Source: Candidatus Gastranaerophilales bacterium (GTDB lineage: Bacteria > Cyanobacteriota > Vampirovibrionia > Gastranaerophilales > Gastranaerophilaceae). From it: a stretch of 64,000 nucleotides of DNA. Positions 1-64,000 of the stretch are shown here, piece after piece (within the stretch, counting starts at the first letter, position 1; the number at the start of each line of letters is the position of its first letter). The position numbers and the translations under genes are program-made. Location of the stretch: the NCBI GenBank assembly GCA_944323165.1, contig CALURK010000005.1, forward strand, positions 1 through 64,000, written 5' to 3'. The notes under the pieces were generated by a model. That model was not told the origin of the DNA. It searched no databases and saw nothing but the letters and a program-made list of their open reading frames with translations.

Positions 1-158
1 TTCCCATAATGCTTAAGTCCTTAAATTAGTCCCTTTCCATGGTTTACGGCATATTTTGGCTAAAACTTTAATAATTTTAAAAAATTGTTACATTTCTTAA
101 TGTTATTTTACCCTTATGGATTAAGAAATATTTTTTTTAATATGATATCCTAAATTTT

Positions 159-1985
159 ATGAAGAGAATTTTATTATTTATATTAGTTCTTTTTTTTCTG
201 GGGATATTTCTTAAAGCTTGTTTGAGGAAAGATATCCCTTATGTTTTGCCTAAAAAGATGGTGCAACATGACTTAAAAGAAATTAATTATCCTTCAGATG
301 AGAAAAATGTAACTATTGATGGAGTTGATTATTTGCAGTCACAAGCCCCGGTTGGTAAATTTGGAGGAGAACTTGTTATTTCGACTATAGGAGAAGGACC
401 TAAGACATTTAATCCTTGTAATACAAAAGATGCAACTTCTTCTTCTATGGCTGGACTTATGTATGACGGGTTAGTAACAACAAATCCTCGCACGGGAAAA
501 GTTGAACCTTTACTTGCGAAATCTTTTGAAATTAATGGGAATGATTATATCATACATCTAAGACATGGCATAAAGTGGACGGATGGGAAATTAATTACTG
601 CTGATGATGTTATGTATACATACAATGAAATTGTCTTTAAAGGTCTAGGCAATCCTTCAACTATGGATGCGATGAAGATTGATGGAAATTTGCCTGAGCT
701 TGTGAAAATCGACGATTATACTGTAAAATTTACCACTTCAAAACCTTTTGCGCCTTTTTTAAGACAATTATCTTATCCTATTGTTCCAAAACATTATTTT
801 AAGAAATATACAGATAAGGGTGAGTCAGTATTCAACGCCTTTCTAACTCCAAATACTCCACCAGAAGAGATTATATCAAGTGGAGCTTTTAAACTAAAGG
901 AGTACGTTGCTGCGCAGAGAGTTATTTTTGAAAGAAATCCTAATTATTACAAAATAAATTTAGATAATAAGAAGTTGCCTTATTTGAATAAGTTAGTTTA
1001 TTTAATCGTTGGTGATACTAATAACGAAATTCTAAAATTTGAGGCGAAAGAAATAGATGTTCTAAGTATTAGAGGCTCTGATGTTGCAAGATATAAGTTG
1101 AGAGAACCTGATTCCGATTATGTAGTTTATAATATAGGACCTGATACCGGAACAATGTTTGTAGTTATAAATTTGAACAACAGAAAAGATAAAAACGGAA
1201 AGCCTTACGTTAATCCTATTAAGCACAGTTGGTTTGCTAATAGAGATTTTAGAGCTGCTGTAGATTGGGCAATTGATAGAAAAAATATGGTGCAAAATAT
1301 TGCCTCAGGTGTTGCAGAGCCTTTATTTACTGCTGAGAGTTTAAACTCAATATACTTAAATAAATACATAAAAGGGCATCCGCAAGATTTTAAAGTTGCA
1401 AAAGAAAGCTTAGATAATGCTGGTTTTGTTAATAGAAATGGTATTCTGTATGATAAAAATGGAAATCGTGTTGAGTTTGATTTGTATACTAATGCAGGCA
1501 ATCTAGAGCGTGAAGCTTTAGGGGTAATGGTAAAGCAGGATTTGGAAGAACTTGGTATGAAGGTTAATTTTAAGCCTTTAGAGTTTAATTCTTTAGTAAA
1601 TAAGTTAACCAATACGCATGATTGGGATATGGCTATAATGGGTTTAACAGGCTCTCCTCTTGAGCCGCACGATGGTAAGAATGTCTGGACATCTTTTGGA
1701 AGCTTACATGTCTTCAATCAAAGGGATCCAAATTCTAAAATTGATGACAGGTTAGGCTGGGAAAAAGAGCTTGATGAAATTTTTAAGGAAGGCGCTTTAA
1801 AATTGTCGTATGAGGAGAGAAAACCTATTTATGACAAATATCAGACAATTATATATAATCAAAAGCCTATAATTTATTTGTATTCACCTACAAGAATTGT
1901 TGCTATTAGGAAAAAGTTCAAAAATATTTTTCCGACTTCTTTAAGCGGATTAATATATAATCTTGATGAAATTTATGTAGATTAG
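159..1985 (+). CDS. Oligopeptide/dipeptide ABC transporter substrate-binding protein
   Basis: This is a solute-binding protein of the SBP_bac_5 (OppA/DppA) family, 608 aa, which would capture peptides outside the inner membrane and hand them to the two permeases encoded directly downstream. The N-terminus has a hydrophobic segment (about residues 4-18) followed by LKAC with Cys21, a plausible but imperfect lipobox because Lys sits at -2, so it may be a lipoprotein. The family signature is visible in the stretch with PLLAKSFEI and IKWTDGKLITADDV (about residues 115-150). No Shine-Dalgarno sequence precedes the ATG; a TGA-TATCCT box lies 7 nt upstream, so the message may be leaderless. No ATPase genes lie in the cluster, so OppD/OppF-type subunits must come from elsewhere. 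Exact substrate is unknown. Confidence 0.9.
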   Translation: MKRILLFILVLFFLGIFLKACLRKDIPYVLPKKMVQHDLKEINYPSDEKNVTIDGVDYLQSQAPVGKFGGELVISTIGEGPKTFNPCNTKDATSSSMAGLMYDGLVTTNPRTGKVEPLLAKSFEINGNDYIIHLRHGIKWTDGKLITADDVMYTYNEIVFKGLGNPSTMDAMKIDGNLPELVKIDDYTVKFTTSKPFAPFLRQLSYPIVPKHYFKKYTDKGESVFNAFLTPNTPPEEIISSGAFKLKEYVAAQRVIFERNPNYYKINLDNKKLPYLNKLVYLIVGDTNNEILKFEAKEIDVLSIRGSDVARYKLREPDSDYVVYNIGPDTGTMFVVINLNNRKDKNGKPYVNPIKHSWFANRDFRAAVDWAIDRKNMVQNIASGVAEPLFTAESLNSIYLNKYIKGHPQDFKVAKESLDNAGFVNRNGILYDKNGNRVEFDLYTNAGNLEREALGVMVKQDLEELGMKVNFKPLEFNSLVNKLTNTHDWDMAIMGLTGSPLEPHDGKNVWTSFGSLHVFNQRDPNSKIDDRLGWEKELDEIFKEGALKLSYEERKPIYDKYQTIIYNQKPIIYLYSPTRIVAIRKKFKNIFPTSLSGLIYNLDEIYVD

Positions 1986-2000
1986 GGGAATGTAACGGGG

Positions 2001-2972
2001 ATGGAATTTTTTAAATACATAACAAAAAGAATATTGCAAGTTATACCGCTACTTATAATAGTGTCTTTGTTAAGCTTTTTCATTATAAGGTTATCGCCTG
2101 TCGATCCTCTTGCTGAATTAAGGCTAAATCCGTCTATTTCTCAAGAGACTTTGGATAAGGAAATAAAAAGGTTAAATTTGGATAAGCCGATTTATGTTCA
2201 ATACGTTTCTTGGGCAAAGTCATTTATAAAAGGGGATTTAGGATATACTTCTTCCGGAGAAAAAGTTTCGGTAAAATTGAAAGAGCGAATTCCAAATACA
2301 CTTTTATTAACACTTGTTGTTATATTTATGACTTGGATAGTCGGAATTCCTCTTGGAGTTCTTTCTGCAGTTAAAAAAGAAACAATATTAGATAGAACGC
2401 TTACGGTATTAGCAAGTGTAGGTATGGCTATACCTTCATTCTTTTTTGCGATACTAATGCTTATATTTGCTGTGAAAACAGGTTGGTTTCCTGTCGGGGG
2501 GCTTACAAGTTATAATTTTAATGAATTGAATTTAGCAGGGAAAATTTTTGATATTTCAAGGCATTTAGTTTTGCCGACAATTGTTCTTTTTACTATTTCT
2601 CTATCAGGACTTCAAAGACAAATGAGAGCAAATATGCTTGAGGTTCTGGACAGTGATTATATAAAATTTGCACGTGCAAAGGGGCTTAGTGAATGGAAAG
2701 TTCTGTTTAAGCACGCTCTTAGAAATGCTATAAACCCGATGATAACACTTTTGGGTTTTGAATTTGCAGGACTTCTCAGCGGTGCTGCTTTAACTGAGTA
2801 TGTCTTTCAATATCCGGGACTTGGCAGATTAATTCTGGAGGCTGTTTTAAAATCTGATATTAATCTGGTTATGGCTTCTTTGATGATGGGTACTATTATG
2901 CTTATTTTAGGTAATCTTATTGCGGATATTCTGCTGATGCTGACCGATCCGAGAGTTAGAATTAAACGATAA
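2001..2972 (+). CDS. Peptide ABC transporter permease, OppB/DppB type
   Basis: A 323-aa inner-membrane permease of the BPD_transp_1 family. It begins with a membrane helix (about residues 12-30), then the typical OppB periplasmic loop (RLSPVDPL, LNLDKPIYVQY), and shows the EAA cytoplasmic loop around ADS-like text (YIKFARAKGLSEWKVLFKHALRNA begins the coupling region near residue 220) that docks on the ATPase. It starts 15 nt after the binding-protein gene, with a GGGGAATG-type ribosome site, so it is in the same operon. The gene order binding protein, B-type permease, C-type permease is the standard Opp/Dpp order. Peptide specificity cannot be read from the sequence; nickel or other substrates are possible in this family. 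Confidence 0.92.
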   Translation: MEFFKYITKRILQVIPLLIIVSLLSFFIIRLSPVDPLAELRLNPSISQETLDKEIKRLNLDKPIYVQYVSWAKSFIKGDLGYTSSGEKVSVKLKERIPNTLLLTLVVIFMTWIVGIPLGVLSAVKKETILDRTLTVLASVGMAIPSFFFAILMLIFAVKTGWFPVGGLTSYNFNELNLAGKIFDISRHLVLPTIVLFTISLSGLQRQMRANMLEVLDSDYIKFARAKGLSEWKVLFKHALRNAINPMITLLGFEFAGLLSGAALTEYVFQYPGLGRLILEAVLKSDINLVMASLMMGTIMLILGNLIADILLMLTDPRVRIKR

Positions 2973-2984
2973 TTAGAGGATTAT

Positions 2985-4049
2985 ATGGAGATAATAAGGA
3001 AAATTTTTCAAGATAAATTTGCAAGAGTAGCTTTTATTGTTCTTTTACTACTCTATTTAATTATATTGTTTGCAGATTTTATCGCTCCATATTCAAGTAC
3101 GTATTCTAATCGCGAAATGTCTTATGCTCCTCCTTCTCAAATTTACACAATTGACGAGAGGGGAAAGCTTACAAGGCCTTATACTTATAATTATGTAAGA
3201 GAGTTTGAACCTGTTTTAATGCAGACGGTATTCAAACAAGATAGGTCGAAAAAATATTATATTCGTATCCTCCCAAAGGCTGAAGGATACAAATTTCTGG
3301 GAATAATTCCTACTCATAGGCATCTTTTTGGCGTAGATAAAGGAGGAGAACTTTATTTGCTAGGTACTGATATTAATGGAAGAGATGTCTTTTCAAGACT
3401 CATTTTCGGGGGAAGAATCTCTATGACAGTCGGGTTTTTGGCTCTTTTAATAGTTTTTCCGATAGGTTTGATCTATGGAGGAATCTCTGGATATTTCGGA
3501 GGTATTATCGATACTTTGATGATGAGATTTGCAGAAGCTACCATGGCTATTCCAAGCTTTTATCTCCTTATTATACTTGCAGCAATTCTACCTTCCGGCA
3601 TGACAAGCGTTCAAAGGTTTGCCCTTATTGTTGTTATACTTGCCCTAATTGGTTGGGCAGGTTTTGCCAGAGTTGTAAGAGGTATGGTATTGTCTATTAA
3701 AAACGAAGATTTTGTACTCGCTGAAAAAACAATAGGAGCCTCTAATTTGAGAATTATTCTAAAGCATATTCTCCCTCAAACTACAAGTTATGTAATAATT
3801 GCTATGACTTTGAGTGTTCCTTCTTATATTCTTGCAGAATCCGGGCTGAGCTTTTTAGGTTTAGGTATTCAACAGCCTGATGCAAGTTGGGGTAATATGC
3901 TGAAAGAAGCACAGGAATTCACGAATATTCTATATCGTCCTTGGCTTCTGACTCCAGGTGTTTTAATTTTTATAGCAGTATTAGCATTTAACGTTTTAGG
4001 CGATGTGATTAGGGATATCCTCGATCCTAAATCAAGAAAAAGAATATAA
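2985..4049 (+). CDS. Peptide ABC transporter permease, OppC/DppC type
   Basis: A 354-aa permease that pairs with the preceding one to form the translocation pore. It has a first membrane helix at about residues 12-32 and then a long periplasmic insertion (about residues 35-120) before LLGTDINGRDVFSRLIFGG, the OppC_N hallmark followed by the pore helices. The insertion between the first helix and LGTD is longer than in ordinary DppC proteins, which are nearer 280-300 aa. The coupling loop is seen as VLAEKTIGASNLRIILKHIL. It starts 12 nt after the OppB-type gene. A strong hairpin follows immediately, closing the operon. Confidence 0.92.
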   Translation: MEIIRKIFQDKFARVAFIVLLLLYLIILFADFIAPYSSTYSNREMSYAPPSQIYTIDERGKLTRPYTYNYVREFEPVLMQTVFKQDRSKKYYIRILPKAEGYKFLGIIPTHRHLFGVDKGGELYLLGTDINGRDVFSRLIFGGRISMTVGFLALLIVFPIGLIYGGISGYFGGIIDTLMMRFAEATMAIPSFYLLIILAAILPSGMTSVQRFALIVVILALIGWAGFARVVRGMVLSIKNEDFVLAEKTIGASNLRIILKHILPQTTSYVIIAMTLSVPSYILAESGLSFLGLGIQQPDASWGNMLKEAQEFTNILYRPWLLTPGVLIFIAVLAFNVLGDVIRDILDPKSRKRI

Positions 4050-4051
4050 AA

Positions 4052-4083
4052 AAAGAAGCGGTAAATTAATTTACCGCTTCTTT
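4052..4083. terminator. Bidirectional terminator between convergent genes
   Basis: A perfect 32-nt palindrome (left arm AAAGAAGCGGTAAATT) lies 2 nt after the permease stop and 15 nt past the stop of the converging minus-strand gene. A-tract on the left and T-tract on the right allow it to terminate transcription from both sides. Confidence 0.85.
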
Positions 4084-4098
4084 AGTGTAGGATATTTA

Positions 4099-6285
4099 TT
4101 ATCCTAATACTTTATCTAAGTCACCAAGAATTCCTTCATGGTTTTGTCCACAGTTACAGTTACAAGTTACTTCACCTTCTACATTAACTGTTACGTTATG
4201 ATCTTTTATTGCTGCTAAAATCTTATCCAATTTAGCCATTAATTCAGAATCATCATAAGTAGAATCTTTGATATTATTTAATAAGTTAATTATTGTATCC
4301 ATTTTACTTAAGATTTTTGAAGAATTGCTATTTGATAGATTCATAAACTCGTCAAGTTTTTTAAGAATTGCGTCTGTATTAGGATCATCTGGCATTTTTT
4401 CTAAGATTTCGTCTTTTGCTCTTTCTATTGTTAAAGTAAGTACATCCATTTTAGCATTAATGTCTTTTAATATATCATTATTTCCACTGGTCATATTAAT
4501 TAAATCCTGTAATAATTTTTCAATAGAAGATAAATCAACATCGCCGCCAGTTACCTTAAAGTTGTTTATTGTTTCAATGATTTTTTCTGCATTTTCTTTT
4601 TGGTTTTTATCCATAGTATCAAGTTTTTCTAATACTTTGTTTAACAAAGCTTCTATGTTTTTACCGGTATCACCTGAAGCCTTAATAACTGCTATAACGT
4701 TGTTCAGCTGCGTTACAATATTAGCACCTAATTCAGATATTGCATTAAGTATATTTTTCTGGAATTTTTCATCCTGATCTTGAATTTTGGCAAGTAATTG
4801 ATTTGTTGCATCTATTTTGTCACCATTTTTACTGATTGCATCAAGAATTTTTTGCAACATTTCTTCTGTCATTGAACCATTGTTGAATTTGTCTAAGAGC
4901 TGTGTTAGTAAGTTGTTTGTAACATCTGTTTTGTCATTGTGGTTCTTAAGATACTCTTCAATTTTATCAAGAGCATTTTTAATTGCAGCATTATCTTCAA
5001 ATTGTTTATCGAATTTACCAATAATTTCATCAAGTTTTCCACTAATATCTTGACCAATTGATTCAATTGATTGGAGGATTTCTAGCATTTTTTCTAATTT
5101 ATCGCTAGTCATACCATCCATGTTTTGAAGAGCTTCCAGTATTTTATCTAAAGTCATACCATTTTCTTCATTTATCTTAATATCATCTTTTTGGTTTGTA
5201 ATGACTTGGTATAACAAGTTTCTAAGCTCTTCCATATAATGGTCTAATTGATCCATAGAAGTTGCTTGACCATTCTTAATTGCATTTAATATTGCTGTAA
5301 GTTGGGCATTAACATTTTTTCCATTAACTACTAGCGTTTCATTAGTTGCTTTTACTAAAGACTCAATTGTGCTAACAGTCGAGTTAATGTTTGTTAATAT
5401 TTCTATTATTTGATCTTGTTTATAACCTTGGTCGGTCAGTGAATTAGAGATATTTTTTAAATAGGTATTGTTATCGGTAAGCAGTTTTATTATTTGGTCG
5501 CCGTACTTATCTACCTTAAGTCCTAATTCATCCATTTTTGCTAATAAAGCATCAATACCTTCTTTGAAAGCTTCAATTAAAGCTTTTTGATCAGAAATTG
5601 AAATATTGATTACAGCGCTGTTACTGTTATTTATATCTGGTAAAATTTCTTCAGTGTCGTCACTACAACTGGTAAGTGCAGCTGCACCGGCAACAGCCAA
5701 TAAGCCAACACCAAGAGGTGCTGCAACACCAGTTGCAATTAAACCTATGCCAGTAGCTGCTGCACCTACTGCTAAGATAGGTCTGGCATTTTCCTTCACA
5801 AAATCAACAGTCTTATCCCAGAAACTTTCATTTTCTTGTTTTTTTACAGCTTTTTTACTATTATCTTTTACGGTTACAAGTTGACCTTTGCCATTCAAGG
5901 TAAATCGACGCCCTTCCAAGCCTTCTTGTTTTAAGAAATATTCCTCTTTAAGCAATGTTCCATCTGCTGCTTTATATTGAAAAGTATGTTTGCCTGTTTT
6001 TAAATCTTCTAAAACATCAACTTTTCGCCCTGATTTTAATGTGACTGTTTTTACTGTTTTAACAGTTGAGCTAAGTTGCACTTTCCCGTTATTGCTTTTC
6101 CCTTTGTTGAACAAGACAAAATCGCCAATTTCAGCTCTTCCTGCGGAGAAAGCTTCATTTAAGGCTTCAGCTTCTTGAGGGGTTAAACCCAGTTTTTTTG
6201 CTTCTGTTGCGTTAATTTTTCCATCCTTTAAGGCGGTTATAATTCTCTGCGCCTCCTCCGGATTAATTTTGTTAAAATCTACCAT
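4099..6285 (-). CDS. Large coiled-coil protein with hydrophobic segment and CNCNCG tail, sigma-28 controlled
   Basis: I do not recognise a named family for this 728-aa protein. Residues 1-48 look like a small helical pair (EEAQRIITALKDG, EAKKLGLTPQEAEALNEAF). Residues 50-150 look like a small beta-rich domain. Residues 168-204 are a long hydrophobic Ala/Gly/Val stretch ending in LTSC (Cys207), which resembles a lipobox but is internal. From about residue 225 to 690 the protein is one long heptad-rich, low-complexity helical region with many short IxxLLxxI-type repeats, so it should form an extended fibre or stalk. The C-terminus carries CNCNCGQNHEG, a possible metal or disulfide knot. The start has an AGGAG ribosome site, and a perfect FliA promoter lies upstream (6342-6368), tying it to motility. 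A role as a surface filament, tether or chemosensory accessory is inference only. Confidence 0.85.
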   Translation of the reverse strand: MVDFNKINPEEAQRIITALKDGKINATEAKKLGLTPQEAEALNEAFSAGRAEIGDFVLFNKGKSNNGKVQLSSTVKTVKTVTLKSGRKVDVLEDLKTGKHTFQYKAADGTLLKEEYFLKQEGLEGRRFTLNGKGQLVTVKDNSKKAVKKQENESFWDKTVDFVKENARPILAVGAAATGIGLIATGVAAPLGVGLLAVAGAAALTSCSDDTEEILPDINNSNSAVINISISDQKALIEAFKEGIDALLAKMDELGLKVDKYGDQIIKLLTDNNTYLKNISNSLTDQGYKQDQIIEILTNINSTVSTIESLVKATNETLVVNGKNVNAQLTAILNAIKNGQATSMDQLDHYMEELRNLLYQVITNQKDDIKINEENGMTLDKILEALQNMDGMTSDKLEKMLEILQSIESIGQDISGKLDEIIGKFDKQFEDNAAIKNALDKIEEYLKNHNDKTDVTNNLLTQLLDKFNNGSMTEEMLQKILDAISKNGDKIDATNQLLAKIQDQDEKFQKNILNAISELGANIVTQLNNVIAVIKASGDTGKNIEALLNKVLEKLDTMDKNQKENAEKIIETINNFKVTGGDVDLSSIEKLLQDLINMTSGNNDILKDINAKMDVLTLTIERAKDEILEKMPDDPNTDAILKKLDEFMNLSNSNSSKILSKMDTIINLLNNIKDSTYDDSELMAKLDKILAAIKDHNVTVNVEGEVTCNCNCGQNHEGILGDLDKVLG

Positions 6286-6341
6286 TTTACTTGTTACTCC
6301 TTTCTATATTTTCATAACAATACAATCCTACTTTGTTTTAG

Positions 6342-6368
6342 TTATCGGCATTTTTTTGAAAAACTTTA
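6342..6368 (-). promoter_or_regulatory. Perfect sigma-28 (FliA) promoter
   Basis: On the minus strand TAAAGTTT (6361-6368) and GCCGATAA (6342-6349) are separated by exactly 11 nt. This matches the enterobacterial FliA consensus at all 16 defined positions. It sits about 57 nt upstream of the ATG of the 728-aa coiled-coil gene, which has its own AGGAG site. A FliA-type sigma factor is encoded in this window at 23896-24579. Confidence 0.88.
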
Positions 6369-6591
6369 GGATATTTCATGTAATTGTTACAAAAATTAAT
6401 AATTGAGGGGTGTAATACTTATTATTGCGTGTTTTCTCGTGTGTTATATGTATATTAAAAAATTTTCTTACAAAAAATTTTACCTATTGTAAATAATTTG
6501 TTACAAATGTATTTTAGCAATTTCTAAAATACTCTAAAAGATTGATGAAAATCTTTGATAAAAGCTTTATTCTAATCTTGAGAGGTTACCC

Positions 6592-6828
6592 GTGAATAAA
6601 AATCAGTTAAAGAAACAAATACTCCAAAAAGAATTACAGATTAAAAAATTACATTTACACCAGTCCTCCACGGATTTTTGTAATCAGTTATACAATTCAT
6701 TAGTGTTAGAAAAGGCAATTCTTAAAAAAGAATTAGAAAATCTTGAAAAAAATCCTTTTGTAGAAATGGTTAAAAAGACTTTTTCTTCGAAAGAAAAGCT
6801 GATATGTGATTATTGGAAAAAAAGTTAA
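6592..6828 (+). CDS. Small charged coiled-coil protein, function unknown
   Basis: A 78-aa protein starting at a GTG with a GAGAGG ribosome site 7-12 nt upstream. It is almost entirely helical and rich in Lys, Glu, Leu and Gln (QLKKQILQKELQIKKL; LEKAILKKELENLEK), so a short coiled coil is likely. No family is recognised. It stands alone between the divergent coiled-coil gene and the transketolase run. A weak sigma-28-like arrangement (TAAA at 6535-6538 and TTTGATAA at 6554-6561) lies upstream, so a small flagellar accessory role is possible but unproven. Confidence 0.55.
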   Translation: MNKNQLKKQILQKELQIKKLHLHQSSTDFCNQLYNSLVLEKAILKKELENLEKNPFVEMVKKTFSSKEKLICDYWKKS

Positions 6829-6884
6829 TAAATACACAATTTGCATAATTTTGTTAACAGATTTTACGCCTTTATGAAAATTTA

Positions 6885-6893
6885 TGATATAAT
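6885..6893 (+). promoter_or_regulatory. Extended -10 promoter for the transketolase-ftsEX run
   Basis: TGA followed by TATAAT (6888-6893), with TTTACG 19 nt further upstream as a poor -35. A TSS near 6900 would give a very short leader that still contains the AGAGGG ribosome site before the ATG at 6911. Confidence 0.6.
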
Positions 6894-6910
6894 CAATATA
6901 AGAGGGTAGT

Positions 6911-7864
6911 ATGTTGACAAAAATAAACTATGACTTAAAAAAATCTATACGTCAGGCGTTTGGGGAAGAATTACAGGATTTAGGCAAAGTTAATACCAAA
7001 ATCGTGGCTTTAGATGCTGACTTATCCGGCTCTACGCAAACTTCATTATTTGCAAAAGCTTTTCCTGAAAGGTTTTTTGATGTAGGAATTGCGGAACAAG
7101 ATTTGATGACGACAGCGCTGGGACTGTCTCTTGAAGGTTTTATACCTTTTGCAGCAACTTTTGCAGTTTTCGCCACTGGTAGAGCTTATGATCAGATAAG
7201 AAATTCAATATGTTATCAGCGTTCTAATGTAAAAATTGTAGGAGCGCATGGCGGTATTACAGTTGGGGAAGATGGAGCAAGCCATCAAGCTTTAGAGGAT
7301 ATATCCCTTATGAGGTCTTTGCCAAATATGACTGTTATCGTCCCGGGTGATTATGAACAAACTCGTCAAGCTGTAAGATATGCTGCCGGTTATGACGGAC
7401 CTGTTTATATTAGATTATCCAGAATGAATGTACCTTGTGTATATGATTCTGAATATGAATTTGATATTAGTAAGGCAGTGGTTTTAAAAGAAGGCTCAGA
7501 TTTGAGCTTAATAGTAACAGGGGATTTGCTTTCAGAAGTTTTAAAAGCGTCTGAAATACTTGAAAAATCAGGTATTAATGCAGAAATTATAAATGTACCT
7601 GTTATAAAACCTCTGGATTGTGGTACTATAATAAATAGTGTAAGAAAAACAAAATTAGCAGTGACAGTCGAAAATCATTCAATAATTGGTGGTCTTGGCT
7701 CAGCGGTTTGTGAATGTATTTCGGAATTGCAAGTCCCAGAGAGAGTAGTAAGAATAGGTGTTAATGATACTTTCTGTCAAAGCGGCACGCCAAAAGAACT
7801 TCTGAAATTTTACGGACTTGACGCTGAAAGTATTGCTAAAAAGGTTATAGAGTTAAAACGATGA
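6911..7864 (+). CDS. Transketolase, C-terminal subunit
   Basis: A 317-aa protein matching the pyrimidine-binding and C-terminal domains of transketolase, as in the split two-subunit enzymes of many anaerobes. Visible landmarks are FFDVGIAEQDLMTTALG (catalytic Glu of the GIAEQ motif, near residue 60) and the GAHGGITVGEDGASHQALED loop near residues 115-135. Transketolase moves two-carbon units in the non-oxidative pentose phosphate pathway using thiamine diphosphate. The N-terminal subunit that binds the diphosphate is not adjacent: the upstream gene is an unrelated 78-aa protein. It overlaps the ftsE start by 4 nt (ATGA). A deoxyxylulose-phosphate synthase fragment is less likely, as the length and motifs fit split transketolase. 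Confidence 0.88.
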   Translation: MLTKINYDLKKSIRQAFGEELQDLGKVNTKIVALDADLSGSTQTSLFAKAFPERFFDVGIAEQDLMTTALGLSLEGFIPFAATFAVFATGRAYDQIRNSICYQRSNVKIVGAHGGITVGEDGASHQALEDISLMRSLPNMTVIVPGDYEQTRQAVRYAAGYDGPVYIRLSRMNVPCVYDSEYEFDISKAVVLKEGSDLSLIVTGDLLSEVLKASEILEKSGINAEIINVPVIKPLDCGTIINSVRKTKLAVTVENHSIIGGLGSAVCECISELQVPERVVRIGVNDTFCQSGTPKELLKFYGLDAESIAKKVIELKR

Positions 7865-8538
7865 TACAATTAAGATCTGTTACAAAAAAATATAAAAATA
7901 ATTACGCGTTAAAAAATATAAATCTTGATATTTTATCAGGAGAATTTGTATTTATAACTGGAGCTTCCGGGGCAGGAAAGTCTACTCTTATGAAGATGCT
8001 TTATAAGGAAGAAACTCCCACTACAGGGACTGTTTTAATAGGTGGAATAAATATAGCAAATTTGCCTCCTGAAAAGGTTCCAAATCTTAGAAGATGTATG
8101 GGAATTGTTTTTCAGGATTATAAGTTGCTACAAAATCAGACAGTTTATGATAATATAGCCTATGTGATTCGAACTCTGGGCATTAGTTCTTCTGATATAA
8201 GGACAAGAGTTACAGGAGCTTTGAAAGTTGTAGGACTTTTAGATAAAGCAAAGGCTAAACCTTCAGAACTTTCAGGTGGTGAGCAGCAAAGGGTTAGTAT
8301 TGCAAGAGCTCTTGTGAATGGTCCTCCTCTTTTGATTGCGGATGAACCTACCGGAAATTTGGATCCAAAAAACTCTTTAGAAGTTATGCAAATTTTGGAA
8401 CAAATTAATCAGCGCGGAATAACAGTAATCGTTTCTACACACGATTATACGCTTGTTGATAGGTTTAGAAAAAGAGTTTTAACACTTGAAAAAGGCGAAA
8501 TTATCAGAGATATTCAGGCAGGTACGTATGGACAATAG
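7861..8538 (+). CDS. ftsE: Cell division ATP-binding protein FtsE
   Basis: A 225-aa ABC ATPase with Walker A GASGAGKST (about residues 35-43), signature LSGGEQQR, Walker B LLIADEPTGNLD and the switch His in STHD. With FtsX it couples ATP turnover to activation of peptidoglycan hydrolases at the division septum. The identity rests on the FtsE-like opening and on the ftsX gene immediately downstream, which overlaps by 11 nt. It is translationally coupled to the transketolase gene upstream. Confidence 0.93.
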   Translation: MIQLRSVTKKYKNNYALKNINLDILSGEFVFITGASGAGKSTLMKMLYKEETPTTGTVLIGGINIANLPPEKVPNLRRCMGIVFQDYKLLQNQTVYDNIAYVIRTLGISSSDIRTRVTGALKVVGLLDKAKAKPSELSGGEQQRVSIARALVNGPPLLIADEPTGNLDPKNSLEVMQILEQINQRGITVIVSTHDYTLVDRFRKRVLTLEKGEIIRDIQAGTYGQ

Positions 8539-9436
8539 CAGACAGCAGTTAAAATCACAAGTGAAGAAACACATTCCAAAAGATTGGTTATGTGAACTTC
8601 GTATTGCGTATAGAATTGTGATGGAAGCTGTAAATGATATTAAACGTACAGGGATAATCAATCTTGTTATAATTACTACAATGGCTGCTATTTTAACTTT
8701 GTTTGGCGTATTGTTTAGATTTACTTTATCCTTATCTACTTTTGCAAATGAGTTGGGAAATGTACTAGAAATTTCTGTGTATTTAAAGTCTAATGCATCA
8801 TCTTCAATTGTTAAGGATAGAATTTCTGAAATTAAGCATGTAAAATCGGTCACATTAAAAACTAAGGAAGAATCATGGAATAGCTTGAAGCAAGAGTTAG
8901 GCTTGCATGATATTTCAAATCCTTTACCGGACACTTTAAGAGTTAAGGTTGATAAACCTGAGTTTATAGGTGAAGTGTTTAATCAGATTAAGCCAATATC
9001 CGGAGTTGAGGATATGGGGTATGCAAAAGAGTTAGCTAAGAAAATACAAGTTCTTGCTAATGTAGTTAATACGACAATGGTTTTTGTAATAATAATTTCG
9101 GCAGCATTAACTATAACAATTATAAATAATACAATACAGCTGGTAATTCAATCAAGAAAAGATGAAATAGAAATTATGCGGCTTATGGGAGTTAGCAATT
9201 GGTATATAAAAACTCCTCTGATAATGCAAGGTGCTTTTTATGGCTTTGTGTCCTCTGTAATAGCGGTGTTGCCATTAAATTGTATTCAAGGGCTATTAAT
9301 AAATGTGCATAAATTCTTTTTAATACCAAATCCGGTTTATGCGCAAAATATAGTAATAATAACTTTATTAATAATAGGAACTGCATTTGGAGCAATAGGC
9401 AGCTTCCTATCTATAAAGAAACATTTACAAGTATAG
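8528..9436 (+). CDS. ftsX: Cell division permease-like protein FtsX
   Basis: A four-helix membrane protein of the FtsX family, 302 aa from the ATG at 8528. A TTG at 8486 would add 14 residues but the ATG, with GCAGGT upstream and an 11-nt overlap with ftsE, is the better start. The first helix is around INLVIITTMAAILTLFG, then comes the periplasmic ECD (about residues 65-155, with KSVTLKTKEESW), then three C-terminal helices. The ECD normally recruits a septal hydrolase activator such as EnvC or a NlpC/CHAP enzyme; no such gene is adjacent. Confidence 0.92.
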   Translation: MDNSRQQLKSQVKKHIPKDWLCELRIAYRIVMEAVNDIKRTGIINLVIITTMAAILTLFGVLFRFTLSLSTFANELGNVLEISVYLKSNASSSIVKDRISEIKHVKSVTLKTKEESWNSLKQELGLHDISNPLPDTLRVKVDKPEFIGEVFNQIKPISGVEDMGYAKELAKKIQVLANVVNTTMVFVIIISAALTITIINNTIQLVIQSRKDEIEIMRLMGVSNWYIKTPLIMQGAFYGFVSSVIAVLPLNCIQGLLINVHKFFLIPNPVYAQNIVIITLLIIGTAFGAIGSFLSIKKHLQV

Positions 9437-9450
9437 AGCAGGTGATAATA

Positions 9451-10248
9451 ATGGATAAAACAATAGAGTTAGTAAATAGTGTAAAAGATATTCATGCGAT
9501 GCCGAGTGTTATCGTAAAAGCTTTGAATATTATGAAAAAGCCAACAGCAAGTATGAAAGAACTTGGTGATATCGTTATGTATGACCAGTCCTTAACTATA
9601 AAAATATTGGCATTAGTAAATTCTGCATATTATGGCTTTTCTCAACAAATAAGCTCTATCAATATAGCGTTGTCCTTGTTGGGCATGGTAAAGGTTAAGA
9701 ATATTATAGTAGCAGTTGCAATGAAACCTATGATGTCAAATCAAGGTGATAAGGAACTTTGGAAACATTCAATGCGTGTTGCGGCCGGATGTGAGTATTT
9801 GGCTAATTTGACTAAAATTATGGATTCAGACGAAGCTTTTATCGCAGGTTTTGTTCACGATGTCGGTAAAATGGTTTTACATATGTCAAATGAAAAGCTC
9901 TATACAAAAGTCTCGAGTGCCGTAAATGATGGAGCTGATATATTGGATGCAGAACGCAAGTATTTTGATTCTGACCATGTAAAAACAGGCTCTTTGTTAG
10001 CAAAAAGATGGCAATTGCCGATATTGTTGGCTAATATTATTTCGTACCACCATGCACCGTCTTTATCTTCAATTCCTGTCCCTTGTAGTTTGGTATGTCT
10101 TGTAGATACTCTTGTTCAAGATAACTTTAATGCAAATGCAGTGGATAAAGATTTCCTCAAAACTTTAGGTATTGATTTTGCTGATATTCAGGACTTAAGG
10201 GAAGCTATTCTCCAAAAGGCAGAATTACTTATTTCTGAATTAGCATAA
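9451..10248 (+). CDS. HDOD-domain signalling protein
   Basis: A 265-aa protein consisting of an HDOD domain (MPSVIVKALNIMKKP, LTIKILALVNSAYYGF, INIALSLLGMVKVKNI). HDOD domains are HD-like regulatory modules common in motility, chemotaxis and second-messenger pathways and usually lack phosphohydrolase activity. Here an HD pair is present in FVHDVGKM (about residues 135-142), as in many family members, so activity cannot be excluded. The start at ATG 9451 is preferred over GTG 9442 because AGGTGAT lies at the right distance. It follows ftsX by 14 nt and precedes a degenerate receiver/GGDEF protein, suggesting a signalling pair. Confidence 0.85.
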   Translation: MDKTIELVNSVKDIHAMPSVIVKALNIMKKPTASMKELGDIVMYDQSLTIKILALVNSAYYGFSQQISSINIALSLLGMVKVKNIIVAVAMKPMMSNQGDKELWKHSMRVAAGCEYLANLTKIMDSDEAFIAGFVHDVGKMVLHMSNEKLYTKVSSAVNDGADILDAERKYFDSDHVKTGSLLAKRWQLPILLANIISYHHAPSLSSIPVPCSLVCLVDTLVQDNFNANAVDKDFLKTLGIDFADIQDLREAILQKAELLISELA

Positions 10249-10257
10249 GGTGTTGTA

Positions 10258-11454
10258 ATGCAAAGTCAAATAGTTTTAGTATCAGACGATTCTGATTTTT
10301 TTGAGTACATATTTTCAAAACTGCTTCTTAGAAAGAGTGATGAAATTATTAGATTAAGTTTTGATAATGTGCCTGAAAAATTGGATTTGTTATCTCAGGC
10401 TATTTTCGTGATTAATAGTGAAAATTGTGAAGAGTGTACAATTTCTCTATTAGAGATATTGGATTATAGGCCGGCTATTATATTTGCATATAATAATGAT
10501 GAAAAATTCAGAATAAAAGTTTATAAAAAAGGTGCATTTGCTTTTGTAACACCAATAACTTCTGATGAAGAATTGCAAGCTATTTTATTGTCAGCATTAG
10601 GTTTTTCTTCTTTATTGGAAAAGAAATTACAATATAGGGAAATGTTAGTAAATAAGAATTTAATCAAATCTACAAATGAAGTAATATTAGATTATAATTC
10701 AATACTAGATCAGGAGTTGGTAAGAATACAAGAATCTTCTGTTCCATCTGTTTTAGTAGCAATTTCTCCTGATGAAAAGTCTAAATTTAAGTTGCAACCT
10801 AACCAAATAGAAACGGTTATTTTAACTAATATAAGAAAAAATGATATCCTAATGAGCTATGCTGCAAATAAATATTTTTTGTTACTGTATGATACAGATG
10901 TAGATAATGCTAAAAAAATATGGGCAAAGATAAGTTCTCTAATACCTGAGCGCATATATGCAGGATTTGCAAAAACTTTTTCCAAAAATCGTCAACAACT
11001 TGTTAATGAAGCTTTGAATAAGTTGCATGAAGCTATTAATTATGAAAAAGTGTATTCAAATATGTTAAGCAATTCTGCGGATTCCGGCAAAAAGAATTTT
11101 AAACAGTTTAGGCAAGATTTGAACAAGAAAATAGAACAAGTGGTCGTTCCTGTTTTTTATCATATAAAACAAAAATATAGCGAAAAGTTATTTGGGATTG
11201 TGATTGAGCAAAAAAATGAAGAAGGTTGCAGTTATCTGGAATTGAAAAGTAGGTTTGCAATAGCAAGGTTTAAAATTTCAGCTCCCGGGTTTGCTAATAT
11301 AAATATAGATATAACATTTTCATCATCGCCAAATAACATTGATGCAAAAAGAATTTCTCTTACCCCGGAAGAGTTAGAAGCCGGTTTGTTAGAGGATTTA
11401 TTAGAACAGTTTATTTTAGAGTTTAAAAAGGAGGCTGAAAATGGTACAACTTAA
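10258..11454 (+). CDS. Degenerate receiver plus degenerate GGDEF-like protein
   Basis: A 398-aa protein. Residues 1-120 resemble a CheY-like receiver (QIVLVSDDSDFFEYIF, then a strand AIIFAYNNDEKF and KKGAFAFVTPI). Acidic residues remain in the first loop, but the usual phospho-Asp position on strand 3 is not evident. Residues 140-270 resemble a GGDEF fold (VLVAISPDEKSKF, IRKNDILMSYAANKYFLLL) with the GGDEF motif replaced by AANKYF, so diguanylate cyclase activity is unlikely. Residues 280-398 are unassigned. It lies 9 nt after the HDOD gene and overlaps the hydrolase gene downstream by 14 nt. A scaffold or nucleotide-sensing role is inference. Confidence 0.6.
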   Translation: MQSQIVLVSDDSDFFEYIFSKLLLRKSDEIIRLSFDNVPEKLDLLSQAIFVINSENCEECTISLLEILDYRPAIIFAYNNDEKFRIKVYKKGAFAFVTPITSDEELQAILLSALGFSSLLEKKLQYREMLVNKNLIKSTNEVILDYNSILDQELVRIQESSVPSVLVAISPDEKSKFKLQPNQIETVILTNIRKNDILMSYAANKYFLLLYDTDVDNAKKIWAKISSLIPERIYAGFAKTFSKNRQQLVNEALNKLHEAINYEKVYSNMLSNSADSGKKNFKQFRQDLNKKIEQVVVPVFYHIKQKYSEKLFGIVIEQKNEEGCSYLELKSRFAIARFKISAPGFANINIDITFSSSPNNIDAKRISLTPEELEAGLLEDLLEQFILEFKKEAENGTT

Positions 11455-11989
11455 TATTGAAGAAAGTCTTATTTTAATAATAGATGTTCAGGAAAGATTA
11501 TTAAATGCAGTTTTTAACAAAGATATTTTATCAAAAAAGTCTGCTATAATAGCACAGGCTTCAAAAATTTTGGATATCCCAGTAGTTGTAACTGAACAGT
11601 ATCCAAAAGGTTTGGGAAATACTATTCCTGAAATAAAAGATGCTTTGAATGAATCCACAAGTTACTATGAAAAAACAGCATTTTCTGCGCTAGAAGATCC
11701 TGAGATCGCAAACAAAATTAAAGAATTTGGGAAAAAGCAGATAATAATTTTTGGAATAGAAACACATATTTGCGTTAATCAAACCGTTGCAGCCCTTATT
11801 AAGGAAGGATATGACGTAAGTGTTATAAAAGATGCTTGCGGAAGTCGTGCAGAAGCGGAATATAATGCTGGTTTGGATAGAATGAAAGAGAACGGAGCTC
11901 ATATATTAACAACCGAAATTGCTTTATTTGAATGGCTAAAGGGCGCAAAACACCCTAAGTTTAAAGAAGTACAAAGTTTGATTAAGTAA
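11441..11989 (+). CDS. Isochorismatase-family cysteine hydrolase
   Basis: A 182-aa cysteine hydrolase of the isochorismatase/nicotinamidase-related superfamily, closest in style to YcaC-type proteins. The catalytic triad is readable: Asp15 in IIDVQERL, Lys in the SYYEKTAFSA region, and Cys in GIETHICVNQT. These enzymes hydrolyse amides or related bonds; the substrate here is unknown. It overlaps the preceding gene by 14 nt and overlaps the end of the convergent minus-strand gene by 8 nt. Confidence 0.87.
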   Translation: MVQLNIEESLILIIDVQERLLNAVFNKDILSKKSAIIAQASKILDIPVVVTEQYPKGLGNTIPEIKDALNESTSYYEKTAFSALEDPEIANKIKEFGKKQIIIFGIETHICVNQTVAALIKEGYDVSVIKDACGSRAEAEYNAGLDRMKENGAHILTTEIALFEWLKGAKHPKFKEVQSLIK

Positions 11990-13031
11990 GTTTGTCAATT
12001 TTTAATAATGCTTTTTTTAACCGGTCTAATTTCGCCTTATTGCTTCCAAGACCGGTTAGTAGCATTGTAGATTTTTCATTAGTTCTTTCATCTTCAATGT
12101 CAAACTTTTCAAATAGAATTTCTGAAAGTTCAAAACCGCTCAAACCATTCTTTTTTATCAAGATCTTTGTAATATCATCCCCATAAAATTCTATGTTTTT
12201 TATGTTTTTTTTCAAATCTTGAATTTCACTAATAAGACTTTCAAGCTGTTTTTTGCCTTTTGCAGAGTTTAAAAAGTTTATATTTGCCTCAATAGTCGCA
12301 AGCATTGGATAAGAAGGCGAAGTTGTATTTATCATCTTTAGAGCAACAGAAACATCTAAATCGCAGTTAGAATGCAAAAGGGCTGTAGGATTAATACCAC
12401 CGGCGGTTTTGTGCAACGATTGAACGGTAAAGTCTGCATAATTTATAGCGCTCATTGGTAATTTATCAGAGAAAGGATAAAGAGCTCCGTGCGCTTCGTC
12501 AACAATAAGGTAAACTCCATAGTTTTTGCAAATATTGCTAATTTCAGCAATATCAGAAACAATGCCTTCATAGCTTGGAGAAGTAATTACTATTGCTTTA
12601 GGCTTGTGTTCAATAAAAAGTTGTTCCAGATAGTTGCAATCTATTTTTTCGTAAATTCCCCAATCCGAGTTATAAGGAAGTTTATATTCAATAATATTTG
12701 CTCCTGCAAGAATAGCTCCATTTTTGTGGCATTTGTGTGAATGTTCCCATATAAGGATTTTATCTCCTCGCTTACAGCAGGTAAGAATTGCTGCAATTAT
12801 ACCGCTTGTAGAGCCGTTTGTTAAAAATTTAGTGCATTTAGTTTTATAAATTTTACTAGCCTTTATTTCTGCTTTTTCAAGAGCTTCTTCCGGATTAAGA
12901 GCCTCAATTTCAGAAATATCACTCCTGTACCACTGGTAAAATTTGTGCATTATGCATAAATTTTTATCATGACTTGGTGTGGTAAAAAGTATTTTTCTAT
13001 TTTTTTTCTTCAAAATTGATATTAAACTCAT
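11982..13031 (-). CDS. Short Orn/Lys/Arg decarboxylase-like PLP protein
   Basis: A 349-aa fold-type I PLP enzyme resembling the major domain of Orn/Lys/Arg decarboxylases. Visible are FLTNGSTSGIIAAI (cofactor phosphate site), IVDEAHGALYPF (cofactor-binding Asp and substrate His) and the Schiff-base Lys in QSLHKTAGG. Full-length decarboxylases of this family run to about 480-750 aa and carry a C-terminal domain; this protein ends near where that domain would begin. It may be a decarboxylase relative or an amino acid lyase. The ATG has no Shine-Dalgarno site; TGT-TAAAAT lies 6 nt upstream, the leaderless arrangement seen elsewhere in this window. Confidence 0.75.
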   Translation of the reverse strand: MSLISILKKKNRKILFTTPSHDKNLCIMHKFYQWYRSDISEIEALNPEEALEKAEIKASKIYKTKCTKFLTNGSTSGIIAAILTCCKRGDKILIWEHSHKCHKNGAILAGANIIEYKLPYNSDWGIYEKIDCNYLEQLFIEHKPKAIVITSPSYEGIVSDIAEISNICKNYGVYLIVDEAHGALYPFSDKLPMSAINYADFTVQSLHKTAGGINPTALLHSNCDLDVSVALKMINTTSPSYPMLATIEANINFLNSAKGKKQLESLISEIQDLKKNIKNIEFYGDDITKILIKKNGLSGFELSEILFEKFDIEDERTNEKSTMLLTGLGSNKAKLDRLKKALLKIDKLT

Positions 13032-13037
13032 AAAACA

Positions 13038-13046
13038 ATTTTAACA
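13038..13046 (-). promoter_or_regulatory. Extended -10 placed for a leaderless mRNA
   Basis: On the minus strand TGT-TAAAAT is followed by 6 nt (TGTTTT) and then the ATG at 13031. The expected transcription start falls on or next to the start codon. Confidence 0.55.
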
Positions 13047-13129
13047 AAAACAAGAAAAATATGAATAAGTGTATTTTGTACGTTTTAAAAATTACTCTAA
13101 AGTATTACTATTTTTGCGTTACAACCCTC

Positions 13130-13158
13130 TTGAGAATGGATTAAGTGTATGATATAAT
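13130..13158 (+). promoter_or_regulatory. Sigma-70 promoter of the structured leader
   Basis: TTGAGA (13130-13135), a 17-nt spacer, and TATAAT (13153-13158) with TG at the extended -10 position. The predicted start near 13165 leaves a leader of about 160 nt before the glycosidase gene. Confidence 0.75.
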
Positions 13159-13164
13159 AATAGT

Positions 13165-13310
13165 AGAGAATGTAATAAGTTCTTGAAGCGTAATTCGAAA
13201 ATAAGATTTTCGGATGTGAAAACTAAAGTTTTCAAAGAGTGCTACCAATGGCACAGGAGTGTTATAGCCCCACACCACTCTTTAATAAAAAAGGTATCTG
13301 TTACTTAAGA
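13165..13310 (+). ncRNA. Structured 5' leader, possible cis-regulatory RNA
   Basis: The leader between the promoter and the phosphodiester glycosidase gene contains three successive helices: 13196-13212 (CGAAAAT/ATTTTCG), 13218-13233 (GAAAAC/GTTTTC) and 13234-13283 (AAAGAGTG/CACTCTTT). Inside the third, a second copy of GAGTG (13257-13261) can compete for the same CACTC, and GTGC/GCAC (13239-13254) gives a further hairpin. Mutually exclusive pairing is a hallmark of switching leaders, but no known riboswitch class is recognised here. A free-standing small RNA is an alternative. Confidence 0.4.
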
Positions 13311-13326
13311 CAAAATGGTGAGAGCA

Positions 13327-14547
13327 ATGGATACGATATTATTACATAGACCCCAGTTTGAGAAAGTTGCGACAAGCGCAGCAGGAATAGGTATTGCAAT
13401 ATGCTTATTGGTAGGTCAAAATTCATTATTATCAGCTAACGACATAGGTAATATAACAGGAATTTCTCCAACATTAAATTATGTACAGGAACATCAAAAG
13501 CACGATGAGTTATTTTTTGAAGAAGAAATTTCACAAAAATACAAAGGTTTACAAGTAGAAGAAGTTGAGAAAGGCGTTAAACATGTCAGAATGATAAAAT
13601 TTTATAAGAACAAACCCGTTAGAATAAATATCGTTGAGATGTCTTTAGGGGTAAATCAGGGACTAGCTGTCGAACCGGCAATAGCTTCTGACACTTTGTC
13701 ATCAAGGCGAACAATAACTAACATTGCCGGTAGAGATAATGCAATAGTTGCAATAAATGGAGGTTATTTTAAACCTCAGACAGGTGTTCCGCTCGGTACG
13801 CTGATGATAAACAAAAAAGTATACACGGGCCCGATATATGACAGAGTTGCAATGGGTATTTTTGATAACGGGTTTGAGATGGCGCGGGTTCAGTTAAGAG
13901 CCGAATTAAAAACAAATTTAGGAGGGATAAAAATTGATAATGTCAATCAGCCTAGAATGTTGTCAGTGCATACAATTGTATATACGCCGGATTGGGGCGA
14001 ATATTCTCCGCCTTCTCCGAAGTATGGTATGCAATTAGTTATATCGAACGGGAAGCTAATGCGAGCCAATTATTCTCGAAATAAAATTCCAGAAGACGGT
14101 TATGTAATAGTTGGTCCGCAAAAAGAATTAAAAAAAATAGTAAGTGCAAGGAAGTTTAAGTTAGATATAAATCTCAACCCTGAATGGAAAAATGTTAATC
14201 ATATAATAAGTGGTGGTCCATATTTAGTAAAAAATGGTGATATTTATGTCGATATGACAGCCCAAAAACTAGCCTCAGTTGGCGGAAGAAATCCACGAAC
14301 AGCTGTAGGTTACACAAAAGATAATCATTTAATAATGTTAACTGCTGACGGAAGAGAAGGCGTATCAATTGGTTTAACATTGATGGAATTAGCAAATCTA
14401 ATGAAAGAATTAGGTTGTGTAAACGCAATGAACCTTGATGGTGGCGGATCAACCGTAATGTATGTAAACGGTAAAGTTGTGAATAAGCCTGCCGTACAGG
14501 GAGGTATTCCTCTTTCTCATACACTAATGGTAAGAAAAATAAGCTAG
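13327..14547 (+). CDS. Phosphodiester glycosidase (NAGPA/DUF2233) family, exported
   Basis: A 406-aa protein with an N-terminal hydrophobic segment (AAGIGIAICLLVGQ) that should direct it across or into the inner membrane. The C-terminal 250 residues match the phosphodiester glycosidase/NAGPA domain used by envelope polysaccharide and sugar-phosphodiester enzymes: AINGGYFKPQTGVPLGTLMI, ISGGPYLVKNG, RNPRTAVGYTKD and NAMNLDGGGSTVMYVNG. It probably acts on glycans in the periplasm. ATG 13327 has GGTGAG just upstream; ATG 13315 lacks a ribosome site. It is preceded by a long structured leader, which suggests post-transcriptional control. Confidence 0.82.
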   Translation: MDTILLHRPQFEKVATSAAGIGIAICLLVGQNSLLSANDIGNITGISPTLNYVQEHQKHDELFFEEEISQKYKGLQVEEVEKGVKHVRMIKFYKNKPVRINIVEMSLGVNQGLAVEPAIASDTLSSRRTITNIAGRDNAIVAINGGYFKPQTGVPLGTLMINKKVYTGPIYDRVAMGIFDNGFEMARVQLRAELKTNLGGIKIDNVNQPRMLSVHTIVYTPDWGEYSPPSPKYGMQLVISNGKLMRANYSRNKIPEDGYVIVGPQKELKKIVSARKFKLDINLNPEWKNVNHIISGGPYLVKNGDIYVDMTAQKLASVGGRNPRTAVGYTKDNHLIMLTADGREGVSIGLTLMELANLMKELGCVNAMNLDGGGSTVMYVNGKVVNKPAVQGGIPLSHTLMVRKIS

Positions 14548-14595
14548 AATTTATTTTCCATAATACATATATACCCCTATGGAAGTAAACAAACT

Positions 14596-14626
14596 GCCCG
14601 TTTCTGAAAATTTTTCAGGAGCGGGT
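14596..14626 (+). terminator. Probable terminator after the glycosidase gene
   Basis: A long hairpin with an outer CCCG/CGGG stem and an inner CTGAAAA/TTTTCAG stem. The T-tract after it is poor, so efficiency is uncertain. Confidence 0.5.
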
Positions 14627-14667
14627 TTGAGTATTTTATCAATAATAATTAAGAAAAAATAAACTTT

Positions 14668-14682
14668 ATCCGAATATCGGAT
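14668..14682. promoter_or_regulatory. 15-nt inverted repeat in the grpE promoter region
   Basis: ATCCGA-ATA-TCGGAT lies about 50 nt before grpE, just upstream of two TATAAT boxes (14692-14697 and 14703-14708). Its position suits an operator. It does not match the CIRCE element. Confidence 0.4.
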
Positions 14683-14731
14683 TTGATACCATATAATTGT
14701 TGTATAATAATATTTAATAAGGGGGCATATT

Positions 14732-15364
14732 ATGAAAAATCCATTTAAAGGGGTAAATGAAGAGGCAAATGAAGAAATAAATGAAAAAAATTTAGCTGAT
14801 AATAATGAGGGTTTAGCAGAAGAAGTAAAAGCAGATGAGGAAAAATTGGCTGCCGAAAATTCTGAAGCTGAGGTTAAAGAAAAATTAGATGTTGAGGATG
14901 TTGAAGAGGAAGAAAAAAAAGATCCTCTTCAAGAAAAGTACGATAATTTAAATAATCAGTACATAAGATTAGCAGCAGATTTTGAGAACTATAGAAAGCG
15001 TCATGAACAGGAAAGAGAAGCTTTGTTAAAGTATGGTGCTGAAAATACTTTAAAGAAAATGATAGAAGTTCTTGATAATTTTGAAAGAGGTATGAAGGCA
15101 ATTGAAACCGTTCAGGATTGTGAAAAGGTTAAAGAATGCTATAATTTGGCGTACAAAAACTTTACAGATGTACTAACTAAGGCTGGATTGGAAGCTATAA
15201 AAGCTGAAGGCGAACAGTTTGATCCAAATTATCATGAAGCAGTAATGCAGACTCCAACATCAGATAAGCCTGAACATACAATTATAGCAGAATTACAAAA
15301 GGGATATAAATTAGGAGATAAGGTCTTAAGACCGACACTGGTCAATGTAGCCGTATCAGAGTAG
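14732..15364 (+). CDS. grpE: Nucleotide exchange factor GrpE
   Basis: A 210-aa GrpE that releases ADP from DnaK. The first 65 residues are an acidic, Glu/Asn/Lys-rich disordered tail. The coiled coil with NQYIRLAADFENYRKR follows, then the four-helix bundle and beta wing ending in KVLRPTLVNVAVS, the family C-terminal hallmark. A GGGGG ribosome site precedes the ATG. dnaJ follows after 27 nt; dnaK is not in this window, so the usual grpE-dnaK-dnaJ order is broken here. Confidence 0.95.
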   Translation: MKNPFKGVNEEANEEINEKNLADNNEGLAEEVKADEEKLAAENSEAEVKEKLDVEDVEEEEKKDPLQEKYDNLNNQYIRLAADFENYRKRHEQEREALLKYGAENTLKKMIEVLDNFERGMKAIETVQDCEKVKECYNLAYKNFTDVLTKAGLEAIKAEGEQFDPNYHEAVMQTPTSDKPEHTIIAELQKGYKLGDKVLRPTLVNVAVSE

Positions 15365-15391
15365 GCGCAGTAAGGAAAATAGAGAATAGCA

Positions 15392-16519
15392 ATGAGTGAT
15401 TATTATGAAATATTAGGCGTGTCAAGGAACGCCTCGAAGGAAGAAATAAAAAGCGCATTTAGAAAAATGGCGCGTAAGTGGCATCCGGACGTCAATAAGG
15501 CTCCTGAGGCTGAAGCAAAGTTTAAAGAATTAGGTAAAGCGTATGAAACCTTAATGGACGATGAGAAGCGTGCTACCTATGACAGATTTGGTGAAGATGG
15601 CTTAAAGAATGCAGGTTTTAATACTCAAGGACCTTTTGCTGGTGGCTTTGGAGATTTGGATGAAGTCTTTAACTCTTTCTTTGGAGGTTTTGGCTTTGGC
15701 GGTGGAAACAGTAGGAGAGCCGATCCTAATGCGCCTAAAAGAGGTGATGATTTAAGACTTGATATAGAAATAGAGTTTGAAGAAGCAGTATTTGGGTTAA
15801 CGAAGGAAATAACAATTGATCATTTGGAAACTTGTGCTTCTTGTAAGGGAACCGGCGCTAAGGAGGGTGCAAAACCCGAAACTTGTAAAACTTGTGGTGG
15901 AACGGGCTCTATTCAGCAAACAACAAGAACTGTTTTAGGTCATTTTACCCAAATAGTAACTTGTCCTCACTGTCATGGTAAGGGAACTGTTATTTCAAAT
16001 CCTTGTCCTGACTGCCATGGAGAAGGTAGAAAGACCGTAGAGAAAAAAATAGAATTGAAAATTCCAGCTGGTGTCGATAACGGCTCAAGAATGCGCTTAT
16101 CTCACGAAGGTGATGCCGGTATTAATGGTGGTGTTGCAGGCGATTTGTATGTTGTAGTGCATGTAAAACCTTCATTATATTTTAAACGTGATGGAATGAA
16201 TGTGTTTACAAAATTAGAAATATCTCCGGCACAGGCGGTTCTGGGTGATGTGGTTACAATAAAAACTCTTGACGGTGATAGAGAAGTTTCTATTCCGGCA
16301 GGAATTCAGCATGGTGAGAGTGTTAAAATTAGAGGGGCAGGAGTCCCGAATCTCTCAAAACCAAGTGTAAGAGGCGAACACGTTGTTGTTATTGGTATAA
16401 AAATTCCTGCACATATTTCTAATGATGAAAAAGTTTTATATGAAAAATTATACGAAATACAGGCAGGACGCAAAGCAAAAGGCTCTGTAAAAGAACGCAT
16501 AAAAGGTGTTTTTAAATAA
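15392..16519 (+). CDS. dnaJ: Chaperone DnaJ (type I)
   Basis: A 375-aa full-length type I Hsp40. The J domain with HPD ([10 protein letters not shown], about residues 30-40) is followed by a Gly/Phe region (GGFGFGGG), four zinc-binding repeats ([32 protein letters not shown]) and the C-terminal substrate-binding domains. It stimulates DnaK ATPase and delivers unfolded clients. It is co-transcribed with grpE and probably with the propeller and methyltransferase genes downstream. Confidence 0.96.
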
Positions 16520-16566
16520 ATAAAATTATGGTAAAATAAAATGTATTGGAATGCGTTGGAGAGATG

Positions 16567-18006
16567 ATGCGGAAGCTTTTAATTCTATTAGGTATTTTAT
16601 TAATTAGTAGCACTAATGTTTTTGCTGCTAAAATTCCCGCAGAAGTTAAAGATTATATTTTGCAAAAAGTCCCTCAGGCAGATATACGATTTGACGGGGT
16701 AATTATATTCCCTGATAATACGATATATTTACCGCTCTATCCGTCATTATTCTCTGATGTGAAAAAGATTCAAATAAAAGAGTCTTACCCTGCAAAGCAA
16801 GATTTGAAGCAGGAACCTGATGTAGTTATTTTTAATAACGATTTTGTTTTAATGAAGGTTTTAACTGACGGAGAAGGGCATAGGACTGTTTTGCACATGC
16901 CAAATCCTCCTCTTCAAGTAAGAACAGGACTTTTGCCTCAGGATATGCTCGTTCCGAGTGGTTTAATTATTCCTGAAAATATAAAAAGTATTATTGGTAA
17001 TTTAAAAATAGATACCAAAAACGAAGATATGATAAGGATTGAAAATCAGGATTCTTATGAGAGTTTTTTGGCAGAATCTGAGCCTGATATCCCTCAGAGT
17101 TTGATAACACAATTAAAAAATAAAGTTCTTTTTGTTACGACAAATTATTCTAAGAATATTCAAGTTATTGAACCTGCAAAAGCTGTACCAAGCTATTCTT
17201 TGGCTCAAAAGTCTATACCTATTGACGTAGAAGCAGTAAAGAACGGAAAATTCTTACTGGTAACGACTTATGATAGACCTTTTGTTGATGTTATTTCAGT
17301 TGCAGATTCAAGATTTATCAAGCAAATTAACGTTCCGTCTAATCCTGAAGAAATTTTATTAGATGAAGCTAATAATAAAGCTTATGTGACATCTCCTACT
17401 GCATCAACAATTTTTGTAATTGATTTAGAAACGATGTCATTAACTCAAAAAATAAAAATTAACGGTTATTGTGAAAAATTATTATTAAAAGATGATAAAC
17501 TATTCTATGTTGATAAGTTGAAAAATGAAATTTGGGCAATAGAACTTAAAAATCAATATGAACTAAAAGATATAGGACTATTTCCAAATGTTTCAGCCTT
17601 AGCTTTCAGAAATAATAAGTTATATATATCAAGTAGAACAAAGAGCAGAATTGCCATAATAGATTACTCTACACTTGGTTTAATAAATGAATTTACGACA
17701 GTTAATAAGCCTATAGGAATGCTGCTTTACGATAAATATTTATACGTATTAGGCGCGCAAAATAATGAAGTTCAGAAAATAAATACTGATAATGATGAGG
17801 TTTTGGATGTTATAAGTATAGGTACGAAAGGTTTCTCTTCTGGGTTTAAGAGTATTGAAAATTCGTCATTTGCAGTTATAAATGATATAAAAAATAATCA
17901 GTATTCAATTTTTGATTTAGCAAAAGGGAAAGTTTTAAAGACTTATCAGATGAATGTACCTATAAAATCAGTTGTTATTACAAATAAAGTTGAATTATTT
18001 GATTAG
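16567..18006 (+). CDS. Exported YVTN/beta-propeller protein
   Basis: About 480 aa. The start at 16564/16567 is chosen because GGAG lies 5-6 nt upstream and because it opens a clean signal peptide (MRKLLILLGILLISSTNVFAA, cleavage after FA). Residues 20-180 are unassigned. The second half shows repeated beta-propeller strands with YVTN-like text (KAYVTSPTASTIFVIDLETM, KLYISSRTKSRIAIIDYS, KYLYVLGAQNNEVQKI). Such proteins usually mediate protein binding in the periplasm or on the surface. It follows dnaJ by about 45 nt and precedes a methyltransferase by 9 nt. Confidence 0.75.
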   Translation: MRKLLILLGILLISSTNVFAAKIPAEVKDYILQKVPQADIRFDGVIIFPDNTIYLPLYPSLFSDVKKIQIKESYPAKQDLKQEPDVVIFNNDFVLMKVLTDGEGHRTVLHMPNPPLQVRTGLLPQDMLVPSGLIIPENIKSIIGNLKIDTKNEDMIRIENQDSYESFLAESEPDIPQSLITQLKNKVLFVTTNYSKNIQVIEPAKAVPSYSLAQKSIPIDVEAVKNGKFLLVTTYDRPFVDVISVADSRFIKQINVPSNPEEILLDEANNKAYVTSPTASTIFVIDLETMSLTQKIKINGYCEKLLLKDDKLFYVDKLKNEIWAIELKNQYELKDIGLFPNVSALAFRNNKLYISSRTKSRIAIIDYSTLGLINEFTTVNKPIGMLLYDKYLYVLGAQNNEVQKINTDNDEVLDVISIGTKGFSSGFKSIENSSFAVINDIKNNQYSIFDLAKGKVLKTYQMNVPIKSVVITNKVELFD

Positions 18007-18015
18007 AAGGAAAAG

Positions 18016-18582
18016 ATGGATATTGTATTTGATGAAATTACCTCAAGTGTATTGAGTGAATTAGAAAAAACTCAAAGAGAATTTTGGAATGTTCCTAGGA
18101 CAACTGGGATTCTATTGAATATGTTTGTAAAGATGATGAATGCTAAAAGTGTACTAGAATTAGGAACTTCAAATGGGTATTCAGGTTTATGGTTAGCCAA
18201 AGCTTTAAAAGAAACCGGTGGCAGGTTAACAACTATTGAGTATTATGATAAGCGCCAAAGTATCGCAATAGAGAATTTTAAGAAATGCGGAGTTATGGAT
18301 GTTGTAAGACCTCTGCAAGGTTCTGCTTGCGACATAATTGAAGCGTTTGATGATAGTGAAAAATTTGATTTTGTTTTTATTGATGCCAATAAACGTGAGT
18401 ATGTAAAGTATTTTGAGTTAGTAAAACCTCACTTAACTCAAAAAGCTATGATAGTAGCAGATAATATTACATCTCATGCTGAAAAAGTTCAAACTTTTGT
18501 AGATGCAGTAGATGCAGATGACGAATTTCAGTATACAATAGTTGATGTTCCAGGGGGAATCTTAACCGCATACAGAAATTAA
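18016..18582 (+). CDS. SAM-dependent O-methyltransferase
   Basis: A 188-aa class I methyltransferase of the caffeoyl-CoA/catechol O-methyltransferase family (Methyltransf_3/24). The SAM loop is VLELGTSNGYSGLWLA (about residues 50-65), with the acidic ribose binder in TTIEYYDK and the metal/substrate loop FDFVFIDANKREY. Substrate is unknown. It follows the propeller gene with GAAGGA as ribosome site. Confidence 0.85.
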   Translation: MDIVFDEITSSVLSELEKTQREFWNVPRTTGILLNMFVKMMNAKSVLELGTSNGYSGLWLAKALKETGGRLTTIEYYDKRQSIAIENFKKCGVMDVVRPLQGSACDIIEAFDDSEKFDFVFIDANKREYVKYFELVKPHLTQKAMIVADNITSHAEKVQTFVDAVDADDEFQYTIVDVPGGILTAYRN

Positions 18583-18615
18583 TCAGTTTGTATTCATTAT
18601 TTTTTTGTTGCGACC

Positions 18616-19959
18616 TTATTTGCAGCGTCCGCAAATAACTTTTGCTACAAATTGTATGAAAATTATAAATTCCCAGATAATATTACGGTGTTTAATATAG
18701 TACAAGTCGTACTTGAGCCTTTCTTCAGAGGTAGGTTCACAAATATTAACTTGCTGCCATCCGCACCAGCCTGGTCTAACCCAATTTCTGCATTCCCAAA
18801 ACGGAAGTTTTTCTCGATTTTCATAGTAAACTTCTTCTCTTACTGGTCTTGGGCCAACAATAGACATCTCTCCTCTGAGTACGTTTATCATTTGAGGAAT
18901 TTCATCAATATGGAATTTTCTTAAAATTTTGCAGAATGGCATTATACGTTTGTCGTCATATTTTATTTCAGTTAAATCATCATCGAAATTCTCTTCAACT
19001 TTGTCTTGGTACATGGTTCTAAACTTAATCATCTTGAAGGGTTTTCCATACTTACCAATTCTTGATTGAGTGAAAAATACCGGACCAAAATCAGAAAGCT
19101 TTATACCAATCATTGCAATTAATGATAAAGGTATCGTGATGAGCATTATAAAAAGTGATGCTAGTATATCAAAAAATCTTTTAATGTATGTGAAAAGTAA
19201 GGCTTTTTTCTTAACACAAGCGTAAAATAACCAGTTGACTGTCATTTTAGAAACAAGATATTTATGAGTTATTTTTTCATAGAATTTAGGCATTCTCCAT
19301 ACTTTAACGCCTAATGGTATACCCTTGATTAAATCGGTCAAAGTAATAGCATCCATTCTGGATTTAACGGCAATTATTACAATTTTAACGTTGTTATCTT
19401 TAATAACAGCTTCAGAATCGCATGTAAGTCCAAGTATTGGAATTGTAGAATCTTCATCTTCTATAGTATTCATATTATCGTCCAGAAATCCTACAACTTT
19501 CATGCCAAGCTCAGGTCTTGTTTGAATCTCTTCAGCAATAAGCTTTCCGTCTTGTCCGGCGCCGACTACCAAAACATTTTTAGTAGATTTGATAAATTTT
19601 GCATAAATCAAGTAAATAGCCCTTACAGTAAGGATACCTGCAAATATTAAAACAGCATTGATTACAAGTAATAGTACTGTAATAATATTAAATCCACTAA
19701 GACAGAGCGGAAGCCCTGCAAAAACGGTAGCGATAGTAATCCCTTCAAATAACAGGTAAATATCTCTAGGTCTGTATTTCCTAATCTCATAAAATCCTTT
19801 GATGTATAAAACTAACATTGTGATTAATAAAAACCATAATGCCAGATATAAAAGGATTGATAATGGCACAAAACTCACGAAAGAGTATAGTGTAGCAAAC
19901 ATTATTATAATAGCGTCAACAATTGTCAAAATATAAACAGATCTAGATATTACAGGCAT
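18616..19959 (-). CDS. Polyprenyl-phosphate sugar-1-phosphate transferase (WbaP/CpsE type)
   Basis: A 447-aa membrane enzyme that would start a polysaccharide by transferring a sugar 1-phosphate onto undecaprenyl phosphate. Residues 1-110 hold four to five membrane helices, 125-240 a CoA-binding-like domain (VLVVGAGQDGKLIAEEI, VVGFLDDN), then another helix and the catalytic domain (KRFFDILASLF, FFTQSRIGKYGKPFKMIKFR, LRKFHIDEIPQMINVLRG, MSIVGPRP). The order is typical of full-length polyisoprenyl-phosphate hexose-1-phosphate transferases. It is a single gene with an AAGGAGAG ribosome site; no polysaccharide cluster is attached to it here. Confidence 0.9.
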   Translation of the reverse strand: MPVISRSVYILTIVDAIIIMFATLYSFVSFVPLSILLYLALWFLLITMLVLYIKGFYEIRKYRPRDIYLLFEGITIATVFAGLPLCLSGFNIITVLLLVINAVLIFAGILTVRAIYLIYAKFIKSTKNVLVVGAGQDGKLIAEEIQTRPELGMKVVGFLDDNMNTIEDEDSTIPILGLTCDSEAVIKDNNVKIVIIAVKSRMDAITLTDLIKGIPLGVKVWRMPKFYEKITHKYLVSKMTVNWLFYACVKKKALLFTYIKRFFDILASLFIMLITIPLSLIAMIGIKLSDFGPVFFTQSRIGKYGKPFKMIKFRTMYQDKVEENFDDDLTEIKYDDKRIMPFCKILRKFHIDEIPQMINVLRGEMSIVGPRPVREEVYYENREKLPFWECRNWVRPGWCGWQQVNICEPTSEERLKYDLYYIKHRNIIWEFIIFIQFVAKVICGRCK

Positions 19960-20043
19960 AAACTCTCCTTGAATAAAGGCTTATCATAACTATCATATTA
20001 TAACATATTCGGAGTAAATATAATAGGGTGTTAATAACAAAAA

Positions 20044-20067
20044 AAAAAGAGCCTTAAAGCTCTTTTT
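20044..20067 (-). terminator. Terminator of tRNA-Glu
   Basis: The hairpin AAAAAGAGC/GCTCTTTTT with a CTTAAA loop lies 4 nt downstream of the tRNA 3' end on the minus strand and runs into an uninterrupted T-tract. Confidence 0.85.
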
Positions 20068-20071
20068 AAAA

Positions 20072-20147
20072 TGGTACCCCCAAGCGAATTCGAATCGCTG
20101 TCTACACCGTGAAAGGGTGTTGTCCTAGGCCTCTAGACGATGGGGGC
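20072..20147 (-). tRNA. tRNA-Glu (anticodon TTC)
   Basis: On the minus strand the 76-nt gene begins GCCCCCATCGTCTAGAGGCC and ends with an encoded CCA. The acceptor GCCCCCA pairs with TGGGGGT, the anticodon loop CCTTTCACG carries TTC, and the T-arm has TTCGAAT. It reads glutamate codons and could also supply Glu-tRNA for tetrapyrrole synthesis. Confidence 0.96.
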
Positions 20148-20162
20148 TTATCGACAATTTCT

Positions 20163-20190
20163 ATAGTACCAAATCAAACTTTATTGTCAA
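20163..20190 (-). promoter_or_regulatory. Promoter of tRNA-Glu
   Basis: Minus-strand TTGACA (20185-20190), a 16-nt spacer and TACTAT (20163-20168). The start would fall about 8-10 nt upstream of the tRNA. This is the closest -35 consensus match seen in the window. Confidence 0.75.
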
Positions 20191-20281
20191 GCATTATGAT
20201 TTATTTTTATTTTTTGCTTGAAATCATTGCCTTTTAGTCCTAAAATATTCTTATCTGATATATATAAAGAAGGTGTTAGTC

Positions 20282-21034
20282 ATGATAAACAGAAAATCCC
20301 GTGATGAAATAAAAAGAATGAGACATGCCGGACATATTGTAGCCCTTGTGCATCAAAAAATGAAAGAAGTTGTAGAACCCGGAATTTCAACAAAAGAACT
20401 TGATAATATCGCAATGAAAGTTATAAAGGAAAATAAAGCTATTCCTACTTTTTTAGGATATAGTGGTTTTCCTGCAAGTATTTGTACTTCTATAAACGAA
20501 AAGGTTGTACATGGCATTCCTTCAGAAACAGAAATTTTAAAAGAGGGTGACATTATAGCCATAGATGTTGGTGCTACTTATGGCGGTATGGTTGGAGATA
20601 GTGCTTGGTCTTACGCGGTTGGTAAAATATCAGAAGAAAAACAACTATTAATGAAAGCTACCGAAGAGTCTTTGTATGCAGGTATTGCAAAAATGAGAGC
20701 CGGAAATGTGTTGGATGATATCTCAGGTGCTATCGAAGATGTAGCTAATAAATATAAGTTAGGTATTGTTCGTCAATATGGTGGACACGGTGTCGGACAT
20801 GAAATGCATGAAGATCCATTTCTTTTTAATTATAGAGTGGGCGATCAAACTCCTATAAAAACAGGAATGGTAATTGCTATTGAGCCAATGCTTAATCTTG
20901 GCGGTGATGAAGTATTTGTAGAAAACGACAAGTGGGGAGTTGTTACAAAAGACAGAAAACCATCTGCGCATTTTGAACATACAGTTCTTGCAACAGATGG
21001 TGATCCAATTCTCATGACAACTCTGATGGATTAA
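20282..21034 (+). CDS. map: Methionine aminopeptidase, type I
   Basis: A 250-aa metalloprotease that removes the initiator methionine. Metal-ligand motifs are intact: IAIDVGATYGGMVGDSAW (two Asp), GGHGVGHEMHEDP (His), AIEPML (Glu) and FEHTVL (Glu), with the substrate His in VVHGIP. ATG 20282 is chosen over GTG 20273 because AGAAGG lies 8-10 nt upstream of it. It stands alone and overlaps the convergent orphan gene by 4 nt. Confidence 0.95.
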   Translation: MINRKSRDEIKRMRHAGHIVALVHQKMKEVVEPGISTKELDNIAMKVIKENKAIPTFLGYSGFPASICTSINEKVVHGIPSETEILKEGDIIAIDVGATYGGMVGDSAWSYAVGKISEEKQLLMKATEESLYAGIAKMRAGNVLDDISGAIEDVANKYKLGIVRQYGGHGVGHEMHEDPFLFNYRVGDQTPIKTGMVIAIEPMLNLGGDEVFVENDKWGVVTKDRKPSAHFEHTVLATDGDPILMTTLMD

Positions 21035-21573
21035 CCAACAGCTATAATTCTACCAAAAAATCCGCTAGGACCATTAGTAAAGTGAGCTTCTTCTACAGGT
21101 ATTTTGAAAGTAGTTCCGCCAGGAAGCTTGTTAAAGTCAAAGTTTCCTGATTCTGGATCATCAGGATTAGATCCGACAAGGTTTCTATTGTTTTCAAGGA
21201 AAACATTTTCCTTTAATCCAAAATCCTTTTTTATGTGAAATATTTTAGGATCAGGATATAACATGCTAGTAGGTTTAACTGTTATTTCATAGAATTTTCC
21301 ATCTTTTGACAACTTGATGTCATAAAACTCATCATAACCGTTTATTTTAGCTTGTTCCATTTTCTGTCTAGAATTTAAATCACAATCTTCTATGACTCCA
21401 AGATCTCCTCCTCTTTTTGCAATACCTTGAAGTTGGTTAAGCTGAGTTTCAGAAATGTTGTTGTTTTTAAGATTAGGAAATATATATTTTATGACATTCT
21501 TGTTTGAAACATTTATTGTAGCTGGTTTACTACCAGTTTTAGTTTTAACGTTAAACGTAATTGTTGTAGGCAT
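21031..21573 (-). CDS. Orphan protein, function unknown
   Basis: A 180-aa soluble protein without signal peptide, starting behind a clear AAGGAG site. It begins with a beta-rich region (TTITFNVKTKTGSKPATINV), continues with a helical part (SETQLNQLQGIAKRGG) and ends with LPGGTTFKIPVEE, which recalls the closing strand of LysM-like modules, although no full LysM repeat is visible. Its promoter region shares a 27-nt element with that of the small gene at 55854-56021. I do not recognise a family. Confidence 0.7.
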   Translation of the reverse strand: MPTTITFNVKTKTGSKPATINVSNKNVIKYIFPNLKNNNISETQLNQLQGIAKRGGDLGVIEDCDLNSRQKMEQAKINGYDEFYDIKLSKDGKFYEITVKPTSMLYPDPKIFHIKKDFGLKENVFLENNRNLVGSNPDDPESGNFDFNKLPGGTTFKIPVEEAHFTNGPSGFFGRIIAVG

Positions 21574-21590
21574 ATCATTTCTCCTTATTA

Positions 21591-21617
21591 TACTCTGTGC
21601 ATATATATAAAGTATTT
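21591..21617 (-). promoter_or_regulatory. Promoter element shared with the 55854-56021 gene (copy A)
   Basis: On the minus strand AAATACTTTATA, an AT stretch, then ACAGAGTA; 24 of 27 positions are identical to 56053-56079. It lies 18 nt upstream of the ATG and probably includes the -10 region. Confidence 0.5.
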
Positions 21618-21722
21618 ATCAAATAAATAATTGCTTAAATGTAAACAAATGTTAAACAACTACATCTAGACAAATCATTATGTGTGTTATACAATCAAGA
21701 AAAGTGATAATAAGAGGTAAAC

Positions 21723-21965
21723 ATGGATCAAATTATTAAAATAGCTTGGGAATTAAACGAAAATACAGACAATCGTTATAAGTTAGTTTATGAAATAGCT
21801 GAATTAGCAAAAAAACTTGTAGATGAAACTCAAATGAAAAAAGCCCGAGACGAGTTTGGTTTTGAGGAAGCTGCCAGTGAAAGTTCTTACAAAAAGGAAA
21901 ATCCTGTAGAACATGCAATTATGGTAAAAGCTTCCGAGTCGGATGATACTGAACTTGTAGGCTAA
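21723..21965 (+). CDS. rpoZ: RNA polymerase omega-subunit-like protein
   Basis: An 80-aa protein resembling the RpoZ/Rpb6 fold: DNRYKLVYEIAELAKKLVDE corresponds to the conserved NRFxLVxxAAxRARxL helix, and NPVEHAIMVKASE to the conserved segment before the acidic tail. Omega helps assemble the beta-prime subunit. Similarity is short and the protein is divergent, so the symbol is tentative. Ribosome site AAGAGG, single gene, followed at once by a strong terminator. Confidence 0.6.
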   Translation: MDQIIKIAWELNENTDNRYKLVYEIAELAKKLVDETQMKKARDEFGFEEAASESSYKKENPVEHAIMVKASESDDTELVG

Positions 21966-21990
21966 GTTTTATAAATAATAAAGTAAGAAT

Positions 21991-22021
21991 AAAAGAACTT
22001 CCTATAAGTGGAAGTTCTTTT
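21991..22021 (+). terminator. Terminator after the omega-like gene
   Basis: Perfect 12-bp hairpin AAAAGAACTTCC/GGAAGTTCTTTT with a 7-nt loop, ending in a T-run. Confidence 0.85.
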
Positions 22022-22095
22022 GTTATGTAAATTATTCTTAATAAATAGGCAATTTTAAGAATTTATAGGATTTAGTGTGAAAGGAAGGTTGTAGT

Positions 22096-22143
22096 ATGAA
22101 CAAACATAGTAAAAAATTAATGAATTTGAAATGGGGGCTGTAG
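22096..22143 (+). CDS. 15-residue upstream ORF (possible leader peptide)
   Basis: ATG 22096 with an AAGGAAGG ribosome site 8 nt upstream encodes MNKHSKKLMNLKWGL and stops at 22141-22143, only 4 nt before the ATG of the 428-aa gene. The tight spacing suggests translational coupling or a regulatory leader peptide. It is too short for codon statistics to support it. Confidence 0.4.
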   Translation: MNKHSKKLMNLKWGL

Positions 22144-22147
22144 GGCA

Positions 22148-23434
22148 ATGTTAGTAAATGCAGCTAAAATATATTCTACATTAGGTAATCCAAATTCGTT
22201 AATACCTCTTGGGGTAAAAGATGCTTCAAGCTGTTTAGGTATGACTGCCGGTTCTTATGTTACAGGAAAAGAAGAAGGTTTTGACAGATTCATAGATGAA
22301 TTTGGTACAGAGTTTTTGTGGTTAGGTGGTATTCCTGCTTTCAAATGGTTGTTTGATAAAACTGTTTTTAAGTCTTATGGTCTTGACAGCAAGATTGATC
22401 CGAGAAATTTAAAAGATAAAGAAGTTTTTGAAAAAATAAAAGAGTTCGCTCCAACAGTAGAAATTAAAAAAGGTTTGGAAAAAGCGGGGAAAAATAGTAA
22501 ATTATTTAAAAATTTAGCAGCTACAAAATTTGTTGTTTCTACTACATTGGCCGCAATTTCTTATGTAACATTAACGAGATTAAAGCAAAAGTATACAGAA
22601 AATAAGATTAAGAAAAATTTAATAAAAGAATACAGACAGAAGAAGGCAAATGAAAATAAAAATAAGCTAAACAAAGAGTCTGTGTCTAATCCGTCCTTTA
22701 AAGGAATGGGAAAATTCGTAGAAGATTTTGCTTTTTCACCTGTTAAGAATATGTATTTAATGGATGGTTTTATAACGACTGAACGGTTGACAGATTCAAG
22801 AAGCTCTCAGGAATTTATCGGATATGCGATAAAAGAGGGTTCTTGTTTATTTTTCTTATATTTCGCAGGTAAAAAAATTCAGAAGCTAATAGAAAAGCAT
22901 GCAAAGAATAAATATAACAAATCAATTACATTAGATTCAAGAATAATAGAGGACCAATATTTAAAGAAATCATTTGAAGACGGTTCTATAATAAAGAGTA
23001 TTGATGAGTTTAATAAAGCCAATACTTCGAAAGTAAATTTGTATGAATTTTTGCATAAAAATCCTGACAATCAAATTGTAAAATTTGCAAAACAATCAGA
23101 TTTAGTAAAATTATTAAAAGGCACTGACAAAATTGATACGAGAAATTATATAGATTTAAAAGAGGTAGAAGGTTTAAAGGAACAGGTTTCGGAATTGTAT
23201 ACTCAATATAAGTCGGCCACGGAAAAAGGGGAAAGTTCGGATAGTTTCTTTAAGGGACTTAGAAAATTGAAAAGAAGCTCAATAAGAAGTAATATTGGTG
23301 CTTGTATACTGGCTTTGGGTGTAATTACTCCGGGAATAATGCTAATCAAAAGACTAACAGATAAATCGGGTAAAGAATTTCAGACAAAAAAAGAAATAAA
23401 AGAAGAATTAATCAAAGAGGGGATTATATCTTAA
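22148..23434 (+). CDS. Multi-pass membrane-associated protein with internal SFKG motif
   Basis: A 428-aa protein of unknown function. Likely membrane-associated segments are around residues 55-75 (FLWLGGIPAFKWLF), 125-145 (FVVSTTLAAISYVTL), 235-255 (GSCLFFLYFAG) and 385-405 (IGACILALGVITPGIMLI), separated by Lys/Glu-rich helices. NPSFKGMG near residue 187 matches the short F-x-G motif found near the N-terminus of several other proteins here. Its layout resembles the 359- and 852-aa proteins next to the second amylase. The start is coupled to the small upstream ORF. Confidence 0.75.
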   Translation: MLVNAAKIYSTLGNPNSLIPLGVKDASSCLGMTAGSYVTGKEEGFDRFIDEFGTEFLWLGGIPAFKWLFDKTVFKSYGLDSKIDPRNLKDKEVFEKIKEFAPTVEIKKGLEKAGKNSKLFKNLAATKFVVSTTLAAISYVTLTRLKQKYTENKIKKNLIKEYRQKKANENKNKLNKESVSNPSFKGMGKFVEDFAFSPVKNMYLMDGFITTERLTDSRSSQEFIGYAIKEGSCLFFLYFAGKKIQKLIEKHAKNKYNKSITLDSRIIEDQYLKKSFEDGSIIKSIDEFNKANTSKVNLYEFLHKNPDNQIVKFAKQSDLVKLLKGTDKIDTRNYIDLKEVEGLKEQVSELYTQYKSATEKGESSDSFFKGLRKLKRSSIRSNIGACILALGVITPGIMLIKRLTDKSGKEFQTKKEIKEELIKEGIIS

Positions 23435-23446
23435 TCTTACTTTTGA

Positions 23447-23452
23447 TAAAAT
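23447..23452 (+). promoter_or_regulatory. Extended -10 placed for a leaderless mRNA
   Basis: TGA-TAAAAT, then 6 nt (AGAATT) and the ATG at 23459; no Shine-Dalgarno sequence is present. Confidence 0.55.
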
Positions 23453-23458
23453 AGAATT

Positions 23459-23890
23459 ATGAAAAAAATAATATTAACAATATTGATAATATCGTTTGTG
23501 CTTCCGGTTTTTGCAGAGTCAATTTATACATATGATAATGACTGGAACAAGACAAGTACTATAAGAAAGATATCAAACGGGAATTATGAATTGTTTGATA
23601 GTGATAGAAATTCCACAGGGAGAATAAGAACTTATTCAAATGGAACAAGTGTAATATATGACCAGGATTGGAACACCGTAGGGCGTATAAAGAATTCTCC
23701 ATCCGCCCAGACTCATGTATTTGACAATGAAGGCAATAAAGTTGGTACGGTAAGACAATTATCAAATGGAAGGGCTTACGGCTACAATAATTATGGTAAC
23801 AGGACAGGCAGCTTTAGAACTTTTCCTGGCGGCAGAGGAGTTATGATGGACAATTTTGGAAACATTAGAGGCTCATATCGGGCTCGTTAA
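23459..23890 (+). CDS. Exported tandem-repeat beta protein
   Basis: A 143-aa protein with a clear signal peptide (MKKIILTILIISFVLPVFA, cleavage before ESIY). The rest is about six tandem repeats of 20-21 residues with the pattern Y/F-D-x-D/E-x-N-x-x-G-x-I/V-R-x-x-S-N-G, for example YDQDWNTVGRIKN and FDNEGNKVGTVRQLSNG. This suggests a short beta-solenoid or hairpin stack in the periplasm or outside the cell, similar in flavour to RHS/MORN-like repeats but not identical. No catalytic residues are apparent. The gene appears to have a leaderless mRNA. Confidence 0.75.
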   Translation: MKKIILTILIISFVLPVFAESIYTYDNDWNKTSTIRKISNGNYELFDSDRNSTGRIRTYSNGTSVIYDQDWNTVGRIKNSPSAQTHVFDNEGNKVGTVRQLSNGRAYGYNNYGNRTGSFRTFPGGRGVMMDNFGNIRGSYRAR

Positions 23891-23895
23891 TAAAT

Positions 23896-24579
23896 TTAGT
23901 AGTCCGTTCTTCCCTTAGATTTTAAATATTCCCGAATCTGGTTGAGTGAGTATTGTATAATTCTGGTAATTCTTGAAGGAGAAAGCCCTACCATTGTTGC
24001 AATGTCTTTGGCTTGCATATTTCTGTAAAATCTATATTCAACTACAGTACGTTCTTTTTGAGGTAGTTTAGCAATTGCTTGTTTTATTAGTCTACTCATT
24101 TCAACAATTTCAGCCTTTTCATCCGGCATTGCGGATGTGTCTTTTATAAAATCAAAAGGAGATGCGTTATCGGTTGCTGCAGCTGCAAGTCCATCAATAG
24201 ACAAAATCGTTTCATAAACAGCTTCTCTTACTTTTGTAGGTGAAATCGCAAACCCCATATCATCAGAGTTATCGTCATTAGAATTAACGGTATCCGAAAC
24301 ATAGCTGCTGTCATCTTTTTTATGTTTGAGCGTGTACCATTTATACCTATGTCTTAATTCATTTCTTATAGCCCATTTTACCGCCGTTGCAATATAGGCA
24401 TCATTATAATGAGCTAACTGTTCTTCTGTTTTTCCTTTAATTAAAGTTTGTACGGCAATAACACCTATACTAACCAATTCTTCATACTCAATCATATGGT
24501 TAGGAATACGTTTATGCTCTACTCTCGCTACTTTTTGTACAATACCGATGTACTGTTTAATTAAAGTTTTATTATCCAT
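23896..24579 (-). CDS. fliA: FliA/WhiG-type sigma factor (sigma-28 candidate)
   Basis: A 227-aa sigma-70 family protein lacking region 1. Region 2 is seen in IEYEELVSIGVIAVQTLI and AVKWAIRNELRHRY, and region 4 in LPQKERTVVEYRFYRNMQAKDIATMVGLSPSRITRIIQ. The size and the flhB gene 70 nt upstream on the same strand support a flagellar sigma factor. A perfect sigma-28 promoter at 6342-6368 provides a matching target. A general-stress sigma-B/F relative is the main alternative; the symbol is therefore tentative. Confidence 0.68.
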   Translation of the reverse strand: MDNKTLIKQYIGIVQKVARVEHKRIPNHMIEYEELVSIGVIAVQTLIKGKTEEQLAHYNDAYIATAVKWAIRNELRHRYKWYTLKHKKDDSSYVSDTVNSNDDNSDDMGFAISPTKVREAVYETILSIDGLAAAATDNASPFDFIKDTSAMPDEKAEIVEMSRLIKQAIAKLPQKERTVVEYRFYRNMQAKDIATMVGLSPSRITRIIQYSLNQIREYLKSKGRTDY

Positions 24580-24649
24580 CTTTTCTTATTAAACTAACCT
24601 TATTCTATCTTACATTGACTTTTATATTTTTTCAAGATGTAACAATATT

Positions 24650-25717
24650 TTAACCTTGTTTATTCTTATTTTTTAGCCCGTAAACAAATAATAGAATTTC
24701 TGCAACGGCCTTGTATAATTCCGGAGGAATTTGCTGATTAAGGTCAACCATTCTAAATAAAGCTCTTGCAACAGGTGCGTTATCAATAACTGGCACATTA
24801 TGATGTATTGCAATTTCAATAATTTTTTTAGCAATAAGCTCAGTTCCTTTAGCTGTAAGTGTAGGGGATTGCATAGTTTCAGCATCATATTTAAGAGCGC
24901 ACGCAACGTGGGTAGGGTTTCTGACAACAAAATCTGCATCAGGAACTGAATCCATAGCTCCCTGTTGAAGCATTTGCATACGTCTTTGTCTTAAAGCTGC
25001 TTTAACATGGGGATCTCCTTCAGAGTTTTTGTATTCATCTTTTATTTCTTTGAAAGACATTTTTTGATCTTTAAGGAATTTCCACTTCGTAACTCCATAG
25101 TCGGCAGCTGCAATAATTAAAAAAGCAATACAGGCTTTATAGATGAATTCAACAATAAGCTTGCCAAACTCTTTCATAACTGCGAAATTATTATCTATTG
25201 AAGCGAGCTTAAGAATGCTTTCTAAATGCTCTTTATAAACGCTCCAACCAACAAGACCCAAAATGAATACTTTTAATACGTTTTTTCCGAGTTCGAAAAG
25301 AGTTTTAACTTGAAAAAGGTTTTTAAAATATTTTGTAGGGTTTAACTTGTCGAGTTTAGGTACTAATGGTGCGGTTGCAACAAGAGGCCCCACTTGAATA
25401 AAATCTCCAATAATTGATACAAAAGCCGCAACAAACAGTATAGAGCCTATAATAGCAACGGTTGGAATGAGTTTGACGGTTAAGATGTAGGGTAGACCGA
25501 CCTCTGAAAGATGCTGATTGGGAATTTGTTCGTATAAAGCTCCGAATAAACCTACAATAAGCTTCCAAATAAGAGGCGCAAGCATATTTATGAAAGTAAA
25601 CATTACCAGAAGTGACAGTGCAACTGACACATCTTTAGATTTAACAACCTGCCCTTCTTTTCTAGCTCTTTCTAACTTCTGGGGCGTGGCATCAAATTGT
25701 TTGTCTTCATCACCCAT
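24650..25717 (-). CDS. flhB: Flagellar type III secretion protein FlhB
   Basis: A 355-aa inner-membrane component of the flagellar export gate that switches substrate from hook to filament. It starts with the cytoplasmic ATPQKLERARKEGQV segment, has four membrane helices, and carries the self-cleavage motif NPTH (VVRNPTHVACALKYD, about residue 270) followed by VPVIDNAPVARALF. The start has AGGTAG upstream. The neighbour downstream is the sigma factor gene. No other export-gate genes (flhA, fliP/Q/R) are adjacent, so flagellar genes are dispersed. Confidence 0.95.
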   Translation of the reverse strand: MGDEDKQFDATPQKLERARKEGQVVKSKDVSVALSLLVMFTFINMLAPLIWKLIVGLFGALYEQIPNQHLSEVGLPYILTVKLIPTVAIIGSILFVAAFVSIIGDFIQVGPLVATAPLVPKLDKLNPTKYFKNLFQVKTLFELGKNVLKVFILGLVGWSVYKEHLESILKLASIDNNFAVMKEFGKLIVEFIYKACIAFLIIAAADYGVTKWKFLKDQKMSFKEIKDEYKNSEGDPHVKAALRQRRMQMLQQGAMDSVPDADFVVRNPTHVACALKYDAETMQSPTLTAKGTELIAKKIIEIAIHHNVPVIDNAPVARALFRMVDLNQQIPPELYKAVAEILLFVYGLKNKNKQG

Positions 25718-25803
25718 TTTGGCTACCTGTTGGATTTTCTACAATATAATTCTATCATAAAATTGTGGTTTATAGTAAAATATTTTGCATAAAGGAGTTT
25801 TTC

Positions 25804-26097
25804 ATGAAAAAGTTTGTACTGATATTATTGGCGTTATTATCTTTATGCGGAGCATTTTATTCATATATTGAAATTTCAAGCAATATTGCCAAAGTTTTAG
25901 AATTTATTTTTGGAACATTGTTTGGTGTATTTTTAATGAATATAATTGTTTTTTCAAAGAATAAAAAGATAAATTCATACGCAAGAGAATTAGAAAAGGA
26001 ATCAATTGCTTCAAGTGAAAATTCTTCAAGGGTTAAAGTTTTGGAGGCTAAAATTGAAGTTTTGGAAAAAGCTTTGGAGAATGCTTTGAAGAAATAA
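25804..26097 (+). CDS. Small two-helix membrane protein with coiled coil (LapA-like)
   Basis: A 97-aa protein from the ATG at 25804 with AAAGGAG 7 nt upstream. Two membrane helices (residues 3-20 and 33-52) are followed by a charged coiled coil (SRVKVLEAKIEVLEKALENALKK). The layout matches the LapA/DUF1049 family, which in enterobacteria works with LapB in controlling lipopolysaccharide synthesis. The assignment is by architecture only. Confidence 0.6.
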   Translation: MKKFVLILLALLSLCGAFYSYIEISSNIAKVLEFIFGTLFGVFLMNIIVFSKNKKINSYARELEKESIASSENSSRVKVLEAKIEVLEKALENALKK

Positions 26098-26186
26098 AAA
26101 TACAGTAGTATAAAAATATAGTTATATAGTATTATTGATTTTTATATAAATTTGATTTAGCATGTGTATACAATCGGAGGTGTGTG

Positions 26187-26495
26187 ATGAGAGTTGGTTC
26201 TGTATCTAGTGTGTATAGTATGCCCCATTACCGAAAAGTTCAGAGAAAAGCAAACGAGCCTACTAGCTCTACAGTGTCGAATGGTACTCAGAATGTAAAT
26301 TTTAGAGGAAAGTTCGGTAGAATTATAGGCGGAACAATTGGTGCCGGAGCTGTAATGGTAGCATCGTTTGTTGTTGCGCCTGCAGCAGTGTGTCTGACTG
26401 GTGCTGGGTTATTTCTCGGTTTAGTCGGCGGCGATGTTGCTGAAGATGCAATTAACAAAGAGGGCGATTTTAAGGACAACAAAAAGAAGCCATAA
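26187..26495 (+). CDS. Small F-x-G-tagged membrane protein
   Basis: A 102-aa protein behind GGAGGTG. The first 35 residues are polar and disordered, then NVNFRG (Phe39) matches the recurrent motif of this window. A hydrophobic Gly/Ala/Val hairpin follows (IIGGTIGAGAVMVASFVVAPAAVCLTGAG...), compatible with two short membrane passes, and the end is charged. No family is recognised. Confidence 0.65.
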   Translation: MRVGSVSSVYSMPHYRKVQRKANEPTSSTVSNGTQNVNFRGKFGRIIGGTIGAGAVMVASFVVAPAAVCLTGAGLFLGLVGGDVAEDAINKEGDFKDNKKKP

Positions 26496-26586
26496 TTAGT
26501 ATGTCTGGTTTATTGCATCCATCTAAACTTTATTGTATTATATTCTTAATATAAGAAGAAGTTATAACACGATAAAGGAAGAGATT

Positions 26587-27201
26587 ATGACAACAGATTT
26601 TAAAAAGATTTTGAGCTATGTACCAACGGTAATTGAATCTTCTTCAAGAGGTGAAAAGTCTTTTGATATATTTTCACGTTTGTTGAGAGAACGTATAATA
26701 TTTTTGGGTACAGAGATAGATGATGATGTTGCAAATTCAGTTGTAGCACAACTTTTGCTGCTAGATAGTGAAAACCCTGAGAAGGATATTATGTTGTACA
26801 TAAATTCTCCGGGTGGTGTTATAACAGCCGGTATGGCAATATATGATACGATGAACCTTATAAAAGCTGATGTTCAGACTATTTGTCTTGGCGAAGCTGC
26901 ATCAATGGGTGCATTCCTTCTATCTGCTGGTGCAAAAGGAAAGAGAATGGCTCTTCCAAGCGCAAGAATAATGATTCACCAACCTTTGGGTGGTGCTAAA
27001 GGTCAAGCAACGGATATAGAGTTAGAAGCCAAAGAAATCCTAAGAATGAAAGATATGTTAATAGGGATTATGGCAGAAAATTCTGGTCAGCCTGTAGAAA
27101 AAGTTAAGGAAGATTGTGAAAGAGATCACTATCTTTCAGCAGCCGAAGCAGTAGAATACGGTTTAATAGATAAGGTTGTAACTTCTGCAGCTGCTCAATA
27201 G
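26587..27201 (+). CDS. clpP: ATP-dependent Clp protease proteolytic subunit
   Basis: A 204-aa serine peptidase that forms the tetradecameric Clp barrel. Catalytic Ser106 lies in GEAASMGAF and His131 in IMIHQPLGG. The IGF/L-type loops and [17 protein letters not shown] are canonical. ATG 26587 with GGAAGAG is the right start; in-frame codons further upstream lack a ribosome site. No clpX or tig is adjacent. Confidence 0.95.
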
Positions 27202-27222
27202 TAAAGTATATATTTCAAATGT

Positions 27223-27253
27223 AACGGGAATTTTGTATGAATTTCCGTTTTTT
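27223..27253 (+). terminator. Terminator after clpP
   Basis: Hairpin AACGGGAATT with AATTTCCGTT around a TTGTATG loop, followed by a T-run. Confidence 0.8.
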
Positions 27254-27350
27254 GTTGCATTTAAAAATCATTCATAATAAAATATTGCTAATGTGTACCG
27301 GGTCGGAATTAAAAACCTTACCGGAGTAATATAAATTAAGGAGAAAAATT

Positions 27351-28622
27351 ATGACATCAAAAAAATTTTTATTTACTTCTGAATCAGTAACAGAAGGACA
27401 CCCCGACAAAGTATGTGATCAGATTTCTGATGCTATTTTAGACGAGTTTTTAACAAAAGATAACCATTCAAGAGTAGCTGCTGAAACTACAGCTACAACG
27501 GGTATGGTTTTAGTTTGTGGTGAAATTACATCAAATTGTTATGTTGATATTCCACAAGTTGTAAGAAATAAAATAAGAGATATCGGATATGTCGGTTCTG
27601 CAGGTGGTGGATTTGATTGTGATACTTGCGCAGTTTTGACAAGTATAGACGAACAATCTGTTGATATTGCTGGCGGCGTAAATAAAGCTTTGGAAAGTAG
27701 AAGTGAAAATTCCGATACTTCAACTACAGAAACTTCTGATATAGGTGCGGGTGATCAAGGTATAATGTTTGGTTATGCTTGTAACGAAACACCTGAATTA
27801 ATGCCTCTTCCTATAAGTTTGGCTCATAAATTGTCTTTTAGGTTAGCTCAAGTAAGAAAAGAAGGTATTCTAAAATATTTGAGACCAGATGGAAAATCCC
27901 AAGTTACCGTAGAATATGTAGATGGTAAACCTTCAAGAATTGATACTATTCTTCTATCTACACAGCACGCAGCTGAAATCAATGGTGTTAGTGATAATGC
28001 AAAAGTTCAGCAGATAATAAGTAATGATTTGAAGAAATGTGTTATAGATTATGTGTTTGAAACAGAATCTATAAAGCCGGATTCAAATACAAAAATACTT
28101 ATAAATCCTTCAGGTAGATTTGTAGTTGGTGGCCCTCAAGGTGACTCAGGTTTAACAGGAAGAAAAATCATAGTAGATACTTACGGAGGCTACTCTCGTC
28201 ACGGCGGCGGAGCTTTTTCTGGAAAGGATCCGACGAAGGTCGATAGATCAGCAGCTTATGCGGCAAGATATGTTGCAAAGAATATTGTTGCAGCAGGGCT
28301 TGCGGACAAGTGCGAAATTGAATTAGCTTATGCTATAGGTGTAGCAGAACCTGTTTCAATCTTTGTTGATACCTTTGGTACTGGTAGAATTTCTGATGAT
28401 GAAATTTCTGAATTAGTTCGTAAGAATTTTGACTTACGTCCGGCTGCAATTATTTCAAACTTTGATTTGAGAAATTTACCTGCTAAGAATGGCGGAAAAT
28501 TCTACCAAAAACTTGCTGCATACGGACACGTAGGCAGAACTGATATGAACATACCTTGGGAACAGTTAGATAAGGTAGATGTATTAAAAAAGTCTTTGAG
28601 TAGTGCTTGTGCACTTTGCTAA
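27351..28622 (+). CDS. metK: S-adenosylmethionine synthetase
   Basis: A 423-aa methionine adenosyltransferase that makes SAM from ATP and methionine. Motifs are complete: [32 protein letters not shown] (methionine loop), [20 protein letters not shown] (P-loop) and [20 protein letters not shown] short extra loop of Ser/Thr/Glu ([12 protein letters not shown]) precedes GAGDQG. AAGGAG ribosome site. The 100-nt leader holds two CCGG blocks but no recognisable SAM riboswitch. Confidence 0.96.
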
Positions 28623-28636
28623 GTCCAGTTTTGGGT

Positions 28637-28670
28637 AAAAAAAGAGGGGAATTTAATTCTCCTCTTTTTT
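28637..28670 (+). terminator. Terminator after metK
   Basis: Hairpin AAAAAAGAGG/CCTCTTTTTT with an inner GAATT/AATTC extension and a six-T tail. Confidence 0.88.
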
Positions 28671-28767
28671 GTGTATAAGATTGTAAATATTATTACATAG
28701 GGTAGTGACATTTTTTTAGGATTAATATAATATAGAGATATATTAAGGGGGAAAGGAGTTTGGGCTC

Positions 28768-29244
28768 GTGATAAATAGGAAGATAGAAACCGTAAATCCT
28801 GTGCAAAGTTCTTTGTCAAGAGAGGATGATTCTTTTACTGCATTGTCGACTTCGGCTTTGCTTGCGAAAAGTTCTGTTCCTTATTCACACAGAAGAATCG
28901 CTGATAATTACGTAATTATAAAACGCGTGTACAGGTTCCAAGCTGTTCAAAGCAGAATCTCAAACTCAGAACTTCAACTCCTTAAAAAGTATGATTTCAA
29001 TACTTTAGAATTTTCGACAATAAAGCAAATTAATGAAGAGTTGTCTTATTTGAAAAAATGGTCAACTTCAAGTAATGAACTTCTAAGAAAAGATGCAGAT
29101 AATTTGCTTCAAATAAGATCAAAAGAATTAAAATATATAGTAGCAAGCAGGTATTCTACAGTAACAGATGAAATTTACAATGGTTACAAGGCTTTGGAAA
29201 AATATTTTGAAGAAATTTCAAAGTTTTATTCACCAGTTTGTTAA
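28768..29244 (+). CDS. Orphan soluble helical protein
   Basis: A 158-aa protein starting at GTG with AAAGGAG 9 nt upstream. The first 35 residues are polar and likely disordered; the remainder is helical (NSELQLLKKYDFNTLEF, IKQINEELSYLKKW). It ends in SPVC with a C-terminal cysteine. No signal peptide or recognised domain is seen. Its upstream region contains TTTTTTTAGGA (28711-28721), also found in front of the next gene, so the two may be co-regulated. Confidence 0.65.
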   Translation: MINRKIETVNPVQSSLSREDDSFTALSTSALLAKSSVPYSHRRIADNYVIIKRVYRFQAVQSRISNSELQLLKKYDFNTLEFSTIKQINEELSYLKKWSTSSNELLRKDADNLLQIRSKELKYIVASRYSTVTDEIYNGYKALEKYFEEISKFYSPVC

Positions 29245-29308
29245 TATTTATTAATAATGGGGCAATTTTATTTTTTTAGGAGTTTTACTATATCCGGAAG
29301 GTAGTAGT

Positions 29309-30001
29309 ATGAATATAAGTCCCATAAATAATAACTTTTCAAATACAGCTTTTTCCCATCATTCATCTGGTGATAAGGATAAGTGTACATTAAAAGAGAA
29401 AGCTATAGTTGCTACAACATCGGCATTAGGAGTAGGAGCTAGTTTAGCGGTTTTGGCGAAAGGTTCCGGATATTCACTAAATCCGACAAGAATGTTTAAA
29501 AATTTTAAGAAATCTTATGTTGCATCGACGCCATTTTTTGCTAAACAAATAATTTCCATGGGCGTTGGAACTTGTCTTGGCGGGCTCGCTGGTGGTTTTA
29601 TTATAGATAAAGATAAGGATGATAGAAAAGCTAAAATGCGTGAAGCAATTATGCAAATGGGAAATATTTCGGTTCCTATATCAACTGTAGCCTTGTTTAA
29701 TAAAATATGTAGTAAACACGGCAAGTTGGCACAATCTGTAGGGTCTTTAGCTGGAATTTTTGCAGGAGTTTATCTTGCAAACTTTTTAATGAATAAATTA
29801 GGCAATTTTTTGTTTAAAACTAAGGATGAACGCGGGGTTAAACTTATAGATTTCTCAGCGCATTTGGATGATCTAATGGCTGGCGCATCATACATATCAA
29901 CTTCAAAATGGGTTCATAATATAGCTAGAGTTGTTCCTGCAGTTTTAGTTCTTCCCGGAATTGAAGTCGGAACAAGAAAAGCAGAAAACAAAAAATTATA
30001 G
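29309..30001 (+). CDS. Multi-pass membrane protein, lineage-specific
   Basis: A 230-aa protein with a polar N-terminus (MNISPINNNFSNTAF, a partial version of the local tag) and about four to five hydrophobic segments: AIVATTSALGVGASLAVLA, IISMGVGTCLGGLAGGFII, VGSLAGIFAGVYLANFLM and ARVVPAVLVLPG. A charged KDKDDRKAKMREA loop separates the second and third. No family is recognised. The ribosome site is GGAAGG. Confidence 0.7.
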   Translation: MNISPINNNFSNTAFSHHSSGDKDKCTLKEKAIVATTSALGVGASLAVLAKGSGYSLNPTRMFKNFKKSYVASTPFFAKQIISMGVGTCLGGLAGGFIIDKDKDDRKAKMREAIMQMGNISVPISTVALFNKICSKHGKLAQSVGSLAGIFAGVYLANFLMNKLGNFLFKTKDERGVKLIDFSAHLDDLMAGASYISTSKWVHNIARVVPAVLVLPGIEVGTRKAENKKL

Positions 30002-30004
30002 AAT

Positions 30005-30047
30005 TAAAAAAGGACAAAACTATAAGCTTTACAGTTCTGTCCTTTTT
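30005..30047. terminator. Bidirectional terminator
   Basis: Long imperfect hairpin AAAAAAGGACA ... TGTCCTTTTT between the convergent 230-aa and 50-aa genes; both strands end in T-runs. Confidence 0.8.
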
Positions 30048-30087
30048 ACTAATACTTTCATACTCCCGAAATCTCTGAAAATAACCC

Positions 30088-30240
30088 CTATGCTAATCCC
30101 AAAGCCTTTCTGTACCAAGAAAATGACTCAATTTCGTAACCATTGAATGTAGTTTTAATCTGCTGTTTCTTTAAGTAATTTTCAAACTCATCATTGAATG
30201 CAGATTTAACTGTTTTTTTCTCTTTTGTAATCAGTTTCAT
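30088..30240 (-). CDS. Small 50-residue protein with TFNG motif
   Basis: A minus-strand ORF starting at ATG 30240 with AGGAG 7 nt upstream. It encodes a basic helical peptide beginning MKLITKEKKTVKSAFNDEF and ending SWYRKALGLA. TTFNGYE around residues 30-36 resembles the local F-x-G motif. It has its own upstream region with a TGC-TAAAAT extended -10 near 30321-30329. No family is recognised. Confidence 0.6.
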   Translation of the reverse strand: MKLITKEKKTVKSAFNDEFENYLKKQQIKTTFNGYEIESFSWYRKALGLA

Positions 30241-30441
30241 CTTTTTTCTCCTATTTTGAAGTAACACACTATATGACCATTAAGATATCAGTTTAAATCT
30301 CACACCAACTTTATGGGTGTATTTTAGCATAAAATTTGACTTTTAGCAATTAGTATGTGAAGAAATGTTAGCTATTTTATAAAAAATTATTCTTTAGAAT
30401 TAGAAGTATATAATCACAAAGAATGTTTGTATATATAAATG

Positions 30442-31476
30442 TTAATTGTATTTTATTGCAACTTTAAGGCAATCATCTGTTTTAGCTCTAAAGTATTCAT
30501 AAGCTCTATTAATTTCATCAAAATTAAATACTTTAGAGATTAAAAAATCTGTATTAATTCTGTTTTTAGAAATAAGGTCAAGAAGCATTTGTGTATGAAT
30601 GGCGTCCACCCCTCCGGTTTTAAAAATAAGGTTTTTTCCATACATTTGAGGAAGAGGTAAAATCTGGTTCACTTCATACATAGCAACCACTCCGACAACA
30701 GAATTAGGTCTTGCAATTTTCCAAGCTAATTCAAATGTATTATCTCCTCCTGCGGCTTCTACGACTCCGTCAGCACCTCTATTTTGAGTTATTTTATTAA
30801 CTTCTTTTTCAATATCAATTTTATTGGGGTTAAAAGTATAGTCTGCAAATTTAAGTTTTTGGGCTAAATTAAGTCTTTTATTATCAATATCAATAGCAAT
30901 AATATTACAATTTTTGATAGCTTTAGCACACATCATTGCGCATAACCCAACGGGGCCAGCTCCAATAACTGCTAAAGTTTCATTTTCTTTTATATCACAA
31001 AGTTCAACTCCAAAGTATCCGCTTGATAGTATATCGCCCACAAAAAGAGCATTTTCGAAGCTTACGTTCTTAGGAATTTTTGTAAGTCCTTTGTCAGCAA
31101 AAGGAACTCTGACAAATTCAGCTTGGCATCCGTCGATTTTGCATCCGAGCTCCCAACCTCCATTAACACAATTATTTATGAATCCGCGCTTGCAAAAATA
31201 GCATTCTCCACAGAAAGTTTCACAGTTTGCGCTTACCCTATCACCTACTTTTATATTGGATATATCTGATCCGATTTCTACAACTTCTCCGACAAATTCA
31301 TGTCCGAGAACTATTTCTTCTTTTGCTTGAGGTACAAAGCCTTTAATAATATGCAAATCACTTGTACAAATAGAAGATAACTTAACTTTTACAATTGCAT
31401 CCCTAGGAGATTGAATTTCAGGTTTCGGTTTGTCTATAAATTCTATATTATTATTTTTGTAAATTAAAGCTTTCAT
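30442..31476 (-). CDS. Zinc-dependent alcohol/polyol dehydrogenase (MDR family)
   Basis: A 344-aa medium-chain dehydrogenase. The catalytic zinc ligands are in SICTSDLHI and LGHEFVGEVVEIG; the structural zinc loop is ANCETFCGECYFCKRGFINNC with four cysteines; the NAD site is LAVIGAGPVGLCAMM. It oxidises alcohols, polyols or threonine, but the sequence does not settle which. ATG 31476 is preferred; no Shine-Dalgarno site is present and TATAAT ends 9 nt upstream, so the leader is very short. It is divergent from the SIMPL gene. Confidence 0.88.
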   Translation of the reverse strand: MKALIYKNNNIEFIDKPKPEIQSPRDAIVKVKLSSICTSDLHIIKGFVPQAKEEIVLGHEFVGEVVEIGSDISNIKVGDRVSANCETFCGECYFCKRGFINNCVNGGWELGCKIDGCQAEFVRVPFADKGLTKIPKNVSFENALFVGDILSSGYFGVELCDIKENETLAVIGAGPVGLCAMMCAKAIKNCNIIAIDIDNKRLNLAQKLKFADYTFNPNKIDIEKEVNKITQNRGADGVVEAAGGDNTFELAWKIARPNSVVGVVAMYEVNQILPLPQMYGKNLIFKTGGVDAIHTQMLLDLISKNRINTDFLISKVFNFDEINRAYEYFRAKTDDCLKVAIKYN

Positions 31477-31518
31477 ATCTTTATTATTATAAATGAACAA
31501 AATGAAAGTAAAATCGTT

Positions 31519-31524
31519 TATAAT
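31519..31524 (+). promoter_or_regulatory. -10 box of the SIMPL gene
   Basis: TATAAT 25 nt before the ATG at 31550, followed by a GGAGGG ribosome site. The upstream half overlaps the start region of the divergent dehydrogenase gene. Confidence 0.55.
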
Positions 31525-31549
31525 AATGAAAGGAAATTTAGGAGGGAAA

Positions 31550-32293
31550 ATGAAAAAAGTTTTAGTACTAGCTTTAGTAATGGGTTTGTTTAGTTCAACA
31601 GTAATAACTGCTCAAGCCATCACACAAGGATCTGAGAAGGGTTATATTTCTGTTTCAACGGATGCGAATACGGAGATTGCGCCGGATGTGGCAGAAATCT
31701 CATTTGCGGTTCAAACATCGGATTCAAAATCTATGCAGAAAGCAACACAGTTAAATAAAGAGGCTTCAGATAAAGTTCTTTCAACTTTAGCCTCAATGTT
31801 AAATCCTAAAAATGGAGATTATATTAAAACTTCAGACTATAGCGCACAGCCTATATATAGTTATTCCGGAAGCAAAAGAAATTTTGATAAGTATGAAGTT
31901 TCTAATAGAGTAATTGTGCATACAAAATCTCTTGACAAAGTCGGAGAAATGATTGATAAAGCAATAGAAGCCGGCGCTACTAACGTAGATAACTTAAACT
32001 TCTCAATTTCAACTTATGATAATCAATGTAACGAGCTTTTAGGAATAGCTACGAAAAAAGCCCAAACAAGAGCAGGTTTTTTGGCAAAGAATTTAGGTAC
32101 AACACTTGATGGTGTAAGAAGTTTTAATGTAAGTTGTAGTGCAAATAATTACGGAAATACAAGATTTTATATGGCAAAAAATATGCTTGTGAATTCAGCG
32201 GTTGCAGATTCTGCAGCCGGAACTTCTACATCCATTTCTGGCGGTGTAATAAAAATAAACGCAAATGTTAATGCAAGTTTCTTTGTAAAGTAG
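31550..32293 (+). CDS. Exported SIMPL-domain (DUF541/YggE-like) protein
   Basis: A 247-aa periplasmic protein with signal peptide (MKKVLVLALVMGLFSSTVITAQA). The SIMPL domain is seen in GYISVSTDANTEIAPDVAEISFAV, the YSYSGSKRNFDKYEVSNRV strand pair and ATKKAQTRAGFLAKNLG. Family members such as YggE and BP26 form large ring assemblies and are linked to oxidative stress or envelope integrity. ATG 31550 has GGAGGG; upstream in-frame starts would spoil the signal peptide. Confidence 0.85.
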   Translation: MKKVLVLALVMGLFSSTVITAQAITQGSEKGYISVSTDANTEIAPDVAEISFAVQTSDSKSMQKATQLNKEASDKVLSTLASMLNPKNGDYIKTSDYSAQPIYSYSGSKRNFDKYEVSNRVIVHTKSLDKVGEMIDKAIEAGATNVDNLNFSISTYDNQCNELLGIATKKAQTRAGFLAKNLGTTLDGVRSFNVSCSANNYGNTRFYMAKNMLVNSAVADSAAGTSTSISGGVIKINANVNASFFVK

Positions 32294-32304
32294 ATTAATT
32301 GTGT

Positions 32305-32330
32305 AATTGGGCAGTTTAATCTGCCCAATT
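32305..32330 (+). terminator. Terminator hairpin overlapping the next promoter
   Basis: Perfect 10-bp stem AATTGGGCAG/CTGCCCAATT with a TTTAAT loop. The T-tract is weak. The loop lies at the -35 position of the following gene, whose -10 is TATAAT at 32338-32343. Confidence 0.65.
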
Positions 32331-32337
32331 ACTGTGT

Positions 32338-32343
32338 TATAAT
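32338..32343 (+). promoter_or_regulatory. Extended -10 placed for a leaderless mRNA
   Basis: TGT-TATAAT, then 6 nt and ATG at 32350, without any Shine-Dalgarno sequence. Confidence 0.6.
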
Positions 32344-32349
32344 GAAAAA

Positions 32350-33279
32350 ATGAAAGAAAAAAATAAAGTTATAAAAAAGATTATAAATAGTTTGAATGCA
32401 AACGATTTGGATTATGCAAGGAAATTAATCGAGCGTGATTTAAAGCGTCTAAATTGCGATGATGAATATTATTTTTATTCGGCTCTAATAACTTCTGACA
32501 TGAAAGAAAAGAAGGCTTTATATACAAAAGCAATTGAGGCGAATAATTCCTTTTTGGACGCATATATTAATAGAGGGCTTGTAAATAACGAACTTGGTAA
32601 TTATGAGGAGTCTATTGAGGATTATAATAGGGCTATTGATATCGATAAAAAATGCGCATTAGCTTTTAATAACCGAGGGTATACAAAATACAAGCAAGGT
32701 GACTTCCAAGGAGCTTTAGCAGATTATAATAAAGCCATAATTCTAAATCCAAAATTTCAGATGGCAATAGATAATAAAGCTCTATTGTTCTCGAAAGCTT
32801 GCATGAAAGATGATGAAGATTTTAGTGAAAAATTCTACTTAAGTCTTGGAATTTCAGAAATAAATGAAGGTAATTTTGTAGAAGCAATAAGAGATTTTGA
32901 TGAGTCTTTAAAATATAATAAAAACTCTGCTTTGACATATTTTTATAAAGCAATTGCCTTTCAGAGTATAAGTAAAGATAAAGAGGCTTATGATAACTAC
33001 ACAAAAGCAATTCAGCTCAATAAGAATATGACAGATGCGTATTTTAACAGAGGTCAATTGACGATAAAAACGAATCCCAAAGAGGCATTGGATGATTTTG
33101 TGACGGCTGTAGCTTTAGATCCAAAATTTATAGATGCCTATTATTCAATAGCTATTGTTCAGAAAAATCTGGGACATTATGAAGATGCTCTGAAAAATTT
33201 GGATAAAATTATAGCAATTGAACCTCAAGCCATAAATGCCAAGGCTTTGAAAAAACTTATTCAATCGAAATATTTGTAG
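32350..33279 (+). CDS. Tetratricopeptide repeat (TPR) protein
   Basis: A 309-aa cytoplasmic protein of about seven to eight TPR units, for example SFLDAYINRGLVNNELGNYE, ALAFNNRGYTKYKQGDFQGA and MTDAYFNRGQLTIKTNPKEA. TPR arrays are protein-binding scaffolds. No signal peptide or extra domain is visible, so the partner is unknown. Transcription seems to begin at the start codon. Confidence 0.88.
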   Translation: MKEKNKVIKKIINSLNANDLDYARKLIERDLKRLNCDDEYYFYSALITSDMKEKKALYTKAIEANNSFLDAYINRGLVNNELGNYEESIEDYNRAIDIDKKCALAFNNRGYTKYKQGDFQGALADYNKAIILNPKFQMAIDNKALLFSKACMKDDEDFSEKFYLSLGISEINEGNFVEAIRDFDESLKYNKNSALTYFYKAIAFQSISKDKEAYDNYTKAIQLNKNMTDAYFNRGQLTIKTNPKEALDDFVTAVALDPKFIDAYYSIAIVQKNLGHYEDALKNLDKIIAIEPQAINAKALKKLIQSKYL

Positions 33280-33361
33280 ATACAAATAGCATAACTACTT
33301 GTATTTATCAAAAATTTAGGGTATTGTATATAAGTAATAGGGTAGTTAGGAGTATTTGTGA

Positions 33362-34738
33362 ATGTATAATGTTGCGATAATTGGTGCAGGTCCTGCCGGT
33401 ATTTTTTCTGCTTTGGAGATAATAAAGTTACGTCCTGAATGGAAAATTATTCTTATTGAAAAGGGACAAAAAATTGAGAAAAGAAAATGCCCAATAAGAG
33501 AAGGTTCCCCAAAGTGCGTAAATTGCAAACGCTGCGGGCTTTTGTGCGGTTGGGGCGGAGCAGGTGCCTTTTCTGATGGAAAACTTACACTTACTCCTGA
33601 TGTAGGTGGACATTTGGTAGATTATATGTCCAGAGAAAAGGTTGAGGATTTAATCAAATACGCTGATAATATGTATCTGGAACACGGCGCTACGGATGAA
33701 GTCTTTGGTACCGATATGGAGGTGTTCAGAGAAATTGAACATAAAGCACTGCTGGCTGAATTAAAGCTTGTGCATTCTCCCGTAAGGCATTTGGGTACAG
33801 AAAGAAGTCTTGATGTATTAAAGCACATGCAAGATTACTTGGATGAGAGAATAACAATTTTAAATAACGTATCAGCTCAGAGTTTAATTGTAGAGTGCGA
33901 ACAAGTAAAGGGTATTGTTTTAGATAATGGTGAAACAATAAGAGCAGAATATACAATTATTGCTCCTGGAAGAGAAGGTGCTGATTGGTTGACTCACGAA
34001 TTTGCAAAAAATAAAATAGGCATGGTAAATAATGCCGTTGATGTTGGAGTTAGAGTAGAACTTCCGGCTCCTGTCTTTGCACCATTAACAGATAAGTTGT
34101 ATGAGTCAAAATTAGTTTACTATTCTCCAACTTTTGGTGATGAAGTCAGAACATTTTGTATGAATCCAAATGGAGAAGTAGTTCAGGAAAATTATAATGG
34201 GATAGCAACCGTAAATGGGCATAGTTACGCAAATATAAAGACTAATAATACAAATTTTGCATTGTTAGTAAGTAAGAAATTTACAGAGCCTTTTAAGGAA
34301 CCAATAGCTTATGGTCAACATATAGCGAGTTTAGCCAATATGCTGGCGGGAGGAATTCTGGTTCAACGTTTTGGCGATTTGTTAGAAGGCAGACGTTCTA
34401 CTCCTGATAGGATACAATCCAGCATAATTACTCCGACTTTAACCTGCGCAACTCCGGGAGATTTGAGTCTTGTAATACCATATAGACAAATGAAAAGTAT
34501 TATAGAAATGCTTTTTGCTCTTGATAAAATTGCACCGGGGACAGCTTCAAGGTACACTTTACTGTATGGTATAGAAGTTAAGTTCTACTCAGCAAGGGTA
34601 AAATTAACAAATGAATTGGAAACAGAAGGGGTTAAAAACTTATTTACGATAGGAGATGGTGCAGGTGTAACGAGAGGTCTTATACAAGCATCTGCTTCGG
34701 GAGTTTATGTTGCAAGAACTATATGCGAACGCGGTTAA
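33362..34738 (+). CDS. FAD-dependent oxidoreductase with Cys-rich insert
   Basis: A 458-aa flavoprotein with an N-terminal dinucleotide motif VAIIGAGPAGIFSALEII. It continues with CPIREGSPKCVNCKRCGLLCGWGGAGAFSDGKLTL, a Cys-rich segment typical of the large uncharacterised FAD-utilising dehydrogenases. The C-terminal FAD motif is NLFTIGDGAGVTRGLIQASASG. The four to five closely spaced Cys could bind a metal or Fe-S cluster. The reaction is unknown. Ribosome site TTAGGAG. Confidence 0.8.
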   Translation: MYNVAIIGAGPAGIFSALEIIKLRPEWKIILIEKGQKIEKRKCPIREGSPKCVNCKRCGLLCGWGGAGAFSDGKLTLTPDVGGHLVDYMSREKVEDLIKYADNMYLEHGATDEVFGTDMEVFREIEHKALLAELKLVHSPVRHLGTERSLDVLKHMQDYLDERITILNNVSAQSLIVECEQVKGIVLDNGETIRAEYTIIAPGREGADWLTHEFAKNKIGMVNNAVDVGVRVELPAPVFAPLTDKLYESKLVYYSPTFGDEVRTFCMNPNGEVVQENYNGIATVNGHSYANIKTNNTNFALLVSKKFTEPFKEPIAYGQHIASLANMLAGGILVQRFGDLLEGRRSTPDRIQSSIITPTLTCATPGDLSLVIPYRQMKSIIEMLFALDKIAPGTASRYTLLYGIEVKFYSARVKLTNELETEGVKNLFTIGDGAGVTRGLIQASASGVYVARTICERG

Positions 34739-34769
34739 GATTTCCTTATTCAAAATCGTAAATATATGT

Positions 34770-34775
34770 TAAAAT
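34770..34775 (+). promoter_or_regulatory. Extended -10 placed for a leaderless fliI mRNA
   Basis: TGT-TAAAAT followed by 7 nt and the ATG at 34783; no ribosome site is present. Confidence 0.5.
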
Positions 34776-34782
34776 AAATTTT

Positions 34783-36129
34783 ATGGAAGGCGTAGATCAG
34801 GAATATATAGACAATCTAAAGCATCGGGTTAGCGATAAGATAGAAAACCTTGAGTTGTATCAATTCAAAGGTAGCGTGTCAAAGCTTGTAGGTTTAACTG
34901 TAGAGGTAAAACTTCCTGGACTTAAAATTGGTGATTTGTGTTATATAGAGGCTTCTAACGGAGAAAAAAAACCAGCGGAAGTTGTCGCTTTTAAAGGTGA
35001 TGCAGCTCAGTTACTTCTTTTATATGATGGAACCGGTATTGGTCAAGGAAGTTTAGTTACAACGACAGGAAAGCCCATTATAATTCCTGTAGGTGATTTC
35101 CTTTTGGGAAGGTTAATAAATCCAATGGGAGATCCGATAGACGGAAAGCCCATGGATATAGAAGGAGCTTTGTGGCGCCCTGTAGAGGGACCTCCTCCCG
35201 GACCTTTTGAAAGACCTATAATAACAGAAATGTTTTCTACGGGGGTAAGAGCTATAGATGCTTGTTTGACCTTTGGGTGCGGACAGCGTATGGGGCTTTT
35301 TGCAGGTTCAGGTGTCGGAAAAAGTACCTTGCTTGGTATGATTGCAAGAAATTCTGATGCCGACGTAAACGTTGTTGCACTGATAGGAGAACGTGGAAGA
35401 GAAGTTAAAGAGTTTGTTGAAGATGCTTTAGGACCAGAAGGTATGAAAAAGTCAGTATTGGTATGTTCTACAGGAGATCAGCCGCCTTTAATCAGACAGA
35501 AGTGCCTTTTAACAGCAACTGCCGTGTGCGAATATTTTCGAGATCAGGGGAAAAAAGTTTTCTTAATGACAGATACAGTCACTCGTTGTGCTATGGCTGG
35601 CCGTGAAGTAGGTCTTTCAATAGGTGAACCTCCAACGATGAAAGGCTATCCGCCTTCAATATTCTCTTGGCTTCAAAAAGTTCTTGAAAGAGCTGGAAAT
35701 AGTCCTAAAGGTTCAATTACCGCTTTTTATACCGTTCTGATGGAGGGGGATGATATAAATGACCCTATCGTAGATACTGTAAGAGGTATTACAGACGGTC
35801 ACATTTTCTTGTCAAGAAAAGTTGCGGAGGCCAATCACTATCCTGCTATAGATATTTTGGGGAGTATTTCAAGGTTGATGTCTGCAATCGCAAGTCAACC
35901 TCATAAGGAAGCTGCTGCTAAATTAAGAAAAATTATGGCAATGTATAGGGAAAATAAAGATTTGATTGATGTAGGTATGTACCAGCCCGGAACTAACCCC
36001 AAGTTAGACATTGCAATAGAGATGATGCCCAAAATAAACGCATTTTTACAACAAAGAACTACGGATTCTGTAAGTATGCAAAATACCATTGATACATTAA
36101 TAAATATGATGTCTGGTGTCGATATTTAA
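34783..36129 (+). CDS. fliI: Flagellar export ATPase FliI
   Basis: A 448-aa F1-beta-like ATPase that powers or primes the flagellar type III export apparatus. Walker A is GLFAGSGVGKSTLLG (about residues 170-184), Walker B is VFLMTDTVTRCA, with GERGREVKEF and GYPPSIFSWLQKVLERAG typical of FliI/YscN. The preceding EGPPPGPFERP segment is also characteristic. A virulence-type injectisome ATPase is the alternative, but flhB and flagellin in the same window favour flagella. fliH and fliJ are not adjacent. Confidence 0.92.
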   Translation: MEGVDQEYIDNLKHRVSDKIENLELYQFKGSVSKLVGLTVEVKLPGLKIGDLCYIEASNGEKKPAEVVAFKGDAAQLLLLYDGTGIGQGSLVTTTGKPIIIPVGDFLLGRLINPMGDPIDGKPMDIEGALWRPVEGPPPGPFERPIITEMFSTGVRAIDACLTFGCGQRMGLFAGSGVGKSTLLGMIARNSDADVNVVALIGERGREVKEFVEDALGPEGMKKSVLVCSTGDQPPLIRQKCLLTATAVCEYFRDQGKKVFLMTDTVTRCAMAGREVGLSIGEPPTMKGYPPSIFSWLQKVLERAGNSPKGSITAFYTVLMEGDDINDPIVDTVRGITDGHIFLSRKVAEANHYPAIDILGSISRLMSAIASQPHKEAAAKLRKIMAMYRENKDLIDVGMYQPGTNPKLDIAIEMMPKINAFLQQRTTDSVSMQNTIDTLINMMSGVDI

Positions 36130-36276
36130 TTTTGTCAATAGGTAAATATTATTATTCAAAGTATAATTGATATTTTAAATTGATGTAATATAATTTACTA
36201 TGAAATTTAGTGAAAATGTGTATTATATACAATATTAAATTTTGTAAATTTTTCATTAAACATGCCTGAAAATATG

Positions 36277-36294
36277 GCAAAAAATATTTTTTTA
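36277..36294 (+). promoter_or_regulatory. Shared AT-rich promoter element, amylase locus 1
   Basis: GCAAAAAATATTTTTTTA is followed by a 9-nt segment and TATAT, ending 33 nt before the GTG start of the giant amylase. The same 18 nt occur at 50277-50294, 36 nt before the second amylase operon. Downstream segments (CTTTATATAT and CTTTAAATAT) also correspond. Confidence 0.6.
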
Positions 36295-36327
36295 CATTCT
36301 TTATATATTTAGAAGGAGTTTCAGAAG

Positions 36328-39300
36328 GTGTTTGTAAATAAAATTAACGGAGTATCAAATGTAGGATTTAAGGCCTATCAACATGTTAAAAATGGTGTTG
36401 GTGAAACTATTATGAGATTTAATTATCCTTATGATAGCGAAAAAGAGGATTGTGAAATTCATATATATAGTGCAACTCCGACTGAAAAATATGATTACAA
36501 ACTTTCGGAAAAACCTATTGCTGTAGTAAATTTAAAACCCGAAGGTGTAGATGTAAACCTTCAAGATATAACTAATTTAGATAAAGATGCTCCTTTTGCT
36601 TATAAAGTTGTAAGAAAAGATAAATCAACCGGAAAAGTCGTTTGGGAAGGTGCGGATACAGGGGTCAAAATAAAACCTCAAAATGGAGAATATGTAAATA
36701 GAACATATGTACATGATCATAGTATATATGAACAAAAGGACAGCAGTGGTAAAGTAATAAATGTATATGAAGATTACACTGATGATCCTATAAGTAATTA
36801 TACTCATACCTTAGTATCAAGAAAAGGTACAACTCCTATAGTACAAGGAGCAGGTTATTTAATAACTCCTGACTCATTAATGCCGGGTGCACGATATAGA
36901 GGTTTTAATGAAGCAAACACCGGTGAAATAGATTATGATAAAGATTACCAGAAAAAAATGGAAGGTGTTATAAAGAACTTTTCCAACATATATGGTGGTA
37001 ATATAGCAGGCGCTCAAAAGCTAATTCCGTATTTAAAAAATGCTGGTTATAAATATGTATTTTCGACACCAATTGCTAATGGTTCCAAAGGTTGGTCTTT
37101 GGGATATTGGAATAAAAATAATATGCAAGTATCTCCAAATATGGGAAATACGGAAAACTTTGCATCTTATTTTAAAGAATTATATAAAAATGGTTTAAAG
37201 TACGTATATGACGGAACTTTTACTTCTGAAGGCTTAGAAGGTATACATTTTCAGTATGCATTAAGATGGGCAGAAAAAAATCCGCAATCATATTATTGGT
37301 TTAGAATGACAGGTTTAAAAAATTCCAATTTAGGTTTGGGTGTTGTGCCAAAAAATAAAGAGAATTTACGTCATAGAATAGTAAATGCTCCATACAATTA
37401 TGAGTTACAAAAAGATGGAACTTATAAGAAAGTTGCAAATCCAAATTATGATTCAAATAAAGAAACTTTATGTCAGATTTACGATGCAGCTCAGGCAAGT
37501 GATAGGCAAGTAAAAGCTTTAGATAAGGCAATTATTAACTACGAAAAGCTAACAGAAGGCAAAGCTCTAGATATAAATAGCCATGACGATACTGTAATAA
37601 ACTTTATATTCCAAATTAAACCAAATGAGTATGATAATAGAATAAAAGTAATAAATGAGTTAAATAAGAAATTTGGGAAAAATATAAAATTAGATACAGC
37701 TGACGGTACAATAATGGCAGCTCATTTTTCTAATTTTAAAATTGATAAGAAAACAGAAGGTGGTTTTGTAACTTGGGATGCTAACACTGATATGGCAAAA
37801 ATGAATTACCACATATCAGGGTATGATGAAAAGATCTTGCAAGGTATAGTAAGTCGTTCTGAAAGAGATTATGAAAGAATGCTTACAGAACGCGGGGCAA
37901 GAGAAGTTCAAGATATGGCAATCCAATCAGGAAAATATTGGACAAGAAAGGTTAAAGATATTCAAACGTTGTACACTGCTCAAACAGTTGGTACAGCAAA
38001 GTCTGTCGAAGCTATAGAAAAGCTTATAAAAGAGGGTAAATTGCCTGAAGAAGCAAGATTAGACAATAATGTTTTAACAAATATTATAAATGGTCACTAT
38101 GTATTGTCACCCAAAGGTGTTTTATCAAAAGACGATGTGACTGTAAAGGCGTTAATGAGTTTGCCGCTTGACGCTTTAGAATTAGGAGAAAACACGGTAG
38201 GAGTATTATCAACTTCATATTTTTCAAATAGGGCTACAACTGATGAAACAATTGGAGTATCAAGATTTGATTTGATGAAGCAAAATAATCCTCATTTAGT
38301 AGAGCCTTATGCAAAGAATTACAATAAAGTAAACAGTTTATTTAAGAATGAACTTAAAAATTTTGCTGATTCAGTAATAAAGAAAGCAAATGAAAGCTCT
38401 AATGAAAAACTTTTAGATAGTAATGGTGATTATACAGAGTATGGCGAATATGTAATAGATCTTTTAGGACAAGAGATTGCAAAATATGCTTTCTTGAAAG
38501 CCATAGGTGGAGATGGGTTGAAATCAAAAGTTCTTCCAACAGGTGAAATTACTTACGATTATGACAGCTTGAGAGAGGGAACTACATTACAATCTTTAGG
38601 TATAAATGGTAACAGTCCAGAAGACGAGGCTTCAAAATTAGAAAAGAAAATTGAAAAAGGTTTAAGAAGTCTTTCCGAGAGTGATATATCCTATGTTGCA
38701 GACGCAATGTCAAAACAAATTGCAGGAACAGATACTTCAAGTTTTAGAATCGCAGAAGCTCTAGTTGATAGAACAGGTTTAGGCTTAGACTGGAGATTGG
38801 ATGCTGCAAAAGATGTTATGGATATGGATGCTGTTCGTAATGGAGATAATACTTTCGACGACAACTGGGATGATGCGATAAAATTCTGGGGTAAATTCGT
38901 ACAGGCTGTAAAATCAGAAAATCCAAATGCATATATTGTAGCAGAACTTACAGATATTGAAGAGTTGATGAAAGATACTTATGGATTAAATGCATATCCA
39001 TATAAAAATTATACAAATGTTGGACAGAAATTCAATGGCGAGCCGGATGCATTTGTTAAATTCTTTAATCAAACGGGTATTACATCAGAAGCGGGTTATT
39101 CTTACTTCTTTACAGATTTGTTAACACTTTTTGCTCCTTCATTTGATGAAGGAAGTGGTGTTAGTGCAACACATGATAGAGTTATGCCAAGGTTTGATTT
39201 GTTGATGCAAACAAGAAGTGCAGACTATTTGAGAAATTTATATACATTTATGGGGAACCACGATAAACCAAGAATGCTTCACGGTCTTTCTGTTGATATG

Positions 39301-41166
39301 GACATGTTCCACGCAAACATTTTAGATCAAGGAGATAGAGGACATCGTGCAAGAGAGGCTGCAATACAAGTCTTATCTGGTGCAAAATCGCCTTCAGAAG
39401 TTCCGATAGAATTAAGATTAAATGTGGATAATAACGATTATTTCTTGACTACAAGTTCAAGGGCTGTTGCGAATAGCAAATTGTTGATGTCAGTTGTTTA
39501 TGAAGATAAAGCTTTATCTGAAGAGGATAAACGACGTTTGGCAGATGCGATTAGAGATTTAACTTATGGAAATTATCTTGGAGAAGGTGCAACTGAAAGT
39601 TTACAAAAAATCAAAATAAAAGAGCTTTCATCTCTGGATAATGCTTTTGAAGAAATATTGGATTTGGCAGAAAGCAAGGGGTTGAAATTAAATGCAAGTG
39701 AGCGAGAGCAATTGAAAAGAGCAGTTGTAGAAAAGGCTAAAAATGCTAATCTTTCAAAGTATTTAGTTCACGGTGATTTTGATTGGACCACGCTTGATGA
39801 AAAACAAAAAGAAAGTAATTATAATGCAGCCAAAGAAATTCTGGGCGAAAAGTCTGATTATAGTAAATACAGCTTGTATAGTGTACAATTAGCAAGATTA
39901 TTAAAAGATTCTTACAATGAAACCGGGCTTAATACAAGTGCAAAAGCTCAGCTTGATCAAGCGTTTAAAGATTTTGCAGAAAAATATAATAAGAATACAG
40001 TTTCTTCTCATACAGAAGATTTTAAACGTATAGAAGATCCTGTTACTGCAATGAGAAAAAATGGTTATGCTGCACGAGATCTAAAAGTTGCTTTAGAAAT
40101 GATTGTAAAACAGGCAGAGTATAGGTCTGGTAAACCAATTGCTGATAAAAAAGAGGTTGTTGAAAGATTATTTAAATCTGCAACAGAGCCTGGTGTTGCG
40201 AAAGAAGCTATGATTATGGAATTCTTAAAGGCGCTTCCTGGTATTCCGACCGTATATTCAGGTGACGAGCTTGGTATGACAGGTTATGAAGAAAGGGCAA
40301 AGAACGTATATCTGCAAAACAGAAATGCTCTTCCTTGGACAGATATGGATGAAAAATCTACAATTGGTAATTACAGAAGAACTATAAGAGATACCTTAAA
40401 CGCAACATTGAAAGCCAGAAGTAATCCTGAGCTTTCTCCGCTGAACAATGGTACACCATATAGTTTGGAGGTAAAAGCAAACAACAGAACAAGAAGTGAA
40501 ATGAAAAGTCGTCTTAACGAGATAAATAAGAGATTTGGTGAGATTGATAATGAGTTAAAAGAAGGAAAAATCTCGGAAGCAGAAGCAAACAAGCAGAAAG
40601 CCGCTTTGGTAAAAGAGCGGGAGGTTATAAAAAAAGATCTTGCAAAACTTGCTTATATGATGCAGAATGCAAATGGTGATATTACAGTTTCAGTATTTAA
40701 TGCTGGGGATGTAGAATTTTCAAACAGGTTTGACTACTTCAAAAAGTATGGTCTTGATACAGAAGAAAAACGTAAAAAATTCTTTGAAGATAATAATATA
40801 GAGTCAATTAACCCGGATAACCCGTATATTCCGATTTTACCGAAATCCGAGTTGGATATGATAATGCTTGGTGCAAGCGTCGCTATTCCTGTCGGAACTG
40901 TATTTATGAATGCTAATGCTAAGGATAAGACTGAATACGTTGTAAAAGAAGTCGGAAATAAAAAAGCTATTGTAAGAAAAGACGGCGGTAAAATTATAAT
41001 GGATGGTAAAACTGCTAAAAATGGAGTCATGATACTTAGAAAGATTAAAAATATAATATTCAAAGGACATCAAAACAAATATTCACAATATAACTTTGTA
41101 TCAAATCCATACAAACATAATGAACCGGCTGAGGAGGGTCAAAAATTATCAATTATTGCCAAGTAA
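36328..41166 (+). CDS. Giant F-x-A-tagged GH13 (alpha-amylase family) protein
   Basis: A 1612-aa protein, two to three times longer than ordinary GH13 enzymes, starting at GTG with AAGGAG 10 nt upstream. The N-terminus has NVGFKA (Phe14) and no signal peptide. Conserved region I is near GLKYVYDGTFTSEG (about residues 290-305). The catalytic residues are readable: nucleophile Asp825 (DWRLDAAKD), acid/base Glu873 (IVAELTD) and Asp979 (FMGNHDKP). After a helical insert of several hundred residues the barrel resumes with IPTVYSGDELGMTGYEE (about 1308-1325). It should cleave or rearrange alpha-glucans such as glycogen or starch. The long inserts are unexplained. A hydrophobic SVAIPVGTVFMNA segment lies near residue 1520. 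It precedes a tagged AAA+ ATPase by 21 nt. Confidence 0.85.
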   Translation: MFVNKINGVSNVGFKAYQHVKNGVGETIMRFNYPYDSEKEDCEIHIYSATPTEKYDYKLSEKPIAVVNLKPEGVDVNLQDITNLDKDAPFAYKVVRKDKSTGKVVWEGADTGVKIKPQNGEYVNRTYVHDHSIYEQKDSSGKVINVYEDYTDDPISNYTHTLVSRKGTTPIVQGAGYLITPDSLMPGARYRGFNEANTGEIDYDKDYQKKMEGVIKNFSNIYGGNIAGAQKLIPYLKNAGYKYVFSTPIANGSKGWSLGYWNKNNMQVSPNMGNTENFASYFKELYKNGLKYVYDGTFTSEGLEGIHFQYALRWAEKNPQSYYWFRMTGLKNSNLGLGVVPKNKENLRHRIVNAPYNYELQKDGTYKKVANPNYDSNKETLCQIYDAAQASDRQVKALDKAIINYEKLTEGKALDINSHDDTVINFIFQIKPNEYDNRIKVINELNKKFGKNIKLDTADGTIMAAHFSNFKIDKKTEGGFVTWDANTDMAKMNYHISGYDEKILQGIVSRSERDYERMLTERGAREVQDMAIQSGKYWTRKVKDIQTLYTAQTVGTAKSVEAIEKLIKEGKLPEEARLDNNVLTNIINGHYVLSPKGVLSKDDVTVKALMSLPLDALELGENTVGVLSTSYFSNRATTDETIGVSRFDLMKQNNPHLVEPYAKNYNKVNSLFKNELKNFADSVIKKANESSNEKLLDSNGDYTEYGEYVIDLLGQEIAKYAFLKAIGGDGLKSKVLPTGEITYDYDSLREGTTLQSLGINGNSPEDEASKLEKKIEKGLRSLSESDISYVADAMSKQIAGTDTSSFRIAEALVDRTGLGLDWRLDAAKDVMDMDAVRNGDNTFDDNWDDAIKFWGKFVQAVKSENPNAYIVAELTDIEELMKDTYGLNAYPYKNYTNVGQKFNGEPDAFVKFFNQTGITSEAGYSYFFTDLLTLFAPSFDEGSGVSATHDRVMPRFDLLMQTRSADYLRNLYTFMGNHDKPRMLHGLSVDMDMFHANILDQGDRGHRAREAAIQVLSGAKSPSEVPIELRLNVDNNDYFLTTSSRAVANSKLLMSVVYEDKALSEEDKRRLADAIRDLTYGNYLGEGATESLQKIKIKELSSLDNAFEEILDLAESKGLKLNASEREQLKRAVVEKAKNANLSKYLVHGDFDWTTLDEKQKESNYNAAKEILGEKSDYSKYSLYSVQLARLLKDSYNETGLNTSAKAQLDQAFKDFAEKYNKNTVSSHTEDFKRIEDPVTAMRKNGYAARDLKVALEMIVKQAEYRSGKPIADKKEVVERLFKSATEPGVAKEAMIMEFLKALPGIPTVYSGDELGMTGYEERAKNVYLQNRNALPWTDMDEKSTIGNYRRTIRDTLNATLKARSNPELSPLNNGTPYSLEVKANNRTRSEMKSRLNEINKRFGEIDNELKEGKISEAEANKQKAALVKEREVIKKDLAKLAYMMQNANGDITVSVFNAGDVEFSNRFDYFKKYGLDTEEKRKKFFEDNNIESINPDNPYIPILPKSELDMIMLGASVAIPVGTVFMNANAKDKTEYVVKEVGNKKAIVRKDGGKIIMDGKTAKNGVMILRKIKNIIFKGHQNKYSQYNFVSNPYKHNEPAEEGQKLSIIAK

Positions 41167-41187
41167 TAATTGAATAAGGTAGAGGGT

Positions 41188-42651
41188 ATGAAAGTCGGTG
41201 CAGTAGGATTAAATTATTATACAGGTTATAAAAGTCCAAATATAAAATCTAATAAAGTTAATTTGTTAACAAAGCCTGATATTGTATCTTTTAGAGGAAT
41301 ATTAAGCTCAGAACCTGATTTGTCAACGAAATTTAGATATGGGCTAGAAGCTTTGGACGGACAATCTGTTATGGTTGTTACGTCTAATGAAGACAGTTCA
41401 GATGCTATGCTGGAATTCTATGCGGATAAAATTGATATTCCTATAATGAAAAAGTATACATTGCAGGTAAAAGGAGATGGGCTTAGCGAGGCTAATCAAT
41501 TACGGACCAACTTTGCAATATATAAGAAAAATGGGAGTTATTGGCTCTTATCGCTTGCTGATAACAGATTATCAGGAATATTGGTTGCAAACCCAAAAGA
41601 AAAATTTGATGCAAAAAAAACCGTTTATACAGGAGAAAAGAAAGAACTTAAAAATGGTGATGCAATACAAACAAGCGACGCATTTTATGGTCGTGATGAT
41701 AATTTAATATTTAATAAGCCTAAACGTTATGATATATCAGATGCTGAGAGATATCTAAAAGTTAACATTGTTGGAAATTACAATGAGTTAAACAAGAAAA
41801 CTGTAGCTGCTTTAAATAAAAAAGCAGGTCCGAGTAATATAAAAAAAGGGTTCTTTTTTTCTGATATAGGCGGGTTGGATAACATTATAGAAACTTTGAA
41901 AAAATATGTTATAGCTCCTATTAATTATCCTAAGGTGTTTGAAAATATAAGGTTAAATAAAGGTATTTTATTATGGGGACCGCCGAGGTGTGGAAAAACT
42001 CTTTTAGGTAAAGCTTTAGCAAATGAATCTGGTGCAAAATATCGTGAATACAATGCTAATGAATTTAAAACAGCTCAAGTCGGATCTTCAGAAGCTGCAA
42101 TACGGGAAGTATTCAAAAAAGCAATTGCAGACGCTCCTTCCATTACCTTTATAGATGAAATTGATTCTATAGCAAAAATTAGGGATGGATCTTCAAATGC
42201 AAGATTTGATGATCCGATGGTTAACCAGTTATTAGGTTGTATGAGTGATTTGGAAAAGAGTAAAGTCCCAGCGTTTTTTATAGCTGCTACAAATAGAAAA
42301 GATTTACTTGAGCCGGCTCTTATAGCTTCCGGTCGATTTGGTTTGCATTTGGAAGTCCCAATGCCTGACGAGAATGGGCTAAAACAAATTTTTAATATTC
42401 ATTCTAAAGATAAACCGATTGCAAAAGACGTAAGTGTTGATTTACTGGTACAAAAAATGCTGGAGAACCAATTTAATGGCTCAGATGTCGCCGAGATTAT
42501 TTCAGATGCTTATTTTAATGCTCTTGAACGCTTAGGCATGTTTGAAAAAATGAATAATAAGAGTTTTTTATATGGTGATATGCAGAAAATATTTATCTCT
42601 TTTGCAGATTTTGAAAAAGCTATACAAAGAATTGCTAAACAGAAGATTTAA
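41188..42651 (+). CDS. F-x-G-tagged AAA+ ATPase (Cdc48/SpoVK-like single ATPase domain)
   Basis: A 487-aa protein. ATG 41188 is chosen over TTG 41170. The N-terminus carries DIVSFRG (Phe35), then an unassigned domain to about residue 230. One AAA+ module follows: IGGLDNIIETLKKYVIAPI, Walker A GPPRCGKT (Gly to Arg at the fourth position but still matching the pattern), Walker B ITFIDEIDSIA, sensor-1 IAATNRKD and arginine finger in SGRFG. The pore-loop aromatic is replaced (AQVGSSE instead of YVGESE). There is no protease domain. It probably remodels or translocates a protein partner, plausibly the giant amylase encoded 21 nt upstream; that is inference. Confidence 0.85.
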   Translation: MKVGAVGLNYYTGYKSPNIKSNKVNLLTKPDIVSFRGILSSEPDLSTKFRYGLEALDGQSVMVVTSNEDSSDAMLEFYADKIDIPIMKKYTLQVKGDGLSEANQLRTNFAIYKKNGSYWLLSLADNRLSGILVANPKEKFDAKKTVYTGEKKELKNGDAIQTSDAFYGRDDNLIFNKPKRYDISDAERYLKVNIVGNYNELNKKTVAALNKKAGPSNIKKGFFFSDIGGLDNIIETLKKYVIAPINYPKVFENIRLNKGILLWGPPRCGKTLLGKALANESGAKYREYNANEFKTAQVGSSEAAIREVFKKAIADAPSITFIDEIDSIAKIRDGSSNARFDDPMVNQLLGCMSDLEKSKVPAFFIAATNRKDLLEPALIASGRFGLHLEVPMPDENGLKQIFNIHSKDKPIAKDVSVDLLVQKMLENQFNGSDVAEIISDAYFNALERLGMFEKMNNKSFLYGDMQKIFISFADFEKAIQRIAKQKI

Positions 42652-43549
42652 CAAGAGTTTTTGCTGCCTCTATTGCTTGGTGTTGGCATTCCAAGCAGTC
42701 CCAAAAATCTTCCGAATTTATATACGGTTTAACGATTTTCCTTGCCCAGGAACCCACTGCAATTCCCCAGAAATTTATTCCGCACATTTTTGCTAATTCA
42801 GCGGTTTTCGAATTTGTTCCGCCTGATAATACAATGTGTACAGGCAGGTTAGCATTTTGTATGATTTCAGCCATCGCTACAGCTTGGAGAGTAGTTTTGT
42901 AAGTATCTTCAGAACCACTCATCGGGATTCCATCCGCTTGAATTATTGTTGTATAAGGTTTCCTATGAGCAATCATATTTCTTATTCTGTTAATTACATC
43001 TCTGTTCCCGAAATATTCTCTATCTACGCATATTGAAGCATATTTAGGGTTGCATTCATTTATAATATTCCATTTGTAGTCCAAATCTTTTGTATCTTGC
43101 CCCATAACGTGGAGTTCTAAAATTTCAACACCATTTTGAACCATATATGGTAAAATTTCTTTGACATTAACATCTTTTTCATACATCGTCATTGCGCCTG
43201 TTGGACACTTTCTCGCACAGGTTCCGCAACCAACGCATCTTTTGTCATTTACAATAATAGACGGATAAATCGCATCATTTGGACAGTTTCTATAACAATT
43301 TCCGCACTTGATGCAAACGCTGTCTTTTATTTTTGCTTTAGTAATATGAGGATCTCCTTTGATCCCTACACTTACACAAAAATGAGGGGTACTAAGCTTC
43401 GCAAGTTGTGCAGCTTCTTTGGCTGCTTCTAAAACATCTTTACGCGCTGAAATATCAAAATATTCGCAACCGGCCTTGGCGTATACATAAACTAATCTTT
43501 TTACACTTTCACAATCTTCGTTTCCAGCTCCGCATACAATTTTTAGCAT
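42635..43549 (-). CDS. LdpA-like dicluster iron-sulfur protein
   Basis: A 304-aa protein resembling the cyanobacterial circadian input protein LdpA. It opens with MLKIVCGAGNEDCESVKRLV, comparable to the KLICGAS opening of LdpA, has GCEYFDISARKDVLEAAKEA, and then two 4Fe-4S motifs: CIKCGNCYRNCPNDAI (about residue 85) and CVGCGTCARKCPTGAM (about residue 110). The C-terminal 180 residues contain LPVHIVLSGGTNSKTAELAKMCGI. In cyanobacteria LdpA senses redox state and modulates clock period. A generic ferredoxin-domain oxidoreductase is the alternative. It begins 4 nt after the FtsL-like gene and overlaps the convergent ATPase gene by 17 nt. Confidence 0.7.
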   Translation of the reverse strand: MLKIVCGAGNEDCESVKRLVYVYAKAGCEYFDISARKDVLEAAKEAAQLAKLSTPHFCVSVGIKGDPHITKAKIKDSVCIKCGNCYRNCPNDAIYPSIIVNDKRCVGCGTCARKCPTGAMTMYEKDVNVKEILPYMVQNGVEILELHVMGQDTKDLDYKWNIINECNPKYASICVDREYFGNRDVINRIRNMIAHRKPYTTIIQADGIPMSGSEDTYKTTLQAVAMAEIIQNANLPVHIVLSGGTNSKTAELAKMCGINFWGIAVGSWARKIVKPYINSEDFWDCLECQHQAIEAAKTLVKSSV

Positions 43550-43553
43550 AATA

Positions 43554-44138
43554 TTAAAATCCTATTGCGTAGTTAAAAATTTTCTTTTTCTTTAAGTGCT
43601 TAGTAACAATTGAAGAATCTACCGTCACTTCCGGTGTTTCTATAACTTGTCCGGCTCTTTGTAACATATTATTTTCTTGTAATGTTTTGTCGACATTGTT
43701 AAACGACTTCAATGCATCCAACCTGTTCTGTAACTCTTCATTTTCATTATTTAGTATAACGGTTTGTCTGCTTAAGTCATTCAATTTCATTTCACAAGAG
43801 ATAACAAAATAGTAGCTTACAATAACCACTCCGATAAGCAAGCTCAAAATAACGCATAACATTTTATTAACTCTTTTTATAGCCATTTCTTTAACCAGAT
43901 TTTCCTTTGGAAAGTACCCTTCTATTATACTATTAACAGCCAAATTTTGAACAGATTTGTCGATAAAAGATTTTTTAGTTCTTTGATTAAGCTGATATTC
44001 TTTTTTATACTCCCCGGAAAATTTTTTTATAAAACTATCTAACCCCGATTTATTGTTGATTTTTAATGCCGAAACCAAGATGAAATTCTCCTCTGCTCCC
44101 AGGTTTCCAACATCTTCTGTACTAAATAGCCCTTGCAA
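43554..44138 (-). CDS. FtsL-like division protein
   Basis: A 194-aa single-pass membrane protein encoded directly after rsmH, the classic place of ftsL. The cytoplasmic part is about 90 residues, longer than usual. The membrane helix is MLCVILSLLIGVVIVSYYFVI (about residues 93-113). A coiled coil follows (LSRQTVILNNENEELQNRLDAL) and then an AGQVIETPEV segment. FtsL forms the FtsQLB complex that activates septal wall synthesis. Sequence similarity in this family is very low, so synteny carries the call. The TTG start overlaps rsmH by 17 nt. Confidence 0.65.
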   Translation of the reverse strand: MQGLFSTEDVGNLGAEENFILVSALKINNKSGLDSFIKKFSGEYKKEYQLNQRTKKSFIDKSVQNLAVNSIIEGYFPKENLVKEMAIKRVNKMLCVILSLLIGVVIVSYYFVISCEMKLNDLSRQTVILNNENEELQNRLDALKSFNNVDKTLQENNMLQRAGQVIETPEVTVDSSIVTKHLKKKKIFNYAIGF

Positions 44139-45045
44139 TCCTTAACTTAGCACTTCGTGATGGTGGATTTTCCAAAATCTCCTTTTCGCTCGCTATAATA
44201 GGTTTTTTGTTTACTAACTCTATTTTAGGCGGCGGGCATTTGCAAATCATTTCATTGCATCTGCACTTTTGGCTTTCAAATTTGAAGAATTGTTTAACAA
44301 TTCTATCCTCCAAAGAATGAAAACTTATTACAGAAATTATACCACCTTTATCCAATAAATCCAATATGTCATGTAGTACAAAATTTACATTTTTTAACTC
44401 ATTATTAACTTCTATCCTAATTGCCTGAAACACTCTTGTAGCAGGGTGTATATGAGACTTAACCCTAGGAGTCGCATTGACAATGATATCAGCAAGTTCT
44501 TTCGTTGTCTTAATAGGTTTAATCCTTCTAATTTCGACAATCTTTTTTGCAATTCTTTTTGAAAAATGTTCTTCTCCATATTCGCTAAATATCCTTACTA
44601 AATCAGTTTCTGAGTATTTGTTAACAACATCGTAAGCCGAAAAATCACTATCCATATCAAATCTCATATCAAGTGGTGCGTCTTTCGAAAAAGAAAAACC
44701 TCTTTCAGCTTTAGTTAGCTGGTGATAAGAAGCGCCCAAATCAAGTATTACTCCGCCTGTAATCTTTTCTATACCAAGTTTATGCAATTCTTCTTTTATA
44801 TTGGTGTAAGAAGATTTTATAATTGTTAAATTAGAGTAATTTTTTAGTCTTTCTTTAGCATGAGCAATCGCTTCATCATCTATATCAAAGGCTATTAACC
44901 TACCATTTGGAGAAATTCTTTTCAGAATTAATTCACTGTGCCCACCGCCACCTAAAGTGCAATCTACATATATTTTACCAGGTTGGCATTCTAGAGCATC
45001 AACAGCTTCATTAAGCATTACTGTATAATGTTTGAAATCGTCCAT
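44122..45045 (-). CDS. rsmH: 16S rRNA (cytosine-N4) methyltransferase RsmH
   Basis: A 307-aa methyltransferase acting on C1402 of 16S rRNA. Motifs are HYTVMLNEAVDAL, YVDCTLGGGGHSELIL (SAM site), DLGASYHQLTKAERGFSF, PLDMRFD, ISFHSLEDRIVKQFF and NPPSRSAKLRIAR. The ATG has no ribosome site; TGC-TAAAAT lies 6 nt upstream, so there is a likely internal leaderless promoter within the minus-strand run. Confidence 0.96.
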   Translation of the reverse strand: MDDFKHYTVMLNEAVDALECQPGKIYVDCTLGGGGHSELILKRISPNGRLIAFDIDDEAIAHAKERLKNYSNLTIIKSSYTNIKEELHKLGIEKITGGVILDLGASYHQLTKAERGFSFSKDAPLDMRFDMDSDFSAYDVVNKYSETDLVRIFSEYGEEHFSKRIAKKIVEIRRIKPIKTTKELADIIVNATPRVKSHIHPATRVFQAIRIEVNNELKNVNFVLHDILDLLDKGGIISVISFHSLEDRIVKQFFKFESQKCRCNEMICKCPPPKIELVNKKPIIASEKEILENPPSRSAKLRIARAI

Positions 45046-45051
45046 ATAAAA

Positions 45052-45060
45052 ATTTTAGCA
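45052..45060 (-). promoter_or_regulatory. Extended -10 placed for a leaderless rsmH mRNA
   Basis: Minus-strand TGC-TAAAAT, then 6 nt (TTTTAT) and ATG at 45045; no Shine-Dalgarno sequence. Confidence 0.6.
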
Positions 45061-45079
45061 TATAAAGATTTTTCGTGGA

Positions 45080-45517
45080 TTACATGTCTAACATAAATGT
45101 AACAGGTCCATCATTAATTAAAGCGACGTCCATCATAGCGCCAAAAACTCCAGTTTGGGTATTAATTCCATAATTTTTTACTTCATTAATGAACGTTTCA
45201 TATAATTTTTTTGCAACATCAGGCGGAGCAGAATTGTCAAAGCTTGGACGTGTTCCTTTTTTACAATTTCCACAAAGGGTAAACTGTGAAACAATAAGCA
45301 TTTCACCTTTAATATCAAGAATTGATTTATTCATTTTGTCGTTTTCGTCAGAAAAAATTCTCAGATTAACAAGCTTCTTTGCCATTTTTTGAATTTCTTC
45401 TGTAGTATCTCCCTTTTCTATTCCAACAAGAGCCAGAATTCCTTGTTTTATACTGGAATATAGTTTACCATCAATACTTACTGAAGCCTCTTTTACCCTT
45501 TGTATCAAAACTTTCAT
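45080..45517 (-). CDS. dtd: D-aminoacyl-tRNA deacylase
   Basis: A 145-aa DTD that removes D-amino acids (and glycine mischarged on tRNA-Ala) from tRNA. The family motifs are VSQFTLCGNCKKGTRPSFDNSAPP and, at the C-terminus, NDGPVTFMLDM, corresponding to the SQFTL and Gly-cisPro active-site motifs. It starts inside the stop of the Maf-type gene (4-nt overlap). Confidence 0.94.
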   Translation of the reverse strand: MKVLIQRVKEASVSIDGKLYSSIKQGILALVGIEKGDTTEEIQKMAKKLVNLRIFSDENDKMNKSILDIKGEMLIVSQFTLCGNCKKGTRPSFDNSAPPDVAKKLYETFINEVKNYGINTQTGVFGAMMDVALINDGPVTFMLDM

Positions 45518-47403
45518 TGAAGAACTCCTATTGTGTATTCAATTCTGGAATTTATATCTAATATTGCTTTTTGAGCGTTTTCAAAATACGTTGAAAATTT
45601 TGTTATTAGATCATTCAAACTTTTAGCATCAAAGCTTGTAGCCATTTTCATAGTATAATCCAAATCAATGCGTTCTTTTGCTGTTATAAAATCAAAGAGT
45701 GTATTGGTGTAAGTGGTGCTTAGTTTCAAGAAAATGGTAGAGACTTTCTTCAAATCCTTTAAAACTTCTACTGTAGCATTTTTGTATCGCTTAAATTCAT
45801 TATTAAGTGATTTTACAGCATTTTGTCCATTTTGTACTTCTACAAGTATTTTATTAAGATTTTCAACTTCTTTACGCAATTTATCTTTTATTTCATAAAC
45901 ATTAAAGGTATAATTTGGCTTAAGTTCTCTATTTGAAATCTTAGAGGTATCTTTCAGTGCTTCTTCAAGCGGAATGTTTTTATATCCGTCAATTTGTGCT
46001 CCGACTAAAGAGGTATTTATATATTCTCTATCATTAAACATTTGAGTAAATTCAGTTAAAGGTTTAATAAAAGCTGCATACACTGATTCCGTCGGAATTT
46101 GATCCCCTTGTATACCTTTGACATAATAAAGTGAGTTATTAAGATTTTTTAGTCTTTTCTTTGCAGCATTTATTCGTTTCTCATCGTCTTTGTAATTGCT
46201 TAATGATGCGACAAATCTATCAAAATCTTTTGCTGTAATTTCAAAGCGTTTTGTTTCTTTATTATAGCGGCATTCCAAATCTTTGTATGCTGAATCTTTG
46301 CTGTAGCATTGACCTTCAATATATGCCAAGTCTTGCCCTACCATCACAATTCTTGAGCAGCCTAATATTCTAGCAACATTTAGAGCAGTATATGAAACTG
46401 TACCTTTAGAAAAGTATTCAGAGGTATCTTCATTTATTATTTTGCTCCAAAATGAGTTAATAGGCATATTATTTGAAATGTGTGAGTATATTTGTTTAAA
46501 TTTAAACTTTCTGAGGTTCTTGTTAGAATATGGTTCTGTTACAAAGTTAACTTCTGACAAATCAATACCTTCAATTTGTTTAGAAGAATCATAAGCTTCA
46601 ATTATGCACAAAAAATCCGGTGTGATTCCGTGTTTTGCAATAGTCTTCATTGCAGTTCCGACAACTATTAGAACAATATTATCTCTATATTTTTTTATTG
46701 TTTCTATATTTCGATCAAGAGTCGGACCTGCAGAAACTACTACAGCTGTTTCACCCTCATAAAAGTTTTTGATTGAGCATAGCGGTGGTTCTTTTATGAG
46801 GTTTGGAATATTTCTTATCAAAGTTTTCGTAATAGGGTAAAATTTTTCTTGAGTGTATTTTAAATCCAAGCTATAAGAGCCAACCATTCTTTGAAGACTT
46901 TCTACCATGTGATCAAAGTTCTTAGAATTGAGTTCCCTATATGACATTGTTGTTAATAATAACGGTTTATTTTTTATGTTTGATTTTTGATAAATGTATT
47001 CTCCAACTTTTTCCAGATTATCTGATATAAATATATTATTTTTTAAAATATCATTTGAAAAATCTACAAGAGAAAATGCTATTTTTAATATATTCAAATC
47101 CGGTTCATACAAGATTACCGTACCTAAAGAATTTGCTGATGCAACCTGAAACAGATACCCTAACCCCAGACCATATACAAGATGTATTGCAATAGGACTA
47201 TTTTCTGCCATTGAAAAGATTTCTTTTGCTTCGGCTAGAGGATTTTGTCTGTTGTGAAGAAAAACATTTTTGTAATTTAAATTATAAAAACCGTTTTCAT
47301 TAACGAGCTGAGGTACATCAGTTACTACGTGTTGTGCTATTCTATTAGCAAGTTCTTTGTCTTTTTTTGCAAGTACAGTCAAATTTTTTTCAAGTATATT
47401 CAA
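45514..47403 (-). CDS. Motility accessory factor (Maf, DUF115) glycosyltransferase
   Basis: A 629-aa protein of the DUF115/MAF_flag10 group, the Maf proteins that transfer nonulosonic acids such as pseudaminic or legionaminic acid onto flagellin. Visible are HLVYGLGLGYLFQVAS, VILYEPDLNILK, the core AVVVSAGPTLDRNIETIKKY, ITPDFLCIIEAYDSS, and ILGCSRIVMVGQDLAY. The C-terminal 150 residues are helical. It starts at TTG with GGGGAG upstream. It lies in a run of translation genes rather than next to flagellin, and no nonulosonate synthesis genes are present in this window. Confidence 0.85.
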   Translation of the reverse strand: MNILEKNLTVLAKKDKELANRIAQHVVTDVPQLVNENGFYNLNYKNVFLHNRQNPLAEAKEIFSMAENSPIAIHLVYGLGLGYLFQVASANSLGTVILYEPDLNILKIAFSLVDFSNDILKNNIFISDNLEKVGEYIYQKSNIKNKPLLLTTMSYRELNSKNFDHMVESLQRMVGSYSLDLKYTQEKFYPITKTLIRNIPNLIKEPPLCSIKNFYEGETAVVVSAGPTLDRNIETIKKYRDNIVLIVVGTAMKTIAKHGITPDFLCIIEAYDSSKQIEGIDLSEVNFVTEPYSNKNLRKFKFKQIYSHISNNMPINSFWSKIINEDTSEYFSKGTVSYTALNVARILGCSRIVMVGQDLAYIEGQCYSKDSAYKDLECRYNKETKRFEITAKDFDRFVASLSNYKDDEKRINAAKKRLKNLNNSLYYVKGIQGDQIPTESVYAAFIKPLTEFTQMFNDREYINTSLVGAQIDGYKNIPLEEALKDTSKISNRELKPNYTFNVYEIKDKLRKEVENLNKILVEVQNGQNAVKSLNNEFKRYKNATVEVLKDLKKVSTIFLKLSTTYTNTLFDFITAKERIDLDYTMKMATSFDAKSLNDLITKFSTYFENAQKAILDINSRIEYTIGVLQ

Positions 47404-47425
47404 GTTTAACTCCCCAAAACTTAAA

Positions 47426-48451
47426 TTATAAGTTTTCTCTTTTTCCTCTCAATTGACCGCAAGCTGCGTCAATGTCAGCTCCTCGTTCCAGTCTTACAGT
47501 AACCTTTTTCCCTGAATGCTCAAGCAAGTATTTAAATTTCATAATATCATTGCCGGACGGCTTTTTGTAATCATTTTCTATTACAGAATTGTATGGAATT
47601 AGGTTAATATTACATTTTATATCCTTAAGCCAGTGAGCAAGCTCTTTTGCAACTTCAAAGGTATCATTAAAACCGTGAATAAGAATATATTCAATGGTAA
47701 TTCTTCTGCCGGTTTTTTCTACGTAATTCAAAAGAGCTTTTTTTAATTCCTCAAGCGGATATCTTTTTTCGATTGGCATAAGCTCCAGTCTTAATTTATG
47801 ATTTGGTGCGTGAAGTGATATTGCAAGTGTAGATTGTAAATCTAATTCAGCTAACCTGTTTATCCCAGGTATTATGCCACTCGTAGAAATAGTAATCCTT
47901 CTTGCTCCTATTTGAAAATCATTATTAAAAATTTCCAAAGATTTTAACACATTTTCAAGATTTAATAGAGGCTCGCCCTGTCCCATAAAAACAATATTTG
48001 TAACCTTAAGTCCCGTATCTCTTTGAATTGTTAAAACTTGTTCAATAATTTCTTTGTAGGTGAGATTTCTTTTAAAGCCGCCTTTTCCTGTTGCGCAAAA
48101 AGAACAGTTAACGGCGCATCCTACTTGAGAACTTACGCAAGCTGTTAAATTCGCGCGGTTATCAAATCTCATAAGAACTGTCTCAACACATTCTCCGTCA
48201 GGGTATTCAACTAAATATTTTAAAGTACCGTCTTTACTCGTCTGTTTAACTTTGATTTTTGTATCTGTAACCGCAGCAATTTCTTTTAGCTGTTCTCGAA
48301 AATCTTTCGACAAATTGGTCATTTCGTCAATAGAAGAAACCGATTTTGTATAAATCCAATTGTGAATTTGTTTTGCCCTGAACTTTGTAGCCTTCAGGTC
48401 AGACATCAAATTCTCAAGTTCACTAAGGCTCATTCCAGATAAGATTATCAC
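47426..48451 (-). CDS. rlmN: Dual-specificity rRNA/tRNA methyltransferase RlmN
   Basis: A 341-aa radical SAM enzyme that makes 2-methyladenosine in 23S rRNA (A2503) and some tRNAs. The cluster-binding motif is CSFCATGKGG preceded by CVSSQVGCAVN, and the chain continues with VFMGQGEPLLN, ISTSGIIPGI and SLHAPNHKLRLELMPI. The catalytic C-terminal Cys is in DIDAACGQLRG. The GTG start overlaps the upstream stop (GTGA), with GGAGAA as ribosome site. Confidence 0.95.
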   Translation of the reverse strand: MIILSGMSLSELENLMSDLKATKFRAKQIHNWIYTKSVSSIDEMTNLSKDFREQLKEIAAVTDTKIKVKQTSKDGTLKYLVEYPDGECVETVLMRFDNRANLTACVSSQVGCAVNCSFCATGKGGFKRNLTYKEIIEQVLTIQRDTGLKVTNIVFMGQGEPLLNLENVLKSLEIFNNDFQIGARRITISTSGIIPGINRLAELDLQSTLAISLHAPNHKLRLELMPIEKRYPLEELKKALLNYVEKTGRRITIEYILIHGFNDTFEVAKELAHWLKDIKCNINLIPYNSVIENDYKKPSGNDIMKFKYLLEHSGKKVTVRLERGADIDAACGQLRGKRENL

Positions 48452-49191
48452 TGAAGTTTCTCCTTGTAAAAATCAATGATATCAACTTTAGCTTTTAAAA
48501 GCATAGCCTCATGTGCTATTTCGTTTTTCCACGCATTGTAAGAACATGACGAAGGAAGAAGTTTCAGCGGATTATGCGGAAACTCTTTGCAAATATCAGG
48601 TCTTTTTTCGTACTCTGAACATAAATTGTCTTTAAGTTTAGGACAGTAATAATAATAGATTTTTTCATCTTCTACAAGCTCGTTTAGGAGCTTAAAATAT
48701 TCAGGATTAGCTTTTCTTGCTTCTTCTTCAGACTCATAGGGTACAAATACTGAAACAAAATCTGAAGAAAACTTGTCACCCTTCATCGCTCTTTGTTTAA
48801 GTTGTGCATAAGAATATTCACTCACCGCAAGCTTACAACAAGCTGCGCATTTAGAACAACTGTATTCACTTTTTTTATCCATTATTTTTTTATAGATTAA
48901 TTTAAGCTTTTGTCTATAATCCCCTGAAAGATACGTTAAAATCTTAAGTTGCCAGTTTCTATATTCACAATTCGCCGGATACATTGTAAATACATCTTTT
49001 TTTTCAATGTTGCAATCTTTGATTTTACAATCCTTACAAGGGTATTCCGGCTTGAATTGATTAATTTCTTTTCTTATACTCTCCGCTGCTTCTACAAAAA
49101 TAGCTTCATAATTATCTTTTAGATTGTTGAATTGAGTATGTAATGATGTATCCTCATTGTTTATTTTTTTGGTTTCAAAAAAATTATCCAT
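48448..49191 (-). CDS. YkgJ-family (UPF0153) cysteine-cluster protein
   Basis: A 247-aa protein with cysteine groups typical of the YkgJ zinc/iron-chelating family: CKDCKIKDC, then CSKCAACCKLAVSEYSYAQL, YYCPKLKDNLCSEYEKRPDICKEFP. The function of the family is not settled. ATG 49191 is preferred over TTG 49197. It has no ribosome site but a complete promoter (TTGCCG, 17-nt spacer, TGG-TACTAT) ending 7 nt before the ATG, so it is probably the leaderless first gene of the minus-strand operon. Confidence 0.8.
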   Translation of the reverse strand: MDNFFETKKINNEDTSLHTQFNNLKDNYEAIFVEAAESIRKEINQFKPEYPCKDCKIKDCNIEKKDVFTMYPANCEYRNWQLKILTYLSGDYRQKLKLIYKKIMDKKSEYSCSKCAACCKLAVSEYSYAQLKQRAMKGDKFSSDFVSVFVPYESEEEARKANPEYFKLLNELVEDEKIYYYYCPKLKDNLCSEYEKRPDICKEFPHNPLKLLPSSCSYNAWKNEIAHEAMLLKAKVDIIDFYKEKLQ

Positions 49192-49198
49192 ACTCAAG

Positions 49199-49228
49199 AT
49201 AGTACCATAAATTGCCTAATACGGCAAT
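49199..49228 (-). promoter_or_regulatory. Operon promoter with inverted repeat over the -35
   Basis: Minus strand: TTGCCG (49222-49227), 17-nt spacer, TACTAT (49199-49204) preceded by TGG. ATTGCC-TAATAC-GGCAAT (49211-49228) is an inverted repeat covering the -35 and could be an operator for this operon or the divergent superoxide reductase gene. Confidence 0.6.
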
Positions 49229-49280
49229 GAGATTATTTTATGTACAGCTAGAATAAATGTGTAAATAGAAAGGATAAATT

Positions 49281-49673
49281 ATGTCGACAGAAAAGTTACA
49301 ATTATACAAATGCGAAGTCTGCGGAAATTTAGTTCAGGTAATTGAACCAAGTTTTGGTGAGTTAGTTTGTTGTAATCAACCGATGAAATTACAACAAATA
49401 CAACACGATAGGTCAGAAACAGGTGAAAAACACGCACCTATAATTGAAATTAAAGAAAATGAAAAATATGTGACAGTAAAATCTCATCCAATGTTAAAAG
49501 AACATTATATTCAATTTGTTGAGGTTTATAAAAAAGACAAGTCTGAAATGCATCTTAAGTATTTTAATCCGGAAGAAGTTGCTGAATTTGATATAAATTG
49601 TTTACCGGATGATATTGAAGCAATAGAGTTCTGTAATATACACGGTTTGTGGGGAGAAAATAAAAATGATTAG
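49281..49673 (+). CDS. Desulfoferrodoxin / superoxide reductase
   Basis: A 130-aa two-iron superoxide reductase that reduces superoxide to peroxide without making oxygen, typical of anaerobes. The N-terminal desulforedoxin site is YKCEVCGN and LVCCNQPM. The catalytic His4Cys iron ligands are in GEKHAPII, KSHPMLKEHYI and FCNIHGLWG. It overlaps ferritin by 8 nt, forming an oxygen and iron protection operon. Ribosome site AGAAAGGA. Confidence 0.94.
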   Translation: MSTEKLQLYKCEVCGNLVQVIEPSFGELVCCNQPMKLQQIQHDRSETGEKHAPIIEIKENEKYVTVKSHPMLKEHYIQFVEVYKKDKSEMHLKYFNPEEVAEFDINCLPDDIEAIEFCNIHGLWGENKND

Positions 49674-50154
49674 TGATAAAGTAAATGAGATAATTAATGA
49701 ACAAATTAATAAAGAATTTTATTCAGGTTACTTATACCTTTCAATGTCTGCTTATATGAAAGAATTAGGTCTGTTTGGATTTTCTTCTTGGCTGAAACAT
49801 CAAGCAAAGGAGGAGGTTGAACACGGATTAAAACTTTTCGATTATTTGATATCCAGAAACAGTTTTGTGACTTTAAAACAAATAAAAACACCTGAGTTTG
49901 AATTTCATGGCGTAATTTCGGTTTTTAATAAAATATATGAGCATGAAAAAAGTATAACAGAATCTGTAATGCATGTTGCAAAACAGGCTGAAGATGAGTG
50001 TGATCGGTCTACATTGTCATTTATTGATTGGTTTATAAATGAACAAATAGAAGAAGAACAAAATGTAAAAAATATAATTAAGCGCCTTGAACTGTTCGGC
50101 GAGGACAAAGTTTCCCTGTACCTTATTGATAAAGAATTAGGGGAACGAAAATAG
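49666..50154 (+). CDS. Ferritin
   Basis: A 162-aa non-haem ferritin with the usual ferroxidase residues in INEQINKEFYSGYLYLSMSAY, AKEEVEHGLKLFDYL and NEQIEEEQNV. It stores iron and removes peroxide chemistry substrates. It is translationally coupled to the superoxide reductase gene, which fits a joint response to oxygen exposure. Confidence 0.93.
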   Translation: MISDKVNEIINEQINKEFYSGYLYLSMSAYMKELGLFGFSSWLKHQAKEEVEHGLKLFDYLISRNSFVTLKQIKTPEFEFHGVISVFNKIYEHEKSITESVMHVAKQAEDECDRSTLSFIDWFINEQIEEEQNVKNIIKRLELFGEDKVSLYLIDKELGERK

Positions 50155-50156
50155 AC

Positions 50157-50181
50157 AAAAAGGACTAATATAGTCCTTTTT
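50157..50181 (+). terminator. Terminator after ferritin
   Basis: Hairpin AAAAAGGACTA/TAGTCCTTTTT with a 3-nt loop and a T-tail. Confidence 0.85.
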
Positions 50182-50276
50182 TCTTGTATATATTTTTTGT
50201 TTTTGGTAAATTAATTGTGTGTGTTTTATATTACTAAAACATTGTAAATAAATGTAAAGTTCATGCTTTTTTAATA

Positions 50277-50294
50277 GCAAAAAATATTTTTTTA
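50277..50294 (+). promoter_or_regulatory. Shared AT-rich promoter element, amylase locus 2
   Basis: Identical over 18 nt to 36277-36294 and followed by a similar CTTTAAATATAT segment at the same distance. It ends 36 nt before the ATG at 50331. Confidence 0.6.
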
Positions 50295-50330
50295 AGAACT
50301 TTAAATATATAGGTACCAGATGGGGTTCGT

Positions 50331-51410
50331 ATGATTAAATCAGTAAGTTTAGCAGATAAAAATGTTACATTTGGGGCGCAGGCTGAGACCGAAAAAAATA
50401 AGGTTGAGATGGAATCTCGCATATTGCCAAATACCCTAAAAACAAGGTTACAGCAAAAGTATCAAAAAACATCCAATGCATTTTTGCAATACCCGATAAA
50501 GGGTTTAAAGGGAGATGTTAACTCTGATTTCTACGAATTTTTATCAATGGGAATTATACCATACTTGATAGGTAGTGGTATGTTTATGGGCTTATTTAAT
50601 TTAGTAAATAAGCACTTAATGCCAAAATCACATGTTTGTGCTGGTATCAACGGAAAGAAAATGGCTTTGGGAGTCGTTTTATATGGCTTACTGAAAACAT
50701 TATCGGCAGATTTAGTTACACGCCCGGTATATTGGGGTACTGGTGTTGATATAGAATTACCTATTGAACACGTTTATTACCCGTTACCAAAAGAACCTGG
50801 TGAATCTGCAAGGATTATTCCGCAAGTACAACAAAGAAAAGTGTATGACAGTAGAGAGTTCTTTAGAAAGGATTTGATACAAAAAGATATCGGAGTTTCT
50901 TATTATGATAATGTTGCTAAGAAACTTGGTTTGGGTGAGGACTTAAATGATTCTGTAACAGAAACTACTCCGATAATTCAAAATATAATTTCAACAACAA
51001 AAACCGCAAAAAGCTTGTCTACTTATGCTTGGGCAGGTTTGGGAGTAGGGTTGGCGACACAAGATTGTTGGGAAGATTTCTTTACCTCTATCTCAAACAG
51101 AAAACGTCATATACCAAAACCAGGAGAAGGTTTAGGTGCTAAGATGGCTGCAAGAATGAAAAACTTTGGCACTAACACTTATGAAATATCAAAAACGTTC
51201 TTGAAGTCATTTGGCAAATCTTTTAAAACGTTGTGGACAGGAAATCCTGGCAAAACCGGATTTATGAAGCATGCCGGAAAGGCTTGGATGATTTTTACGG
51301 CAGCATTAACAATTGGTACGACAGCAAATGCAATATACAAAGCAAAACATATGGGAAAATTGGCAAATAAAGATATTATGGATAAGTCCAAAGAAAGTAC
51401 GGTGATTTAG
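50331..51410 (+). CDS. F-x-A-tagged multi-pass membrane protein
   Basis: A 359-aa protein with NVTFGA at the N-terminus (Phe14) and no signal peptide. Hydrophobic segments occur at about residues 75-95 (IIPYLIGSGMFMGLFNLV), 110-130 (MALGVVLYGLLKTLSADLV), 230-250 (TYAWAGLGVGLATQD) and 320-340 (AWMIFTAALTIGTTANAIY), with a soluble middle part (PLPKEPGESARIIPQVQQRKV). No family is recognised. It is the first gene of a three-gene operon with an 852-aa protein (1-nt gap) and a GH13 enzyme. Confidence 0.8.
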   Translation: MIKSVSLADKNVTFGAQAETEKNKVEMESRILPNTLKTRLQQKYQKTSNAFLQYPIKGLKGDVNSDFYEFLSMGIIPYLIGSGMFMGLFNLVNKHLMPKSHVCAGINGKKMALGVVLYGLLKTLSADLVTRPVYWGTGVDIELPIEHVYYPLPKEPGESARIIPQVQQRKVYDSREFFRKDLIQKDIGVSYYDNVAKKLGLGEDLNDSVTETTPIIQNIISTTKTAKSLSTYAWAGLGVGLATQDCWEDFFTSISNRKRHIPKPGEGLGAKMAARMKNFGTNTYEISKTFLKSFGKSFKTLWTGNPGKTGFMKHAGKAWMIFTAALTIGTTANAIYKAKHMGKLANKDIMDKSKESTVI

Positions 51411-51411
51411 T

Positions 51412-53970
51412 ATGGCAATAACTCCAATTCAGACAAATCTCGAAAATACTAAGTCTAAAAAACCTTATAGAGAGGCAAAAGGTTCTGTGAAAACTGATAA
51501 GAATACGCGACCCCTGCCTCCAGAAGGTCATTTGGTTCATGATTCTATAGTATCGGTTCCAAAATATTTTATAAAAGACAGAGCTTATGACGTAAAAGCT
51601 ATAAAAGACGGTTTAGCTGGTAATGCTAATGATCACCAACAAGGAAGATTGAATGATGTTGGTTTGGCTATGGGAGGACTAGGTATTGCAACAGTACTTG
51701 CTGCAAGAACTAAAAATCCAATGGTAAGATTTATGGAGTTTGCAGGACTAGGTTCATTTATTGCATCAATGTCATTATTTCCTTTATTGGCAATAAAAGC
51801 ACCATCAAGACTAATACAAGGCTTTGATATAGGAAAAGAATATATTGATGATCAAGGTCGTAAGAAATCTGTGTTCCAAGATCCAAATTACATTCCATTT
51901 GATATGTATAAAGGTGATTATCCTGGAGAGGATTTGGATGTAATTGGCGACAGAATGGGCATTCCAAGAGATATCAAAAATCGTCATGATTTAATAAAAG
52001 AACAGATGAGAAAAGTCGGCATTCAGACAAATACTCTTTGGATGTTGATGGCAGGTTTTGCTACACCTGTAATATCAGCGCTTATGTGTTGTGGTCTTGA
52101 AAAATTAGTTGGTCCTGCAATCGAGAAAGTTAGAAACCAACGTTATAATTCGGGAATTACTCATGTATTACATAGGACGGAAGCCATGAGTGATCAGGTT
52201 GACAGTATTAGGTCAAACAAATTAAGCAACGACGTTGAAAAGATATTAACGAATTATAAAGGAAAACAATTACCAAAAGTTGAGTATGATAATTTAGTTC
52301 GCATCATTACAAAAGGTATGGATGCAAATGCTTCAGAAGGTATAAAAGCAGATTTAGCAAAGATTTTCTTGCCGGATAGCATGGGAGCTTATTCTATAAA
52401 TGATAATTTTGCAGAAAATCTTGTAAAAACTTTAAAAACAAATGTTCCTTCTTCTAATAGGACAATTTTAGAAAAAGTATTTGTTCCGACAAAAGAAGAA
52501 GTTTCTGAAATTGTTAAAAAATACAATGCAGACGGCATTACAGAAGATGAACTTTTATCAATAAAGAATGATTTCAAAAAATTATTTGATTCAAAGATAA
52601 ACAATGAAGCCGGCATGCCAAAAGAAGCATTGAATGCTTATAAAAATAAAGTAATAGAGAATATATCTAAGAACATAAAATCAAATAAAGCAAGATATGT
52701 AAATGAACATAATATAAAAGATGTAATAGATTTCGCAAAAGTTATAGGTGAATTTAAGCATAATCAAGTAGCTTTAGATAAGTGTAAATCTTTCAAAGTA
52801 GAATATGCTCCAGAAACAGTTATTGCCCGTTCATATAATAAATTTGAAAGAACTTTATTAGATGTATTGGGTATAAAATTCAAAGATTTGAAGCAAATGA
52901 GAGAGTCTGAGCAGTATGCAAAAGAAGTTTTTGAAAAACATTTAAGTGAGCTAACAAAGGACGAACAAAAATATCAGGAAGCTATCAATAAGCTTGCAAA
53001 AGTTATGTCTGATATGGAAGTTAAGTTAAACGGAAAGAGTAATACAGAATCTCATTTAAAAGATTTGATAGTAGGTATAGAAAATAACTATAATAATACG
53101 GCAAAACGTCTTAATAATATAGGAAAATTTAAAAATACAATAGACAGATTAGTAAAAGAAGATGTTTCGACATTATCTCCATCTGTAAAAACAAGACAAG
53201 AATTGTTTGATATGTTGGACGGTGTAAAAGTTGATAAATATGCCGGAAAGAATTATTGGGGAGATTTGTCAGAAGCAGAACGTTTAGAGTATGCAAAATA
53301 TAATTCAAGGGGTGTAGGCTCTTCTAAGAATCAAGAAATCTCAAGAATAGTCGAAAGATATCAAGGCGCAAAAAATTCCTTTAACAGAGTGTTGCATTTA
53401 TTTGATGTCTACAAACGTCCAATTCCTGAAGGTGAGTATAATAAAGCTATTGCGGAATTTGGTAGAGATGCTGTAATAGGTGCAACATCTTCTGAACATA
53501 CTATGAAACTAAATACAATAAATAATCCTGAATTTTACAAAGATGTAATGAATACAACTTGGAGCACGAATTTGACAGAAGCTACAGAAAAAGGTTTGAG
53601 TGTTTCTAAAGATGTTTCAACAGGAGATGTTTTAGGACGTTTCAAAAAATACATAACAAGATTTAAAGATATAATGGGCAATAATAATATAGATTTTACT
53701 AAACCAAATCACATATTGGATGGCAATGCTTTGAGTAAGTATACAAAGTCAGAACAGACAAGAATGGCAAAATTTAATTTGGTAGCTCAAAATTCTGTAG
53801 ATATGGTAAAAAATGCCGCAGAGAGAAAATACGGCAACAATAAATGGTTAAGAATCGCAAGCGCAATCGGCGGTAGTGTTGTAGGTGCAACAATTATTGC
53901 TCAATTGGGATTTGGAAAAATAAGAAATCCTCAAAATATATTCAGGCAGGTGAATGATGATGCAAATTAG
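51412..53970 (+). CDS. Large membrane-anchored coiled-coil protein
   Basis: An 852-aa protein of unknown function. Residues 1-75 are polar. Hydrophobic segments follow at about 83-95 (VGLAMGGLGIATVLAA), 105-128 and 200-222 (TLWMLMAGFATPVISALMCCG). Residues 250-800 are a charged helical region (EILTNYKGKQLPKVEY, YQEAINKLAKVMSDMEVKL) suited to an extended scaffold. A final hydrophobic helix is at about 822-838 (IASAIGGSVVGATIIAQL). It lacks the F-x-G tag near its start. It overlaps the GH13 gene by 17 nt, so the three products are probably made together and may form a complex. Confidence 0.8.
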   Translation: MAITPIQTNLENTKSKKPYREAKGSVKTDKNTRPLPPEGHLVHDSIVSVPKYFIKDRAYDVKAIKDGLAGNANDHQQGRLNDVGLAMGGLGIATVLAARTKNPMVRFMEFAGLGSFIASMSLFPLLAIKAPSRLIQGFDIGKEYIDDQGRKKSVFQDPNYIPFDMYKGDYPGEDLDVIGDRMGIPRDIKNRHDLIKEQMRKVGIQTNTLWMLMAGFATPVISALMCCGLEKLVGPAIEKVRNQRYNSGITHVLHRTEAMSDQVDSIRSNKLSNDVEKILTNYKGKQLPKVEYDNLVRIITKGMDANASEGIKADLAKIFLPDSMGAYSINDNFAENLVKTLKTNVPSSNRTILEKVFVPTKEEVSEIVKKYNADGITEDELLSIKNDFKKLFDSKINNEAGMPKEALNAYKNKVIENISKNIKSNKARYVNEHNIKDVIDFAKVIGEFKHNQVALDKCKSFKVEYAPETVIARSYNKFERTLLDVLGIKFKDLKQMRESEQYAKEVFEKHLSELTKDEQKYQEAINKLAKVMSDMEVKLNGKSNTESHLKDLIVGIENNYNNTAKRLNNIGKFKNTIDRLVKEDVSTLSPSVKTRQELFDMLDGVKVDKYAGKNYWGDLSEAERLEYAKYNSRGVGSSKNQEISRIVERYQGAKNSFNRVLHLFDVYKRPIPEGEYNKAIAEFGRDAVIGATSSEHTMKLNTINNPEFYKDVMNTTWSTNLTEATEKGLSVSKDVSTGDVLGRFKKYITRFKDIMGNNNIDFTKPNHILDGNALSKYTKSEQTRMAKFNLVAQNSVDMVKNAAERKYGNNKWLRIASAIGGSVVGATIIAQLGFGKIRNPQNIFRQVNDDAN

Positions 53971-55714
53971 TAAAGTAATTCCTATTAATTTTCAAGCAAA
54001 GAATGTACTGCCGGTTAATAAGCCGTCAGAAGAGAAAGATGCTGTAAAGGATAATGGCGTAACTGCAAGTTATCTGGATAATTTAGCGAGAATAAACGCT
54101 CCTTCTGTAAAAAAGGTAGAACAGGTTGGCAAAAATGCAGAGCCTTATAGAAATAATTTGAGAACAATGATTCAAAATAATCAGTGCGTAATGATGGCAA
54201 TTGTTCCAAGAACTTTTACCGCTCAAGATTTGAATGGAGATGATAAAGTAACATTATCTACTGGTGAAAAGAATGGAACACTCTTAGGTGCAATTTCAAG
54301 ATTGGATGAATTAAAGGCTGATGGGATTAATACGTTACATATATTACCAATCCATCCAACTGGTAAAAAGAATGCAATGGGTACCGCAGGATCTTTATAT
54401 TCTCCTGCAAAATATGTAACTGATGATGGTCATTTGGCAATTGATCCTATGATAATTGATAAAAATGATCCAAGAACTCCTGATGAACAGTTTAAAGCAT
54501 TAATAGATGAATGTCATAAACGCGGAATGAAGGTTATGTTAGATTTGCCAAGTTGCGCATCTGTGGATTTATTTGAAGCCGAACCTGAATTGATGGCTTA
54601 TGGTAGAAATGGTGAAGATAAAACTCCTCAAGGTTGGGCAGACATCAGAATGTTTGAGCCTTGGTCTGATGAATCTAAAAGAACTCTAAATCCTGCTTTG
54701 TTAGAAATGCATAAACAATACGTAGATGCTTGTATAGATTTAGGTATAGACGGTATAAGAGCCGATGTCGCAAGAGCGAAACCTCCAGAATTTTGGGATG
54801 TTTTAATCAAATATTCACATAAAAGAGATCCTGAATTTGCATGGCTTGCAGAAAGTTATACTTATGAATGTGCATCTCCAATGGTAAATATGCCATATGA
54901 TAGACCTGAAGACTTGTTAAGAGCAGGTTTTGATGAGTATTACGGACAATATCATATTTTCCACGATTGGGGAAAAGCTTCTGAATTTAATGATTATGTA
55001 AAATCAAACTTAGATATGTCATATAGATTACCTGCAGGAAAAAGTGTAATCGGATCTTTTTTAACCCACGATGACAGTTCATCAATGATACACGGCGGAG
55101 AAAATTTCTGCAAATTAACAACCGTTCTTCAAGCAACTATTCCGATGTGTAATCCTTATTTCATAGATGGTTTCCAGACTGGTGACTACTACGATTACAA
55201 ATACAGAAATACTGAAAACGTTGAAACATATACAGAAAAAACTTTGATGAACGAACACCGTTATCGTTTGGCATTATTTAATTTATCAAGAAAACCTGGC
55301 GGAGATTATCCTGATATAGAAAGAGTAATGCAGGGTGTGTTGAAAATGAGAAGCGAAAATCTTGATGTTTTAGCTGATAGAAATAGCAGTTTTATAGAAT
55401 TAGATAAGCTGGATGATAAAAATGATCAGGTTATAACTTTTGCAAGACATAATAATGGTAGAACTCTTCTTGTTGTTGCAAATAAAAATCCAAATAGAAA
55501 TGTAACTTGTAAAATTCAAATTCCAGGTTTAAAAGAAGACCAAAAACTTAAGAATATGATTCCTGAATATGGTGATACAAGTGAATTCCAAGTGTCTAAG
55601 AATGAACTTCGTGTAAACTTAGCTCCAGCCGATGCCTATGTTTTCGAAATTGATACACCAAACATAGAGCAAGATAGAAAAGGACATGTTTATAAACAAA
55701 AAGTAAATGACTAA
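53954..55714 (+). CDS. F-x-A-tagged GH13 alpha-amylase-family enzyme
   Basis: A 586-aa glycoside hydrolase of family GH13. The tag is PINFQA (Phe13) and there is no signal peptide. Conserved regions are present: GMKVMLDLPSCAS (region I), GIDGIRADVARA with nucleophile Asp271, FAWLAESYTYE with acid/base Glu300, and FLTHDDSSS with Asp373. The usual NH before the third Asp is TH here. A C-terminal beta domain ends the protein (TLLVVANKNPNRNVTCKIQI). The PIHPTGKKNAMGTAGSLYSPAKY stretch resembles sucrose phosphorylase/amylase region V surroundings. It should act on alpha-glucans or oligosaccharides; exact specificity is open. The run of three ATG codons makes the first two residues uncertain. Confidence 0.88.
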   Translation: MMMQISKVIPINFQAKNVLPVNKPSEEKDAVKDNGVTASYLDNLARINAPSVKKVEQVGKNAEPYRNNLRTMIQNNQCVMMAIVPRTFTAQDLNGDDKVTLSTGEKNGTLLGAISRLDELKADGINTLHILPIHPTGKKNAMGTAGSLYSPAKYVTDDGHLAIDPMIIDKNDPRTPDEQFKALIDECHKRGMKVMLDLPSCASVDLFEAEPELMAYGRNGEDKTPQGWADIRMFEPWSDESKRTLNPALLEMHKQYVDACIDLGIDGIRADVARAKPPEFWDVLIKYSHKRDPEFAWLAESYTYECASPMVNMPYDRPEDLLRAGFDEYYGQYHIFHDWGKASEFNDYVKSNLDMSYRLPAGKSVIGSFLTHDDSSSMIHGGENFCKLTTVLQATIPMCNPYFIDGFQTGDYYDYKYRNTENVETYTEKTLMNEHRYRLALFNLSRKPGGDYPDIERVMQGVLKMRSENLDVLADRNSSFIELDKLDDKNDQVITFARHNNGRTLLVVANKNPNRNVTCKIQIPGLKEDQKLKNMIPEYGDTSEFQVSKNELRVNLAPADAYVFEIDTPNIEQDRKGHVYKQKVND

Positions 55715-55745
55715 TCAATGCAAACATTAAATAAATTGCGAAAAT

Positions 55746-55770
55746 GAAGCCGGTGAGAGCCGGTTTTGTT
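55746..55770 (+). terminator. Terminator after the second amylase operon
   Basis: CCGG-TGAGAG-CCGG hairpin with flanking A-T pairs, followed by TTTTGTTTTG. Confidence 0.7.
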
Positions 55771-55786
55771 TTGTAAAAGTACTACA

Positions 55787-55814
55787 AAGCCTTGAAGTTT
55801 ATACTTCAAGGCTT
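55787..55814. terminator. Second hairpin, probably terminating the minus-strand small gene
   Basis: Perfect 12-bp stem AAGCCTTGAAGT/ACTTCAAGGCTT with a TTAT loop, 40 nt past the stop of the 55-aa minus-strand gene. Confidence 0.7.
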
Positions 55815-55853
55815 AATATAATTCTTTTCTTTTCTCTTCTTTTAATTATTTAA

Positions 55854-56021
55854 CTAGCCCATGTACGCACCGGCTTGCATGCTACGAGCGTAATCCCAGA
55901 CATTTCCTTTATGCAATTTCTCTTTCTCTGTTTCTTCAGGGGCAGTATTGTTCTGAGAACTTAACCAGGTATGAGTTGTGCTATATACCGATTTGCTAGC
56001 TTCAATTTCGTGTCCTGCCAT
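55854..56021 (-). CDS. Small 55-residue polar protein
   Basis: A minus-strand ORF starting at ATG 56021 with AAAGGA about 10 nt upstream and ending before a strong hairpin. The product begins MAGHEIEASKSVYSTTHTW, has an acidic middle (PEETEKEKLHKG) and ends WDYARSMQAGAYMG. No hydrophobic segment or family is seen. Its upstream region shares 24 of 27 nt with that of the 180-aa orphan gene, which strengthens the case for a real gene. Confidence 0.6.
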   Translation of the reverse strand: MAGHEIEASKSVYSTTHTWLSSQNNTAPEETEKEKLHKGNVWDYARSMQAGAYMG

Positions 56022-56052
56022 ATATTGCCATCCTTTCTTATATCATCGTATT

Positions 56053-56079
56053 TACTCTGTATATATTTATAAAGTATTT
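56053..56079 (-). promoter_or_regulatory. Promoter element shared with the 21031-21573 gene (copy B)
   Basis: Minus-strand AAATACTTTATA, AT stretch, ACAGAGTA; three mismatches to copy A over 27 nt. It ends 32 nt before the ATG. Confidence 0.5.
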
Positions 56080-56122
56080 CCAGATGGCATAATTTCAGTT
56101 TTAAGGAATTTTGTTACAAATC

Positions 56123-57658
56123 TTAACATTTCTTTTTTGCTTGCTTATTTTTCAACAAAAGCGATAAAGTGATAGCAACAGCCATAAGTAGAGCTAGTAC
56201 TGTAAATATGTCAAAGAATGAGGCTAGCCTTGCTTGTGCAAGGAGTTGTTTATATAACATGCCTTCCGCTTTTCTTGCAGCCACAACTGAAGGGTAATAA
56301 GTTGAAAACTTGTGCTGTAAAGCTGTAAGTTTGTATAGATACATATGATTATGCGGGGCTAAATTCTCGACAAAATAGCTTTGATAAACTTGAGAAACTC
56401 TTGCAATAAAAGTAGAAGCAGCAGATGTTGAAACAGCTGTAAGAATGTTTTTGAATAATGCGTGCAATGAAGCTGCATCAGCATTCTTTGATGCCGGAAG
56501 AGTCTGGAAGGACAGAGCCGTAATCGGTACGAAAGCTGTAGGAACACCAATACATAGCAGTAAATTCGGAAGAACAATACTTTCCATTGACGATAAAGGG
56601 TTCATTTGCGTAAGCATTAATAGTGAGGCTGCAATAATAAGAAATCCTATAATAGCCAATAATCGACCTTCTACATACTTTGAAATTTCACCTACTACAA
56701 GTAGCATTACTAAACATACAACTGCTCTTGGAAACATTAATAACCCTGACATAGAAGGGCTGTATCCTATTAAACTTTGTACAAACATCGGAACAAGTAA
56801 TAATGTGGAATATATAACTACGTTAATAAACGAACTCGCAAAAGTTCCGAATAAAAAGTTTCTGTCTTTAAACACTCTTATATCAATAACAGGATATTTA
56901 TATTCCAACTCCCAAACATAGAAGAATACAAATGAGAATATGCAAATTCCTGTAAGCCAGCATATCCAAGTTTCATCGAACCAATTGTGCTGTTGTCCTT
57001 TATCCAATACAATTTGCATACAAGCCATTGCTATAACTATAGAGGTAAATCCTATATAATCAAATCTTTTATTGTACTTTGGTTTTTCAGTAGGTTTATC
57101 ATCTGGCACCAAAAACTTAATCATAATCAATGACAATACGCAAAGTGGTATATTTACAATAAAAATCCACTGCCACGAGTAGTAATCAGTTAAATAACCT
57201 CCAATAAAAGGCCCTGCAAGAGGTGAAAACATTGCAGCAACCCCGAACAAGCCCATTGCAACACCTCTTTGCTCAGCCGGAAAAACTTCCAAAAGTACTG
57301 CTTGGCATAAAGGTAGAATACTTCCGCTTCCGATACCTTGGATTAATCTTGCTCCAATAAGAGCTTGTAAGTTAGGAGCAACAATACAGAGGAAACACCC
57401 CAGAGCAAAAACAATAATACTGTATATGAAAAGTAATTTTTTCCCGATATATCGAACAAGATAACCTGTAACAGGCAGCATTAATCCGCCTGAAATTATG
57501 TAACAGGTAATAACAGTGTTTGTTTCATATTGTGTAGCACCGTAGAATCCTGCAATATGCGGTTGGCTAACGTTTGTACCGGAAGATGCCGCAAGCGACA
57601 GAAATGATGGTAATAATACGGCTATTGCTATAATATATGGGTTAATTTTCTTTTCCAT
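56123..57658 (-). CDS. MFS multidrug exporter, EmrB/QacA (DHA2) family
   Basis: A 511-aa, 14-helix proton-driven exporter. Motifs include ITCYIISGGLMLPVTGYLVRYIGKK (motif A region), GARLIQGIGSGSILPLCQAVLLEVFP (motif C neighbourhood) and GGYLTDYYSWQWIFIVNIP. It works with the HlyD-type adaptor encoded upstream (17-nt overlap) and the TolC-like channel encoded divergently to expel toxic compounds straight out of the cell. Confidence 0.93.
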   Translation of the reverse strand: MEKKINPYIIAIAVLLPSFLSLAASSGTNVSQPHIAGFYGATQYETNTVITCYIISGGLMLPVTGYLVRYIGKKLLFIYSIIVFALGCFLCIVAPNLQALIGARLIQGIGSGSILPLCQAVLLEVFPAEQRGVAMGLFGVAAMFSPLAGPFIGGYLTDYYSWQWIFIVNIPLCVLSLIMIKFLVPDDKPTEKPKYNKRFDYIGFTSIVIAMACMQIVLDKGQQHNWFDETWICWLTGICIFSFVFFYVWELEYKYPVIDIRVFKDRNFLFGTFASSFINVVIYSTLLLVPMFVQSLIGYSPSMSGLLMFPRAVVCLVMLLVVGEISKYVEGRLLAIIGFLIIAASLLMLTQMNPLSSMESIVLPNLLLCIGVPTAFVPITALSFQTLPASKNADAASLHALFKNILTAVSTSAASTFIARVSQVYQSYFVENLAPHNHMYLYKLTALQHKFSTYYPSVVAARKAEGMLYKQLLAQARLASFFDIFTVLALLMAVAITLSLLLKNKQAKKKC

Positions 57659-58751
57659 CTTTTATTCTAACCTTTGGTACAACTGACATTCCCGGAACTA
57701 TGTTGTAATGAGAAATATCTTCATCAAAAACAATTTTTACAGGAACTCTTTGAACGATTTTTACATAACTACCTACAGCATTTTCAGGTGGGAACAAGCT
57801 TGATTTTGCACCTGTCGCACGTTGAATGCTTTCGACATGTCCTTTAAATCTCTTTTTCGGGTAAGTATCAACTTTTATTCTGACAGGTTGCCCTTCGTGC
57901 ATGTGCGTAAGTTGAATTTCTTTAAAGTTTGCAATTACCCATACTTGCTCGGGTACTATATTCATCAAAGGTTGACCAATGTTCACATAATTACCTTTTT
58001 CAACACTTCTTGCAGCAATCTTACCGTTTTGAGGTGCATAAATCTTTGTATATTGAAGATTTAATTTTGCCTGTTCAACTTCGGCTTCCAATCTTTGTAT
58101 TAAAGCTTCGTCAGCTTCTGTTTTAGCCTTATTAGAATCTAAAGCGTGTTTAGAAGCTTGAGAACTTTCTATAGAAGCGTTATAGTCAGCTTCTGCGACT
58201 TCAAGCGCTGTTTTGCTTCTTTCGTAAGCTTGTTTTGATACAATACCGTCTTTGTATAAATCTTTATATCTTGCAAAATCTTTTTGTGCAAATTCTAGTC
58301 TAGAAGAAGCTGAAGTTATATCTTCAAACGATTTGTTAACTTTTGATGAACTTTCATCTACTTGCTTAACAGCTATGTTTAAACCCGCTTTTGCCTCTGC
58401 AAGTTTGGCTTCAGCCTGGGCCAAAGCTACTTCAAAATCTTTAGGGTCTAATTCTACTAATAAGTCCCCTGCTTTAACTTCTTGGTTATCATCTACCAAT
58501 AATTTTATTACAGGCGCAGCAACACGCGGTGCAACCGATACTAACCTGCCTTCTACAAACGCATCATCAGTAGATTGATAGTAAGTAGAATGTATAGCTG
58601 CTGAAATTCCCATGATTATAAGTATAACTGCTGTGATTGTAGGAACAACAACCCTTTTTTTCTTATATTCAGGTCTTCTTTTCTTTAATCTTGCTTTTGC
58701 CTCTTTTATAAATTCCTTATCATTTTTATCTTCATGTGTTCTTTTAGCCAT
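57642..58751 (-). CDS. EmrA-type membrane fusion protein (HlyD family)
   Basis: A 369-aa periplasmic adaptor. One membrane helix (about residues 33-52) is followed by a barrel-sandwich half (VSVAPRVAAPVIKLLVDDNQEVKAGDLLVELD), a coiled-coil hairpin (residues 100-215), the second lipoyl half (KIYAPQNGKIAARSVEKGNYV) and a beta barrel. It bridges the MFS pump and the outer-membrane channel. Ribosome site GAGGGA; it follows the MarR gene by 8 nt. Confidence 0.93.
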   Translation of the reverse strand: MAKRTHEDKNDKEFIKEAKARLKKRRPEYKKKRVVVPTITAVILIIMGISAAIHSTYYQSTDDAFVEGRLVSVAPRVAAPVIKLLVDDNQEVKAGDLLVELDPKDFEVALAQAEAKLAEAKAGLNIAVKQVDESSSKVNKSFEDITSASSRLEFAQKDFARYKDLYKDGIVSKQAYERSKTALEVAEADYNASIESSQASKHALDSNKAKTEADEALIQRLEAEVEQAKLNLQYTKIYAPQNGKIAARSVEKGNYVNIGQPLMNIVPEQVWVIANFKEIQLTHMHEGQPVRIKVDTYPKKRFKGHVESIQRATGAKSSLFPPENAVGSYVKIVQRVPVKIVFDEDISHYNIVPGMSVVPKVRIKDGKEN

Positions 58752-58759
58752 ATTTCCCT

Positions 58760-59221
58760 CTAATTCTGCATAATAACTTTTTCTTTTAAATTTTCTTCCA
58801 TTTTGTTTAAAGTTTCTAAAAATACATTGATTTCATTTACTGAAACATTCTCACTAATATTTTCCCACATCTTTAGGATTGTTGGTAATACTGTGTTACA
58901 GACTTTCAATCCTTTATCTGTAATATATATTTTTTTTACTAATCTTTTTTCTTCCTTATCACTTGCTGTTGTTAAATACCCTTTGCCCTCCAGTATGGAA
59001 ACAATTCTCGTGATATTAGGTCTGTCTTTTAAAGTTTCCTGGGCCATTTGTCTTAAATACATCCCATTTTTTTCTTTAAGTGTATTTAGTACGGTAAATT
59101 GTTCAGGTGTTATTTCAAATTTGTACTTCAAAAATGTTTGGATGGCAAAAATCTTGGACAATAGCCCAATTCTTGATAATCTTAACCCTAATTTTTGTTT
59201 TAATAAAATTTCTTGTTCCAT
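58760..59221 (-). CDS. MarR-family transcriptional regulator
   Basis: A 153-aa winged-helix repressor. ATG 59221 gives the usual MarR length; longer starts run through the operator. The DNA-binding part is [47 protein letters not shown] with the wing in SDKEEKRLVKKIYITDKG. It probably represses the efflux genes on both sides through the perfect palindrome at 59230-59251 until a toxic ligand binds. Confidence 0.9.
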   Translation of the reverse strand: MEQEILLKQKLGLRLSRIGLLSKIFAIQTFLKYKFEITPEQFTVLNTLKEKNGMYLRQMAQETLKDRPNITRIVSILEGKGYLTTASDKEEKRLVKKIYITDKGLKVCNTVLPTILKMWENISENVSVNEINVFLETLNKMEENLKEKVIMQN

Positions 59222-59229
59222 AATTTTCT

Positions 59230-59251
59230 TTGTGTTATCATGATAACACAA
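59230..59251. promoter_or_regulatory. MarR operator: perfect 22-nt palindrome
   Basis: TTGTGTTATCA and its exact reverse complement lie between the divergent marR-emrAB and TolC-like genes, 8 nt before the marR ATG and 17 nt before the other start. The position would block both promoters. Confidence 0.82.
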
Positions 59252-59268
59252 GAAGGATAAGTGTAAAT

Positions 59269-60636
59269 ATGACATTAAAAAAAATTTTAACAATTTTAAT
59301 TTTATTAACAATGGCAATTCCTTGTTATGCAAAGGAAAGTATTAATAAATTCGATTATATAAATATCGATTGGTGGAAAAATTATAATGATGAAATATTA
59401 ATCGATCATTTTCAGACATTATATAATAATAACCATGACTTAAAGATAGCTGCTCTAAAAACAAAACAAGCAGAAGAAAATATAAGGTTGGCAGGTGCTA
59501 ATCAGCTTCCACAAGTGGGCTTTGACGGAACTTTTTCAAGAGTATTCAGAGGTCCTCGAACAGAATTTGGAAATACAGTGATTCCTAAATATATTCAAAA
59601 TGAAATATTTTTACCTCTAAATGCTTCTTATGAAATAGATATTTGGGGGCAAAATTATTTACATAGAAAAAGTGCAAAGAAAGAAAAAGAAATCGTTGAT
59701 CAACAAGAAAGAGCAACATATATCTATTTAACTTCAACTTTTGCTGCAAATTATTTTAATTTAATAAAATTAGATGAATTGCAGAAAAATATAAAAGATA
59801 TCATAAATGTTCAAAAAGATATCGTTGTCATGACAGAGAAAAAATATAATGCAGGTTTAGCTTCTATTAATGAAGTTTTAGAAGAAAAACAAAATCTTGT
59901 TAATTTTGAAAAAGAACAAAATACTTTGAATGAAAGAAAGAAAGTTCTCAATAATGAAATTGTTGTTTTGTTAGGATTAAATACTGATAAAGAAATTGCT
60001 CATTCTGATTTTAGTACTGTTACCTGTCCTGTAACTCCTGATACAATTTCTACAACTGTTATTAAATATAGACCTGATTTATTGTCATCAGAAAGTTATG
60101 TGAAAAAGGTTGGTTTAGATGTAAGGGTTGCACGAAGAGAATTTTTACCTAAATTTATTCTTTTCGGAAATATTGGATTTAACGCTTACAATTGGAACAG
60201 GATTTTTGCCGGCGAAACATTCTTGGCTAATGCAGGTATTGCTCCTACTTGGGATATCTTTACCGGCGGTGCAAAATTAGCCAGGTATAGAATTAATAAG
60301 TATGAGTACAAAAAAGCCATAGAAGGTTATGAAAAGACTGTTTTAACTTCTATACAAGAAGTTAATGATGCTCTTATCGAATCTAAAACGACAAAAGCTA
60401 ATTTAGCGAAGGCAGATGAAGAATTTAGTCTGGAAAAAGAAAAACACGAATTATCAGAAAAGCAATTTAACATAGGGGATTCTTCTAAATTAGATGAAAT
60501 GAAATCTCAAGTAAACTTATATCTTATAAAACAGAGAAACATTGCCGCAAAAATCGACAATGTTATCTCTACAATTTCTTTATATAACGCCGTTGGCGGT
60601 ATTGATTATACAAAAGCTGAAGATATTACTTTATAA
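59269..60636 (+). CDS. TolC/OprM-like outer-membrane efflux protein
   Basis: A 455-aa outer-membrane factor with signal peptide (MTLKKILTILILLTMAIPCYA). The two OEP repeats are visible: LKIAALKTKQAEENIRLAGANQLPQVG and LSSESYVKKVGLDVRVARREFLPKF, with APTWDIFTGGAKLARY between helices and barrel strands. The Cys before the cleavage site does not make a proper lipobox, so lipidation is doubtful. It completes the tripartite EmrAB-type pump. ATG 59269 gives the signal peptide; the upstream GTG/TTG region is the operator. Confidence 0.9.
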   Translation: MTLKKILTILILLTMAIPCYAKESINKFDYINIDWWKNYNDEILIDHFQTLYNNNHDLKIAALKTKQAEENIRLAGANQLPQVGFDGTFSRVFRGPRTEFGNTVIPKYIQNEIFLPLNASYEIDIWGQNYLHRKSAKKEKEIVDQQERATYIYLTSTFAANYFNLIKLDELQKNIKDIINVQKDIVVMTEKKYNAGLASINEVLEEKQNLVNFEKEQNTLNERKKVLNNEIVVLLGLNTDKEIAHSDFSTVTCPVTPDTISTTVIKYRPDLLSSESYVKKVGLDVRVARREFLPKFILFGNIGFNAYNWNRIFAGETFLANAGIAPTWDIFTGGAKLARYRINKYEYKKAIEGYEKTVLTSIQEVNDALIESKTTKANLAKADEEFSLEKEKHELSEKQFNIGDSSKLDEMKSQVNLYLIKQRNIAAKIDNVISTISLYNAVGGIDYTKAEDITL

Positions 60637-61009
60637 AAAAGTCTAATTTTTCGGCAAAACAGGCATTATCTAAAACGCAGTTCTGTTGAATGTATCTTGA
60701 AATTTTTCCACCATCTTTATATAAAAGTACATAAGGCAAATTTGGGTAGATGTGATATTTCTTATTAAATTCTCTTGTATCTGCTGAAGCAATGTTAAGT
60801 AAGACAAAATTATAAAGTTTGCCATACTTAGCTTCCTGAATTTTAAACTGTCCAATCATGTCAGAGGCATTATCAGCCCAGTCTGCATATATTAGCAGTG
60901 CCATTGGTTTACTATCTTTTATTCCCTCTGTGTATGTTGTAGCATTGCTAACTTGAGTAGTTAAGGTAAAAGTAAATAGTGAAACCATCAATAATAAAAT
61001 TTTTTTCAT
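60626..61009 (-). CDS. Exported thioredoxin-fold protein lacking the CxxC pair
   Basis: A 127-aa protein with signal peptide (MKKILLLMVSLFTFTLTTQVSNA). The fold is suggested by ALLIYADWADNASDMIGQF, where thioredoxins have W-C-x-x-C, and by LPYVLLYKDGGKISRY, the usual cis-Pro strand region. The redox cysteines are replaced, so disulfide chemistry is unlikely; two Cys remain near the C-terminus (NCVLDNACF). ATG 61009 has ATAGGATG upstream. It overlaps the convergent efflux gene by 11 nt. Confidence 0.65.
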   Translation of the reverse strand: MKKILLLMVSLFTFTLTTQVSNATTYTEGIKDSKPMALLIYADWADNASDMIGQFKIQEAKYGKLYNFVLLNIASADTREFNKKYHIYPNLPYVLLYKDGGKISRYIQQNCVLDNACFAEKLDFFIK

Positions 61010-61033
61010 AATAAACATCCTATCTTTAAAAAA

Positions 61034-61065
61034 TACGGGTTTATACACTTTAGTATAAACCCGTA
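61034..61065 (-). terminator. Terminator after fabI
   Basis: Stem of 13 bp TACGGGTTTATAC/GTATAAACCCGTA followed by a T-run on the minus strand, 15 nt past the fabI stop. Confidence 0.85.
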
Positions 61066-61079
61066 CAATACTACAAAAT

Positions 61080-61883
61080 TTATTCAGCTTTAGATATAAT
61101 ATCCATTTCTTCAGCAGAAGCATAAGCTGAGTGACAACCGCAGTCGCAGTATATAACTTCACCTGTTGTTCCGCTAGATAAATCAGAAGCTAGGTATAAA
61201 CCGGCTCTACCAACGTCTTCTAAAGAAACATTTCTTTTCATTGGTGCTCTTAATGTAGCAGCCTTAAGCATTTTTGAGAAACCACTGATACCCATAGAAG
61301 CAAGTGTTTTAACCGGTCCAGAAGATAAGCAGTTAACTCTGATACCTTTGCCGCCTAAATCTACTGCTAAAAATCTCATAGCTGATTCTAATGCTGCCTT
61401 CGCAACGCCCATTACGTTATAGCTTGGAACCGAAAGTACAGAACCAAGATATGTAAGTGCTAATATAGAGCTTCCTTCATTCATAATAGGTTCAGCCTGT
61501 CTGCATATTGTAACTAAAGAGTAAGCGCTTACTCCAAGAGCAATATCCCAGCCTTCTTTTGATGTATCAACAAATCTGCCCATTAAATCTTCTTTTGGAG
61601 CAAAAGCAACTGCGTGTACAACAAAGTCTAGCTTTCCATAGATTTTTTCACATTCTTTAAATACAGCTTCAACTTCTTCCTCTTTTGTTACATCGCAGCT
61701 CATAATTAACTTCGCGTTCATTCCCTCTGCAATAGGGCGAACTCTTTTTTCCATAGCTTCTCCAGCGTATGTGAAAGCTATATCTGCTCCTTCGTCAAAT
61801 AACTGTTTTGCTATTCCGTAAGCAATACCATGAGTATTTGAAACTCCGAAGATTATACCTTTTTTCCCCTTCATTAATTCCAT
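61080..61883 (-). CDS. fabI: Enoyl-[acyl-carrier-protein] reductase FabI
   Basis: A 267-aa short-chain reductase that completes each round of fatty acid elongation and is the triclosan target class. Visible are KKGIIFGVSNTHGIAYGIAK (cofactor site), the FabI-type active site SVPSYNVMGVAKAALES with Tyr-x6-Lys, and VNCLSSGPVKTLASMGISGF. The C-terminal CDCGCH has an unusual Cys/His group. ATG 61883 with GGAG. Single gene. Confidence 0.95.
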   Translation of the reverse strand: MELMKGKKGIIFGVSNTHGIAYGIAKQLFDEGADIAFTYAGEAMEKRVRPIAEGMNAKLIMSCDVTKEEEVEAVFKECEKIYGKLDFVVHAVAFAPKEDLMGRFVDTSKEGWDIALGVSAYSLVTICRQAEPIMNEGSSILALTYLGSVLSVPSYNVMGVAKAALESAMRFLAVDLGGKGIRVNCLSSGPVKTLASMGISGFSKMLKAATLRAPMKRNVSLEDVGRAGLYLASDLSSGTTGEVIYCDCGCHSAYASAEEMDIISKAE

Positions 61884-61970
61884 AATAAAACTCCTCTTTA
61901 CCTAATTTCCTCATTCATAGTAGCAAAAAAACAAATTGATATCAAGTTTTTGAAAAGTTTAGTTAAAAAA

Positions 61971-61997
61971 TAAAAAGAGCTTGATTATATCAAGCTC
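61971..61997 (-). terminator. Terminator after flagellin
   Basis: Nine-bp stem GAGCTTGAT/ATCAAGCTC with a TAT loop; the minus strand then reads CTTTTTATTTTTT. Confidence 0.85.
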
Positions 61998-62034
61998 ACA
62001 TATAAGTACATATCCCAATCAACAACAAATAAAT

Positions 62035-62880
62035 TTATATTAAACTCAAAGCTATGCTAGGCGCTTGGTTTGCAGTAGCGAGCAATGTCGCTGATGCTTG
62101 TTGTAAAATTTGCGCCTTAATATAACTTGAGGATTCTTCTGCGACATCTGCATCTTTGATAGTAGACAGCGATGAAGTCAAATTTTCTATCTGTACATCT
62201 AATGCGGAAGAAGCCGATTCTAAACGGTTTTGAGCCGAACCGATTGATGTAACCCTTGCAGAAATATTCGAAATAGCATCATCTATGGTTTGTAATTTTG
62301 ATGCTGCAGTATCACTAGCCGCGCAAGCTGCTGCAAACGTAGTTATATTATCTTTTAAAAGTCCTTGCGTATTTGCTGCTTCAAATAAAGTATCAGGTAA
62401 TTCAATTTTGCTATTGTCATCTGCATACAAGCCCACCTGTAATGAAATTGCGTCAGCAGAGCCATCCATCAGTTTTATGTCGTTATATTCAACGTTTTCA
62501 GAAATTCTATCAATTTCCTCTAATCTTGCTGTTATCTCTGCTTCTATTGCATCTAATGATTCTGAACCATAAGTCCCGTTTGCAGCTTGTTCTGTCAAAT
62601 CACGTACCCTTTGTAAATGAGATGTGATTAAGGCATAACTATCCTCTGCTGTTTTTAGTAAATCAAGCCCCATTGATGTATTTTCCGTTGCAATATCCAG
62701 AGAACTCAATTTTGTAGTCCAATTTGAAGCTATTGAATATCCTGCAGCGTTATCTGAGGCACTATTTATTTTGTACCCTGTAGTCATTCTTTCAATAGCC
62801 TTATTCAAGCTATTTGTAGCCGAATTTAAGTTTCTTTGAACAATCAAAGACGAAATATTTGTATTTATTGTAAGAGCCAT
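62035..62880 (-). CDS. Flagellin
   Basis: A 281-aa flagellin made of the conserved D0/D1 ends and a short middle, close to the minimal size. The N-terminus is ALTINTNISSLIVQRNLN ... LSTGYKINSASDNAAGYSIA-type text (here MTTGYKINSASDNAAG), and the C-terminus is NRLESASSALDVQIENL followed by the IKAQILQQASATLLATANQ segment. It is the filament subunit, exported through the FlhB/FliI apparatus and possibly glycosylated by the Maf protein at 45514-47403. The leader holds two AGGGA sites and a hairpin. No sigma-28 promoter is visible upstream; a TATAAT box lies at 62988-62993. Confidence 0.95.
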   Translation of the reverse strand: MALTINTNISSLIVQRNLNSATNSLNKAIERMTTGYKINSASDNAAGYSIASNWTTKLSSLDIATENTSMGLDLLKTAEDSYALITSHLQRVRDLTEQAANGTYGSESLDAIEAEITARLEEIDRISENVEYNDIKLMDGSADAISLQVGLYADDNSKIELPDTLFEAANTQGLLKDNITTFAAACAASDTAASKLQTIDDAISNISARVTSIGSAQNRLESASSALDVQIENLTSSLSTIKDADVAEESSSYIKAQILQQASATLLATANQAPSIALSLI

Positions 62881-62923
62881 TCCCTAACCTTTCTGACTCT
62901 GTGCACCATAGCACATTTTCCCT
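62881..62923 (-). promoter_or_regulatory. Flagellin leader with two AGGGA sites and a hairpin
   Basis: On the minus strand AGGGA occurs at 62919-62923 and again at 62881-62885, directly before the ATG. Between them GTGC-TATGGT-GCAC (62901-62914) can form a hairpin. Paired ANGGA sites around a hairpin near the ribosome site resemble CsrA-controlled flagellin leaders. Confidence 0.4.
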
Positions 62924-63034
62924 AATCCTGAGCAGCATAATATAAATCTAAAATTTATATATCTCTCACATATCCTCGTATACACATATTATAGAATAAC
63001 TAAATAAAATTTACACCATGTCAGAAGTTTATTT

Positions 63035-63442
63035 TTACATTTTTTTACATTTTATTTCTTCGAGAAATTTATTAAATCCCTCATTAGTGTTTAATTTGGC
63101 TCTTTTTGCGGAAGATTTAATAGCTTTAACAAAATCTTCATGAGGGTATGTGCTATCGTAAATATTTTTTAATGGATTTAGATCCTTTTTTATTTTTTTT
63201 ATGATATTCTGTGGCAAATTACTTATTGTTTCTAAAAAGGATTTATCATTAACAACCATATCACAATATGCTTTTAGAGCACCTTGTGAATAATTGATTT
63301 CATAATCTTTGGCTATCGGTCGCGGTCCAAAACCGTATAATCTGTTTTTACCAATCTTTTGTGCTTCTCTAGAGGCTTTTGTGAGTCCATATATTACTTC
63401 TTCTTTACCGTTAAAATTAATATTAGTTGTTCTTACTTGCAT
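63035..63442 (-). CDS. Small F-x-G-tagged protein
   Basis: A 135-aa soluble protein from ATG 63442 with AAAGGAA upstream; longer in-frame starts lack a ribosome site. NINFNG (Phe10) matches the recurrent tag. The rest is helical and basic (LTKASREAQKIGKNRLYGFG, IIKKIKKDLNPLKNIYD, FNKFLEEIKCKK). No family is recognised. Its promoter region contains GCAAAAAAAATATT, similar to the shared element of the amylase loci. Confidence 0.65.
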   Translation of the reverse strand: MQVRTTNINFNGKEEVIYGLTKASREAQKIGKNRLYGFGPRPIAKDYEINYSQGALKAYCDMVVNDKSFLETISNLPQNIIKKIKKDLNPLKNIYDSTYPHEDFVKAIKSSAKRAKLNTNEGFNKFLEEIKCKKM

Positions 63443-63536
63443 ACTATTCCTTTCTCTTTTATATCTCAATATAAAACGTATGAATATTTTTTTTGCTATT
63501 TGTATTAAAATAAAGATAATACAGGAGGAAAAGATT

Positions 63537-64000
63537 ATGACAAAGGTTATTACCATCGGTAGTGCGACTATGGATGTTTTTGTTGAATGTGATGATGCGA
63601 ATATAGTTTCAGTATGTTCTAAGCACAAAAACTCGGATTTTATGAGTTATCCTTATGGTGCGAAAATTGATATAACAACCTTTTCTTCAAAAGTCGGAGG
63701 TGGTGGAGTTAACACTGCTTGTAATTTTGGTAATTTGGGATTTGAAACGGCTGCTATTTTTAAAATAGGGAAAGATATTTATTCTGAAGGTATTTTTGAT
63801 GCTTTCAAAAATAGAAGTGTAGATTTATCGAACATTATTCAAGATGAAAATTCTTCTACAGGTTTTTCTATAATTTTGGTAAGTTTCCAAGGGGACAGAA
63901 CTGTATTAGCTCACAGAGGTGCGAATGCACAAATAAGGGAAGATGAAATTAATTACAAAGCGATAGAGGAAGCTGATTTGTTATATGTTGCTCCGCTAAA
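63537..64000 (+). CDS. PfkB-family (ribokinase-like) sugar kinase, 3' end outside window
   Basis: The open frame begins at ATG 63537 with ACAGGAGG and runs off the window end after about 154 codons. It starts MTKVITIGSATMDVFVECDD and contains SSKVGGGGVNTACNFGNLGFETAAIFKIGKD, the N-terminal PfkB signature with the sugar-binding GG(G)xxN. Such enzymes phosphorylate ribose, fructose, adenosine or related substrates. The catalytic GxGD motif lies beyond the window. Confidence 0.9.
   Translation, partial: MTKVITIGSATMDVFVECDDANIVSVCSKHKNSDFMSYPYGAKIDITTFSSKVGGGGVNTACNFGNLGFETAAIFKIGKDIYSEGIFDAFKNRSVDLSNIIQDENSSTGFSIILVSFQGDRTVLAHRGANAQIREDEINYKAIEEADLLYVAPL

Follow-up and report, generated by a model that had tools for sequence, protein, structure and literature searches.

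A probably FliA-controlled, genus-restricted 728-aa protein and a second flagellum-type export apparatus in Gastranaerophilaceae

The 728-aa protein described here is, with a probability of about 0.5, a genus-restricted and fast-diversifying surface or secreted member of a FliA (sigma-28) regulon that is decoupled from motility and tied to a second export apparatus. The promoter of the gene is conserved, the regulon to which it belongs is decoupled from flagellin, and the second apparatus is universal. The regulon probably serves this second apparatus as a non-swimming, flagellum-like export machine. The gene lies in the window, a stretch of 64,000 nucleotides from contig C5 of a Gastranaerophilales metagenome-assembled genome (MAG; 1.93 Mb, 99.8% complete).

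Promoter, leader and sigma factor

The gene and its flanking signals, all on the minus strand, are the following.

6342 to 6368, minus strand: FliA (sigma-28)-type promoter, TAAAGTTT-N11-GCCGATAA, with an A-rich spacer
6316 to 6334, minus strand: conserved 5'-UTR element AAAGTAGGATTGTATTGTT, specific to orthologues of the 728-aa gene
6297 to 6304, minus strand: ribosome-binding site GAAAGGAG, recognised by sequence and conserved in orthologues
4099 to 6285, minus strand: 728-aa open reading frame, no family, orthologues in six of the seven other same-genus genomes
4052 to 4083, minus strand: intrinsic terminator, a 14-bp stem with a T-run, after the stop codon of the 728-aa reading frame

The sequence-only reading had claimed a perfect sigma-28 promoter, and the claim holds. 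Positions 6368-6342 of the minus strand spell TAAAGTTT TTCAAAAAAAT GCCGATAA, with 0 mismatches to the consensus and a spacer of 11 nt. Against a matrix of 106 sites from relatives the promoter scores 41.7 bits (shuffled maximum 5.0), and it is the sole window site above 10 bits with that matrix. Four exact copies (10-12 nt spacer) are found in the 1.93-Mb genome, against 0 in the reversed control and 0.008 expected by chance from base composition. The same promoter stands 5' of the ATG in 7/7 same-genus genes (the window copy and the six orthologues found). The control counts and this footprint rule out a chance or internal match as its origin.

Transcription is predicted to start at about 6335. 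The start codon (ATG at 6285) follows a ribosome-binding site and lies 57 nt downstream of the promoter; an AAAGGAG-type ribosome-binding site is common to all seven same-genus genes. The leader element has the common form AAAGTAGGATTGTA, is present in 6/7 of these genes and is absent from every other regulon leader. An imperfect inverted repeat (AACAAT..TCCTA / TAGGATTGTATTGTT, window 6316-6400) flanks the promoter in several orthologues. Judging from sequence, the leader element AAAGTAGGATTGTATTGTT and the repeat could be a regulator site or an RNA-binding site. CsrA-like sites are found in 31 of 142 regulon leaders, compared with 16.7 in shuffles, which is suggestive only. Since the 14-bp hairpin and T-run (4083-4052) lie just past the stop codon, the 728-aa gene is a one-gene transcription unit.

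The genome is flagellated and encodes a FliA-type sigma factor. The FliA/WhiG-type sigma at C2:54019-54831 scores 229 bits against the TIGR02479 cut-off of 189.6. FliA orthologues are found in 184 of 190 family genomes and in all 159 high-quality ones. A divergent FliA-like sigma (P0002, 227 aa, window 23896-24579) adjoins the second FlhB gene and scores 80 bits, below the cut-off. P0002 is a less likely reader of these promoters than the universal sigma, P0001, a canonical FliA whose region 4 has the typical sequence. A further sigma resembling P0002 (212 aa) lies at C2:132997.

Architecture and relatives of the 728-aa protein

The protein consists of a small N-terminal domain, a hydrophobic segment with LTSC, a broken heptad-repeat helical region and a Cys-rich C-terminus, encoded as follows.

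5836 to 6285, minus strand: N-terminal ~150 residues, modelled by AlphaFold2 as three short helices and a small beta domain
5662 to 5781, minus strand: hydrophobic segment, residues 169-208, ending AALTSC(207)SDD, internal and resembling a lipoprotein signal with lipobox
4198 to 5601, minus strand: helical region with heptad repeats (residues 229-696), the register interrupted by Gly/Pro
4102 to 4197, minus strand: C-terminal motif VTCNCNCGQNHEGILGDLDKVLG, in all seven same-genus proteins

The protein had been described as lacking any known domain. This is borne out by Pfam and NCBIfam, in which no profile, including those of flagellar and chemotaxis families, exceeds its cut-off, and by a PDB sequence search, in which no relative was found. 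The helical region has weak Pfam matches to ALIX, HEAT and Baculo_PEP_C, which were disregarded because most are below cut-off or of a kind common in repetitive helices. In a protein search of 190 family genomes, six of the seven others in the genus have a convincing orthologue; outside the genus, matches are weak and partial. Identity to the window copy is 28-46% in an alignment that also includes one more distant homologue. By sequence comparison, then, the protein diverges fast and is restricted to its genus. The orthologue in G128 is seemingly interrupted near the N-terminus.

The AlphaFold2 model of the whole protein has a mean pLDDT of 51 and, being of low confidence, was left out of the fold search. 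In the N-terminal ~150 residues, which differ strongly between species in the alignment, pLDDT is mostly 56-78, with values under 50 around residues 52-73 and 143-150. Coiled-coil character exists locally: 42% of windows of 28 residues score above the 95% level of shuffled sequences. Along residues 229-696, however, the heptad register shifts, the longest Pro/Gly-free run is 46 residues, and the helices are predicted by AlphaFold2 to be about 10-30 residues each. A continuous coiled-coil fibre would keep one heptad register through most of its length, and no such register was found, so the coiled-coil assignment survives in its local sense and the giant rod of tens of nanometres is unsupported. 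The C-terminus C-x-C-N-C-G-x-x-HEGI-x-G-x-L-(ED)-x-x-LG is found, slightly altered, also in the paralogues L088 and L090.

No N-terminal signal peptide is found in the predicted reading frame, whose hydrophobic segment begins at residue 169. This stretch is followed by a match to the lipobox [LVI][ASTVI][GAS]C, AALTSC at residue 207. The hydrophobic-x[TSA]SC motif is detected in 5/7 same-genus proteins by script and in a sixth by eye (G128, with LTNC); the G108 orthologue has no hydrophobic segment. Across homologues the motif sits at residue ~100-300. It raises the alternative of a (lipo)protein anchored in the membrane and routed by Sec through the internal hydrophobic-LTSC segment, with FliA setting the timing only and no type III route involved. 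The motif recurs amid diverging flanks and also, as a hydrophobic stretch with lipobox-like [LVM][TS]SC, in five other large helical proteins (L086, L087, L088, L089, L090), and as an internal motif it is rare among the 54 window genes, where it is found in the 728-aa protein and one other membrane protein. All this speaks for the Sec route. Against it, the motif lies 150-300 residues into the protein, and neither the G108 orthologue without the segment nor the one with LTNC fits well. The Sec route is thus a serious, though rather doubtful, alternative.

A FliA regulon in species with and without flagellin

The regulon was assembled by pattern searches and the list of sites is incomplete. Across eight genomes of the genus, a two-mismatch pattern finds 12-29 sites per genome, compared with 0-1 in reversed controls; the window genome has about 20 related sites beside the four exact copies. 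The matrix of 106 sites reads TAAAGTTTTtnAAAAAATGCCG[AT]TA with a conserved A-tract, which is partly selected for because the sites were collected with an A-tract pattern. Sites precede reading frames that have ribosome-binding sites and group into recurring families. Several families are small (50-aa, 51-aa, 89-aa, 137-aa, 156-aa, 121-aa and 42-aa, with good ribosome-binding sites) and have no match of note in Pfam; a further one comprises proteins of 330-530 aa with helical N- and C-termini. Most regulon members are uncharacterised proteins without a signal peptide. Larger members with recognisable domains are FliD, a subtilase, a glucosaminidase, an HD/GAF-domain protein and EF-hand proteins. 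L138 and L199 contain HExxH-type metalloprotease-like motifs, recognised by eye, and have no Pfam match. Protease or glucosaminidase features, with no obvious signal peptide, are seen in L138, L178, L199, L018 and L027.

One family, named after L002, resembles export substrates of the axial or needle type. Its members begin with MG[LM]xxSQxRLLxLTAR, with conserved helical termini and a variable middle (110-700 aa). They are found behind FliA promoters in both flagellated and flagellin-less species (L002, L012:705-1037, L097, L112, L131, L166, L209, L240, L243 and L251:16870-18396). In L002 the terminal helices are predicted at residues 2-50 and 272-333. A Foldseek search with this family gave nothing at E<0.001. 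VIA-align matches it to flagellin chains with Z of 8-9.4, and unrelated coiled coils score higher. Several window proteins (at 26184, 29309, 36328, 41170, 50331 and 53954) have short Asn/Pro-rich starts with an F-x-G/A motif (NVGFKAY, VSFRG, VTFGA, INFQA), which is possibly a common N-terminal signal.

The sequence-only reading suggested scanning the genome for the promoter and looking for flagellar genes behind it. Such genes are few: one flagellin and, in a sister species, FliD (L149), nearly all other genes being uncharacterised and non-flagellar. The flagellin is one of five in the window genome (L017/L040) and its promoter has two mismatches. No promoter is found at the other four, including the one at window 62035-62880, or at the FlgL-like gene L044.

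In E. coli and Salmonella, sigma-28 (FliA) controls a late flagellar regulon with flagellin and FliD. The regulon described here has the same promoter consensus and spacer, a FliA-family sigma, and flagellin and FliD among its members. Unlike the enteric one, most of its members are non-flagellar, most flagellins stand outside it, the spacer is A-rich and strongly conserved, and both sigma and regulon are kept where flagellin is missing.

Flagellin_N is found in 76 of the 190 family genomes and in 61 of the 159 high-quality ones. The regulon is not restricted to these flagellated species. With a one-mismatch pattern, 22 flagellin-less genomes yield 108 sites against 22 in reversed controls, and in flagellin-less genera the promoter precedes members of the same families (L223, L225, L230, L238, L240, L243, L097, L112). 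Because FliA and its promoter are kept in flagellin-less genera, sigma-28 control need not mean a role in motility here. The 728-aa protein had been taken for a lineage-specific motility or surface component; the good matches within the genus only agree with lineage specificity, a surface location is plausible, and the motility part does not follow from the promoter.

The protein may instead be a lineage-specific late flagellar component, such as a filament accessory, sheath or motor-associated protein, made together with flagellin and cap for swimming. Its exact sigma-28 promoter is of a type also found at one flagellin and at FliD, and every genome with a true orthologue is flagellated, the protein being known from one flagellated genus only. 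With a stricter pattern, genomes outside the genus have 2.6 sites each with flagellin and 1.0 without, which means that part of the regulon tracks flagella, although the genomes are not independent. However, four of five flagellins have no such promoter, most members are not flagellar, the regulon is kept where flagellin is absent, and the 728-aa protein has no homology to flagellar proteins. A swimming role is therefore unlikely.

A second flagellum-type export apparatus

The preferred reading, in which the regulon is tied to a second apparatus, draws on a second set of flagellum-type genes. The FlhA family (FHIPEP) is found in 189 of 190 genomes. Flagellated genomes have an ~870-bit copy, which is the flagellar one, and an ~725-bit copy; flagellin-less genomes have the ~725-bit copy alone. 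The latter, FlhA2, keeps 84-97% identity from genus to genus but has 38% identity with flagellar FlhA; two flagellar FlhAs compared with each other are 74% identical. FliP likewise has two copies in 5/5 flagellated genomes sampled and one in 17/17 flagellin-less ones. FlhA2 is encoded in an operon with the order FliE-FliF-(346 aa)-FliH-FlhA, and a four-gene rod operon (FlgB-, FlgC- and FlgF/G-like) is found in the sampled genomes, flagellated and flagellin-less alike. Outside the window, the loci of the apparatus are L249:10581-16547, L250 and L252. One gene assigned to it, and probably a second, are in the window.

24650 to 25717, minus strand: FlhB2, a second FlhB homologue (PF01312), below the NCBIfam cut-offs for flagellar FlhB and SctU
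34783 to 36129, plus strand: FliI/SctN-type export ATPase, over TIGR01026 and below the cut-offs for FliI clades 1-3 and SctN

The ATPase probably belongs to the second apparatus. Another FlhB-like reading frame adjoins flagellar FlhA on contig C22.

The second set falls below NCBIfam flagellar cut-offs (FlhA 706<772, FliF 111<130, FlhB 333<349 bits) and below injectisome cut-offs (SctV 587<692, SctU 309<358, SctN 545<605 bits), with the exception of FliE, which reaches its NCBIfam cut-off. FliE and FlgB/FlgC, the mark of a flagellum-type system, are present (PF02049, PF00460, PF06429). In this respect the set differs from non-flagellar type III systems, with which it has the export core in common; FliE, FlgB and FlgC are treated as flagellum-specific in the study of those systems (Abby & Rocha 2012, PMC3459982), and FlhA2 and FlhB2 are under the curated injectisome cut-offs.

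The second apparatus is near universal in Gastranaerophilaceae, which matches the universality of FliA. In five flagellin-less genomes the FliA gene is close to the second rod operon, at a distance of about 4-6 kb in G073, G022, G001 and G038 and, on the other side, of about 2 kb in G035; unrelated genes intervene. No FliA promoter was seen at the genes of the second apparatus.

Two other bacteria offer parallels. Chlamydia has sigma-28 with FlhA/FliF/FliI homologues (PMC10597470, PMC2830194), and thus, as here, sigma-28 without flagellin beside flagellum-derived type III components. The measured chlamydial regulon consists of two genes (hctB, tsp), whereas here pattern searches give tens per genome, and the apparatus here includes rod proteins. 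Buchnera retains flagellum basal bodies without flagellin (PMC8109811), a reduced flagellum-type apparatus likewise thought to be kept for non-swimming reasons; unlike that of Buchnera, the one described here is found in many species next to a full flagellum of its own gene set.

Gene sets of this kind have been described as incomplete or lost flagella (Di Rienzi 2013, PMC3787301; Soo 2014, PMC4040986), and a search of the openly accessible literature found no paper in which they are regarded as a system in their own right. On the reading of those papers, with which the flagellum-type components (FliE, FlgB/C) agree, the apparatus would be a flagellum in decay and the regulon a remnant of lost motility. 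This is very improbable given that FlhA2 is better conserved across genera than the two flagellar FlhAs and that the second set is near universal and coexists with a complete flagellum.

If the regulon is tied to the second apparatus, FliA would, as established sigma-28 biology suggests, transcribe the 728-aa gene late, once the basal apparatus has been built. The targets of FliA would be late proteins, exported or at the surface, that go with a second type III apparatus made of the FliE-FliF-FliH-FlhA operon, FlhB, FliI, FliP and a FlgB/C/F/G-like rod. Co-conservation and the absence of N-terminal signal sequences suggest that this apparatus exports the 728-aa protein. The internal hydrophobic LTSC segment near residue 207 probably anchors the protein in the membrane; the great distance of its lipobox from the N-terminus makes ordinary lipoprotein processing doubtful. 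The segmented helical coiled-coil region would be displayed outside the cytoplasm, with the conserved Cys-rich tail at its end, and the protein may act at the interface with host or neighbour cells. More tentatively, FliA may chiefly be the late switch of a second, flagellin-independent, rod-bearing secretion machine, whose substrates would include a family of axial-like proteins, EF-hand and protease-like proteins, and coiled-coil proteins anchored, like the 728-aa one, by an internal lipobox. In that case the 'incomplete flagella' reported in non-motile gut Melainabacteria would be a secretion system that is complete and conserved.

Gastranaerophilales, relatives of cyanobacteria, are common in animal guts. 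If nearly all of them have a second export machine whose probable late genes are tagged by the FliA promoter, candidate secreted proteins could be listed for each genome, and sigma-28 control would be uncoupled from swimming across the family. This bears on how Gastranaerophilales make contact with the host or with neighbouring cells.
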